From a virus, in IMG/VR virus record IMGVR_UViG_3300045110_000303, positions 1-40,861 of that record: a stretch of DNA of 40,861 nt. The stretch is one strand, 5' to 3'. Below the pieces are notes generated by a model that worked only from the letters and a program-made list of their open reading frames with translations, ran no database searches and was not told where the DNA came from. Shown here one piece after another: positions 1 to 40,861 of this stretch (the first letter of the stretch is position 1; each line of letters opens with the position of its first letter). A program made the position numbers and the translations under genes.

Positions 1-222
1 CATGCTGCGTGGGGGCGGGATCGGGCCGTCGAAGTCGAGCAAATCGACCTCGGAAACGCCCAGCGCGGCGGCGATGTCGGGGAGCCGGCCATGCGGATCG
101 CTGGTCCCGTCTTCCCAGTTCCTAACCTGCCGGTCAGTGACGCCCGCCCTCTCGGCGAGCTTTGCTTGGGTTAAATTGTTTGCCTTGCGAATAGCCTGCA
201 GCCTTTGACCTAGGCTCGTCAT
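1..222 (-). CDS. XRE/Cro-CI-type repressor, N-terminal part (gene spans the circle junction)
   Basis: Small DNA-binding regulator, probably the lysogeny repressor or its Cro-like antagonist. The frame starts at ATG 222-220 with GAGG five bases upstream. Residues 3-57 form an HTH_3 domain: GQRLQAIRKANNLTQAKLAE is helices 1-2, and VTDRQVRNWEDG is the recognition region. The reading frame runs off the window, but via the terminal repeat it continues at 40738 and stops at 40725, giving 76 residues ending PPPRNHRG. There is no C-terminal peptidase domain, so RecA-driven self-cleavage like lambda CI is not expected. It diverges from the ribbon-helix-helix gene at 480 across a control region with dyads. 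Which side of the switch it controls is inference. Confidence 0.85.
   Translation of the reverse strand, partial: MTSLGQRLQAIRKANNLTQAKLAERAGVTDRQVRNWEDGTSDPHGRLPDIAAALGVSEVDLLDFDGPIPPPRSM
6..128. repeat. Terminal direct repeat, left copy
   Basis: This stretch is identical, base for base, to 40739-40861. The repeat lies inside the coding sequence of a small HTH repressor, so it is an assembly or terminal overlap and not a separate element. Joining the copies gives a circle of 40,733 bp. The first five bases of the window (1-5) do not match the corresponding bases 40734-40738, so the left contig edge carries a few discordant bases. Confidence 0.95.
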
Positions 223-289
223 CCGGGCCTCGCGCTCTCGGGGGTGCTGGGGGTGCGATCTCCTTGTTTGACGTTTCTTTTCTGATGGC

Positions 290-302
290 TTCCTGTCAGG
301 AA
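290..302. promoter_or_regulatory. Palindrome, candidate repressor operator
   Basis: TTCCTG-T-CAGGAA is a perfect 13-base dyad centred 74 bases upstream of the repressor start. Its size and symmetry suit a dimeric HTH_3 repressor. Assignment to that repressor is inference from position. Confidence 0.4.
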
Positions 303-417
303 AAACCGTTTTGGACGGATCGTCAATTGCCGATAGGCGACGCCACTTATCCAAACGTATATTTTTTTCCATGCCGATCATCCCGCTGGATTTTGTCTAT
401 TGATGAGATAATCGGCG

Positions 418-440
418 TCGCTTATGGGTGACATAAGCGA
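418..440. promoter_or_regulatory. Palindrome, candidate operator near RHH start
   Basis: TCGCTTAT-GGGTGAC-ATAAGCGA is a perfect 8-bp inverted repeat with a 7-base spacer, ending 39 bases before the ribbon-helix-helix start codon. It could be an autoregulatory site for the RHH protein or a repressor operator. Confidence 0.45.
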
Positions 441-479
441 TGTCGTGTTTACCGCCATATCCCTATTGGCGGGGGGTTG

Positions 480-722
480 ATGGCAATTCAGGTATCGGAT
501 AGCGCAGCGGGCATGGGACGCCCGCCGTTGGGATTGGAGCCGGCAATGCCGGTACGATTTCCGAAGGGGACCGCCGAGCGGATCGACGCCCTGGTCGGCC
601 CCAACAGGCGCGCCCAGTTCATTCGCGAAGCAGTTGCAAGCGTGCTGGCCGCTATCGAGGCGGTGGCGAAGCTGCGGAAGCCGCCGAAGCCGCGGAAGCG
701 GCGGCGCAAGGCGAAGCGGTAG
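480..722 (+). CDS. Ribbon-helix-helix (CopG/Arc-like) DNA-binding protein
   Basis: An 80-residue protein. Residues 22-60 look like a ribbon-helix-helix fold: a strand with MPVRFPKGTAERID, then a turn and helix with NRRAQFIREAVASVLAA. The last 20 residues are extremely basic (Lys/Arg/Pro-rich tail). The ATG at 480 follows a G6 run. The gene is divergent to the XRE repressor and points into the attachment site, so a role in the genetic switch or in integration control is plausible but not shown. Rightward orientation next to a leftward early operon makes it a separate transcription unit. Confidence 0.7.
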   Translation: MAIQVSDSAAGMGRPPLGLEPAMPVRFPKGTAERIDALVGPNRRAQFIREAVASVLAAIEAVAKLRKPPKPRKRRRKAKR

Positions 723-723
723 G

Positions 724-897
724 GTGCGAACGTCGTTGCGGTTTTGCCCATGAAATGCGGGTCGGCAAACGTTCGCACTTTCGGCTAAGGCTTTGACCCT
801 GGCCGCTTTCCGCAGTCCCTCCACTCCTGCCAACTGGTAGGTTTTGTTCTGCATTATCAATCACTTAGCAAGGGTGCGAACGTCAGGTGCGAACGTC
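724..897. other. attP: Candidate phage attachment site (attP) with arm-type repeats
   Basis: The motif GTGCGAACGTC occurs at 724-734, 874-884 and 887-897, and its first ten bases recur inverted at 769-778. These four copies flank a central stretch (815-832) that looks like the 3' end of a tRNA. The layout, with short repeats on both arms around a core beside the integrase gene, matches what is known for tyrosine-integrase attP sites. The right-hand copies overlap the end of the small gene 883-1080. The motif is not shared with any other place I noticed in the window. Confidence 0.6.
815..832 (+). other. Candidate attP core: tRNA 3'-end-like sequence
   Basis: GTCCCTCCACTCCTGCCA reads as the 3' T-stem strand, a 7-base acceptor strand (CACTCCT), discriminator G and CCA of a tRNA. 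An A1-U72 pair with G73 would fit tRNA-Trp, whose 3' end in many proteobacteria is ...CCCCTGCCA. The rest of the tRNA is absent, as expected for an attP core that restores the host gene on integration. The host tRNA identity is inference. Confidence 0.45.
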
Positions 898-1080
898 GGA
901 CTCGCATTCAGCGGCTCGTTTCTCTCGTTGGGCTCTCTTCAGAATTAGCTCGACCGCCCTCAGCTTCCAGCGCAGCACGTAGGCAATTTCCTGCGGCGTC
1001 CACCCTGCCTGCGTCAGGGCTCTAACCGCATCTTCGCGGGCGCGACCGCTCTCTACGGCTTGCCAATAGTCGTAGGTCAT
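883..1080 (-). CDS. Small HTH-like protein downstream of integrase
   Basis: A 65-residue protein whose start overlaps the integrase stop in an ATGA junction (1080-1077), implying translational coupling. The segment EDAVRALTQAGWTPQEIAYV followed by a basic helix looks like a helix-turn-helix of sigma region-4 type. The gene ends within the right arm of the candidate attP, where one attP repeat encodes its last residues. A role as recombination directionality or regulatory factor is possible; I do not recognise the family. Confidence 0.6.
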   Translation of the reverse strand: MTYDYWQAVESGRAREDAVRALTQAGWTPQEIAYVLRWKLRAVELILKRAQREKRAAECESDVRT

Positions 1081-2153
1081 CCTCGCTGCGCCAGGAACGG
1101 CATCGCCGCGGCGGCCCCGCGACCGCGCTCGGCGAGATTGATGTAGGCCTGCGCCTGCGCCGGGGTCGACCAGTCGTAGACCGCCATGAGCTGGTAGTGA
1201 CTGGCGCCGGCCATCGCCGCCCGCATGGCGCCGAGCTTGCGCAGGCCGTGGGCGGTGCAATCGTCGAGGCCGATCTTGCGGCACTGGTCGGCGAACCAAC
1301 TCCCGAACCCCGCCACACTGAACGGCTTGCCGTAGTCGGTGACCAGGAACACGTCGCGGCCCTGCAGCTTGGTCGCCGCAACGATGCGGGCGAGCTCGGG
1401 CAGGAACGGCTTCGGGGTGGCTTGGTTGCGGAGCCGCTTGGTCTTGCGCGGCACGAAGCGGATCATGCCGTCACGCACGCAGGCGGGGCCGAGGCCGACC
1501 ACGTCGGATCGCCGCGCGCCGGTGAACAAGAGCAGGCCCAGCGCGAGCCTCTGCTTGCTGCCGATCGGATAAGCATCCTCGAATTTTACAAGGTCGGTCT
1601 CGGTCCAGGGGCGGAAGCCGGTCGACTCGTATTTCAGCTTCTGGACGTCGCGCACCGGGTTCGACGCGACCGCGTCCGGTAGGTTTTCGAGACCCCAACC
1701 GAACATGGCGGATAGATATTTCATCCGGTTGTTGGCGGCGCCCGGCTGCGCCGCCCGGCGATCGCGCAGCAGCCTGACCTGGTTCGGGCCGAACAGCGTC
1801 AACGGGCACTCGGCCATGAGCCGCGAGCTGCCGGCGACGGCGACCTCGCGCAGGCAACTCTCGATCACCGACATGCGAGTACCCTGCGACTTGACGTCGA
1901 GACCGCGAAATACCGGCGAGGCGAAATACTGGCCCGCGAGCCAGCGCAGCGTGCCCTTTCGGACTTCCGTGGACTTGCCCAGCGGCTGCCCGAGCTCGGC
2001 GACGGCGGCCTCGTATGCCTGCATGAAGCCGGGGGCGCCGAACGGCTCGCGGATTCGGATGCGGCGGCGCTTGCCGGTCCCGGCGATGACATAGGCAACC
2101 TCCTTGCCATGCCTGGTACGTTCGATGGAAAGATATTTCAGCCGCACCTTCAT
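1077..2153 (-). CDS. int: Tyrosine-type site-specific recombinase (phage integrase)
   Basis: A 358-residue integrase that would insert and, with an excisionase, remove the prophage at attP/attB. The catalytic domain (about 175-350) shows Arg214 in FTGARRSD, Lys237 or Lys239 after the beta-turn, His302 and Arg305 in AHGLRK, Trp328 in the position usually held by His (YDWST), and the nucleophile Tyr337. The N-terminal 60 residues carry a basic, strand-rich arm-binding segment. The start overlaps the upstream gene by ATGA. The candidate attP lies about 200 bases beyond its 3' end. Confidence 0.95.
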   Translation of the reverse strand: MKVRLKYLSIERTRHGKEVAYVIAGTGKRRRIRIREPFGAPGFMQAYEAAVAELGQPLGKSTEVRKGTLRWLAGQYFASPVFRGLDVKSQGTRMSVIESCLREVAVAGSSRLMAECPLTLFGPNQVRLLRDRRAAQPGAANNRMKYLSAMFGWGLENLPDAVASNPVRDVQKLKYESTGFRPWTETDLVKFEDAYPIGSKQRLALGLLLFTGARRSDVVGLGPACVRDGMIRFVPRKTKRLRNQATPKPFLPELARIVAATKLQGRDVFLVTDYGKPFSVAGFGSWFADQCRKIGLDDCTAHGLRKLGAMRAAMAGASHYQLMAVYDWSTPAQAQAYINLAERGRGAAAAMPFLAQRG

Positions 2154-2353
2154 TTGACCTTCTCCCAGAATTCGCGCTCGGCTTCGTCCTCGGTCTGTGG
2201 CGCGGTCGGGATCACGTCCGTGGTTTCGATCGGCTGTTTGCCGACCACCACCGTGCCGTCCGGCCGGATGGCCAGCACGTGCAGCCCTTCCTTGCGAGCG
2301 GCGGCGATCGACCGCCGGATGCTCATCTGGGTTGCTGGTGCTTTTACCGTCAC
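2150..2353 (-). CDS. Small protein of unknown function, coupled to integrase
   Basis: A 67-residue protein. The N-terminal half has a basic amphipathic stretch (MSIRRSIAAARKEGLHVLAI) followed by a short strand (DGTVVVG); the C-terminal half is acidic (TEDEAEREFWEK). It ends in an ATGA overlap with the integrase start. Short proteins of this type sit next to prophage integrases in Hyphomicrobiales, by my recollection; no function is known to me. Confidence 0.65.
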   Translation of the reverse strand: MTVKAPATQMSIRRSIAAARKEGLHVLAIRPDGTVVVGKQPIETTDVIPTAPQTEDEAEREFWEKVK

Positions 2354-2369
2354 AGGACCAGATTCCGCC

Positions 2370-2630
2370 TTACTCTACATGGCCGGGGCTGGGAAGCCCG
2401 GTCGGAGGACAACTGGAGGGCATTTTTTGGACTTCGCGCAACGCCGCGCGCTCGCCGAGCCAAGCGTGAACTTCGGATTTTGGATACCAGGCCGCGGACA
2501 GACCGATCTTGATCGGCCGCGGGAAGCCGAGCCGCGTTTGCTTGTAGTGGAGATCACTGCGCGAGCTGACGATGCGCTCGCGCAGGAGATCTTTGAACCG
2601 ATAGCCGCCTTGATTGAAGTCAGGGGTCAT
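2370..2630 (-). CDS. AlpA-like helix-turn-helix protein, excisionase candidate
   Basis: An 86-residue protein with the AlpA/prophage regulator pattern in order: YRFKDLLRERIVSSRSDLHY (helix-turn-helix), GFPRPIKIG (wing) and WYPKSEVHAWL (last helix). AlpA-type proteins act as excisionases or activators of integrase genes. Its place three genes upstream of the integrase in the same operon supports that. It overlaps the preceding gene by 11 bases. The Pro-rich C-terminal 20 residues are probably unstructured. Confidence 0.75.
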   Translation of the reverse strand: MTPDFNQGGYRFKDLLRERIVSSRSDLHYKQTRLGFPRPIKIGLSAAWYPKSEVHAWLGERAALREVQKMPSSCPPTGLPSPGHVE

Positions 2631-2814
2631 TTTTGCGCTTCATATCTAGACCCATCGCGATCAACCGCTGGACGTTCTGTTCGGTTATGCCCAGTCGTCG
2701 CGATGAGAGTCTAACGATGTAATCCGCATATTCGCGCTTGAGCGTGTCCGTGGACAGCGTTGTGCGTTTCGCGACCTCGGCCAAGGTGATGACCCGATCA
2801 GGTTCCTGTTTCAT
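2620..2814 (-). CDS. Small MerR/Xis-like HTH protein
   Basis: A 64-residue protein. ITLAEVAKRTTLSTDTLKRE is a helix-turn-helix of the MerR/excisionase winged type. It is followed by a short wing (IVRLSSRRLGI) and a C-terminal helix. It sits directly upstream of the AlpA-like gene, with an 11-base overlap, so two DNA-bending or regulatory HTH proteins are co-translated. Either one could be the excisionase. Confidence 0.65.
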   Translation of the reverse strand: MKQEPDRVITLAEVAKRTTLSTDTLKREYADYIVRLSSRRLGITEQNVQRLIAMGLDMKRKNDP

Positions 2815-2827
2815 TCGGCGGCTGCCT

Positions 2828-3079
2828 TTAAGGTGCGTCTGGGCTTGGTGCAGGCGCGGGACCGTTGGCGGGTGAGGATGTCTCCGCTGCCTCTCCCACG
2901 GCTCCCTCGTCTGTTATGATTAAGCTGGCGCGCGTGATGCGGTCGAAGTAATCGGCTTCCGCCCTTTTGATTTGCGCGAGATAAATTTCGCGGGCGCGTT
3001 CAACTGCATTGAGATGATTCAGGACGGTCAAGTTCATGCCTTTGACTGCTTTAGAAGCCTTGATTATTGCAGTGCTCAT
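2828..3079 (-). CDS. Small protein of unknown function
   Basis: An 83-residue protein. The central part (residues 10-50) is helical with alternating charge, ERAREIYLAQIKRAEADY; the C-terminal 20 residues are Ala/Pro-rich and probably disordered. It starts in an ATGA overlap with the DUF3102/J-domain gene, so the two are translationally coupled. I do not recognise a family. Confidence 0.55.
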   Translation of the reverse strand: MSTAIIKASKAVKGMNLTVLNHLNAVERAREIYLAQIKRAEADYFDRITRASLIITDEGAVGEAAETSSPANGPAPAPSPDAP

Positions 3080-3645
3080 ACGAATCTCCTGGTTGCTGCG
3101 ATGGATTTTAGTTCGTCACGGACGATGTTCAGACGAGCCATGGCGTCCCGTGATCCGCCTTGGTCTGGATGGAGCTTTGTTGCCAGTATGCGATAACCAA
3201 GATCGATAAGCTTTAGAGCTAGTTCCCGGTGCAATTCGATTTCACGGTCTCGCGTCTGGCGTTCGTCGGCGAGGCGGGTGACGTTCACTTTGTCTGCAGC
3301 CTCATGCATTGACTGCCATTTAGAGGGATGGCGCTTCTCTCCAATGGCAGCTTCGATAGATGGAAAAAAGACGCGCGCGTCTTTTTCGTCCTCGTCATCC
3401 TCTAGCTCGCGCGCCAGTCGCATGTAGCGGTTTGCTTGCCGTTTGCTCAACTCGAAGTTTTTTGTTAGCCATGGTACCCACGAACCATGCGCGACTTGCT
3501 CCTTAGCTTCGATCAGCATCTCGCCAGCGCGCCGATAGTGCTCCAGGCCGGCATCATTGCCGGCCACCAACTCATCCTTGATCAGCGGCACCAGAACCTT
3601 GAGCGGGCGCGATACTTGCGTTTTACGGACGACTGCGACGTTCAT
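3076..3645 (-). CDS. DUF3102-like protein fused to a J-domain-like tail
   Basis: A 189-residue protein with two parts. Residues 33-80 (HYRRAGEMLIEAKEQVAHG, then WVPWLTKNFELSKRQANRYM) match the DUF3102 pattern found in phage and plasmid proteins. Residues 140-182 resemble a DnaJ J-domain: a helix (ELALKLIDLGYRILATK), the diagnostic HPD motif at 159-161, then a helix III (RDAMARLNIVRDELKSI). A J-domain would recruit host DnaK. A link to remodelling of replication or repressor complexes is inference. Confidence 0.7.
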   Translation of the reverse strand: MNVAVVRKTQVSRPLKVLVPLIKDELVAGNDAGLEHYRRAGEMLIEAKEQVAHGSWVPWLTKNFELSKRQANRYMRLARELEDDEDEKDARVFFPSIEAAIGEKRHPSKWQSMHEAADKVNVTRLADERQTRDREIELHRELALKLIDLGYRILATKLHPDQGGSRDAMARLNIVRDELKSIAATRRFV

Positions 3646-3648
3646 TGT

Positions 3649-3852
3649 TCATTCCCTCTCGCATAAAATTCCGTGCAAGACCCATTCGCCGCCCCATTGA
3701 AATGGCCCCATCATCCGCAGCCATGCCCGGTCGGTGTCCAGGGCATCGACGATGCGATCGAGCTCGGCAACGACCTCGAGCCATGGGCCGGCGATGCGGA
3801 ATTCGGTGGCCTCGCCGAGCGGGCCGGTGCTGAAGGTCGTGGGCATGTTCAT
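3649..3852 (-). CDS. Small protein of unknown function
   Basis: A 67-residue acidic protein with several Trp residues (WLEVVAEL, WLRMMG, WGGEWVLHG). It starts in an ATGA overlap with the preceding gene, and the next gene follows after 3 bases. A second in-frame ATG at codon 3 is an alternative start. I do not recognise a family; its conserved-looking packing between overlapped genes supports it as real. Confidence 0.55.
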   Translation of the reverse strand: MNMPTTFSTGPLGEATEFRIAGPWLEVVAELDRIVDALDTDRAWLRMMGPFQWGGEWVLHGILCERE

Positions 3853-4073
3853 GGCCGATTGCGCGCGCGGGTCTTGGCCGATGCAATCCAGTCCTCGAGC
3901 GGCGCCTTCGGGTTAGGGAGAAGGGCTAGCAGCCGATATGGCCAGGGCGCTTGCTTGGCCAGCATCGCGCGGCGCAAGGCAGGCGCGGCACGGAAGCGCT
4001 CGTAATCGGCCTCGGTCAGGCGGTCGGGAAAGGGCGGGGCGAAGCCGCGCTTGCCGTCGTCATGATTTTCCAT
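3849..4073 (-). CDS. Small protein of unknown function
   Basis: A 74-residue protein containing RLTEADYERFRAAPALRRAM, a short helical unit, and a basic C-terminus. It overlaps the DnaA-domain gene upstream by 14 bases and the next gene by four (ATGA). It is part of the leftward operon; no family recognised. Confidence 0.55.
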   Translation of the reverse strand: MENHDDGKRGFAPPFPDRLTEADYERFRAAPALRRAMLAKQAPWPYRLLALLPNPKAPLEDWIASAKTRARNRP

Positions 4074-4515
4074 TCAGTGCCTCATCGACCAGGGCGCGAT
4101 ATTTTCGGGTGCTATGGATTACGGTCGAATGGTCGCGCCCGAAGACGTGTCCAATCCGCGTGGTAGACCAGCCGCAGACGATGCTCGCGAATGCGATTGC
4201 CTGCTGGCGCGCTTGCGCGACCGGCTTGCCTCTGCGGCGCGAGGCCAGCACGGCCTCGTCGATGCCGAATGCCGCACCGGCAACACGGCGCAGAATCATG
4301 CCGCGAGACGCCCAGGCCGGCGCGCGCTCGCATCGCGCCTGATACTCATCACGCATCCAGCGCAGACGTTCGAGGTCGTCATCGAAGGATTTCTGCGTCG
4401 GCGGCTTCTTCTTCTTCTGCGCCGGCTTTGCGTAGGCAAGCACGAGCGCAAACTCAGCATGCCGGCGTTGCTGCTCGGCGCGGCCGACGAGGAGATGATC
4501 AAGATGATGCTTCAT
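4060..4515 (-). CDS. DnaA domain IV (DnaA-box-binding) protein
   Basis: A 151-residue protein. Residues 76-142 match the C-terminal DNA-binding domain of the replication initiator DnaA: a basic loop (SRRRGKPVAQARQQAIAFA), a helix-turn-helix and the signature GRDHSTVIH at 126-134. The ATPase domain of DnaA is absent. The N-terminal part has a Lys-rich linker (QKKKKPP). In the host, domain IV reads DnaA boxes. Here it could compete with host DnaA, guide replication of the phage or act as a transcription regulator. The start at 4515 lacks an obvious Shine-Dalgarno sequence. Confidence 0.85.
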   Translation of the reverse strand: MKHHLDHLLVGRAEQQRRHAEFALVLAYAKPAQKKKKPPTQKSFDDDLERLRWMRDEYQARCERAPAWASRGMILRRVAGAAFGIDEAVLASRRRGKPVAQARQQAIAFASIVCGWSTTRIGHVFGRDHSTVIHSTRKYRALVDEALNGKS

Positions 4516-4563
4516 GACAACGCGCCCGGAACCAACATTGCCAGCCGTGGAAGTATCGCCGCA

Positions 4564-4734
4564 TCATCTCTCCTTTTGCCGTTCATGAGCGTCCCAGCTC
4601 AATGCGGCTCTCAGCAGCGTGCGGAGGTCCGCATTGAGTTGGGCCGGCAGATAGTGGGAGTCGATTGCCAGCTTCGCTCGATTGGCGGCGGCCTCGATTG
4701 CGCTCGGGATTTCAAGGTCGATGGTGTCGGGCAT
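4564..4734 (-). CDS. Small protein of unknown function
   Basis: A 56-residue protein starting MPDTIDLEIPSAIEAAANRA. I chose the ATG at 4734 because AAAGG lies seven bases upstream; an ATG five codons earlier (4749) has a poorer site. It is mostly helical and charged. It lies in the operon just upstream of the DnaA-domain gene. Confidence 0.5.
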   Translation of the reverse strand: MPDTIDLEIPSAIEAAANRAKLAIDSHYLPAQLNADLRTLLRAALSWDAHERQKER

Positions 4735-4754
4735 GGGTAGCCTTTTCATGCTGC

Positions 4755-5198
4755 CTAAGCGGGTGTGACAGGTTTGGATGGAGGTTGGCGATCCCGTGCC
4801 ATCTCCTTCGCGTCTCGGAGCATGTCCTCGCGCAACTCGCACCACTCGGGAGTATTCTCCGGGTCGTGCATTCGGCGTGCTGGCTTTACATGGGTGCATG
4901 CATCGCCGACGCGGAATACGCACCATGTGCAGATAGCGCGGAAAGAGCCATCATCCTCGTGCCTTACGATAGGTCCAAACGACCGTTTATCTCGCCATTT
5001 TCCAGTCATTGGTTTCTCTCTTTTCGTAGGATCGAGATCGGACGGAATCTTCCAGCCCAACGCCTTCGCCAAGGTGAGGCATTCGGCCGCCTTGATGGAA
5101 AAGAAAAGGGCGTGAACGTCGTCGCCCTTAGCCGTGGCCGCCAAGGCAGCGCCGGCCAGGTCAGCCGCCAGCTTTCCGATTTTCTCCGCGCTTGTCAT
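4755..5198 (-). CDS. Protein of unknown function with a Cys-rich centre
   Basis: A 147-residue protein. Residues 1-60 are helical; the middle has CTWCVFRVGDACTHVKPARR and a later Cys in PEWCEL, enough for a metal site, though I cannot assign one. It starts next to the HTH gene upstream in the operon (2-base gap). I do not recognise the family. Confidence 0.6.
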   Translation of the reverse strand: MTSAEKIGKLAADLAGAALAATAKGDDVHALFFSIKAAECLTLAKALGWKIPSDLDPTKREKPMTGKWRDKRSFGPIVRHEDDGSFRAICTWCVFRVGDACTHVKPARRMHDPENTPEWCELREDMLRDAKEMARDRQPPSKPVTPA

Positions 5199-5199
5199 T

Positions 5200-5484
5200 T
5201 CAGCCTCCCTTCGGTTTCGGCGAATAGGTGCGCTTGAGCTCGGCCGGCGGCAGGCCGGTCATCATCGCTCGCAGCGAAGCATCAGTGACGCGGGTCTGGC
5301 CGCCGAACTTCACCAGCTTCAGGGTGCCGGCCTCATAGAGTTTGTAGATTTTCTGCCGCGAGCACATGAGGATTTCTTGCACGCGCGGCAGCGGCAGCAG
5401 GCGGCCGTAGTCGTCATCCGGGCTTGTTGACGGCGGCGTCGGTTTTCTTTTTCGGCGCGGGCTGGTCGATGGCTTGGTCGTCAT
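5200..5484 (-). CDS. HTH_17/excisionase-like DNA-binding protein
   Basis: A 94-residue protein with a Ser/Pro/Lys-rich N-terminus and a winged HTH: LLPLPRVQEILMCSRQKIYK (HTH), then LKLVKFGGQTRVTDASLRAM (wing and last helix). This is the MerR/Xis-type domain used by excisionases and small regulators. It overlaps the 3' end of RecT by 71 bases, an unusually long overlap. It is the third such HTH protein of the operon. Confidence 0.75.
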   Translation of the reverse strand: MTTKPSTSPRRKRKPTPPSTSPDDDYGRLLPLPRVQEILMCSRQKIYKLYEAGTLKLVKFGGQTRVTDASLRAMMTGLPPAELKRTYSPKPKGG

Positions 5485-6205
5485 TGGTTTTGCTTTCTAT
5501 AGCGTGCTGCCGATCCTCGACGATCGGGCCTTGATCAAAGATTTCATCGGTATCAAATGCGATCTGATCACGCGCCGACGGCAGCACTTTCGCGAGGCGC
5601 CTTAAGGCGGTTTTCTTCAGCATCTCGGACTCCCACATCTTCCATGGCGAGTCATCGCGTGTGGCCTTTGACATCGCGCGGATTTTGTTGGCTTCGGCCA
5701 TGGTCAAGACGGTGGCGAATACGCCGCCGTCCTTGGTGGTTGCGAGTGCATAGATTTTCTCGATCGGCGCATCGAAGCTGTCGCCTGGCACATGCAGGAA
5801 GTGCTCGCCGTTCTCGTCGATGTGATGCGAAAACTCCTCGCCCTTCCGGACCAGGCCAGCGGTGATCCATTTGAACTGGCCCGAGCGGCGGAAGCGGCGC
5901 AGCAGGCCTTGATACATCGGGATAAAAGTGGCCGTGCTTTTGTACGGGACGATCGCGCCCTCGACACCGTCGGGCAGCAACCCGTCGCGGCAAGCTCGCA
6001 TGCAGGCCAGCCAGAGAGTCGACCACTCGCAGGCGAGAATATCGGGATTGAGTTGTACGCTGGTCATCACCGCGCGGACGAACGCTGCGACGGGGATGTC
6101 CGACGGCAATGCCGCGTGCAGTTCGGCTTCGCGCGACAGCAGACGGTCACGCAAAATAACCATCGGTGACCGATCTTCACGTTTGGTGAGCTCGGTGTTT
6201 GTCAT
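5414..6205 (-). CDS. recT: RecT-family single-strand annealing protein
   Basis: A 263-residue RecT. Motifs in order: AFVRAVMTSVQLNP, LLPDGVEGAIVPYK, a FIPMYQGLLRRFRRSG core, DDSPWKMWESEMLKKTALRR near residues 185-205, and an acidic Lys-rich tail. It anneals complementary strands resected by the partner exonuclease. I chose ATG 6205 because AAGG stands nine bases upstream; two upstream in-frame ATGs at 6211 and 6214 sit too close to it. Its first 29 bases overlap the end of the nuclease gene, which carries its ribosome-binding site. Confidence 0.9.
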   Translation of the reverse strand: MTNTELTKREDRSPMVILRDRLLSREAELHAALPSDIPVAAFVRAVMTSVQLNPDILACEWSTLWLACMRACRDGLLPDGVEGAIVPYKSTATFIPMYQGLLRRFRRSGQFKWITAGLVRKGEEFSHHIDENGEHFLHVPGDSFDAPIEKIYALATTKDGGVFATVLTMAEANKIRAMSKATRDDSPWKMWESEMLKKTALRRLAKVLPSARDQIAFDTDEIFDQGPIVEDRQHAIESKTNDDQAIDQPAPKKKTDAAVNKPG

Positions 6206-6752
6206 TATCATCATCCTTGCGTTGCTGCGTTTTTCGTCTGGTGACTTGAGTCTCGCTTGGCAATCTTCGATTGCTGTTTTGCTCGGCCGAGGTTGCCCAA
6301 CGACAGTTATCTGGCTCGTAATTACCGTTGTTGTTGATACGATCCAGAGAATGCGATGAAGTTGGTCGCCGTCCCATGTCCACAAGAAAGCTGGTGAAGC
6401 TGGTTGACCACCGCTCGCAGAGCGAGATCCCTCGTCCGCCGTAATCCACATAATGTTTGTCGTTTGGATTGAGACAGCGTTGCTTCATGCCAGCCCAGGC
6501 GCGATATTCGGGCGTATCTTCTATTGCATCTCCGTGCGTCCTGTTGGCTCTTCCAATTTGTTTTGTCATTTCGCGTTGTAAGCAGCCGCACGATTTGGTC
6601 CGCGATAGCAGACCGCTCAATCTTACGACCACTCGATTTCCGCATTCACATTCGCAATGCCAAGCCGAACAGCCGTTGAGTATTTCGGCAAAACTAATGA
6701 CGGTAAGCCGGCCGAATGTTTTGCCGGTAATGTCACGACGGGGAGGCATCAT
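6177..6752 (-). CDS. Homing-endonuclease-like protein with N-terminal zinc-binding Cys cluster
   Basis: A 191-residue protein. Residues 10-60 hold a Cys cluster (HCECECG at 32-38 and CGC at 55-57), probably a zinc ribbon for DNA binding. Residues 82-163 match the phage endonuclease pattern YRAWAGMKQRC ... HSLDRINNNGNYEP ... NCRWATSAEQNSNRR, usually labelled HNH or EDxHD homing endonuclease. It lies between the exonuclease and RecT genes, starts in an ATGA overlap with the first and overlaps the second. It has a good ribosome-binding site (GGGAG). It could be a domesticated homing nuclease or a working part of the recombination module. Confidence 0.8.
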   Translation of the reverse strand: MMPPRRDITGKTFGRLTVISFAEILNGCSAWHCECECGNRVVVRLSGLLSRTKSCGCLQREMTKQIGRANRTHGDAIEDTPEYRAWAGMKQRCLNPNDKHYVDYGGRGISLCERWSTSFTSFLVDMGRRPTSSHSLDRINNNGNYEPDNCRWATSAEQNSNRRLPSETQVTRRKTQQRKDDDNDKHRAHQT

Positions 6753-7723
6753 GCGGCTCCCTGTTGTGTTTGGTCCTCGCCGCCGTCCGGCCGCTCGTGC
6801 GCCGGGCGCCGATCGTAGATGCGCAGCGAGCGAATGGATTTGGGCGGCACTTGATAGCCGGCGCGCTCGGTCGTCTTGAACGTGATCCGCCAGCCATCGA
6901 GACCCACGCCGCGTTCGGCATCGCCGAGCGCGAGCTTGATTTCGTTCTCGATCTCCTCGCAGCGGGCCGCATCGTTCTTGATGCGCGCCATCAAGGCGGC
7001 GCGCTGGGCGAGGATGATCGGCAGCTCGTTGGCGCCGGCGAGGTCGAGTTCCTTGCCGGCTTGCTCGCGCCGCGTCAGCTCGCGGATCGCGTCGCTGTCT
7101 CTTGCGAGGTCGGCCGGCGGCTCGCGCCCGGCCTCGACGTCGGCCCAGAAGTTTTGCACGGCCTCGACGATCTCGGCCTCGACCTCTTTGTCGCGCGCCA
7201 CCTCGATCAGGTGGACGTCCATTGCGTAGGGGTCGACCACGAGGGCGCCAACGAAACCGAAGGCGGCATCGGCGAGCATCATCTCGACCATGACCTGCAG
7301 CTTGATCCAGAACGGCAATTCGCGCCCTTCGTCCCAGTCGCGTTCGAAGACCGACGGTGCGCAGGTTTTCGTCTGCAGCACGCAGAAGCCGCGCGGGTTG
7401 TCATTCGCGTCGATAAAGAAATCCGGCGTTGCGCCGAGCCGCAGATCAGGATCGCGCAGATAGACGCCGGCGGGGATCACGCGCCAGTCGGGACGCTGCT
7501 CGCCAACGGCTTTTGCCACCGCGGGCTCGAGCCAGCGGCCGCGGCGGGTGACGCGGTTGTCGGGTTTCCTGGGGAAGTCGACGCCGCGTTTTTCCAGATG
7601 TAGATGCAGCGCCGTGGTGTAGGGATGCCGGCCGAACAGCGCAGCGATCGTCGAGGCGGTGACGTCGGCCTTGCGCCAGGTGAGCCAGTCGGCTTCGGAT
7701 GTTATCAGTTTCCGCTCGATCAT
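6749..7723 (-). CDS. YqaJ-like (lambda exonuclease family) recombinase nuclease
   Basis: A 324-residue nuclease of the lambda Exo fold that resects double-strand ends for RecT. Visible motifs: RGRWLEPAVAKAVGE with Glu66, GATPDFFID with Asp101, then CVLQTKT with Gln117 and Lys119, and KLQVMVEM with Gln143. The usual D-(E)xK motif therefore has Gln in the Glu position. The start at 7723 has GGAG upstream; a longer frame to 7762 has no good site. The C-terminal region (after residue 200) is helical and charged. It is the first gene of the leftward operon. Confidence 0.85.
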   Translation of the reverse strand: MIERKLITSEADWLTWRKADVTASTIAALFGRHPYTTALHLHLEKRGVDFPRKPDNRVTRRGRWLEPAVAKAVGEQRPDWRVIPAGVYLRDPDLRLGATPDFFIDANDNPRGFCVLQTKTCAPSVFERDWDEGRELPFWIKLQVMVEMMLADAAFGFVGALVVDPYAMDVHLIEVARDKEVEAEIVEAVQNFWADVEAGREPPADLARDSDAIRELTRREQAGKELDLAGANELPIILAQRAALMARIKNDAARCEEIENEIKLALGDAERGVGLDGWRITFKTTERAGYQVPPKSIRSLRIYDRRPAHERPDGGEDQTQQGAA

Positions 7724-7745
7724 CACGCAGACTCCAACTCTATTA

Positions 7746-7793
7746 CCGGCCGCCGCACCCACCGGAGTGGGCGACAGTGAGCGCGGCGGCCGG
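7746..7793 (-). promoter_or_regulatory. Nested GC-rich hairpin in exonuclease leader
   Basis: CCGGCCGCCGC at 7746-7756 pairs with GCGGCGGCCGG at 7783-7793, and inside them CCCAC (7758-7762) pairs with GTGGG (7767-7771). In the leftward transcript this structure would end about 23 bases before the exonuclease start. It could attenuate the operon or hide the ribosome-binding site; it lacks a U-tract. Confidence 0.45.
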
Positions 7794-7854
7794 CCGTGCC
7801 TGGCGTGTGCGGCACTGCCAGGGTTCGATGGCGGGGAATTGTCTTGTTGAGTTC

Positions 7855-7867
7855 CGTGAAGTTCACG
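7855..7867. promoter_or_regulatory. Palindrome, candidate operator
   Basis: CGTGAA-G-TTCACG is a perfect 13-base dyad in the middle of the divergent control region, the same length and symmetry as the dyad at 290-302 but a different sequence. It could be bound by a dimeric repressor controlling both early operons. Confidence 0.4.
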
Positions 7868-8179
7868 TTTGTCTTGGTTTGAATTTGTAAAGGGAAAAAT
7901 CCGCGGCCGGCAAGATCAAATTTTGACGGATTTATTTTCGCGGTGGTATTGCCGCGCGCATGTAAAGGGATTTTCCGGCGAGCATGAAAGGGGTTGCGCG
8001 AAGCATCGCAATTCATGGACGCGCCGAAAAGCGGAAACCAGATTTCCGGAAACCGGAAGAGGTAAAAAGTCGCTCACTTCCCGGCCAATTCGGCCTGTGG
8101 CAACCTTTACCCTCTAACCAGCGACAGCATCAAGGAAACTTTTGCGCGGTTTTTACCCCGGCAACGGAAAGGCTTTGCC

Positions 8180-8569
8180 ATGGCTAGAAAGTCCAAGCAA
8201 GTCACCAATGGTTATGACCGAAAACTTCTGGAAGGGTATCTCGTCGAGATCGAAGCCGCCGACCAGCAGCTCGACACGCTGCGGTCCCAGTACATGAACA
8301 AGTGCAAGGTTCCACGCGGGGATATTGCCGGGGTGTTCGAGGCCGCAAAAGAGGCCGGCATCCCGATGCGGGCGTTCAAGACCATCGTCATGAACCGCAG
8401 GCTCGAGCGGCGCCAGGGCGCCAACGTCGCCAAGCTCGAGGCCGACGACGCGGACAATTACGATAGCCTCGTTGCCTCGCTCGGCGATTTCATCAACCTG
8501 CCGCTCGGCCAGGCCGCGGCCGGGCGCGAGCACGCCGCCGTCGCCGAGTATCTCGACAGCCTGGCCTAG
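8180..8569 (+). CDS. GapR-like (DUF2312-like) DNA-binding protein
   Basis: A 129-residue protein. Residues 10-80 form long helices, LLEGYLVEIEAADQQLDTLR, then DIAGVFEAAKEAGIPMRAF and KTIVMNRRLERR. This resembles GapR/DUF2312 proteins of alphaproteobacteria (a helix, AKGNGFD-like turn, KIIRLR-like basic helix). GapR binds overtwisted AT-rich DNA. GGAAAGG stands eight bases before the start. First gene of the rightward replication operon, so a role in replication or nucleoid handling is plausible. Confidence 0.55.
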   Translation: MARKSKQVTNGYDRKLLEGYLVEIEAADQQLDTLRSQYMNKCKVPRGDIAGVFEAAKEAGIPMRAFKTIVMNRRLERRQGANVAKLEADDADNYDSLVASLGDFINLPLGQAAAGREHAAVAEYLDSLA

Positions 8570-8573
8570 AAAA

Positions 8574-8864
8574 GTGCCCCCGGAACTGTGCCGGTCGTGC
8601 GGACAGCCGATCCGCCTTCAGCGCGTCGGAATTCGGCTGCCGCCGCTCAAGGCCTCGATGTTCGATCTGGTCAAGCGCGCCGGCGACCTCGGCATCAGCA
8701 CGGAAGAGCTCATGCGCGAGCTTTACGTCGAGCGGGTGCCACCCAAGCCGAACACCGTCAAAGTCCACATGTGGCAGATCAACGAGCTGCTGGTCGAGAC
8801 CGAATATTCGATCGTGTCCGACCGGCGGCGGTGGTTCCTGCGGAAGGCGGGGGTGGTCCGATGA
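8574..8864 (+). CDS. Winged-HTH protein with N-terminal CxxC
   Basis: A 96-residue protein starting at GTG 8574, four bases after the previous stop. CRSCG at the N-terminus could bind zinc with other ligands. The C-terminal half, FDLVKRAGDLGISTEELMRE, TVKVHMWQINELL and IVSDRRRWFLRKAG, has the layout of a winged helix like the OmpR C-terminal domain. Its stop overlaps the next start (ATGA). Confidence 0.65.
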   Translation: MPPELCRSCGQPIRLQRVGIRLPPLKASMFDLVKRAGDLGISTEELMRELYVERVPPKPNTVKVHMWQINELLVETEYSIVSDRRRWFLRKAGVVR

Positions 8865-9301
8865 ACGGCGACGTGCGGCAGCTCCACCTTTTCCGCTCGA
8901 AGCGGCAGCGCGGCATCAAGCCGCCGGCGCCGCTCGAGTTCGAAGTGCATTGCATGGTCGCCGACACGCTGCGGCGGTGGGCAACGCCGGGGTGGATCTG
9001 GACGCATCTGCCGATGGGCGAGCTCCGTGATGCCGTGACTGGCGCGCGGCTCAAGCGGATGGGCACGCAGCCAGGGTGGCCTGATCTGATCCTGATCCCG
9101 CCCGCGGGGCCGAAATTTTGGTCGCGCCCGCATTTCCTCGAGCTCAAGCGCCGCGGCGGCAAACTCACCGAGGCGCAAGCCGGCTTTGCCCTTTGGTGCA
9201 AACTCAACGGCTGCCCGCACGAGGTTTGCAATACCTTTGCCGCGGCGGTGAAGATACTCAAATCATGGGGTGCGCTGATGGACAGGGTGAAGGTGCAATG
9301 A
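8861..9301 (+). CDS. VRR-NUC domain nuclease
   Basis: A 146-residue nuclease of the PD-(D/E)xK superfamily. Motifs: QPGWPDLILIP (Asp), HFLELKRRGGKLTEAQ (Glu-x-Lys plus Gln), and a C-terminal ILKSWG. Stand-alone viral VRR-NUC proteins cut branched DNA such as Holliday junctions. The start at 8861 overlaps the previous stop and the stop overlaps the next start. It probably resolves replication or recombination intermediates before packaging. Confidence 0.85.
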   Translation: MNGDVRQLHLFRSKRQRGIKPPAPLEFEVHCMVADTLRRWATPGWIWTHLPMGELRDAVTGARLKRMGTQPGWPDLILIPPAGPKFWSRPHFLELKRRGGKLTEAQAGFALWCKLNGCPHEVCNTFAAAVKILKSWGALMDRVKVQ

Positions 9302-9741
9302 CGGACTTCTTCGAAACATTGCGGGCAGAGATCACCAGGGCCAATGCTCTGGAACTGCTGCGCGATGTTGCGTGTCCATATTGCGAAAACGTCGGCGAGT
9401 ATCAGTTGTTCGATGAGATCAATAACAATGGTGTCGGTATTCGATGCCGCAGTTGCGACAAGCATCATCCGTTCGTCAAGCAACACATCATGTGGCTGCG
9501 CAGCGGCGAAAAGCGCCGATCGAATGACATTGTTGCAGTGACCAAGGAATGCGGCGCCTATTGCTGGGGGTGCGGGATGACGTTCGATGACCTCATGCGA
9601 TTCGGCATCGGCATTCAGGTTCATCATACCCGTCCATTCGCCGAGCACGGCGAGACTTACAAAAAGATCCCGATGTGTGCCGACTGCCACGAGGCGGCTA
9701 ACCTGATCCAGAGAATTCATCGTCGGTTGGCGCAGAGGTAG
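9298..9741 (+). CDS. Zinc-ribbon HNH-type protein
   Basis: A 147-residue protein with three pairs of cysteines: CPYC (about 24-27), CRSC (about 49-52) and CWGC (about 85-88). Then follows an HNH-like core, VHHTRPFAEHGE and CADCHEAANLI. It could be an HNH endonuclease or a recombination endonuclease-VII-like protein. It sits between the VRR-NUC and primase genes, so a second nuclease of the replication module. Confidence 0.7.
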   Translation: MTDFFETLRAEITRANALELLRDVACPYCENVGEYQLFDEINNNGVGIRCRSCDKHHPFVKQHIMWLRSGEKRRSNDIVAVTKECGAYCWGCGMTFDDLMRFGIGIQVHHTRPFAEHGETYKKIPMCADCHEAANLIQRIHRRLAQR

Positions 9742-9744
9742 AGA

Positions 9745-11655
9745 ATGAACCTGTCGGCGCAAACCGAACTGCGATCACAGTTATTGCGGGGAGGTTATTC
9801 CCCGATTCCACTGCAGGGCAAAATACCACCCATGGAGGGATGGCAACAAAAAACCCAGACAAATAACGATGAAATAAAGCTATGGTCAAACCTTTATCCT
9901 TACTGCGGCAATACCGGAATTCTAACCCGACTCTCACCCACAATCGACATCGACATCATGGATCAAGCCGCCGCTGAGGCGGTGGAGGAACTGGCGCGGG
10001 ATAGGTTTGAGGAGCGTGGATGGTTTCTGGTGCGAATAGGTAAAGCACCCAAGCGCGCGGTCGTGATGAGGACATTGACGCCCTTCAAAAAGGATCAACT
10101 GAAGCTAGTCGCGCCGAATGGCACCACGGGCAAAATCGAGATACTCGCGGACGGGCAACAGGTCGTCGTCGACGGCATTCATCCCGACACACAAAGACCG
10201 TATACCTGGCACGGCGGCGAACTTTGGAGCATTGCCGCCGAGGAATTGCCCTACATTTCCGAGGCGGAAGCGCACACCTTTCTCGCCGATGCGGGCGAGC
10301 TGCTCGTGCGGGATTTTGGTTACACCGTCGTCGAGGCCGCAAAATCCAACGGCACTAATGCTGACCACGCCGCGGGCGCCGATTGGAGCGACCACATCAA
10401 TGCAATTCTGACCGGCACCGACCTCCACGACTCGACGACGGCGTTAGCCGGTAAATTGGTCGTTGGCGGCCTTAACAACGGACCAAGCGTGCGGCTCCTG
10501 CGCGCCATCATGGGCGCGTCGGCGGCACCGCACGACGAGCGATGGCGGCTCCGTTATGACGACTTGCCGCGCGCGGTTCGCACTGCGAGAGAAAAGCTTG
10601 TTCCCGTTGGCGAGCCCAGCAAGCCTACCGTCGGGGCGTTGCTACTGACCTTGGCCCGGTTCGTGGCTGGGTTCACACCGCCGGCCTATGTCGTCGACGG
10701 CATACTGCAGCGTGGCTACCTCTACAGCCTCACGGCGCGGACCAACCACGGCAAGACCACGATAGCCATGTTTGTCACCATCTGCATCGACCGCGGCGTG
10801 CCAATTCACGGAAGAGAGGTACTAGGCGGGACGGTCCTGTTCCTGGCCGGCGAAAACGCGGACGACATCCGAGCTCGATTTCTGGTGGCGGCCGACTATT
10901 ACGGCTTCGATCTCAACACCAGCAGGATCAGGGTTATCGATGGGGTCCTCAATCTTGAGGAACGGATGCCGGTCATCCGGGCCGAGACGGATCGTATCGA
11001 CGATCTTGTGCTCGTGATTGTCGATACGGCGGCGGCCTACTTCCCAGGCGACGAGACCAACAGCAACAGCCAGCAGGCCGCCTATGCCCGCCAACTGCGC
11101 CAACTGACCCTGCTGCGGGGCAAGCCGACCGTTATCGTCAATTGCCACCCCATCAAGAACGCCGCCAAGGACAACCTGCTGCCGGCCGGTGGTGGAGCCT
11201 TTCTCAACGAGGTGGACGGTAACCTGACCCTCTGGGCAGATGAAAAGCAGGTCACCTTGCACTGGCAGGGCAAGTTCCGCGGGCCAGAGTTCGAGCCCTT
11301 GCTGTTCGAGCTGGTCAAGACCGAGAGCCCGCGCGTCGTCGATGCCAAGGGCCGGACGATGCCCTCGGTGGTTGCCCTGCCGACCGCCGACAATGCCCTC
11401 GAAGCCGGCGACCGCAAACGGGAGGACGAGGAAAACAGGGTGCTATGGATCCTGGCCGAAAACCCGCGCGCATCCTTCATGCGGATTGCGCAAAAGGGCG
11501 ATTTCGTCATCGACGGCCGAGAGCAGAAGGCCAAGGTCCAACGGATCATTGGTCGCCTGGCGGCGGACAAGCTCGTGGCCAAGCACCGGGGCAAGTATCG
11601 GATCACTGAATCGGGGCGAAAAGAGCTCGGATTGAAGGACGATGGAAGTGACTGA
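9745..11655 (+). CDS. Primase-polymerase / RepA-like helicase fusion
   Basis: A 636-residue replication protein. Residues 1-160 resemble the bifunctional primase-polymerase (Prim-Pol) domain: YSPIPLQGKIPPMEGWQ, IDIDI with Asp68 and Asp70, and VVDGIHPDTQRPYTW. Residues 310-540 are a RecA-like AAA_25 ATPase: Walker A at 329-339 (LTARTNHGKTT, first Gly missing), Walker B LVIVDT with Asp427, then NCHPIKN and an LPAGGGAF loop. The C-terminus (570-636) looks like a winged helix. It would prime and unwind DNA at the adjacent iteron origin. Confidence 0.9.
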   Translation: MNLSAQTELRSQLLRGGYSPIPLQGKIPPMEGWQQKTQTNNDEIKLWSNLYPYCGNTGILTRLSPTIDIDIMDQAAAEAVEELARDRFEERGWFLVRIGKAPKRAVVMRTLTPFKKDQLKLVAPNGTTGKIEILADGQQVVVDGIHPDTQRPYTWHGGELWSIAAEELPYISEAEAHTFLADAGELLVRDFGYTVVEAAKSNGTNADHAAGADWSDHINAILTGTDLHDSTTALAGKLVVGGLNNGPSVRLLRAIMGASAAPHDERWRLRYDDLPRAVRTAREKLVPVGEPSKPTVGALLLTLARFVAGFTPPAYVVDGILQRGYLYSLTARTNHGKTTIAMFVTICIDRGVPIHGREVLGGTVLFLAGENADDIRARFLVAADYYGFDLNTSRIRVIDGVLNLEERMPVIRAETDRIDDLVLVIVDTAAAYFPGDETNSNSQQAAYARQLRQLTLLRGKPTVIVNCHPIKNAAKDNLLPAGGGAFLNEVDGNLTLWADEKQVTLHWQGKFRGPEFEPLLFELVKTESPRVVDAKGRTMPSVVALPTADNALEAGDRKREDEENRVLWILAENPRASFMRIAQKGDFVIDGREQKAKVQRIIGRLAADKLVAKHRGKYRITESGRKELGLKDDGSD

Positions 11656-11880
11656 AATCATTAAACAATCATCGTATCACCCCCGTTTGATACGCCAAAT
11701 ACACTGTATCAGGGTGATACGGGACCGAGATACGATTGTCAGATTTCCCATAACCCCATGAAAAGATACACCCAATTAGTATCAGAACCGATCGAACGGT
11801 CATCCACTATGAAACCGTATCGTATCGGGGTTCTTACTATTGGTTCTTACTATTGGTTCTTACTATTGGTTCTTACGGTC
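11656..11880. other. Candidate replication origin: GATAC iterons and AT-rich 13-mers
   Basis: GATAC or its complement GTATC occurs nine times between 11674 and 11826 (at 11674, 11689, 11706, 11716, 11729, 11765, 11779, 11817 and 11822). Less than one would be expected by chance. Two of them form the dyad GTATC-AGGGT-GATAC at 11706-11720. Directly next to them are three tandem 13-mers (11831-11869). The stretch is AT-richer than its surroundings, has no gene, and follows the primase-helicase gene. Iterons plus an AT-rich unwinding element is the standard layout of initiator-dependent origins. Confidence 0.7.
11831..11876 (+). repeat. Tandem 13-bp repeats (3.5 copies)
   Basis: TTCTTACTATTGG is repeated at 11831-11843, 11844-11856 and 11857-11869, followed by a partial copy TTCTTAC to 11876. 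The full copies are identical. Their AT content and 13-base period recall the 13-mers of the bacterial oriC unwinding element. Confidence 0.9.
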
Positions 11881-11927
11881 GGTTTTTTATTCGGTGTCCG
11901 GGTGGCCCCATTCGGCCCGGCCCGATA

Positions 11928-11966
11928 GGGGTGCGCTGGAACTTGTCAGGAGAACCAGCGCACCCC
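11928..11966. promoter_or_regulatory. 12-bp perfect hairpin beside the origin
   Basis: GGGGTGCGCTGG at 11928-11939 pairs perfectly with CCAGCGCACCCC at 11955-11966, leaving a 15-base loop that contains AGGAGA. No U-tract follows, so it is not a classical terminator. It could be a priming or single-strand-origin structure, or an RNA element in the leader of the next gene, which starts 22 bases later. Confidence 0.55.
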
Positions 11967-11987
11967 GACCCGCGGGAGGCGAGGCAG

Positions 11988-12074
11988 ATGACCGAGACCC
12001 AGGAGCGCACGGCCATCGTGCTGGCCATCGTGGCCGCAGCCGTCATCGTCGTCCTGATGCTGGTGCTGACATGA
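11988..12074 (+). CDS. Tiny single-pass membrane protein (28 residues)
   Basis: The frame reads MTETQERTAI followed by an uninterrupted hydrophobic helix (about residues 10-28, Val/Ala/Leu/Ile) and stops. GGGAGG lies about nine bases before the ATG, and the stop overlaps the start of the next gene (ATGA), both good signs of a real gene. It is too short for any domain; an N-in/C-out membrane peptide is likely. Confidence 0.6.
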   Translation: MTETQERTAIVLAIVAAAVIVVLMLVLT

Positions 12075-12328
12075 AGCCCGGTGACATCGTGTTCTGGCGC
12101 GACGACCGGTTCGGCAAGCACCGCTTTTGGGAAATCCAGGGAATTTACCTTGGGGCCGAAGGCCAGGAGGCGATTGTTGAACTCAAGAACCTTCTTGAGA
12201 AACCAGGACGGGTGTCCGGCCACACGACGGCTTTTACGCACACGTTCGTGCCGGAGCCGCTGCTGCGGAATCTGGCGATCTACACCCCGGTCGAGGTTGA
12301 AAATGCAAACTACACGCGAGTGGTATGA
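12071..12328 (+). CDS. Small protein of unknown function
   Basis: An 85-residue protein starting MKPGDIVFWRDDRFGKHRFW. The alternating strand pattern with 'PGDIVFW' resembles a small beta-barrel (SH3-like or KOW-like), but I cannot assign a family. It overlaps the tiny membrane protein gene by four bases and the next gene by 26. Confidence 0.6.
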   Translation: MKPGDIVFWRDDRFGKHRFWEIQGIYLGAEGQEAIVELKNLLEKPGRVSGHTTAFTHTFVPEPLLRNLAIYTPVEVENANYTRVV

Positions 12329-12479
12329 GCGTCACGACTGCACGCACGCCCATTGCCCATTCGACTGTGAACACCCGCAGCCGATCCTCGACGGCGACGA
12401 ACTGCTGTGCCTGCGTTGTCTGACCTTCGAGGGCCGGCGCACGCCGATGATCCCGTGCACACCGGAGACATGCGGATGA
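12303..12479 (+). CDS. Small Cys-rich, probably zinc-binding protein
   Basis: A 58-residue protein with a Cys/His-rich centre: CTHAHCPFDCEHPQP, then LLCLRCLTFEG and C-terminal IPCTPETCG. The spacing suggests one or two zinc knuckles. GAGG lies six bases before the ATG at 12303; the stop overlaps the next start in ATGA. No family recognised. Confidence 0.6.
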   Translation: MQTTREWYERHDCTHAHCPFDCEHPQPILDGDELLCLRCLTFEGRRTPMIPCTPETCG

Positions 12480-12790
12480 GCCGCCGGACATTGCCGCAAC
12501 GCCGCGCCGCCGAAACCTTCGAGCTGCGGCACGGGCAGCAGATCGTGACCGTCACCACCGGCTACTACGCCGACGGCACGCTCGGCGAAGTCTTTGTCAC
12601 CGCACCCAAGGCTGGCAGCAGCATGGAAGCGATCGCCCGCGACGCCGCGGTCCTGCTGTCGATCGCCATCCAGTACCGGGTCCCGCTCGACACCCTGCGC
12701 CACGCGATCACCCGCGAACAGGACGGCTCGGCGTCCAGCATCATCGGCAAGGTCGTGGATAGGCTGGCAAGGGAAGATCCATGCGCCTGA
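12476..12790 (+). CDS. TSCPD domain protein (ribonucleotide-reductase-associated)
   Basis: A 104-residue protein that fits the TSCPD domain found at the C-terminus of class II ribonucleotide reductases and as stand-alone proteins. Visible pattern: LGEVFVTAPKAGSSMEAIAR, then LLSIAIQYRVPLDTLRHAIT and a C-terminal SSIIGKVVDRLA. It probably relates to nucleotide metabolism or its control during replication, but the stand-alone function is unknown. An in-frame ATG two codons upstream (12470) is also possible. Confidence 0.7.
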   Translation: MSRRTLPQRRAAETFELRHGQQIVTVTTGYYADGTLGEVFVTAPKAGSSMEAIARDAAVLLSIAIQYRVPLDTLRHAITREQDGSASSIIGKVVDRLAREDPCA

Positions 12791-13263
12791 GCTCGATCGA
12801 GATCGATAGCCAGGGCTTGGCGCCGCCGCAGTGGTCCGCCGAGTGGGTGCAGCGGCGGCTGATCGAGGCCTATTCGGTGGAACGCAGATTGCCGCAAGCG
12901 CGCCGGCGGTTGTTGGTTGCCTCTGCCTGGCCGAGCATGGCGGTCGAATTCTCGGATATTGTTGGGCGCGCCGACGACGATCGCAAAGACCGGTTTCACA
13001 GTTGGGAATTCACCCGGCTCGGCGTTTCGGCCACCGACATCTCCCGCATGGAACAGGCGCACGATTGGCTGATCATGCTGGCGCCCTATCCCGAGGAAAG
13101 GCTTTGTCTGGCCCAATGGGCTGCAGCCGTGGCCTATCGGCGGTCGGTGCGAAAAATGCTGGCAAAACGGGGTTGGTCGCGGTCGACGTTCTATCGTTAC
13201 GCGAGCGGTGGCGCCCATGTCATTGCGCTGGAACTCAATCGGCAATCGCAGCCGGTGGGGTAG
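12781..13263 (+). CDS. HTH-like protein (resembles DUF6362)
   Basis: A 160-residue protein. WSAEWVQRRLIEAYSVERRL opens the fold; near the end, VRKMLAKRGWSRSTFYRYAS is a clear helix-turn-helix with a basic approach. The general layout recalls DUF6362 phage proteins, which sit before terminase or late genes. It may be a late-gene regulator; that is inference from its place as the last gene before the regulatory gap. GGGAAG precedes the start and the first 10 bases overlap the TSCPD gene. Confidence 0.65.
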   Translation: MRLSSIEIDSQGLAPPQWSAEWVQRRLIEAYSVERRLPQARRRLLVASAWPSMAVEFSDIVGRADDDRKDRFHSWEFTRLGVSATDISRMEQAHDWLIMLAPYPEERLCLAQWAAAVAYRRSVRKMLAKRGWSRSTFYRYASGGAHVIALELNRQSQPVG

Positions 13264-13265
13264 CG

Positions 13266-13296
13266 ATCTGGGGTTAGACCCAAGATGTTGATTTTT
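13266..13296 (+). terminator. Weak Rho-independent terminator candidate
   Basis: ATCTGGG (13266-13272) pairs with CCC-A-AGAT (13279-13286, one bulged A) around a 6-base loop and is followed by GTTGATTTTT. It stands right after the last gene of the replication operon. Confidence 0.4.
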
Positions 13297-13398
13297 CAAA
13301 AAAACATTGGTACCAGTTTTAGCCATCCCAGACGGTAGCGTGGCGAAGATCGTCCCAAACGGTTGAATTGCCGTGCGGATCGGCGTATTTTCGGAGTA

Positions 13399-13429
13399 GG
13401 TGGGGAATGGCTGATGACCATCCCCCACC
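13399..13429. promoter_or_regulatory. Hairpin
   Basis: GGTGGGGAATGG at 13399-13410 pairs with CCATCCCCCACC at 13418-13429 with a single mismatch and a 7-base loop. No T-run follows. Could be a processing, termination or protein-binding structure. Confidence 0.4.
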
Positions 13430-13581
13430 GCCGCGCTTAGATCAGAAAGGTCACCCAGAACCGAACTCTATCCGGCCGAAGAGGCGCACCGATTGTGGGC
13501 CCTGAAGCGAGGCGATCGAGAAGTCCCCGCGGCGTCGGCATTTTCTGCCATGTTCGTTGACAACGGCCGCGACTTTTGAGG

Positions 13582-13604
13582 TGAACGACGGCGCACGTCG
13601 TTCA
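13582..13604. promoter_or_regulatory. 9-bp dyad, candidate operator or hairpin
   Basis: TGAACGACG-GCGCA-CGTCGTTCA is a perfect inverted repeat followed by TGATTTGTT. It could act as an operator for the late operon or as a weak terminator. Confidence 0.45.
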
Positions 13605-13706
13605 TGATTTGTTCCAGTATACCCACTCACTACAAAACTGAACTCAAACCGGCGCCGCGGCGGCACAACTTGAGGAGCACGCCCCTTGTCGAAATCCGGC
13701 GGCTTG

Positions 13707-13732
13707 TCTCTACGCCTACTTAAGAGTAGAGA
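13707..13732 (+). promoter_or_regulatory. Two competing hairpins before the SprT-like gene
   Basis: TCTCTAC (13707-13713) can pair with GTAGAGA (13726-13732), or CTACT (13716-13720) can pair with AGTAG (13725-13729). The two stems share bases and exclude each other. They lie 31 bases before the start codon. Confidence 0.35.
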
Positions 13733-13762
13733 TAGCCCTTTGTCGTAACCCGGAGGCAATCG

Positions 13763-14389
13763 ATGGCACTAACACGCACACAGATGCAGACATTCTTGAA
13801 TCACGGCTGGGGAGAATTCGGTGAGGAAATTTTCCAGACCTGGGCCGAGTACAACGATCGATTCTTCAAGGGCAAACTGAAACCTATTGCGATCGTGCCG
13901 ACGCCCTTGCTGCCCTACGGGCATTGTGTCGGCCTCACAGAGGGCACAAAAAACATGATGCTGGCGGCACCAAGCACACATCACAAAAAGGAATTACGCG
14001 CGGACCGGGGAACGCTGTTGCACGAGATGATTCATCAGTACCTGTTCGAGAACGGGCATGACGCGAAGCACGCGGGCAAGCCTTGGTGCGATTGCGTGAT
14101 GCTGCTGCACAAAACGGTTACCGGCGACGCGCTGTTTTGCGCGCCCGACAAAGTCGGCAAGCTGAAGGGCACCAATAAGTCATACCGCTTCAAGCCGACC
14201 TGCGAAGAGACCGGCGTCGAGAGCTTACCGCAGAAGGATATCGCGCGATGGCCTCACTCGGTGGGCCTCAAGCTCGGCGCATTCGGTGACCCGAAGCGCA
14301 AGCCGAATCGCCGCCCCAAAAAGTGTGCGCCGCGAAACGCGGCCCTTCATGCCGGCGCCCTCGACCTGGCAATGCGCCGCTCTTGTTGA
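13763..14389 (+). CDS. SprT-like zinc metalloprotease
   Basis: A 208-residue protein. Residues 20-130 fit the SprT-like fold: TWAEYNDRFFKGKLKPIAI (start of the domain), TLLHEMIHQYLF with the HExxH zinc motif, and a later His in HDAKHAGKPW as the probable third ligand. SprT/Spartan proteases act on DNA-bound proteins in cells; the phage role is unknown. GGAGG lies seven bases upstream of the ATG. The C-terminal 50 residues are basic and without clear fold. Confidence 0.8.
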   Translation: MALTRTQMQTFLNHGWGEFGEEIFQTWAEYNDRFFKGKLKPIAIVPTPLLPYGHCVGLTEGTKNMMLAAPSTHHKKELRADRGTLLHEMIHQYLFENGHDAKHAGKPWCDCVMLLHKTVTGDALFCAPDKVGKLKGTNKSYRFKPTCEETGVESLPQKDIARWPHSVGLKLGAFGDPKRKPNRRPKKCAPRNAALHAGALDLAMRRSC

Positions 14390-14419
14390 TCGAACCTTGC
14401 ACAATGTGGGAGGCAACAC

Positions 14420-14623
14420 ATGGATATCGAAACGACCCGCCGGTTGCGTGAACGCATCGCCCTTAGCTTGTCGACCGACACCGCCAACGTGGCGGGATGC
14501 ACACTCTCCGAATTGCAGCAGTTCGTAGCGGGCGCAAGACGTTTGTCCGATCCGCAGCTAAGATGGTTGGCGGCACATTGCGGATTCAGCAGGAGCTCGC
14601 ATGTTCAACAGCAAACGCGATGA
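14420..14623 (+). CDS. Small protein of unknown function
   Basis: A 67-residue protein with a strong ribosome-binding site (GGGAGG, seven bases before ATG). The sequence TANVAGCTLSELQQFVAGA followed by LSDPQLRWLAAHCGF suggests a small helix-turn-helix-like bundle. No family recognised. Its end overlaps the next candidate gene. Confidence 0.6.
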   Translation: MDIETTRRLRERIALSLSTDTANVAGCTLSELQQFVAGARRLSDPQLRWLAAHCGFSRSSHVQQQTR

Positions 14624-14776
14624 CAGCGGCGAAGAGGTACTCAGGAGCATGGTTGCCGCGCGGCGGCTCTGCGGCTCGACCGTGCCGGACACCTCGATGA
14701 ACTGGCGCGCAAGATTGTGCGGTGGACGACCGACAACGCGGAGTGCATTCCCTATCGCCCCACAGATGGGCACTGA
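14601..14776 (+). pseudogene. Short gene that appears frameshifted
   Basis: The start at 14601 has AGGAG five bases upstream and reads MFNSKRDDSGEEVLRSMVAA in good style. After about 14665 this frame degrades, while the -1 frame reads ALRLDRAGHLDELARKIVRW and then TTDNAECIPYRPTDGH to a TGA at 14776, but has no start codon of its own. The two parts read naturally as one helical protein of about 58 residues. Either a real or sequencing frameshift lies near 14660-14675, or a programmed shift occurs. Confidence 0.4.
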
Positions 14777-15066
14777 CGCGACCGTTGCGGCGACTTGCGG
14801 GCGGGCGGCTTCGGTCGCGGCGAAGCTTTCGTGTTTTGGTTTTCCTGATCGACACGGCAATCGCGATGGGTATCGCCATCGTGATTCCTCCATTCAAGAC
14901 GAGCGAGGCTCACGCTCAAGCCAAGGGAGCCCATCTCCCTTGGCAGCGCCGCTGGTCCGGCGCTCTCGCTTCCACCCGTCTCGAATCTCGTTCTAGGCTA
15001 CCTACCACCCAATTCTTAAAATAACTCACCAGCGGCCTTCTCTGGCCGAATGCGGGATATTCTGAA
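14777..15066 (+). other. Stretch with only a doubtful ORF
   Basis: The only frame worth noting uses a TTG at 14836 (or a GTG at 14722) and ends at 15024. It has a hydrophobic run, VFLIDTAIAMGIAIVIPPF, followed by EAHAQAKGAH, which looks like a short signal-anchor. No ribosome-binding site is visible at either start, so I do not call it a gene. Nothing else is seen here. Confidence 0.3.
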
Positions 15067-15321
15067 ATGAGCGAGTGGCGGCTTAGACTCGGCACCAGAT
15101 TGACTGGCTTTGTGCTTCGGCCGGATGTGAAGTGGCCCGGCATGTGGCGTATCCATGCCCCCGATGGCCGGGTTTCAGACATGGTCAACCTATCCCGTGC
15201 CAAGGATGCTGCCCGGTCCTGGGCCTTCCCGCGCGGCATCGGCGGTAGTGAGGTCGTCCGTTGGGACTATCGGGAAACGGCACGGGAAGTGTGCCTGAGC
15301 GCGTTTCAGGTCCATGCCTAG
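15067..15321 (+). CDS. Small protein of unknown function
   Basis: An 84-residue protein with RLTGFVLRPDVKWPGMWRIH and a following DGRVSDMVNLSRAKDAARSW. Similar short proteins occur in rhizobial genomes and prophages, by my recollection, without a known role. It overlaps the HNH gene by eight bases. The ribosome-binding site is weak (GGGATATTCTGAA region). Confidence 0.6.
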   Translation: MSEWRLRLGTRLTGFVLRPDVKWPGMWRIHAPDGRVSDMVNLSRAKDAARSWAFPRGIGGSEVVRWDYRETAREVCLSAFQVHA

Positions 15322-15667
15322 CCTCGGCCTACGGCCGGCCAAGGTTCGGCGTTTGGCCCCGCTGTTCCGTACCCTGGACGGACGTACCACCCCACTGCTG
15401 AAGGACGACGACCGAGCCTACCGCACACCTGCCTACCGTGAGTGGCGTGCTGCGGTGGTGGGTAGGGCAGGCGGACAGTGCGAGGCCAACGACGACGATG
15501 GGTTCCGATGCACCAGGGCGTGGCCCGAGCATCGGATGTTCGCCGACCACATCCATGAGTTGCGTGATGGTGGGTCGGTGCTCGACCTCAACAACGGCCA
15601 ATGTCTCTGTGCTTCACACCATCGGCGCAAAACAATCGAGGCGCAGGTTAGGAGAATAAAATGCTAA
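15314..15667 (+). CDS. HNH endonuclease (terminase-associated)
   Basis: A 117-residue HNH protein. The pattern in order: YRTPAYREWRAAVVGRAGG, a CEAND...FRC metal pair, FADHIHELRDGG (His-His), LDLNNGQCLCASHHRRKT (Asn and His with Cys ligands). HNH proteins of this size lie next to terminase genes in many HK97-type phages, where they are needed for cos or pac cleavage together with the large terminase. Its place 118 bases before the small terminase fits this. Confidence 0.85.
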   Translation: MPSLGLRPAKVRRLAPLFRTLDGRTTPLLKDDDRAYRTPAYREWRAAVVGRAGGQCEANDDDGFRCTRAWPEHRMFADHIHELRDGGSVLDLNNGQCLCASHHRRKTIEAQVRRIKC

Positions 15668-15762
15668 GTGCACGGGGGGGCGTATCCAAAAACATGAAAA
15701 ACCCCCACAGCGTAGAGCCCCGGCTTTGCATTCCCGCATTAATTATTTTGAAGGAGAATTTT

Positions 15763-15783
15763 TTGCTAGAGGCAGCGAGGTGA
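15763..15783 (+). CDS. Possible leader peptide (uORF) before small terminase
   Basis: AAGGAG at 15751-15756 stands six bases before a TTG that opens a six-codon frame (MLEAAR, stop TGA 15781-15783). The terminase small subunit starts two bases later in a different frame, with its own GAGG. The best ribosome-binding site here thus serves the leader, suggesting coupled re-initiation. It may also simply be a sequence without function. Confidence 0.3.
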   Translation: MLEAAR

Positions 15784-15784
15784 G

Positions 15785-16102
15785 ATGACGACGATGGAAA
15801 GAGAAGATGGTTCTTCGCCGGGTTCTGTGCCGGTAAAGCGAGGTCGGGGTCGGCGGCCGAATGTACAACCTGGGGTTCCGGCGGGTGCGATGCCGTTGGA
15901 TTACATGCTGGCGGTGATCCGTGACCCGAATGCGGGCACGGCGCGGCGCGACAAGTTGGCGATTGCCGCGGCGCCGTACTGTCACCCGCGGGTTGCGGAA
16001 AGCACCAGGGGCAAGAAGGATTTACAGGCCGACGCCGCGGCGACGGCTGGCGCGGCCACCGAGTGGGCCAGCGACCTGGAGTTCGACGGCCGGGCTAATT
16101 GA
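15785..16102 (+). CDS. terS: Terminase small subunit (candidate)
   Basis: A 105-residue protein directly upstream of the large terminase. The N-terminus is basic and disordered (KRGRGRRPNVQ); the core MPLDYMLAVIRDPNAGTARR followed by LAIAAAPYCHPR is the pattern I associate with small terminases of rhizobial HK97-type phages. It recognises phage DNA for packaging. The function is called mainly from position and that pattern. Confidence 0.65.
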   Translation: MTTMEREDGSSPGSVPVKRGRGRRPNVQPGVPAGAMPLDYMLAVIRDPNAGTARRDKLAIAAAPYCHPRVAESTRGKKDLQADAAATAGAATEWASDLEFDGRAN

Positions 16103-16105
16103 CCA

Positions 16106-16333
16106 CTACAAATTACCGGCTATGCAGCACTTCGCTCCTGGATTGAATGGGCATCCTGCCAACATGTCCTCCCGCGAGAAGCCCCACGATTTTCGAGCCC
16201 TCTCGCACTGTTGTTTTGTGGTTAACACTTCCACTTTTGCCGGTGGAATGGATGCGACGACGATGAGCAAAAAGATTGCGGTCCCGCAGAGTACGAGGAT
16301 CACGGTGGCTATAATTGTCTTGAATACATGCAT
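16106..16333 (-). CDS. Antisense single-pass membrane protein between terS and terL (moron candidate)
   Basis: This 75-residue frame on the opposite strand fills the 300-base gap between the terminase genes, where the plus strand carries no gene. It starts MHVFKTIIATVILVLCGTAI, has one membrane helix (about residues 5-27), and a soluble tail with five cysteines (CERARKSW, GCPFNPGAKCC). The ribosome-binding site is weak. Codon choice and the clean membrane-plus-tail layout favour a real gene. It may be expressed from the prophage. Confidence 0.5.
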   Translation of the reverse strand: MHVFKTIIATVILVLCGTAIFLLIVVASIPPAKVEVLTTKQQCERARKSWGFSREDMLAGCPFNPGAKCCIAGNL

Positions 16334-16404
16334 GCCGATGATCGCTAGACCATTGGCCCGGCCTGTCTTGGCGGATCGCGCCAGGGGTTTGCGCAAGTAG
16401 GCCA

Positions 16405-18087
16405 ATGATGCTGACGCGGTCCTGGGACACGGCGGTTGTCGATTGGGAGGAGCGCATCCTCGACGGCCGCTCGCTGGTGCCCGAGCTGCCGCTGTTCAAG
16501 GCCGAGGCGGCGAAGGCGTTGCGGGTGTTCAAGCGGCTACGGCTGCCGGACGTGATTGGGACGCCGACGATGGGGGAGGTCTGCGGGCCGTGGTTTTTCC
16601 CGATCGTCGAGGCGTTGTTTGGTTCCTACGATCCCGCAACCAACACGCGGCACATCTCGGAGGTGTTTCAGCTCATTCCGAAAGGGAACAGCAAGAGCTC
16701 GAACGGGGGTGCGGTGATGGTGACCGCGCTGATCTGCAATCGGAGACCGGAAGCGGAATACCTGTTCATCGCGCCGACGATCGAGGTGGCGACGATTGCC
16801 TACCGGCAAGCGAAGGGCACGATCAAGCTCGACCCCGAGCTGACGAAGCTGTTTCAGGTGCAGGACAACCTCAAGAAGATCACGCACCGGGTCTCGGGCG
16901 CGACGTTGCAGATCAAGGCGGCTGATACGGACACCATCACGGGTTCGAAAGCTGTCGGGACGATGATTGATGAAACGCACCAGTTCGCCAGGAAGGCAAA
17001 CGCCGCCGACATTTTCATCGAGCTGCGCGGCGCGTTGACGAAAAGACCGGACGGGTTTTTGTTTCAGACGACGACGCAATCAAAGCAAAGCCCATCCGGC
17101 GTGTTTGCGTCCGAGCTGGCGATGGCGCGCGCGGTGCGCGACGGCACGGCGAAGATGCCGACGCTGCTGCCGGTGCTGTACGAGCTGCCGGACCGGCTCG
17201 CGCGCGACAATGGCTGGAAGGAGCGGCGCTACTGGCCGCTGGTCAATCCGAATCTCGGGCGCAGTACGTCCGAGGACTTCCTCGCGCGCGAGGTGATGCG
17301 GGCCGAGGCGGACGGGCCGGGTGCGGTGGCGCTGATCGCGTCGCAGCACTTCAACGTGCAAGTCGGGCTGAGCTTGCGCGAGAATGGCTGGCCTGGCGCA
17401 GAGTATTGGGAAGCGGCCGAGGACGCGGCACTGACGCTCGAGGAAATCCTGATTCGTTCCGAGGTCGTCGTGGTCGGGATCGACGGCGGCGGGCTCGATG
17501 ATTTGTTTGGCGTTGCCGTGGTCGGGCGCTGTCGCGAGACGCTCGACTGGCTGGTCTGGACGCATGCGTGGTGTCATCGCAGCGTGCTGGAGCGGCGCAA
17601 GTCGATCGCGTCGCGGCTCGAGCAGGCGCAAGGCGCGGGCGAGCTCACGATCGTCGAGCATGCAGCGGAAGATATCGAGCAGATCGTGGCGCTGATCGCC
17701 GACATCGACGAGCGCAAGCTGCTGGCCTGCGTGGCGGTCGACCCGGCGGGTATTGGTGAGCTAGTCGAGAGTCTGCGCACCATCGATATAACGCAAGAGG
17801 GCGATCGGCTGGTGGGCGCGCCGCAAGGCTATCAGCTCATGAATGCCTTGAAGACATGCGAAAGAAAACTTGAGAACGGCAGCATAAAACACGCACCGTC
17901 CAAGCTGGCGGATTGGTGCGTGGGCAACATAAAAATCGAAGCCACGGCCACGGCAATCAGAGCCACAAAGGCCAACGCGGGCGATGCAAAAATTGATGTG
18001 GCGATGGGGTTGTTCGATGCGGTCACGGTGATGGTGCGTGATCCGCAGCCGCAGTGGAAGGTCGACATTGAGTCTCTCATTGCCTGA
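16405..18087 (+). CDS. terL: Terminase large subunit (HK97-type)
   Basis: A 560-residue DNA packaging motor. ATPase: Walker A variant IPKGNSKSS at 91-99, Walker B GTMIDE with Asp189/Glu190, and a coupling motif FQTTTQS near 220. Nuclease: VVVVGIDGGGLDD with Asp360 near the centre, a second acidic site in ACVAVDPAGIGE, and a late Asp in GDAKIDVAMGLFDAV. It cuts and pumps concatemeric phage DNA into the prohead. The ATG at 16405 is followed by another ATG; GTAGG is nearby. Confidence 0.95.
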   Translation: MMLTRSWDTAVVDWEERILDGRSLVPELPLFKAEAAKALRVFKRLRLPDVIGTPTMGEVCGPWFFPIVEALFGSYDPATNTRHISEVFQLIPKGNSKSSNGGAVMVTALICNRRPEAEYLFIAPTIEVATIAYRQAKGTIKLDPELTKLFQVQDNLKKITHRVSGATLQIKAADTDTITGSKAVGTMIDETHQFARKANAADIFIELRGALTKRPDGFLFQTTTQSKQSPSGVFASELAMARAVRDGTAKMPTLLPVLYELPDRLARDNGWKERRYWPLVNPNLGRSTSEDFLAREVMRAEADGPGAVALIASQHFNVQVGLSLRENGWPGAEYWEAAEDAALTLEEILIRSEVVVVGIDGGGLDDLFGVAVVGRCRETLDWLVWTHAWCHRSVLERRKSIASRLEQAQGAGELTIVEHAAEDIEQIVALIADIDERKLLACVAVDPAGIGELVESLRTIDITQEGDRLVGAPQGYQLMNALKTCERKLENGSIKHAPSKLADWCVGNIKIEATATAIRATKANAGDAKIDVAMGLFDAVTVMVRDPQPQWKVDIESLIA

Positions 18088-18121
18088 AGCGTGATCACAA
18101 AACCGAAGGAAGGAAAACGTC

Positions 18122-18466
18122 ATGCCACTCAGCATTGTCGACGGACCGACTATTCTTGCGGGCGAGGCGCTCTCGGATGGGGTCGACTGCTCGGCGGGCA
18201 CCATTGTCCGCATCACGGTGCCGCAGGAATTCACGCCGGCCAATTTGACTTTTCAGGTGAGTACAGACGGCAACTTTTATAACGACCTGTTCACGGCAAG
18301 CGGCGCCGAGGTCACCGTTGTGGCCCATGGAAGCACCGGCATTGTGGTGCCGGAGCCTTGGACAAAGTCGATCAACTTCATCAAGCTCAGATCAGGCTCC
18401 CGCACGCATCCGATTGCCCAGCACGTTGACTGCAAGTTCGCGATCGCGGTCGAGGCCGCGCCTTAG
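18122..18466 (+). CDS. Putative virion-associated protein of unknown function
   Basis: A 114-residue protein rich in beta-strand, VRITVPQEFTPANLTFQVST, and ending with HVDCKFAIAVEAAP. GAAGG lies seven bases upstream. It sits between the large terminase and the capsid gene, where phages often keep head decoration or completion proteins. I do not recognise the family. Confidence 0.55.
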   Translation: MPLSIVDGPTILAGEALSDGVDCSAGTIVRITVPQEFTPANLTFQVSTDGNFYNDLFTASGAEVTVVAHGSTGIVVPEPWTKSINFIKLRSGSRTHPIAQHVDCKFAIAVEAAP

Positions 18467-18555
18467 GCGCAGGCCAGGATCAGCAGCCCGATGGAGATCA
18501 GGGCAAGCGGGTCGGTGAAGACGTCGGCTGCGATCTCGATGATGGCCTTAAACAT
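18463..18555 (-). CDS. Tiny membrane protein on the opposite strand with its own promoter
   Basis: A 30-residue peptide, MFKAIIEIAADVFTDPLALI followed by SIGLLILACA, with an amphipathic start and a hydrophobic end. AGAGGGA stands eight bases before the ATG at 18555. Its stop overlaps the stop of the plus-strand gene by three bases. A promoter-like pair (TTGACC, TATTTT, 16-base spacer) precedes it. It has the features of a prophage-expressed moron gene; function unknown. Confidence 0.5.
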   Translation of the reverse strand: MFKAIIEIAADVFTDPLALISIGLLILACA

Positions 18556-18584
18556 TGGTCTGTTCCCTCTGTTCTGATGAAAGT

Positions 18585-18612
18585 AAAATATAGTATTTAC
18601 CTAAGAGGTCAA
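18585..18612 (-). promoter_or_regulatory. Candidate promoter for the 30-residue antisense gene
   Basis: On the minus strand TTGACC (18612-18607), a 16-base spacer and TATTTT (18590-18585) make a sigma-70-like promoter about 25 bases before the ribosome-binding site. The direct repeat ATAGTATT at 18590-18597 and 18612-18619, 22 bases apart (two helix turns), overlaps both boxes and could be an operator. This is the AT-richest spot of the late region. Confidence 0.45.
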
Positions 18613-18666
18613 TAGTATTCGCGCGCGATTATTTGGACAACACAGTAAAGGCAAGTCAAGCAAACA

Positions 18667-18759
18667 ATGACCGACCGCGACGTGGTGAAGGCCGTGGGGC
18701 TCATCGCGCTCGCGGCCGCGCTCGCGATCGTGTTCGTCGCGCTGATGTTCACGTTCTGA
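18667..18759 (+). CDS. Tiny single-pass membrane protein (30 residues)
   Basis: The frame reads MTDRDVVKAVGLIALAAALA and ends IVFVALMFTF, a charged N-terminus plus one hydrophobic helix. It is built like the 28-residue protein at 11988. The ribosome-binding site is weak (AAGG about 14 bases upstream). It ends 16 bases before the capsid gene. Too short for a function call. Confidence 0.45.
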   Translation: MTDRDVVKAVGLIALAAALAIVFVALMFTF

Positions 18760-18775
18760 AACAAGGTCAACAGTC

Positions 18776-20749
18776 ATGCCTAATCGTCTATCGGCAGAGG
18801 GCGTCGTCTATAAAACCCACGCCGCCAAGGTCAACGGCCAGGAGTTTGTCCTCTCGGACGAGACGCCCGACCGCATGGACGACGTGATCATGGCGGATGG
18901 CTGGGACCTGGCGTCGTTCCAGAAAAACCCGATCGCGCTGTTCAACCACAACAGCAATGCGCCGATCGGCAAGTGGGCCAACGTCCGCGTCGTGGACAAG
19001 CAACTGCGCGGCCATCTCGAACTCGCGCCGGCCGGCACCAGCGATCGCATCGACGAGATCCGCAAGCTGATCGAGGCCGGCATTCTGCGCGCCGTCAGTG
19101 TCGGTTTCCGCCCGAAGGAATCCAAGCCACGGCCGGAATCCGATTTCGGCATGTTCTTCACCAGGGCCGAATTGGTCGAGACCAGCCTGGTCTCTGTGCC
19201 AGCAAACCCGAATGCGCTGGCGATCGCCAAGTCGCTCAAGATTTCACCCGTGACCATCAATCTCGTTTTCGCCGGGGAAGGCAAAGAAAACGAAGTCAGA
19301 CGGCGCGGGTTCACCGGCGGGCAAGCCGACACACCACGAATTGGAAAGGGCGCGACCATGTCGCTCGCTCAAAAGATCAAAGAAAGAGAAGCCTCGATCC
19401 TCGACAAGACCGGCAAGCTCGATGCGCTGCACGACGCCGTCGGCGACGGCGACTATCCGAATGATTTGCTGGAGACAGTGAAAAAGGCAAACGCCGAGAT
19501 TGCGCACGACCGGGAAATCCTGGCGACGTTGCGCGACAGCGAACGCAATCTCGCCGTGAATAGCGACGACGGCGGCCGGATGCCTGCGGTGATCAAGCAA
19601 GGCAACGGCTATAGCGCGCCGCAACTGCAACGACCGTTCGGCGTCGAACGCAAAAAGCTCGATCCGATCGATCTGCTTTGCCGTTCGGCCGCCTTGCGCC
19701 TGCTGGCACATCACGAGCGAAAGCCGGTGATGGATGTCACCCGCGCCATCTATGGCGAGGATGAGCCACTCAAGGCGGTGGTCGATTGGCAGACCAGGGC
19801 GGCCTCGGCCGCAGCCATGACCACGGTGACCGGATGGGCGAAGGAGCTGGCGCAACAGACCGTCGTCGAGTTCATGGATATCCTGAAGGCGGCCTCGGTA
19901 TTCGGGCCGCTATCGGGCATGGGCCTGGCACTCGGGTTTGGCCGCAACGCTAAAATCCTCATCCCGACACGGTCGCGAACGCCAACCATCGCCGGGTCGT
20001 TCGTCGGGGAAGGGTTGCCGATTCCGGTTCGGCAGGGCGCGTTCACGTCGCTCCCACTGACGCCCATGAAAATGGCGGTCATCACGACCTGGACGCGCGA
20101 GCTCGACGAGCATTCGATCCCGGCGATCGAGGGCTTGCTGCGTGATGCCGTCGTCTACGACACCTCGGTTGCGATCGACGCCATCCTGCTCGACGCCAAC
20201 GCTGCGACGGCGATTCGGCCCGCCGGCATCCTCAACGGCGTGTCCGGCCTGACCCCGACCGCCGGCGGCGGCTTTGCCGCTCTCACCGGCGACGTCAAGC
20301 AGTTGAGCGGTGCGCTGCTCACCGGCACGCTCGGCAACGTGCGCAAGCCGACCTGGCTGATGAACCCGCAACAGGTCAACAGCGCGGGCTTTGCCATCGC
20401 CACCGGCGCCGGCGTGTTCCCGTTCCGCGACGAGATCAGCCAGGGCCGCCTCGGCGGCTGGCCGATCATCCAATCCGGCACGGTGCCGGCGGGGACCGTG
20501 ATCGTGATCGATGCCGCCGACTTCGTCAGTGTGACGGGAGACGGGCCGCGGTTCGAGATTTCGGATCAGGCCACGCTGCATATGGAAGACACCGCGCCGA
20601 CCGACATCTCGACGTCGGGCACCGCGGTCGCCTTCCCGGCCAAGAGCATGTTCCAGACCGACATGCTGGCCCTGCGGATGATCATGCCGTTGACCTGGGG
20701 AATCCGCCGCACTGGGACCGTGGCCTGGGTGGCGGGGGTCACCTGGTAA
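18776..20749 (+). CDS. Prohead protease-major capsid protein fusion (HK97 fold)
   Basis: A 657-residue fusion. Residues 1-165 are an HK97/S78-like prohead protease: ALFNHNSNAPIGKW with His58, RAVSVGFRP with Ser108 and VETSLVSVPANPNA. Residues 195-265 are a charged coiled-coil that matches a delta/scaffold domain. Residues about 275-657 are the HK97-fold capsid protein, with TPTIAGSFVGEGLPIP and a P-domain-like ending. A strong internal Shine-Dalgarno sequence allows separate translation of the capsid part from Met195. The protease would mature the shell by removing the scaffold segment. Confidence 0.92.
   Translation: MPNRLSAEGVVYKTHAAKVNGQEFVLSDETPDRMDDVIMADGWDLASFQKNPIALFNHNSNAPIGKWANVRVVDKQLRGHLELAPAGTSDRIDEIRKLIEAGILRAVSVGFRPKESKPRPESDFGMFFTRAELVETSLVSVPANPNALAIAKSLKISPVTINLVFAGEGKENEVRRRGFTGGQADTPRIGKGATMSLAQKIKEREASILDKTGKLDALHDAVGDGDYPNDLLETVKKANAEIAHDREILATLRDSERNLAVNSDDGGRMPAVIKQGNGYSAPQLQRPFGVERKKLDPIDLLCRSAALRLLAHHERKPVMDVTRAIYGEDEPLKAVVDWQTRAASAAAMTTVTGWAKELAQQTVVEFMDILKAASVFGPLSGMGLALGFGRNAKILIPTRSRTPTIAGSFVGEGLPIPVRQGAFTSLPLTPMKMAVITTWTRELDEHSIPAIEGLLRDAVVYDTSVAIDAILLDANAATAIRPAGILNGVSGLTPTAGGGFAALTGDVKQLSGALLTGTLGNVRKPTWLMNPQQVNSAGFAIATGAGVFPFRDEISQGRLGGWPIIQSGTVPAGTVIVIDAADFVSVTGDGPRFEISDQATLHMEDTAPTDISTSGTAVAFPAKSMFQTDMLALRMIMPLTWGIRRTGTVAWVAGVTW
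19343..19360 (+). promoter_or_regulatory. Internal ribosome-binding site and start for free capsid protein
   Basis: GGAAAGGG at 19343-19350 stands seven bases before an in-frame ATG at 19358-19360 (Met195 of the fusion), exactly at the border between the protease and the coiled-coil/capsid parts. Initiation here would give a 463-residue capsid precursor, so the fusion could be made in small amounts and free capsid protein in bulk. Confidence 0.65.
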
Positions 20750-20774
20750 CAACCCGCAACAGAAGGAGTCAGTG

Positions 20775-20948
20775 ATGGCTAAGCAATATCAAGGCAAACC
20801 GGTTCGCAATTCGCGCCCTGCGCGCGAAGGCGACGATGGGTTTCTCAAGGACACCGGCCAAGTCGTTGTCACGCTCGAGGACGGTACCGAGAAGACCGTC
20901 AAGGGCAGCGAGGTAACGGACAAGCCAACAGAAGGAGGTCAAAAATGA
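20775..20948 (+). CDS. Small protein of unknown function, head region
   Basis: A 57-residue protein with AGGAG eight bases before the ATG. The sequence includes FLKDTGQVVVTLEDGTEKTV, a short strand-rich unit. Its last codons carry the GGAGGT that serves as ribosome-binding site for the next gene, with which it overlaps by ATGA. Confidence 0.65.
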   Translation: MAKQYQGKPVRNSRPAREGDDGFLKDTGQVVVTLEDGTEKTVKGSEVTDKPTEGGQK

Positions 20949-21214
20949 CCGACAACGAACAGACGACAGCCGCGAAAAAGCGGCTCGCCGACGAGCGCGC
21001 GGCCCGCGACAAGGCAAACGAGCAGCAGGTCAAGACGGCTTCGGGAATCAAACCCACGCCGACGCAGGAAGAGAATGACCTCGCGGCTTTGGGTGTTCAT
21101 CTCATGGAACACGAGCACGACGGCAGTGCCGACCCGAATGAGCCGCAGACAAAGCAGGCCGAGGCCGGCAAACGTGGCAACTACCAGACCAGGACCGCGA
21201 CGCCAGCAACATGA
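20945..21214 (+). CDS. Small charged protein of unknown function
   Basis: An 89-residue, highly charged, probably disordered or helical protein, AAKKRLADERAARDKANEQQ near the start. It lies between the capsid and portal genes and overlaps both neighbours by four bases. Possibly a head assembly factor; no family recognised. Confidence 0.6.
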   Translation: MTDNEQTTAAKKRLADERAARDKANEQQVKTASGIKPTPTQEENDLAALGVHLMEHEHDGSADPNEPQTKQAEAGKRGNYQTRTATPAT

Positions 21215-22632
21215 CCGTTCGCGGGTTTCTGACACGAGTCGCCGCCCAGCTTGTCGGTAAGGGCGAAGGCCAATATCGGCCCGGCCCTTACTATTTGCCG
21301 GTCACCGGCGGGTGGTTGCCCGCCGGTGTTGCCGACAACTGGTGGCAGCAGGGCTATACGCCGGTCAGCCTCGGCGCTCAGTCGGCCATGGTCGAGGCCT
21401 GCGTCTCGGCCTATGCGCAGACCGTTGCCATGTGCCCCGGCGACCACTGGCGGCTCAACGACAAAGGCGGGCGCGAGCGTGTCAAGACATCGGCACTCTC
21501 GCGCCTGCTGCGCCACCCTAACGACTATCAGTCGATCTCGGACTTTCTGCTGAACGTGACGCGCTCGCTCTACCTCGAGGGCAACGCCTATGCGCTCGGG
21601 TTGCGCAACGACCGTTTCGAGATCGACGAGCTGCATCTGATGGACCCGACGCAATCACACCCGCGGCTCGCTTCCACCGGCGACATTTTCTATCAGTTGC
21701 AGGGCAACCAGGTGATCGAGAAACGGCTCGGCAGCGAGCCGCTGATCGTGCCGCAGCGCGACGTCCTGCATATCCGGTTGCATACGGTGCGGCATCGCTG
21801 GCCGGTGCCGCTGATCGGCGAGAGTCCGATCGTCGCGGCCTACAGCGACATCGGCGTCACCAACGCGATCGCACGCCAGCAGATGGGGTACTACCTCAAC
21901 GAGGCGCGGCCGTCGGCGGTGCTCTCGACCGACCTGAAGCTCAAGCAGGAAGAGGTCCAGCAGTTGCGCGACCGCTGGAACGACCAGACGAAAGGCTTGC
22001 ATCAGGGCGGCACGCCGATCCTCACGGCCGGGTTGAAAGTCCAGCCGTGGGCGCAGAGTGGCAAGGATGCCGGCACCGCGGAGATGATGAAACTATCGAA
22101 CGAGGCCATTGCGCTGGCGTTCCGCATCCCGCTGCAGATCCTCGGCATCGGCGGCACGTCGTACAGTTCGACCGAAATGCTGATGCAGAGTTGGGTCGCA
22201 AGCGGACTGGGATTTGCGCTCAATCATATCGAAGAAGCGTTTGGCCTGCTGTTCGATCTCAAAGGCCAGCCCGACGAATATGTGGAATTCGACACCGCGG
22301 CGCTGCTGCGCTCGGCGATGAAGGACCGCATCGAGAGCCTGGCGCGCGGCGTGCAAGGCGGCATCTTCGCCCCGAACGAAGCGCGCGCGCTCGAAGGCTA
22401 CGAGGCGGTTTCGTTCGGCGACGAGCCTCGCGTCCAGCAGCAGGTCGTCCCACTGAGTCAGATCGGGAAGACACCTGCTCCGGCAGCGCCGCCTAGTCCT
22501 CCCGCGGCGCTGCCGGCCGCGGCGCCGGATGCTGCCGCCGATCCGGCAAAGCCACCGCCGCCCGGTGCGCCCAAGAAATCGGGCGATGAATTGACCGCTG
22601 CTTTCGCTCTCGCACTGAAGGCCGCTGCGTGA
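21211..22632 (+). CDS. Portal protein (HK97-type)
   Basis: A 473-residue portal protein, the dodecameric ring at the capsid vertex through which DNA passes. Typical stretches: WRLNDKGGRERVKTSALSRL and LLRHPNDYQSISDFL, then LEGNAYAL, VLHIR, GESPIVAAYSDIG, LKVQPW, and AFRIPLQILGIGGTSYSSTE. The C-terminal 60 residues are Pro/Ala-rich and disordered. It follows the capsid gene, the reverse of the usual portal-protease-capsid order. Starts in a four-base overlap. Confidence 0.92.
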   Translation: MTVRGFLTRVAAQLVGKGEGQYRPGPYYLPVTGGWLPAGVADNWWQQGYTPVSLGAQSAMVEACVSAYAQTVAMCPGDHWRLNDKGGRERVKTSALSRLLRHPNDYQSISDFLLNVTRSLYLEGNAYALGLRNDRFEIDELHLMDPTQSHPRLASTGDIFYQLQGNQVIEKRLGSEPLIVPQRDVLHIRLHTVRHRWPVPLIGESPIVAAYSDIGVTNAIARQQMGYYLNEARPSAVLSTDLKLKQEEVQQLRDRWNDQTKGLHQGGTPILTAGLKVQPWAQSGKDAGTAEMMKLSNEAIALAFRIPLQILGIGGTSYSSTEMLMQSWVASGLGFALNHIEEAFGLLFDLKGQPDEYVEFDTAALLRSAMKDRIESLARGVQGGIFAPNEARALEGYEAVSFGDEPRVQQQVVPLSQIGKTPAPAAPPSPPAALPAAAPDAAADPAKPPPPGAPKKSGDELTAAFALALKAAA

Positions 22633-22898
22633 TGGATGAAGAAACCATAACGGCTCTCGCCGCGGGCATGGCGCCGTTCGTGCGCGAGTGCGTGGCTGAC
22701 GCCGTGTTCAAGATTGGCATTGACCGCCAGGCCGTCATGCTGCCGCCCGAGCTCGCCGTCGAGGTCGCCAGCGTGGCCCGGATGCTGCACGAGCTGCCGC
22801 CGATTGTGTCACGTGAAACACCGGCCGCCAGGGTCACGCGCATCGAGCGCGACGAGAACGGCGCCTTGGTGCCGATCTACGACGAGCCGCAACCGTGA
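22632..22898 (+). CDS. Small protein of unknown function, downstream of portal
   Basis: An 88-residue acidic protein starting MDEETITALAAGMAPFVREC. A GTG three bases earlier (22629) is an alternative start and overlaps the portal stop. A short helix-rich domain is followed by a strand-rich end (NGALVPIYDEP). No family recognised; probably a minor head or neck protein. Confidence 0.6.
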   Translation: MDEETITALAAGMAPFVRECVADAVFKIGIDRQAVMLPPELAVEVASVARMLHELPPIVSRETPAARVTRIERDENGALVPIYDEPQP

Positions 22899-23260
22899 TC
22901 GTCAACCTGTCCGAGACAGCGAGTAACGTCATGCTCGACGCGCTTGCCGAGATGATGAACGGCGGCAGCGTCGAGCTGTTGGCAGATAATGGAAAAACTC
23001 TTGCGGTGCTGCCGTTATCCAATCCGGCCGCCCAGAAAGCCAGCTACGGGGAACTGGCGTTCAATCGGATTGGCGAAGAGGCCGCCGCGCTCGCGCAAGG
23101 CAACGCATCGTCCGCGCGCATTGTCGCCGCAGATGGCACCGAGATACTCAATTGTGATTGCGGTGATGAGACCAGCACTGCCGTGATCAAGCTCAACACG
23201 ACCCGAATCTTCCGCAACAGCCCGGTGCGGCTGCACTCGTTCCGGCTGGTGATGCCATGA
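22895..23260 (+). CDS. Protein of unknown function, head region
   Basis: A 121-residue protein starting at GTG 22895 in a GTGA overlap. The first 60 residues include LDALAEMMNGGSVELLADNG; the rest is strand-rich with two cysteines (NCDCGDE). Its end overlaps the start of the fibre-like gene. No family recognised. Confidence 0.6.
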   Translation: MIVNLSETASNVMLDALAEMMNGGSVELLADNGKTLAVLPLSNPAAQKASYGELAFNRIGEEAAALAQGNASSARIVAADGTEILNCDCGDETSTAVIKLNTTRIFRNSPVRLHSFRLVMP

Positions 23261-25344
23261 TTGCCGACCGCGTCAAGGAGCTGTCGGCGTCGACCGGGAC
23301 CGGCGCGCTCACGTTGAGCGGGGCCGTCACCGGGTTCGAGAGCTTCAACACGGCATTCGGTGTCGGGCCGTCGTTCGACTATTGCATCGAGTCCGTTGAC
23401 GGCACGACCGGCGCGCCGAACGGTTCTTGGGAGATCGGCACGGGGCACCTGTCCGGCGCCACCACCCTGGTGCGCGACACCGTGCGGCAATCGTCCAATG
23501 CGGATGCGCTGGTGAACTTCGCGGCCGGCACGAAGAATGTCTTTTGCACGCTGCCGGCGAGCGTGATCGTTGCGCTGCAGGCCAAGCTCGACGACGCGCC
23601 ATCGGACGGCAAGACCTACGGGCGCAAGGATGCGGTCTGGTCCGAAGCGGCTGGCATATCTGCCCTCAATGCGAAAGAGGACAAGGCAAGCAAGGGCATT
23701 GCCAACGGTTACGCCTCGCTCGATGCGAGCACGAAAGTTCCGGCCGCCCAGCTCCCCAGTTATGTCGACGACGTGCTGGAGTTTGCCAACCTTGCCGCAT
23801 TCCCGGCCACGGGTGCGACAGGCATCATTTATGTCGCGCTTGATACCGGCAAAATCTATCGCTGGTCAGGCTCGGCCTATGTCGAGATTTCGCCGTCGCC
23901 AGGCTCGACCGATGCGGTGCCGGAAGGCTCGGTCAACCTTTATTACACCAGTGCTCGGGCATCGGCTGCCGCGCCGGTTCAGAGTGTTGCCGGCCGCACC
24001 GGATCAGTCACGCTGACGAAAAGCGATGTCGGCCTGGCGAATGTCGACAATACTAGCGACGCCAGCAAGCCTGTCAGCACGGCAACGCAGGCCGCGCTCG
24101 ATGCCAAGGCTCCGTTGGCCTCGCCGGCCCTCACCGGCAACCCAACCGCGCCGACGCCAACGGCGGGCGACAACGACACGACGATTGCGACGACGGCCTT
24201 CGTCACTTCGGCCGTGACAACCGCGACGGTGGCCCCGGCAACAGCTGCGCCCATCATGGACGGCACGGCGGCCGTGGGAACGGCGACCAAGTATGCGCGC
24301 GAGGACCACGTCCACGCGAGCGACACGTCGCGCCTTGCCAAGGCTGGCGACACCATGGCGGGGACGCTGGGCATCACCAATGCGACCGCGTCGTCCAGCA
24401 CCACGACCGGCGCGCTGACGGTCACGGGCGGCGTCGGGATCGGCGGGGTTTTGAACACTGGGAACATCATAACCGTCAATGGGAACCAGCCTGGGCTTTA
24501 TTTGGCAGGCACCGAAGCCAGCGCAAAACCAGTCGCCATCTACGAGAACGGTGGCATTCTCAGAATTGACTATCAAAGCGTGCTGGCTCTCGCTTCGGTC
24601 AACATGACCACGGGGGCCTGGACGTTTCCGAATGGTTCGGTTTCGGTGTCCTCGACAGTGGCGTCAAGCTCCACGACGACGGGCGCCCTGATTGTTGCCG
24701 GCGGTATCGGAGCCGGTGGGGCAATCTATCCTGGCGTAACCAGTGGAGTCGCGCTTGGGATCGGCCCCAACGCGGCTATTCGCGACGCGACGAATGGCGC
24801 CGGCAACATGTATTTCGACGTGTCTCTCGGCGGCGTCACGCACGGGACTTTTCATTTCCGTTCCACCAGCGGCGCCATAGAATTATTGACCCTGACCAAC
24901 ACCGGCGCGGCCTTCCCGCTCGGCGGGGTGCTGGTCGGCGCACCGACCGGCGGCAACAAGGGCACCGGCACCGTCAATGCTTCCAACGTGTACGACGACA
25001 ACGTGCTGCTGACCTGCGTCGGTGTGCAGCATCTCGTGCATGGTGAGGTCAATCTCGCGCAGTGGGATGCGCTGTCGCCAACGGGTCAGCACAAGACCGC
25101 ACATCGCTTTGTCGAGATGGTGAAAACCTTCGACCCGCGCGACCCGAAGCAATACATCGCGCGCATGATGGCCGACGAGGCGTTGCCCGGCATGCCGACC
25201 ATGGCCGAATGGCGGCACGGTGAAGCGTCATTGGGCGAAATGCACAACCGCCTCTGGCTCGCGACCGAGCTGCTGGCGGCGGCCTTCGTCGGCCTGCACG
25301 ACAAGTATGAGCGTCGGCTTGCTGCTCTGGAAAGGAACCCGTGA
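23257..25344 (+). CDS. Fibre-like structural protein located in the head region
   Basis: A 695-residue protein. Residues 1-110 form the fibre N-terminal module found on phage tail fibres (RVKELSASTGTGALTLSGAV; later TLVRDTVRQSSNADALVNF). The middle has SDVGLANVDNTSDASKP and KATKYAREDHVHASD-like linkers, typical of trimeric fibre shafts, and repeats of SSSTTTGAL. The C-terminal 130 residues (YDDNVLLTCVG, then LGEMHNRLWLATELL) are helical and may be an assembly or chaperone part. Its position between portal and neck genes is odd for a tail fibre; a head fibre is possible. Confidence 0.75.
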   Translation: MIADRVKELSASTGTGALTLSGAVTGFESFNTAFGVGPSFDYCIESVDGTTGAPNGSWEIGTGHLSGATTLVRDTVRQSSNADALVNFAAGTKNVFCTLPASVIVALQAKLDDAPSDGKTYGRKDAVWSEAAGISALNAKEDKASKGIANGYASLDASTKVPAAQLPSYVDDVLEFANLAAFPATGATGIIYVALDTGKIYRWSGSAYVEISPSPGSTDAVPEGSVNLYYTSARASAAAPVQSVAGRTGSVTLTKSDVGLANVDNTSDASKPVSTATQAALDAKAPLASPALTGNPTAPTPTAGDNDTTIATTAFVTSAVTTATVAPATAAPIMDGTAAVGTATKYAREDHVHASDTSRLAKAGDTMAGTLGITNATASSSTTTGALTVTGGVGIGGVLNTGNIITVNGNQPGLYLAGTEASAKPVAIYENGGILRIDYQSVLALASVNMTTGAWTFPNGSVSVSSTVASSSTTTGALIVAGGIGAGGAIYPGVTSGVALGIGPNAAIRDATNGAGNMYFDVSLGGVTHGTFHFRSTSGAIELLTLTNTGAAFPLGGVLVGAPTGGNKGTGTVNASNVYDDNVLLTCVGVQHLVHGEVNLAQWDALSPTGQHKTAHRFVEMVKTFDPRDPKQYIARMMADEALPGMPTMAEWRHGEASLGEMHNRLWLATELLAAAFVGLHDKYERRLAALERNP

Positions 25345-25580
25345 TGCCATACTCCGTGTGGAGGTTTCAGGCCGACGTAAAACCTGGCGAGGCCAATCCT
25401 GTGGTGACCGTGTTTGTCGGCCCCGAGCGATTTATTCTGGACGACAAAGGCGACCCGACCACCGAAACCTATATCGAGCAGGTCACCGCCGATCCGGTGG
25501 TAATGCCGTTGTCGCAACTTGCGGCAACCCTCGCAGATCCGGCCCGGATACAATCAACCCGAAAGCCGCGAGCGGCATAG
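25344..25580 (+). CDS. Small protein of unknown function
   Basis: A 78-residue protein, MPYSVWRFQADVKPGEANPV onward, ending in a basic tail. A GTG three bases earlier could also be the start. It follows the fibre gene with an overlap, so it may assist fibre assembly or attachment. No family recognised. Confidence 0.55.
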   Translation: MPYSVWRFQADVKPGEANPVVTVFVGPERFILDDKGDPTTETYIEQVTADPVVMPLSQLAATLADPARIQSTRKPRAA

Positions 25581-25589
25581 TACCATCCG

Positions 25590-26237
25590 ATGCTTGGGTT
25601 TTGTCCGGTCTCGGCTGCGCCGATCGGGACGGCATCGCCGGCCGTCCAGCCGCCTCAGGCGATCCAGCCGCCGGCCTTTGGCGGTGGGGCCTTGTTGGGC
25701 TTCGGCCCGATCGGATCGGCACCGCTCAGTGCAGTCCCGACCGTTCCACCGCCGGCCGTGCTGCCGATCGTCGTCAGCGTGGCCGAGGCCGCATCGGCGG
25801 CGGACATCGCTGATGCAAGCGTCCAGCCGGCGACCATTGTCGTCACCATCCCCGGCGGTCGTCGTGAACAGTTGCGGCCGGCGCTCGTCGAAGGCGTCGG
25901 TTACGGAATACTCCCGGCGCTGGAAGGCGAGGCGCACGGCGTCGTTGTCGCGGCCAGCATCGGCGCCGCGGTGCTGCGCGGTTTCGCTGGCGAGGCCGTT
26001 GGTGCGGCCGGCGCCCGCGGGCAGGGGAATGGGCCGCTCACGGTCAAGGCCGCAGCCAGCGGCGCTCCTGGCGCGAAGGGCACCGCGGTGGCCGTTCTCG
26101 GACTCGAGGTCGCCGGTGCTGGCTCCATCGGCGTGCGCGGCAAGGGTTTTGGTGTGATCGGCGGCCTGGAAGCAGTCGCAGTCGGCCGGCAGGACGATGA
26201 CGAAGCCGCCGCCCTCGTGTGGCTGCTGGCGGCATGA
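25590..26237 (+). CDS. Ala/Gly-rich repetitive structural protein
   Basis: A 215-residue protein. The N-terminus has repeated FxPIG-type units (LGFCPVSAAPIG, LLGFGPIGSAPL). The C-terminal half is made of short strands built from V-x-A/G alternations, ending GKGFGVIGGLEAVAVG. Low-complexity proteins like this occur next to fibre genes in rhizobial phages. Its stop overlaps an upstream ATG of the collagen-like gene. Function unknown, probably virion surface. Confidence 0.6.
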   Translation: MLGFCPVSAAPIGTASPAVQPPQAIQPPAFGGGALLGFGPIGSAPLSAVPTVPPPAVLPIVVSVAEAASAADIADASVQPATIVVTIPGGRREQLRPALVEGVGYGILPALEGEAHGVVVAASIGAAVLRGFAGEAVGAAGARGQGNGPLTVKAAASGAPGAKGTAVAVLGLEVAGAGSIGVRGKGFGVIGGLEAVAVGRQDDDEAAALVWLLAA

Positions 26238-26251
26238 TTATGGGAGATGGC

Positions 26252-27022
26252 ATGAGCGACAAACCGGCCGTCCCCGTTCCGCAATACACGCTCTTCGAAG
26301 CGGTCGGCACTTGCCTTGCCCTGGGGCGCCGCGCCCTGGAGGAGGTTCGGGCGCTGGCGCGCCTGCCCGGCCCGGAAGGCAAGCGCGGGCCTAAAGGCGA
26401 TGCCGGCGACAAGGGAGACCGCGGCGAGCCAGGGAAACCCGGTGCGTCAGGCGCGGCGGGCCTCGACGGCAAGGACGGCGCGCGCGGCCAGAAGGGCGAG
26501 CCTGGAACTCTCCCAGTCGTGCGGGAATGGGTGCCTGACCTCGTCCATTACGCCGGGGTCGTGGTGACTCATGGCGGCGGCACCTGGCAGGCAAGCTGCG
26601 ACACCGGGCAGGCGCCGGGTCACGCCGATTGGATCTGCCTCGCTTGCTCCGGCCGTGACGCGGCGATGCCAACGGTGCGCGGCACCTGGAGCGAAGCCGA
26701 GACCTACGCGGCACTCGACATCGTCGCGCTCGGCGGCTCGAGTTTCGTTGCGCGGCGCGCGGCGCCCGGACCTTGCCCCGGTGAGGGCTGGCAGTTGATC
26801 GCGTCCGCCGGCCGACAGGGCAGCAAGGGGCCGGCGGGCGAGCGCGGCGAACCGGGAGCCGTAGGCGCGCGCGGTCTGCCGGGAACGTCTGCGCCGGTGA
26901 TCGTTGGTTGGAAGATAGATCGCAAGGCCTACGCCGCGATCCCGATCATGTCCGACAAGAGCGAAGCGCCGCCGCTCGAGCTGCGCAGCCTGTTCGAGCA
27001 GTTCCACGACGAGGCGCGGTGA
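26252..27022 (+). CDS. Collagen-like virion protein with two glycan-binding-like modules
   Basis: A 256-residue protein with two Gly-X-Y tracts: one near residues 37-85 (GPEGKRGPKGDAGDKGDRG and more) and one near 190-215 (GSKGPAGERGEPGAVG). Between them are two Trp-rich units (GTWQASCDTGQAPGHADW and GTWSEAETYAALDIVALGG) that look like chitin/carbohydrate-binding modules. Collagen-like stretches form trimeric rods in phage fibres. I chose ATG 26252 for its GGGAGA; an ATG at 26234 overlaps the previous stop. Confidence 0.8.
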   Translation: MSDKPAVPVPQYTLFEAVGTCLALGRRALEEVRALARLPGPEGKRGPKGDAGDKGDRGEPGKPGASGAAGLDGKDGARGQKGEPGTLPVVREWVPDLVHYAGVVVTHGGGTWQASCDTGQAPGHADWICLACSGRDAAMPTVRGTWSEAETYAALDIVALGGSSFVARRAAPGPCPGEGWQLIASAGRQGSKGPAGERGEPGAVGARGLPGTSAPVIVGWKIDRKAYAAIPIMSDKSEAPPLELRSLFEQFHDEAR

Positions 27023-27651
27023 TGGCGGATATCTGGGTCAAGGTGCTGACGCCTGCCACCAGCTACGCGCTGCTGACGCTGGACGAGCTGAAGGCCATTC
27101 TCAACGTGCCGCTGGCCGACACCAGCGAGGACACGCAGTTGCAGATGTTGATCGACCAGTACAGCGACGTGATCGCGACCATGTGCAATCGCGTGTTTGC
27201 CTACGAGAGCGTCGAGGAGACCTGGCGCTGCGGCGACTCGCCGCGATTGTTCCTGACGCGCTATCCGGTTGCCGACGCCGACCTCGTCTCGGTGGAATCG
27301 CCGCGCGGCAGTGTCCTCGACCCGACGATCTATGAGCTCGAGAACGCATCCGGCAAGTTACGCATCGAGGGCGCCTGGGCCGAGCCGGTCACCGTGACCT
27401 ACAGCGGCGGCTATCAGTTGCCCGACGCAGCGCCGCAGGCACTCAAGGCGGCGACCGGAATGCTGATCCAGGCGGCGCGGGGGCAGGCACGCATGACGAG
27501 CGGTCTGCGGTCGGTCATGCATGGCGACACCCGCGTGCAGTATTTCGATCCGGTGCAGATGTTCGGTAAGGCCGGCCTCGCCGCACCGTTGCAGGCCGCG
27601 ACCGATACCATCGACGCCATGCTCTACAAATACATGCGCATTTATGTTTGA
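27022..27651 (+). CDS. Head-tail connector (gp6-like)
   Basis: A 209-residue protein. LTLDELKAILNVPLADTSED, followed by QLQMLIDQYSDVIATMCNRV, is the helical start common to HK97 gp6/SPP1 gp15-like connectors, which dock under the portal. The rest (GYQLPDAAPQALKAATGMLI) fits too. It starts in a TGATG junction with the collagen-like gene. Confidence 0.8.
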   Translation: MADIWVKVLTPATSYALLTLDELKAILNVPLADTSEDTQLQMLIDQYSDVIATMCNRVFAYESVEETWRCGDSPRLFLTRYPVADADLVSVESPRGSVLDPTIYELENASGKLRIEGAWAEPVTVTYSGGYQLPDAAPQALKAATGMLIQAARGQARMTSGLRSVMHGDTRVQYFDPVQMFGKAGLAAPLQAATDTIDAMLYKYMRIYV

Positions 27652-27660
27652 GGTGACGCC

Positions 27661-27906
27661 ATGTCGTTGACCGGGTTGCTGCTCGGCGTGCTCAATGCCG
27701 CAATCGTGGCCGCCATCTTCGTGCTGATCGGCGCGATCATCGTCATGGTCGCGAAGTGGTTCGGCTACAGCATCGACTGGAACGTGCAGCGGCTGTACTT
27801 GCTCGTGGTGCTGCTGATCGTTCTGTACATGATCGTGGCCATGCTGCTGGGGCTACCGACTTGGCGCATCGTCCACGCTGATCTGGCGTTGCGGCTCGTC
27901 GCCTGA
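27661..27906 (+). CDS. Integral membrane protein in the neck gene cluster
   Basis: An 81-residue protein with two long hydrophobic helices (about residues 4-34 and 46-67) separated by FGYSIDWNVQR. GAGGTG precedes the ATG by six bases, and the stop overlaps the next start. Its size and two-helix layout suit a holin, though it lies among connector genes, far from the lysis genes. An accessory membrane protein is the alternative. Confidence 0.7.
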   Translation: MSLTGLLLGVLNAAIVAAIFVLIGAIIVMVAKWFGYSIDWNVQRLYLLVVLLIVLYMIVAMLLGLPTWRIVHADLALRLVA

Positions 27907-28262
27907 TGTCCATCGACTACTCGGCACTGCTGTTCGATCCGGTCTATGCCGAGCTCGGCGTGCCGGCGACAATGACAGTGGGCGTCGCCGCGGCGGTCGA
28001 CATCACGGTGATCGACGACACCAAGCCGAAGGCGCTGCCGCTCTCGGCGGGGACGCAGACTGCCGAGGTGCGCGGCGTCGGGCCTGGCGCGTTCGCACGT
28101 ATTTACGAGCTGACGGGAAAAGGCATCGCGCGCGCCGACTATGCTGACGCCGCCCTTTCCTTCAACGGCCGCGCCTGGCTCGTGCGCTCGTGGGAACTGC
28201 GCGGCAGTCCGATGGGCGAGGACTGGGGCGAGGTTCGCTTTATGCTGAAAGAGGCGGCGTGA
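27906..28262 (+). CDS. Head-tail joining / head closure protein candidate
   Basis: A 118-residue strand-rich protein (DITVIDDTKPKALPLSAGTQ; later SFNGRAWLVRSWELRGSPMG). Its size, beta content and location between the gp6-like connector and tail completion genes match a head closure (stopper) protein. Called mostly from gene order. Confidence 0.65.
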   Translation: MSIDYSALLFDPVYAELGVPATMTVGVAAAVDITVIDDTKPKALPLSAGTQTAEVRGVGPGAFARIYELTGKGIARADYADAALSFNGRAWLVRSWELRGSPMGEDWGEVRFMLKEAA

Positions 28263-28696
28263 CCGACGTTCGCGAGGATATCCTGGCGCGGCTGCTCGTG
28301 GTGGTCGCCAGCGTTCCGAATATCAAAACGGCGCTGCGCAACAACGTCGACATCCAGGAAGAGCTGTTGCCGGCGGTGTCCGTGTTCGACGGCGACGAGG
28401 AAAGCGGCGGCGCCGAAGACCGCTCGGCGCGGCCGCCAGGGCGGCCCTACGTTGCGCGGATGATTCCCGAGATTGTCGTTTCAGAGCGGCATGGGACCGG
28501 ATCGGAACTTGGCACCTTTCGGCGCGAGATAATCCGCCGTGTGCTCAACGATGCAACACTCATCGCGTATGTCGGTGGCAATGGCGCGATCCGATACATG
28601 GGCTGCCAGACGGACTTTGGCTGGATTCGTTCGCAACTCAACGCGATGAACGTGCAGTTCGTGTTCCAATATCCACTCAAAATAGAGGAGCTATAA
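28259..28696 (+). CDS. Tail completion/terminator protein candidate
   Basis: A 145-residue protein starting at GTG 28259 in a GTGA overlap. TDVREDILARLLVVVASVP opens it and QFVFQYPLKIEEL ends it, the alternating pattern of tail terminator proteins that cap the tail tube. The next gene is the tube protein, which fits the usual order. Confidence 0.7.
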   Translation: MTDVREDILARLLVVVASVPNIKTALRNNVDIQEELLPAVSVFDGDEESGGAEDRSARPPGRPYVARMIPEIVVSERHGTGSELGTFRREIIRRVLNDATLIAYVGGNGAIRYMGCQTDFGWIRSQLNAMNVQFVFQYPLKIEEL

Positions 28697-28699
28697 GTC

Positions 28700-29233
28700 A
28701 TGCCCGCGAGCCCGAGCACCAGCAATTATCACATCGGCAAAGGTATCGTCTCGTTCAAGGAGGACGGCGCGACAACCTTCGTCGACCTCGGCAATGCGCC
28801 GTCGTTTTTGTGGACGCCGAAGGTGGAGAAAAAAGAACACTTCTCAAGCCGTGAAGGCGTCAAGGTCAAGGACTTCAGTGCCATCACCCAGGTCGGCGCG
28901 ACTATCAAGCTGACGCTCGACGAGATCAATGGGCCGAACCTCGCCATCTTCACCCTGGGCGAGCTCGGGGCTCCTGACGTCGATGGCTCGGTCACGGTGA
29001 GCGCGTTCAAGAAGCTGGAGGTTGTCGGTGTCATCCAGGTCGTAGGCACCAACGACATCGGCCAAAAAGTTGATTTTACCGGGCGCATCTCAGTCAACCC
29101 GAGCGGCGACTTCAGCTTCATCTCCGACAAAGATGACTTCTCGACCCTGGAGATCGAGGCCGAGGTGCAGCGGGATGACACCACCGGAGACTTCGGCGTG
29201 TTCACCGTCAATGAAGCCGTGGTGGTGCCGTAA
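28700..29233 (+). CDS. Major tail tube protein
   Basis: A 177-residue strand-rich protein, KGIVSFKEDGATTFVDLGNA then KKEHFSSREGVKVKDF and VDFTGRISVNPSGDFSFISD, fitting siphovirus tube proteins that polymerise in rings around the tape measure. It lies between the tail terminator and the tail assembly chaperone, the standard position. Confidence 0.88.
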   Translation: MPASPSTSNYHIGKGIVSFKEDGATTFVDLGNAPSFLWTPKVEKKEHFSSREGVKVKDFSAITQVGATIKLTLDEINGPNLAIFTLGELGAPDVDGSVTVSAFKKLEVVGVIQVVGTNDIGQKVDFTGRISVNPSGDFSFISDKDDFSTLEIEAEVQRDDTTGDFGVFTVNEAVVVP

Positions 29234-29715
29234 TGGCTGACCTCCTCGATATTGCACCGTCGACGGCGAGCGAGGTCGTCAAGATCGACGGCCAGCGGAT
29301 CACGGTGCGCGCCGTCTCGTTCGATGGGATCGCATCCATCATCGCCCGGTTCCCGGAACTGCGGTCGCTGATCAATGGCGGGTTTGGCGATGATTTCATC
29401 CCGCGGTTGATCTTGGGATGTGCCGCATCGGTCGGGCCGATCATCGCCGCCGGCTGCGGGCATCTTGCCGACGAGGTCTATGAGCGGCGCGCGTTGAGTT
29501 TGCTGCCGCAGCAGCAAGTGAAATTTCTCAAGGCTATTCTCGGGTTGTCATTCCCAAACGGGCTTGGCTCCTTCGTCGAGGAACTGACCGGACTCATGGG
29601 CAGCCTCACCGGGCCGGACGAAGGGGCGGCAAAGCCAATCAAGATGCGCTCGAGGAATTCGCGCTCGGTATCACCGCCCTCATCCGACGAGGCTTCCCAC
29701 CCGACTATGCAATGA
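29233..29715 (+). CDS. Tail assembly chaperone (G-like)
   Basis: A 160-residue protein upstream of the tape measure. Residues 1-135 look natural (VVKIDGQRITVRAVSFDGIA, FLKAILGLSFPNGLGSFVEE). After about 29630 the frame turns into noise (SRNSRSVSPPSSDEASHP), while the -1 frame becomes strongly protein-like. Both facts point to a lambda G/GT-type frameshift. The chaperone guides tape measure and tube assembly and is absent from the virion. Confidence 0.85.
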   Translation: MADLLDIAPSTASEVVKIDGQRITVRAVSFDGIASIIARFPELRSLINGGFGDDFIPRLILGCAASVGPIIAAGCGHLADEVYERRALSLLPQQQVKFLKAILGLSFPNGLGSFVEELTGLMGSLTGPDEGAAKPIKMRSRNSRSVSPPSSDEASHPTMQ

Positions 29716-29867
29716 GCTTGTCGTGGCCGCAGTTGCTTGCCTATCTCGAATTGAACGCAACGATCGATCGGCTTGAGCGCGCAAACAATCTGTGGGTTGC
29801 GGCGATGGGCGCGCAGGGTGACGGCAAGGCGATCGAGAAAACACTGAAAGAGTTGGGTACGCCTTAG
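29634..29867 (+). CDS. GT-type extension, reached by -1 frameshift (or separate ORF from 29712)
   Basis: In the -1 frame the sequence reads ANQDALEEFALGITALIRRG from 29634 and then DYAMSLSWPQLLAYLELNAT, stopping at 29867. The codon GCC at 29634 has no start codon upstream in that frame, so a shift from the chaperone frame around GGGGCGGCAAAG (29623-29634) would join them to a product of about 211 residues. An ATG at 29712 (ATGA with the chaperone stop) could also give a 51-residue protein by itself. The heptamer is not canonical. Confidence 0.7.
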   Translation, partial: ANQDALEEFALGITALIRRGFPPDYAMSLSWPQLLAYLELNATIDRLERANNLWVAAMGAQGDGKAIEKTLKELGTP

Positions 29868-29869
29868 TT

Positions 29870-30400
29870 ATGGCAGTCCGTTTTCGCGTCCCGCCGATAA
29901 AGCCGCAGATCGACGAAACGATGGCTCACCTGAAAGTTCGCATGCAGGAGGCTGCGGCCTCTTCCTCTGAGCAGCTCGCCGAGACCATCCAAACAAAGGG
30001 GCGCGCCGACATTGCGGCGGCCGGCCGTTTCGGCGGTGCCTGGCAGTCGGGGTTCACCTACGACATCTCGGGAGAAGGTGCCAAGAGCAGGACGATTACC
30101 TTTCACCATTCAAACCCGCTCTGGCGCGTCTTTCAGAGTGGCGCGACCATCAAAGGCAAGCCGCTGCTGTGGATTCCGGTCGATCCGGGAGGGCCGCGGG
30201 CCAAGGACTTTTCGGGGCGCCTGTTCCAGGTCAAGCGCAGCAAGAAGCGCGACACGCCGCTGCTGATGTCGGCCGATGACCACAAGGTCAAATATATCGG
30301 GGTGAAGAAAGTCATCATTCGCCGCAAATTCCACTTGCTCAAGATCATACGCGACGAGAGCAAAAAGCTGCGTGACCTGTTCAAGGCCGGGATGAAATAG
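29870..30400 (+). CDS. Minor tail protein candidate
   Basis: A 176-residue basic protein. The middle RADIAAAGRFGGAWQSGFTY is followed by HSNPLWRVFQSGATI and GKPLLWIPVDPGG, and the C-terminus is Lys/Arg-rich (KKVIIRRKFHLLKI). Between tail chaperone and tape measure, HK97-type phages often have a small tail protein; the family name is unsure. Confidence 0.6.
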   Translation: MAVRFRVPPIKPQIDETMAHLKVRMQEAAASSSEQLAETIQTKGRADIAAAGRFGGAWQSGFTYDISGEGAKSRTITFHHSNPLWRVFQSGATIKGKPLLWIPVDPGGPRAKDFSGRLFQVKRSKKRDTPLLMSADDHKVKYIGVKKVIIRRKFHLLKIIRDESKKLRDLFKAGMK

Positions 30401-30402
30401 AG

Positions 30403-32712
30403 ATGGCTAACGACATCGTCCAGACGATCAAGGTCGAGGTCGAAGGCGCCGAAGAGGCGACCGCGGCGCTCGAGAAGATCGGCGAGGGCGCAAGCACGTC
30501 ATTCGATGAGACCGCCAAGGCCGCCGAGACGGCCGGCGTATCGATCGAAGAGTTCGGCAAGCTGTCCGAGAAAACGCAAGCTGCCTACATCGAATTGTCG
30601 CAACGGGTCGCGGAAGGGTCGCAGGCGATCGTCGCCTCGACCGGCGAGATCCGGCAAGCGGCAGCAAGCGGAGCCCAGGGAACCAGAGCTCTCGGCGGCG
30701 GCCTCGACGAGGTTTCCGAGAAATCCGGCATCTCGTCTCGCGAGATGCGCGCGCTCGGCAAGATCATGGGGGCGCTGGGCGCTGGGGAAGTCGCCCACCT
30801 GGCGGTGAGTTTCCAGAGAGTCGCGTCTTCGCTGGGTGTCCTCGGCGCAGCCGCGCTGGCGTTCGCGGTGGCAGCCGGCGCCTTGCTCTCGTGGGCCAAA
30901 GAGGCGGCCGAAGCTGCCAAGGGAATGGAAGACCTGGCCAAGGCGACCGGCGCGACGGTTGAATCATTGAAGCTGCAGGAAGGGGCATTTAAGAGCGCAG
31001 GCATTGCAGCCAAGGAGTTCGGAGGGGCGCTGCAGGGACTGCTTGTCTCGGTCCTCAGCGAGGCGCCGAAAGTCGAAGACGAGATTGCCAAGACGGCAGA
31101 AACAGCGATCAGAGCCAAGGCTGCGCTCGATAAGCTGAAGGCCGAGCAAGGTTTTCAAACGACGCAGTTTCAAATACAAACGCAGCAACTCGCAGCGCAG
31201 ACACAGCAGTTGCAACTGCAGGGGCAGCAGCTCGCCCTAAACCTGGCATCGGTTCAACAGCAGCTTCGCACCCTCTCCGCCACTCAGGACATCGAACGTC
31301 GGCGCGCCGATCTGACGGTGTCAGATGCGCGGGCCAATTTGCAGATGCTGGTGCTGCAAGACGAGTACTTGCGCGGTAAAATTTCCGAAGCGAGTTATGA
31401 GAGACAGTTGGCGTCCCTGCAAAGGGACGCGCGCGAGCGCGCGATCCAGAAGGCCAGGATCGATCTCGAGAACGCCCAGCAAGAACGAGATGGGCTTGGC
31501 AAAAAGCAAGCGGCACAGAGAAGTGCCCTCGAGTTACAGGAACAGCAAATCGAACTGGCGCAGCAGCAACTGCCGATCCAACAACAGCAGCTCGAATTGC
31601 AGCGCCAGCAGCTTGAACTGGCACAAAAGCAGTTCGAGATGCTTAAGGGGCCGGACCTCGCTGCCGCGCAACGCAAGCTGGCCGAGGCTTTGGCCAATTC
31701 GTTGGGACCACTGATCGAGCAATTCCAGCGGATGAGGCAGGGCAGCAAGGAGGCCATCGATCCGCTCACAACCTTGGCATCACAAGTCGCGGCGTTGAAG
31801 AAGGTCATGGGGGACGCGGGAATATCGGCCGACGATATGGCCAAGGGATTCAATGCATCGAATGTCGAGGTCAATAAATTCCTGCCGGTCATCGCGCAAA
31901 TTGTTGATAGTCTGACCGGCCTGCAAAAACTTCAATTTGCTCAGGTGCTGAAAGGCTTTCAACTGCCGCCAGACTTGATTGCGGTCCTTATGAAGGGCAC
32001 CGAGGAATTTGAGAAATTTGTGGTGCAGGGCGCAAAGATGGCACCATTTAGGCAAGTGCTTGAGGATCTCGGAAAAGGCGTGGACACACTTGGTAAATCG
32101 CTCAAAGATATCGGGACTATAGCACTCGCCTCCGCTGTCGCGGACATCAAGAACCTCGGGGCAGCAATTCAGACATTGGTCACGACGCCGGTCGGCAATG
32201 CGTGGCAGTGGCTCACGAGCAGTTTCGACGCCGCCCTGGAATCGATGAAACGGAGTTGGGCAGAGTTCGAACAAGCACTCGCCAGGAGCGGTACTTTGTC
32301 GCCGCCGCTGCCAAGCGGGGCCCACGCTGCCGGCGGCCTGCTCGGCGGAAGCGGTAGCGGCACCAGCGACTCAAACCTCGCCTGGGTCTCGCGCGGCGAA
32401 CACATCATGCCGGCCAGCGCCGTGAGCCAGCCGGGCGTGCTGGCGTTCCTCGAGGCGCTGCGGCGTTCGGGCGGCAACCTGCGTGGCGTGCTTGACAACA
32501 TGGGCCGCTTCGCGCTCGGCGGTCTGGTCATGCCGACGCTGTCGATCCCAGGGTTGGCCGGTGGCGGGATGAGCAACGTCACCATTCAGTTTCCGGGGTT
32601 GCCCGAGATCACCGGCTTGCGGGCCTCGTCTGCCGTGGTCGATGAACTGCGCAATGCCGCGGCGATGGCGCAGGTCCGCTCGGGCGGGCGCAAGCCGAGC
32701 CGGTATTCCTGA
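30403..32712 (+). CDS. Tail length tape measure protein
   Basis: A 769-residue protein that sets tail length. The N-terminus (VQTIKVEVEGAEEATAALEK) and a hydrophobic stretch (about 140-165, AALAFAVAAGALLSW) are typical. Residues about 245-415 form a long Gln/Leu-rich coiled-coil (QTQQLAAQTQQLQLQGQQLA; ELQEQQIELAQQQL). The C-terminus has Gly-rich turns (HAAGGLLGGSGSGTS; SRGEHIMPASAV). By the usual 0.15 nm per residue it predicts a tail of roughly 115 nm. Confidence 0.92.
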   Translation: MANDIVQTIKVEVEGAEEATAALEKIGEGASTSFDETAKAAETAGVSIEEFGKLSEKTQAAYIELSQRVAEGSQAIVASTGEIRQAAASGAQGTRALGGGLDEVSEKSGISSREMRALGKIMGALGAGEVAHLAVSFQRVASSLGVLGAAALAFAVAAGALLSWAKEAAEAAKGMEDLAKATGATVESLKLQEGAFKSAGIAAKEFGGALQGLLVSVLSEAPKVEDEIAKTAETAIRAKAALDKLKAEQGFQTTQFQIQTQQLAAQTQQLQLQGQQLALNLASVQQQLRTLSATQDIERRRADLTVSDARANLQMLVLQDEYLRGKISEASYERQLASLQRDARERAIQKARIDLENAQQERDGLGKKQAAQRSALELQEQQIELAQQQLPIQQQQLELQRQQLELAQKQFEMLKGPDLAAAQRKLAEALANSLGPLIEQFQRMRQGSKEAIDPLTTLASQVAALKKVMGDAGISADDMAKGFNASNVEVNKFLPVIAQIVDSLTGLQKLQFAQVLKGFQLPPDLIAVLMKGTEEFEKFVVQGAKMAPFRQVLEDLGKGVDTLGKSLKDIGTIALASAVADIKNLGAAIQTLVTTPVGNAWQWLTSSFDAALESMKRSWAEFEQALARSGTLSPPLPSGAHAAGGLLGGSGSGTSDSNLAWVSRGEHIMPASAVSQPGVLAFLEALRRSGGNLRGVLDNMGRFALGGLVMPTLSIPGLAGGGMSNVTIQFPGLPEITGLRASSAVVDELRNAAAMAQVRSGGRKPSRYS

Positions 32713-33107
32713 TGCTGACGCATGTTCCGGCCTATACGCTGCTCGCGATCGATGACATTGACTTTAGCGATTATGCCGTGCGCGGGATCACGATGACGCT
32801 GGCGCCGATCGATCAGGCCAAGAAGGTGGCGCGCGATTGCCGCGGCGCGCTGGCCGACATCTCGCTGGCGCAGTTCCGGCAGCACAAGGTGACGATCAGT
32901 TGCACGGACCATGAAGCGCCGACGCTCACCGGCGTCTGGCCGGGGCAGGATGTCACCATCACATGCGTCCCAGGCCTCGGCGCCGCCAACGGGGCCGGCG
33001 ACGTGCTGACGATCCTCGCCAAGGTGACGTCCTGGAACACCTCGCGTAATGAATGGGCGGCCGAGGTGGCGTGGTCGCTTGAGGCCGAGCAACGAGTGAT
33101 CGCATGA
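32712..33107 (+). CDS. Distal tail protein candidate
   Basis: A 131-residue strand-rich protein (LTHVPAYTLLAIDDIDFSDY, with VTISCTDHEAPTLTGVWPGQ) directly after the tape measure. The position and fold type suit a distal tail or baseplate component. It overlaps the tape measure stop by one base and the next gene by four. Confidence 0.6.
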   Translation: MLTHVPAYTLLAIDDIDFSDYAVRGITMTLAPIDQAKKVARDCRGALADISLAQFRQHKVTISCTDHEAPTLTGVWPGQDVTITCVPGLGAANGAGDVLTILAKVTSWNTSRNEWAAEVAWSLEAEQRVIA

Positions 33108-35188
33108 TCCTCGGCCACTTCCCGGTTTCCGCTACCAGGGACTCGCCGCCCCCGGCCGTTCCGTCATCGACGGCCACACCTGGGATGCCGTACTTCGCCT
33201 GGGTCGATCCGGCCGAGACGACGTTCCTGCCCGAGCACATGCGCTGGGACGAGAACATCTTCAGCTTCTCCCTCAAGCAGGACGAGGGTGACCCGGCGAG
33301 CCTCACCGTCGTCGTGCGCCGCCCGCGCAACGATGCCGGCAATGCCATCGGCCTGCTCGGCCCCGGCCGCAAGATCTGGTGCTGGTTTGCGTTCGACTGC
33401 GGGCCGGATTTGGTTCGGTTCCGCGGCCGGCTCGTCGGGGTGCCGACCAGTATCTTTGAGGAGCTGGTGACGCTGGAGTTTGTGGCGCGGCCGATCGATC
33501 TGGTGGCGCAGAAGGCGGCGCTGGCCGATATGCTGCGGGTGCTGCCGTATTACGACGAGGTCGTGATCGACCCCTCGCGCCGCACCGACCCGGAGGTCGT
33601 GCTCGAGGGCTACAGCGCGATCTGGCACTACGACCGCGAGACGCACGTCTTGTCGGTCTCGGACGAGATCACCGGCGAGGATGGGCTGGTCGAATTCGAC
33701 GGTGCCAGCGAAGACGGCAAGGTGCTCTATGACGGCCTCGGCCTGACACTGACCAGCGGGCCGCTCACACGCGTCGACGTCCAGGCCGAATATACCTGGA
33801 CTCAGCAAGCGCAGGGGCGAGTCGAGCTGGGCAGCTATCTGTGCCGGAATTGGCCAGGCGGGGGCCGCAACTACATCACGTCGTATACCTTGACGAAAGA
33901 CAGTTGGCCGAAAGCCGGGGCCACGATTGGCGATGGCTGGGTGGCAGCCGAAGCATCCGCCTCGACGCCGTATGATCTATCGGTCAAGAGCCGCACCACA
34001 GGTTCGGATATTACGGTCACCTTCCCCGACACATCATGGTTTGGTCCATCGACCACACACACCACGATAACGGAGACGGAGAGTTTCATCACTGCGCCCT
34101 CGTATATTTCCTATCCGAGGATCGTGACTTCCGACACGAGCTCTGTGACGCTCGGCAAGGTGGAAGGGCCGGATGAAGGTCAGAGCTCGTCGTTGAGCCG
34201 CAACTACACGGCGGTCGGCGCCGCGCTGCCATTGCATTACACGACGGTGGGCTTGGTGGCGGGCTATTCGGCCAATCGGCCATGCACGGAGATCGTGTCG
34301 TTTTCTCTGATCGCCGATGTGCAGCATGTGTTGACCGACCCCGAGGATGGCGAGGCGCTGCGGATCGATGATGTCAAATCGGTCAACCTGAGCGAACCGC
34401 TCGGCGCCGAGCTGCCGATCGGTGACGTGCGCCGCCGCTCCTATATTGCGACCGCACGCGGCAATCGAAGCCTTGAGCATTTGATCGTATTGGCGCGCGC
34501 GCATTTGCTGAAGCGGGCGCGGGTGGTGGAGATCGCGTTTGCTCCAAAGCTCGCGCGCATGCCCGAGATCACGCTGCGCAAGAATGCGTTTCTGGTCGAG
34601 CCGCGTGTCGGCGAGGCGTTGGGCAAGTTCATTGGCTACTCGCTCGCGCTCGACGGCTCGGATGGGCGCATCAAGTGCGAGGTTCGCATTGGCTGCGCCA
34701 TCGGGCGCGGCGGATCTGCGGTCGCATCTGGCGGACTGCCGACCTATTGCAGCATCGACTACACCGGGGCCGATTATCAGCAGTTCACCGGACGGGTGGT
34801 GCTGTTCGACTCCTCGGTCGGATATCAACCGCCGCGCGCCAACCCGAACGACGACGGGCTCGACTTCATGTCCGCGCTGCGGGCCGAGGACGTCATCGAC
34901 CAGCCATTGGTGGTCGAGAATCCCGCAGCCGTGCAAGGGGCCTATATCCACACCCATGCTCACTGGAATGTCCCGCCAGTCATCACGCCTTACTTCACCG
35001 AGGAGGATGCCGCAAAATCGCAGGCCGCGGTGCAGGCGCGGTCTACCTCGGTCGGCAACGCACTCAAGGCGGTGGAAACCAAGGCGACGTTCAAGCTCAA
35101 GAGCATGACGCGTGTGTTTTCCAGCGATTATCCAATCCAAGTCACTGACGTGAAAGTCCCGACGGGCTACAACCTGGAAGCCGTGTGA
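33104..35188 (+). CDS. Tail hub/baseplate protein candidate
   Basis: A 694-residue protein. The N-terminal 240 residues are beta-rich and read like the hub fold of gp27/gp44 proteins (RFRGRLVGVPTSIFEELVTL; YDEVVIDPSRRTDPE). A Ser/Thr-rich insert follows (260-370), then VLTDPEDGEALRIDDVKSVN and MPEITLRKNAFLVEPRVGEA. The last 130 residues are a separate strand-rich unit with an HTHAHW motif. In this place phages encode the tail-tip hub that initiates tube growth and reaches the membrane. Confidence 0.65.
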   Translation: MILGHFPVSATRDSPPPAVPSSTATPGMPYFAWVDPAETTFLPEHMRWDENIFSFSLKQDEGDPASLTVVVRRPRNDAGNAIGLLGPGRKIWCWFAFDCGPDLVRFRGRLVGVPTSIFEELVTLEFVARPIDLVAQKAALADMLRVLPYYDEVVIDPSRRTDPEVVLEGYSAIWHYDRETHVLSVSDEITGEDGLVEFDGASEDGKVLYDGLGLTLTSGPLTRVDVQAEYTWTQQAQGRVELGSYLCRNWPGGGRNYITSYTLTKDSWPKAGATIGDGWVAAEASASTPYDLSVKSRTTGSDITVTFPDTSWFGPSTTHTTITETESFITAPSYISYPRIVTSDTSSVTLGKVEGPDEGQSSSLSRNYTAVGAALPLHYTTVGLVAGYSANRPCTEIVSFSLIADVQHVLTDPEDGEALRIDDVKSVNLSEPLGAELPIGDVRRRSYIATARGNRSLEHLIVLARAHLLKRARVVEIAFAPKLARMPEITLRKNAFLVEPRVGEALGKFIGYSLALDGSDGRIKCEVRIGCAIGRGGSAVASGGLPTYCSIDYTGADYQQFTGRVVLFDSSVGYQPPRANPNDDGLDFMSALRAEDVIDQPLVVENPAAVQGAYIHTHAHWNVPPVITPYFTEEDAAKSQAAVQARSTSVGNALKAVETKATFKLKSMTRVFSSDYPIQVTDVKVPTGYNLEAV

Positions 35189-35583
35189 TGGCTGGTTTTG
35201 AGGTCATCGTCCGGCCGGCGGTGCTGCCCAATATCCGCCCGGCCTCGGCGCGCGTCTTGCCGCCGCAAGACAATCCCGAGCAGGGCATCTGTACTATCAG
35301 CGGCGGCGGCGGCGGACTCATCGATCTCTCGTATACCTTCAGCGCCAGCTTTTCGAGCAATGCACCGGCGCAGGAATCCAAGCGGCAGGTCGACAAGGAG
35401 AGAGTCCACCAGGTGACGACAGACGCTGGCGGCGCCAGCATCATGCATCAAGACAATTACGTCGAGGTTGAGCGATTGAAGCGAGTCAGGCTGGAGACGC
35501 CCAGCGGGCCTATAAAAGTGCGCTATGCCGATCCGCCGAAGGTCGACAATGTCGTGACAATAGAAACAGACATAACACGGTAA
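35188..35583 (+). CDS. Tail protein of unknown function
   Basis: A 131-residue protein. The first 50 residues are Pro-rich (VIVRPAVLPNIRPASARVLP) with a Gly5 stretch; the second half has charged strands (KRVRLETPSGPIKVRYADPP). It may link the hub and the receptor-binding proteins. A GTG three bases upstream is an alternative start. Confidence 0.6.
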   Translation: MAGFEVIVRPAVLPNIRPASARVLPPQDNPEQGICTISGGGGGLIDLSYTFSASFSSNAPAQESKRQVDKERVHQVTTDAGGASIMHQDNYVEVERLKRVRLETPSGPIKVRYADPPKVDNVVTIETDITR

Positions 35584-35593
35584 TCATCCAACC

Positions 35594-36385
35594 ATGACGA
35601 TCGTCTACGTCACGACTGGTGCCTGGGGCGCTGGCACCGGCGCGCCGAACAGCGCCGCGCAGGTCGACGGCAACTTCTACGATGTCGACCAGCGGATCGT
35701 CGAGCTCAATGCGGCTCTGGACGAAGGCAAGCAGATCGACAGCATCAGCTCTTCGCCCAACAGCATGACGATCCTGTTCACGGATGGCACGACCCAGGTT
35801 ATCCCGCTGCCGATCGCGACGCTGACCTATGTCGGGCAATGGCTCAACAGCACGCCATACACTCGCGGGCAACTGATCTCGGTTCGCGGCCTGGGCATGT
35901 TCCAGGTGCTGGTCGATCATACGACGCCGCCGTTGCCGGCGGTCTTCGACCCGAACGCCACCGATGGCAGCAGTAATCCGCTCTATCAGTACTGGATGCC
36001 GCTGTATGACGTGAACTACGACGCGGCAATCTTTGTGCCGGGGACAGCCCAGCGCACGGCAGGCGAGGTGTTGTTCCAGGCGGTCGCCGGCAGGACCATG
36101 AATCTGCCGAGCGGCAACGCCCATGCCTATGCCTATCTCGACGTGGGCATCGCGACCGGCACCAGCATCATCCTGTCGATCCAGAAGAACAGGGTCCAGA
36201 TCGGCACCATCACGTTCGCGGTCGGCGGCCTCGATGCCGGCGGTGGCAAGGCGGGGTCATTCAACATCCCGGCCACCGTGAGTTTTGCCGAGGGCGACAC
36301 CTACGCCATCCGGGTCACGCAATCCAACAACGCCGCGCCATCTGGCTTGTCGGTGACGCTGCCGTTCCTGCGCACGGACATCTGA
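35594..36385 (+). CDS. Tail-tip/receptor-binding protein candidate
   Basis: A 263-residue protein. The N-terminal MTIVYVTTGAWGAGTGAPNS is a phage tail attachment type start; residues about 70-150 include the strand unit YVGQWLNSTPYTRGQLISVR with features of carbohydrate-binding domains. The C-terminal 100 residues are a jelly-roll-like strand set (FNIPATVSFAEGDTYAIRVT). First of four consecutive tail-tip genes with lectin-like domains. Confidence 0.65.
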   Translation: MTIVYVTTGAWGAGTGAPNSAAQVDGNFYDVDQRIVELNAALDEGKQIDSISSSPNSMTILFTDGTTQVIPLPIATLTYVGQWLNSTPYTRGQLISVRGLGMFQVLVDHTTPPLPAVFDPNATDGSSNPLYQYWMPLYDVNYDAAIFVPGTAQRTAGEVLFQAVAGRTMNLPSGNAHAYAYLDVGIATGTSIILSIQKNRVQIGTITFAVGGLDAGGGKAGSFNIPATVSFAEGDTYAIRVTQSNNAAPSGLSVTLPFLRTDI

Positions 36386-37827
36386 TGGCATCAGGCGATG
36401 TCGGGGCGTTCGCTCAAGACCTGCTGACGCGCATCTACAATGTGCATTGGAAAACCGGGCTTGCTGTCGAGTTCACCGGGAGCCTTGATGAGGGGACGGG
36501 GAGTCCTGCAAGGTCGCCCAGTTATTTGGCATTGAACCGGCCGCTGTCCCTGAACAAGGTTACCATTTCATTCTGGTTTCGCATCCCGCTCAAGGTGGCA
36601 AACGCGAAAGCGTTGGCGGATGAAGGGAAACCGATCTGGGATTTTACCGTGTTGTATAACTGCATTCCTCTGCTGATGTTCGGTCAGCAGCAAACAGGTG
36701 CAATTTATCATTGGACCGACGACAAGCCCATTGGTGAGCTCCCAAACTATGACCTCGAGGGAAACTATGATCCGATTCCTGTCTATGGAACCGGAGTTAC
36801 CGGGAGCCATGTCGCGCCGATGCAGCCATCATGCATTGGCGTTACTTTCGGGAAGGATAGTTCGGAAGGCGGACTGATCGTCCATATCCAGACCGCGGAC
36901 ATGGCGATTGCCGAGAACCTGGCAGTCGAAGACAGCGAGATTATCTTGGATGGCGGGACCGGCCCCGGATATACCGTTGTCACCCAGGACGCCAGCTACG
37001 CCATGACGGCTGGGGCAGAAGCTCTCGGCAACCAGGGAAGCATCAACCTGGGTGTTTATGGTGGCAATATCGCGCCTGCGATCCAAGCCGATCAATGGCA
37101 TCACATATTGATCTCGTGGGATCTGCAGGCCAGCAACGCAACCCACGGGAGCGAGGAGGGATCAACGACGGCCGGCGGCACCGAATCCTATAGCTTGATG
37201 TGGTGCGCCATCGACGACGTCAACAAGGACAAATACGAGCTGCCGGCAAACTGGATCGGCGGCTCGGGTGCCGGGGCCGCCGAAGAGCCGAGCACCAATC
37301 CCAATGCCCACCTTTCAAATCTCGCTTACCGATATTCGGGGGTTGGAGATGACCCGCCGCCACGGGTCAAGGTCGATTTTTCGCCCATCCCATCCAATCC
37401 GCTGATTATCCCCGCACCAACTACCCTTCTTTATCCAACCGGGCCACAGGGCGAGACTGGCGAGGTCAAAGCCAATCAGCTCGTGGAAATGGCCGAACTG
37501 CAAATTTTCACCGATGTCGTCGTGAATACAAGCGAGGAGATCAAGCGGCGTGCTTTCATTGATTTTGCCAGGGACGAAAACGGTAATCCGATCGCGGACG
37601 CGGATGGCAAGTTCGCGTTGAAGCCAGTCGATCCGAAGAAGGCGGAAGAGCTCATGGGCAAGAAGCCCGAAGTCCTGCTACACGGAAGCGGCAACTGGAT
37701 TGAAGGCTACAACACCGGCTCGACCGGTGTTCTTATCGATGGCGACAAGATACCGACCGGACAATTCACGCCGACCGGCGTCATCAATCAATACACACCA
37801 GACCCGAGTGTGACTGTTGATCACTGA
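36385..37827 (+). CDS. Tail protein with LamG/concanavalin-like domain
   Basis: A 480-residue protein. Residues 30-290 form a concanavalin-like lectin layout: AVEFTGSLDEGTG, NKVTISFWFRIPL, and AIQADQWHHILISWDLQASN, the hallmark strand of LamG domains. The C-terminal third is charged and mixed (FIDFARDENGNPIADADGKF). Such domains bind cell-surface glycans. It starts by overlapping the previous stop by one base. Confidence 0.7.
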   Translation: MASGDVGAFAQDLLTRIYNVHWKTGLAVEFTGSLDEGTGSPARSPSYLALNRPLSLNKVTISFWFRIPLKVANAKALADEGKPIWDFTVLYNCIPLLMFGQQQTGAIYHWTDDKPIGELPNYDLEGNYDPIPVYGTGVTGSHVAPMQPSCIGVTFGKDSSEGGLIVHIQTADMAIAENLAVEDSEIILDGGTGPGYTVVTQDASYAMTAGAEALGNQGSINLGVYGGNIAPAIQADQWHHILISWDLQASNATHGSEEGSTTAGGTESYSLMWCAIDDVNKDKYELPANWIGGSGAGAAEEPSTNPNAHLSNLAYRYSGVGDDPPPRVKVDFSPIPSNPLIIPAPTTLLYPTGPQGETGEVKANQLVEMAELQIFTDVVVNTSEEIKRRAFIDFARDENGNPIADADGKFALKPVDPKKAEELMGKKPEVLLHGSGNWIEGYNTGSTGVLIDGDKIPTGQFTPTGVINQYTPDPSVTVDH

Positions 37828-37841
37828 GGCCAGGCAACCAG

Positions 37842-38729
37842 ATGCTCGTCTGTAGCGTCAGCCAGTCGCAGCGGCGTGCGGCGATTACGGCCGACCTGGC
37901 CGAGGCGGCCATCGCGCTGGACGCGCCCGGCACCGGCAACGTCGTCTTTGCCACGCTGGTGGACGATCCGGCCTCGGTACGCGACCGCGTCGATGCGTTC
38001 CTCGGGCAGATCATGCGCGAGGCGGCGAGTGCTGCGGCTACCGTCAATGCCGGGTTCGCCAAGGCCGTTACCATCGCCGAGGCGGCTGCCGCGGTCTCCA
38101 CGCAAGACGCCACGGCGGGCGCCGGCATTGTGCCTGCAACCTGGGATCCTGCCACAATATCCCAGGTGACGCTTTCGGGCGGGAATCTCGTTGCCACCAA
38201 TACGGGGACGACTGGCACCAATCACGGCGCTCGAACCCTCGCCGCAGCGGGCAAGACAACCGGGAAATTTTACTTTGAGTTGACCTACACCGCCATCACG
38301 GCTGGCCCCAATGTGGGCGGCGGCATTGCCACCACGGCTTCGTCTTATTTCGGCATGGGCAATCAAGGGGCGGTCACAGGCGTCGAGCTCTATGTCGTTG
38401 CTGGCGCGATTTGGGCTGGCGGAAGCGACACTGGCATCAACCTTGGGGCGCGTGTCGGCGGTGACGTCATTGGCGTTGCGGTCGACCTCGTCAACAAATC
38501 GACTTGGTTCAAGAAGGTTTCTGGCACGCCGGGGAACTGGAACGGCAGTGGAACTGCCAATCCGGCAACCAATGTGGGTGGCATTTCTACCCCTGCCGGG
38601 ACTTTGACGCCGATCCTAACATTCGGTGGAACCGGGGGTCTTGCGAACAATGTCGTTGCCGCCAATTTCGGCGCATCGGCTTTCACCGGAGCGGTGCCGT
38701 CCGGCTTCACGGCAGGGTGGCCGGCATAA
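37842..38729 (+). CDS. Tail protein with SPRY-like domain
   Basis: A 295-residue protein. The first 90 residues are Ala-rich and helical (AAITADLAEAAIALDA). From about residue 100 comes a SPRY (B30.2-like) beta-sandwich: GKFYFELTYTAI, GMGNQGAVTGVELYVVAG, GDVIGVAVDLVNKSTWFKK, then NNVVAANFGASAFTGAVPSG. SPRY modules are found on tail-tip proteins of alphaproteobacterial phages and would bind host surface. Confidence 0.8.
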   Translation: MLVCSVSQSQRRAAITADLAEAAIALDAPGTGNVVFATLVDDPASVRDRVDAFLGQIMREAASAAATVNAGFAKAVTIAEAAAAVSTQDATAGAGIVPATWDPATISQVTLSGGNLVATNTGTTGTNHGARTLAAAGKTTGKFYFELTYTAITAGPNVGGGIATTASSYFGMGNQGAVTGVELYVVAGAIWAGGSDTGINLGARVGGDVIGVAVDLVNKSTWFKKVSGTPGNWNGSGTANPATNVGGISTPAGTLTPILTFGGTGGLANNVVAANFGASAFTGAVPSGFTAGWPA

Positions 38730-38748
38730 ATCCAAATGGAGAATCCAC

Positions 38749-39333
38749 ATGACCGACGAACGCGCTAACGCGCGCGAATGCAACGACGCGTCCGTAATTC
38801 GGGGCAGCGGTATCGGCGAACATGCCGACGCGCATGGTCGCTATGAGATCGAATGCATCGGCGCGGATGGCAAGCTGAAGTGGCGCGATACGATCGAGAA
38901 CGTGGTCGCCACCGTCGGCAAGAATTTGATGCTCGACTCGTCCCTTGCCGGGGCGGCCTACACCGTGGTCGGGCCGTTCATGGGCCTGATCTCGTCGGTG
39001 TCCTATTCAGCGGTCGCGGCCGGCGACACCATGGCATCGCACGCTGGATGGCTCGAGGCCGGGGGCGCTAACGCGCCGACGTACACTGGCAACCGCCAGA
39101 CCGCGGTGTGGTCCGCCGCCACGGCGGGGGGCAAGGCGCTGTCGGCGGCACTGTCGTTTGCCATCACCAGCACGGGCACCGTCAAGGGCGCGTTCCTCTG
39201 CTTCGGCACCGGGGCGGTCAACACCAAGGATAACGCCGGCGGCGTGCTATGGTCGGCCGGCACGTTCTCGACCGGCGACAAGGCGGTCGTCAACGGCGAC
39301 ACGCTCAACGTAAACTACTCGACGAGTCTATGA
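38749..39333 (+). CDS. Tail/virion-associated protein of unknown function
   Basis: A 194-residue protein, GGAG eight bases before the ATG. HGRYEIECIGADGKLKWRDT opens it, then a long Ala/Gly/Ser-rich beta domain (SAALSFAITSTGTVKGAFLC). It is the last structural gene. Similar proteins close tail-fibre clusters in rhizobial phages, by my recollection. Confidence 0.6.
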   Translation: MTDERANARECNDASVIRGSGIGEHADAHGRYEIECIGADGKLKWRDTIENVVATVGKNLMLDSSLAGAAYTVVGPFMGLISSVSYSAVAAGDTMASHAGWLEAGGANAPTYTGNRQTAVWSAATAGGKALSAALSFAITSTGTVKGAFLCFGTGAVNTKDNAGGVLWSAGTFSTGDKAVVNGDTLNVNYSTSL

Positions 39334-39431
39334 TGCGAAGCCCGATCGACCGTCTGCTGGTGGCGCAGATCGTTTCTGCCAGCACGCTTCCGATCCTGGT
39401 CGTGCTGCTGCTTCTGATGTTCATGCGCTGA
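39330..39431 (+). CDS. Tiny membrane protein before the endolysin, holin candidate
   Basis: A 33-residue protein, MMRSPIDRLLVAQIVSASTL followed by PILVVLLLLMFMR, with one membrane helix. It overlaps the previous stop (ATGA) and ends 11 bases before the endolysin ribosome-binding region. A single-helix peptide in this place could be a pinholin or holin; the assignment rests on position. Confidence 0.55.
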   Translation: MMRSPIDRLLVAQIVSASTLPILVVLLLLMFMR

Positions 39432-39442
39432 AGGGAAAAATT

Positions 39443-40384
39443 ATGCGCGTCGTCATATCGAGCGGTCACGGTCTCTATGTCCGCGGCGCCTGCGGTATCC
39501 TCGACGAGGTCGACGAGGCGCGCCGGGTCGTCAACCGCGTTGCAGAGGAGCTGCAGAGCCGGGGCGCCGACGTGATGGTGTTTCACGACAACAGCAGCAA
39601 GAGCCAGAACGAGAACCTGAACGCGATCGTGAATTTCCACAACGCACAGGAACGAGACCTCGACATCAGCGTGCATTTCAATGCCTACGAGCAGGTCGAC
39701 AAGCCGATGGGCACCGAGGTGCTCTACGTGACGCAAGAGGCGCTCGCCGCGGAGATGTCAGCCGCCATCGCGTCCTGCGGCTTCATCAATCGTGGCGCCA
39801 AGCGGCGCACCGACCTGTTCTTTCTCAACAACACCGAGAAGCCGGCGATCTTGCTCGAGGTCTGCTTCGTTGACAGCGAGGCCGACGCCAAGCTCTACGA
39901 GGCGAACTTCTATGACATCTGCAGGGCCATCGCCGACGAGCTCGGCGGGGAGCCGTTGGAAGGCATCGCCGAGGCGCCGGCGCCGTTGTTCAAGGCCAGC
40001 GGCAAGTGCTCGAGCTTCGGCGGGCCGGACGACACCGGCGTATCGCCGAGCGAGGGGCTGGCCTTCATCAGCGAGGTCGAGCAGGCGCCGCACCTGTTCC
40101 TGCCGTCTCAGCCACCGGGCACGACCGGCCTGGCGCGGCGGCTCAATCAATACGTCCACTACGTCGCCTGCCGGTGGGACTACAACGTGACGCCGAAGGC
40201 GATGCTGCGCGAGGAGATGGCGCTGGTGCGGGCGGGTGGCATCGAGCTGATGACATTCCCGGCCGACTGGGGGCCGAACGAGAATACCGGCCGGGTCGCC
40301 GATCTCAGCCCTGGCCTGCTGGCCGACCTCGGCCTCAAGACCGACGACGAGGTCGAGGTGATCTTTCCGTATCGCCGACCGTGA
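39443..40384 (+). CDS. Endolysin: Amidase_3 fused to RlpA-like (DPBB) domain
   Basis: A 313-residue lysis enzyme. Residues 1-170 are a zinc amidase (Amidase_3) that cuts N-acetylmuramoyl-L-alanine: SSGHG with His9, Glu25, ISVHFNA with His78, and ILLEVCFVD with Glu139. Residues about 185-313 look like an RlpA/double-psi beta-barrel domain: ASGKCSSFGGPDDTG at the start, and PADWGPNENTGRVADLSPGL resembling the NDRGP...GRIIDLS active region. RlpA-type enzymes cleave stem-peptide-free glycan, the product of amidases. No signal peptide is visible, so a holin is needed. Confidence 0.82.
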   Translation: MRVVISSGHGLYVRGACGILDEVDEARRVVNRVAEELQSRGADVMVFHDNSSKSQNENLNAIVNFHNAQERDLDISVHFNAYEQVDKPMGTEVLYVTQEALAAEMSAAIASCGFINRGAKRRTDLFFLNNTEKPAILLEVCFVDSEADAKLYEANFYDICRAIADELGGEPLEGIAEAPAPLFKASGKCSSFGGPDDTGVSPSEGLAFISEVEQAPHLFLPSQPPGTTGLARRLNQYVHYVACRWDYNVTPKAMLREEMALVRAGGIELMTFPADWGPNENTGRVADLSPGLLADLGLKTDDEVEVIFPYRRP

Positions 40385-40395
40385 AAGATAACGAC

Positions 40396-40728
40396 ATGGC
40401 ACCGATAGAGACGTCCGGCAAAGCCGTCGAGGAGGCGGGCAAGCAGGTTAGCGCCTTCATGCGCATCATGGAGAACCAGCCGCTGTCGCTGGCACTCGTG
40501 CTTATGAACCTCTTGCTGATGGCGCTGCTTTTTTACGCCAGCTCGCAGACGCTCGCGCAGCGCAAGGACGTCGCGCAGATGATCGTGACGTGGCAGCAGG
40601 CTACCGACAACCTCATGGCGTCGTGCGTCAGCAAGGAGATCATGGCGCTGGTGCTGGACGCCCTGAAGACGGCACGGCAACAAGGCCAACAAAATCCGTT
40701 GCCGCAGCCGCAGCCGGAACCCTGCTAG
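40396..40728 (+). CDS. Membrane-anchored lysis protein candidate (spanin- or holin-like)
   Basis: A 110-residue protein with one membrane helix at about residues 31-48 (LSLALVLMNLLLMALLFYAS), a cytosolic N-terminus and a helical periplasmic-type tail ending in Gln/Pro-rich QQGQQNPLPQPQPEPC. The single-pass layout with a helical tail after an endolysin matches an i-spanin or a holin. A GTG at 40381, overlapping the endolysin stop, is an alternative start. Its stop overlaps the repressor gene stop on the other strand. Confidence 0.65.
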   Translation: MAPIETSGKAVEEAGKQVSAFMRIMENQPLSLALVLMNLLLMALLFYASSQTLAQRKDVAQMIVTWQQATDNLMASCVSKEIMALVLDALKTARQQGQQNPLPQPQPEPC

Positions 40729-40861
40729 CCACGATGGTTGCGTGGGGGCGGGATCGGGCCGTCGAAGTCGAGCAAATCGACCTCGGAAACGCCCAGCGCG
40801 GCGGCGATGTCGGGGAGCCGGCCATGCGGATCGCTGGTCCCGTCTTCCCAGTTCCTAACCT
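40725..40861 (-). CDS. XRE/Cro-CI-type repressor, C-terminal part (same gene as 1-222)
   Basis: The right copy of the terminal repeat carries the end of the repressor gene: the frame reads DLLDFDGPIPPPRNHRG and stops with TAG at 40727-40725. Its stop codon overlaps the stop of the rightward membrane protein gene (40726-40728), so the lysis end and the repressor gene converge tail to tail with no space for a separate terminator. The left-edge copy reads PPPRSM instead of PPPRNHRG only because of the five discordant edge bases. Confidence 0.85.
   Translation of the reverse strand, partial: VRNWEDGTSDPHGRLPDIAAALGVSEVDLLDFDGPIPPPRNHRG
40739..40861. repeat. Terminal direct repeat, right copy
   Basis: Exact copy of 6-128. 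It extends the reading frame of the leftward repressor gene to a true stop codon at 40725-40727, which is absent at the left edge. That supports real circularity or terminal redundancy over a coincidental repeat. Confidence 0.95.

Follow-up and report, generated by a model that had tools for sequence, protein, structure and literature searches.

In SaPI/PICI elements the replication origin lies directly 3' of the rep gene and is read by the C-terminal domain of Rep (PMC7581432, PMC6092414). Fusions of a primase with a RepA-type helicase and a winged helix are also known (PMC5862659), and AAA_25 proteins that carry a winged helix of the kind considered here were described in 2022 as a family without known function (PMC8965321). 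For such RepA-type helicase/primase/winged-helix fusions, we found no description of iterons in the parts of the open-access literature available to us. Here we analyzed a 40,861-base record of a soil phage (the window, i.e., the whole stretch of DNA under analysis), which encodes an integrase, RecT, YqaJ, a DnaA C-terminal domain protein and a large terminase, and in which an array of short repeats is located between the stop codon of a replication gene and the next operon (Table 1). From comparison with related loci, we consider it highly probable that this GATAC array is the replication origin of the phage, and that its reader is the winged helix at the C-terminus of the protein encoded immediately upstream.

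Table 1. Positions of the features discussed, numbered from the first base of the window.
Feature	Position	Strand	Basis or remark
DnaA C-terminal DNA-binding domain only protein	4060-4515	minus	Bac_DnaA_C, E 5e-14
Three-in-one replication protein gene	9745..11655	+	636 aa, single chain
Winged-helix domain, residues about 549-627, predicted iteron-reading initiator domain	11389..11625	+	AlphaFold2, pLDDT about 95
Recognition-helix codons, residues 595-607 (K595 A596 K597 V598 Q599 R600 ...)	11527..11565	+	column association and held-out test
Iteron array, nine GATAC sites	11674..11826	both	site counts and shuffles
Individual GATAC sites	11674-, 11689+, 11706-, 11716+, 11729+, 11765+, 11779-, 11817-, 11822-	as signed	
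AT-rich mid-array stretch, candidate melting region	11734..11778		64% AT over 45 bp in twin L002
Box AACCCCATGAAAA	11752..11764	+	mid-array in seven loci that have five different iterons, +91 to +114 from the gene end
13-mer tandem repeat GGTTCTTACTATT, 3.7 copies	11829..11876	+	TRF, 100% match
12-bp hairpin, separate conserved element at module boundary before DUF6362 operon	11928..11966	+	

A sequence-only reading of this stretch had counted nine GATAC/GTATC sites, and the count is correct: nine copies fall within 11656-11830 and span 153 bp, the last two being spaced exactly 5 bp. In 2000 dinucleotide-preserving shuffles of the same interval the word occurred 0.87 times on average and four times at most, and the whole 40.9-kb window holds 46 copies. 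Because five-base words are many, and another one reached at least nine copies in 3 of the 2000 shuffles, the array of the window taken by itself is strong but not decisive evidence, and it is the relatives that decide. The twin contig L002, whose protein is 97% identical, keeps eight of the nine sites (the one at 11765 is missing) together with the 13-mers and the hairpin that follow the array, and its similarity to the window stops just past the hairpin. GC skew showed no switch at 11656-11966, a result which is uninformative because the skew is weak along the whole window.

The protein encoded upstream of the array carries a Prim-Pol domain at residues 15-164 (Pfam PF09250, E 2e-13) and an AAA_25 domain, a RepA-like RecA-fold helicase, at residues 302-473 (Pfam PF13481, E 9e-19), the latter being the sole Pfam match in the helicase part. 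A fold search of the PDB returned RecA-fold proteins and DnaB, the Walker lysine is invariant, and no solved structure was matched to the 636-aa protein by sequence search. In an AlphaFold2 model built from 32 aligned sequences, which is poor in the Prim-Pol part and confident from residue 300, the C-terminal region is predicted to fold as a winged helix, with helices at 549-572, 578-584 and 595-607 and strands at 611-614 and 617-620. The earlier statement that the genome has no recognizable RepA-like initiator is thus reversed, since the 636-aa gene itself has a RepA/DnaB-type RecA-fold helicase and a predicted initiator domain.

Searches of phages and plasmids with the whole protein returned Prim-Pol-domain relatives only, and a first whole-protein scan of genomes returned no relatives. 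With the helicase part alone as the query, two scans reached the family at 18 viral and 40 genome loci, the latter mostly in Bradyrhizobium, Mesorhizobium, Methylocystis and other alphaproteobacteria. This first set comprised about 57-59 loci, and a held-out set of 49 non-redundant loci was assembled from new scans by discarding any locus more than 90% identical to a member of the first set or to another new locus. The best 6-mer directly 3' of the gene exceeded all 200 shuffles in 42 of 59 loci of the first set, and in nearly all of those 42 the array is unequalled by any other 300-bp stretch of the locus; 37 of the 49 held-out loci likewise carry a significant array in this position. Displaced arrays were found 0.5-1 kb downstream (CGTATC x9 at +971 in L083, CGTACC x9 at +543 in L131 and CGTTTC x11 at +468 in L138), and in a subset of relatives, e.g., L094, L098, L133, L171 and L195, the array search found none. 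The array of L083, which is of the GATAC type, lies about 1 kb from its gene apparently through inserted DNA. Across loci the sites follow a common theme, NNNAC and then mostly G or A, in which NNN varies by locus; the words seen are GATAC, GGAAC, TGAAC, GTAAC, CGCAC, GGGAC, AAAAC, GGTAC, GACAC, CTTAC, CGGAC, CGTAC, CCGAC and GCAAC. They were taken from exact NNNAC counts, an EM motif finder having given loose motifs and been dropped, and the register of a site is uncertain where it is near-palindromic, as in CGTACG.

An array located between two genes could also be read as a cluster of operators, at which the winged helix or another repressor regulates the downstream operon and no replication starts; paired inverted sites such as GTATCAGGGTGATAC are operator-like, and sequence-specific binding alone would be no proof of an origin. 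The distribution of the array argues against this. It goes with the helicase gene and not with the downstream gene, in that phages with other replication genes have no array despite sharing the downstream hairpin and gene; arrays occur in displaced positions as well, an operator of 7-15 sites over 150-300 bp would be a large one, and the precedents of like anatomy are origins (PMC7581432, PMC6092414). We regard an operator cluster as decidedly unlikely and an origin that travels with its initiator gene as the better account.

We further analyzed whether the iterons covary with the initiator gene among related phages, a comparison that the sequence-only reading had proposed, and the outcome was positive by partial Mantel test, by column scan and by held-out prediction. 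With helicase distance controlled, the recognition-helix distance was associated with the motif distance at a partial Mantel r of 0.43 (0/2000 permutations), as against a maximum of 0.23 and a mean of 0.01 for the same test on 83 blocks of residues 300-560, kinship being controlled in loci that share descent only through helicase distance and the removal of relatives above 90% identity. In a scan of 297 columns, R600 and K597 ranked top for iteron position 1 and A596 for position 3, and no clear partner column was found for position 2. A minimal pair is provided by L092 (KVFRI, GGAAC) and L101 (KVFAI, TGAAC), the helicases of which are 81% identical. GATAC is accompanied by Q599-R600 in separate lineages (the window clade, L107 and L122) and also in held-out loci.

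Associations found in the first set were then tried on the held-out loci, which are not fully independent of one another. A majority rule on residue 596 gave position 3 correctly in 23 of 30 loci (permutation p < 5e-5), the baseline of always answering A being 13 of 30, and residues 596, 597, 599 and 600 together gave the exact triplet in 13.5/32 loci, versus 7/32 when the nearest helicase relative was used instead. With relatives above 50% identity barred, triplet prediction was 0.23 from the four residues and 0.04 from the nearest helicase relative, with random pairs at 0.08. Of 39 loci with G at position 1, 37 have R600, so that the residue is nearly necessary, but it occurs with other bases too; as a sufficient predictor of that G on its own it was rejected, the held-out 2x2 test being not significant (p = 0.30).

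The failure of residue 600, taken singly, to predict in both directions in held-out loci could be taken to mean that the covariation is shared cassette inheritance, with another protein reading the sites, the more so as close relatives share iterons and Mantel-type tests can be anti-conservative. We consider this very unlikely. Columns of the helicase and linker, which have the same phylogeny, give no comparable signal; the recognition residues beat helicase similarity exactly where close relatives were barred; and the pairing of GATAC with Q-R recurs across separate lineages. As far as sequence comparison can tell, NNN tracks the recognition helix and not helicase phylogeny.

The phage-encoded DnaA-domain protein had been put forward as another possible reader of the iterons, and host DnaA may be considered alongside it: a Bac_DnaA_C protein is encoded in the window and is present in the twin. 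Against this, only 4 of 24 related records showed the domain, and most of the array-bearing records are without it, some being fragments. The interval 11600-12000 has no DnaA box at up to one mismatch, and one two-mismatch box at 11800 compares with 51 such boxes in the window. The iterons track the recognition helix of the helicase protein itself. It is extremely unlikely that DnaA reads these sites, and as a general explanation DnaA was rejected, the domain being usually absent and good boxes lacking. The winged helix encoded directly upstream of the array stands as the probable reader.

The elements that follow the array are present as described earlier, namely three exact tandem 13-mers (TTCTTACTATTGG at 11831-11843, 11844-11856 and 11857-11869, plus a partial fourth) and a perfect hairpin with arms of 12 nt at 11928-11939 and 11955-11966, 100% complementary, around a 15-nt loop. 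The three elements are adjacent and all conserved in the near twin, and the 13-mers, which are rich in AT, adjoin the last pair of iterons, as might be expected if the whole block 11656-11966 were one oriC-like machine. This is nevertheless unlikely, since the 13-mers were found only in the window and the 97%-identical twin and are missing in all other relatives, and since the hairpin is conserved without an origin. The 13-mers are possibly an extra AT-rich unwinding element of the window phage and its twin only.

A DNA search of 34 related records matched four of them, besides the twin, in the hairpin stretch alone; the hairpin and the bases before it are conserved, and some stem changes preserve pairing. 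L008 and L011 have this hairpin in front of the same downstream gene but beside other replication genes, a DUF1376 primosomal protein in both and additionally a helicase-loader-like protein in L011; the array is absent there, and there is no room for one. Since the hairpin is kept without the array beside unrelated replication genes, we assign it to the downstream operon as a boundary element. It may be a terminator or an RNA control site, and an Rfam search with it gave no match of weight. Of the layout proposed in the sequence-only reading, an origin beside its initiator and the winged helix of the prim-pol as its reader were thus retained, while the hairpin, the DnaA-domain reader and the 13-mers as a general part were given up.

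Other observations were made around this boundary. In the sister phages L008 (6056-7379) and L011 (762-2016) the replication cassette has been swapped whole, the VRR-NUC gene and the hairpin that bound it being the same. The conserved hairpin is GC-rich, with loop CTTGTCAGGAG and flank CGGCCCGGCCCGATA, and it precedes the DUF6362 operon independently of the replication genes in the window, L008 (7402-7459), L011 (2047-2106), L099 (5626-5686), L140 and L141. A 28-residue ORF at 11988-12074 of the window encodes a strongly hydrophobic stretch (MTETQERTAIVLAIVAAAVIVVLMLVLT), and the twin lacks this ORF at the same place.

Within the arrays, the largest gap has a mean AT content of 0.52, versus 0.48 in the rest of the array (44 loci, p = 0.02, a weak difference), and it is no larger than random site placement would give. 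A box matching AACCCATTGAAAA at up to two mismatches was found at +91 to +114 after the gene in seven loci (the window, L087, L101, L103-L105 and L114), versus a shuffled mean of 0.3 and maximum of 2. In many loci of another branch a GC-rich stem-loop is located mid-array, frequently with a loop containing TTTA and with CCATT...AATGG flanks, and resembles single-strand initiation hairpins (L091, L106, L109-L112, L116-L123, L125, L128, L134 and L135). The box near AACCCATTGAAAA and the TTTA-loop stem-loops may be melting or priming elements. A general tandem pair of sites spaced 5 bp beside an AT-rich element was also tried and rejected, the pair occurring in only 13 of 45 loci with no AT rise after it.

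From the array, its position and the conservation of that position, the divergence of its motif and the association of the motif with the recognition helix of a predicted winged helix, we infer that the array functions as an origin, and that binding, loading of the helicase, melting and priming take place there in the following scheme. The protein whose gene ends at 11655 would bind the GATAC sites via its C-terminal winged helix, and the bound protein would gather its own RepA-like ring helicase on the array DNA. DNA would be opened in the AT-rich mid-array stretch, and perhaps also at the 13-mers, the Prim-Pol domain of the same protein would prime synthesis, and a host polymerase would take over after priming. 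Initiator, helicase and primase, which are three proteins in RSF1010, would here be contained in one chain, and the origin would adjoin the gene for that chain on its 3' side. In relatives the NNN of NNNAC[G/A] changed along with the recognition helix, and each phage would thereby recognize its own origin.

We lean, by a small degree, towards a wider reading, in which these proteins form a large and hitherto undescribed family of self-initiating helicases of the RepA-like (RecA-fold) type. The winged helix fused to each helicase would recognize an origin word of five bases, diversified into about 20 dialects, through a short recognition code by which the origin could be predicted from the protein. 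In this code D or E at residue 596 would specify C at position 3, S would specify A, and A, G or P would specify T; R600 would go with G at position 1, E599 with GGG and Q599-R600 with GAT. If this is true, the code may stop co-resident phages from firing one another's origins. One repeat cluster would have led to a family of roughly 100 pairs of initiator and origin, each partner being legible in the sequence; collections of this kind are rare, and their natural variants would allow direct tests of joint change in initiator and origin specificity. The same reading would supply a likely function for the winged helix of AAA_25 proteins and a route to locating phage origins in metagenomes.

Several described systems can be set beside this family. 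SaPI/PICI rep-ori units, and likewise SCCmec Cch2, have an iteron origin immediately 3' of the initiator-helicase gene, the position taken by the array, the probable origin, in the family here. In SaPI/PICI the C-terminal domain of the helicase reads short iterons, and sequence covariation points the same way here; the primase adjoins or is fused to the initiator helicase there and is fused here; and PICIs place iteron sets around an AT-rich region (PMC7581432, PMC6092414), to which the 45 bp of 64% AT in the twin may be compared. Whereas SaPI/PICI helicases are of the DUF927 or D5/Primase_Cterm types and the elements are satellites that need a helper phage, the helicase here is AAA_25/RepA-like with a RecA fold and is carried by phages with their own terminase and by alphaproteobacterial prophages, and because of these two differences we set the family outside SaPI/PICI rep-ori. 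Bacterial oriC is read by DnaA at DnaA boxes, in contrast to the array region, where none was found at up to one mismatch (11600-12000).

The P4 alpha protein combines primase and helicase with a winged helix at its C-terminus, by which the repeats of the origin are bound (PMC4234260), as is predicted here, but its primase is of the Toprim type, whereas that of the present protein is of the archaeo-eukaryotic type (Prim-Pol) and its helicase has a RecA fold. RSF1010 oriV shares the combination of a RepA-type hexameric helicase, a small primase and an iteron-reading initiator (PMC4234260), ring formation being predicted here; its RepC, RepA and RepB' are separate proteins, in contrast to one 636-aa chain and short 5-6-bp sites on both strands. 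Proteins of the pRN1 ORF904 type (Sulfolobus plasmid; Bordetella phage BIP-1) likewise join Prim-Pol, helicase and a C-terminal winged helix, with the origin directly downstream of the gene (comparison in PMC4234260), but they use an SF3 helicase and a large stem-loop as the origin, whereas the present family has iterons and the hairpin of the window belongs to a different module. Roseophage CRP-810 has the same two Pfam domains (Prim-Pol/AAA_25), and YqaJ in the same genome, according to the part of PMC11288001 available to us; origin, iterons and winged helix are unreported in that part, and the phage is set beside the family by description. Taken together, these comparisons suggest that the Prim-Pol/AAA_25/winged-helix family resembles SaPI/PICI rep-ori, P4 alpha and RSF1010 in its mode of working but belongs to none of them.
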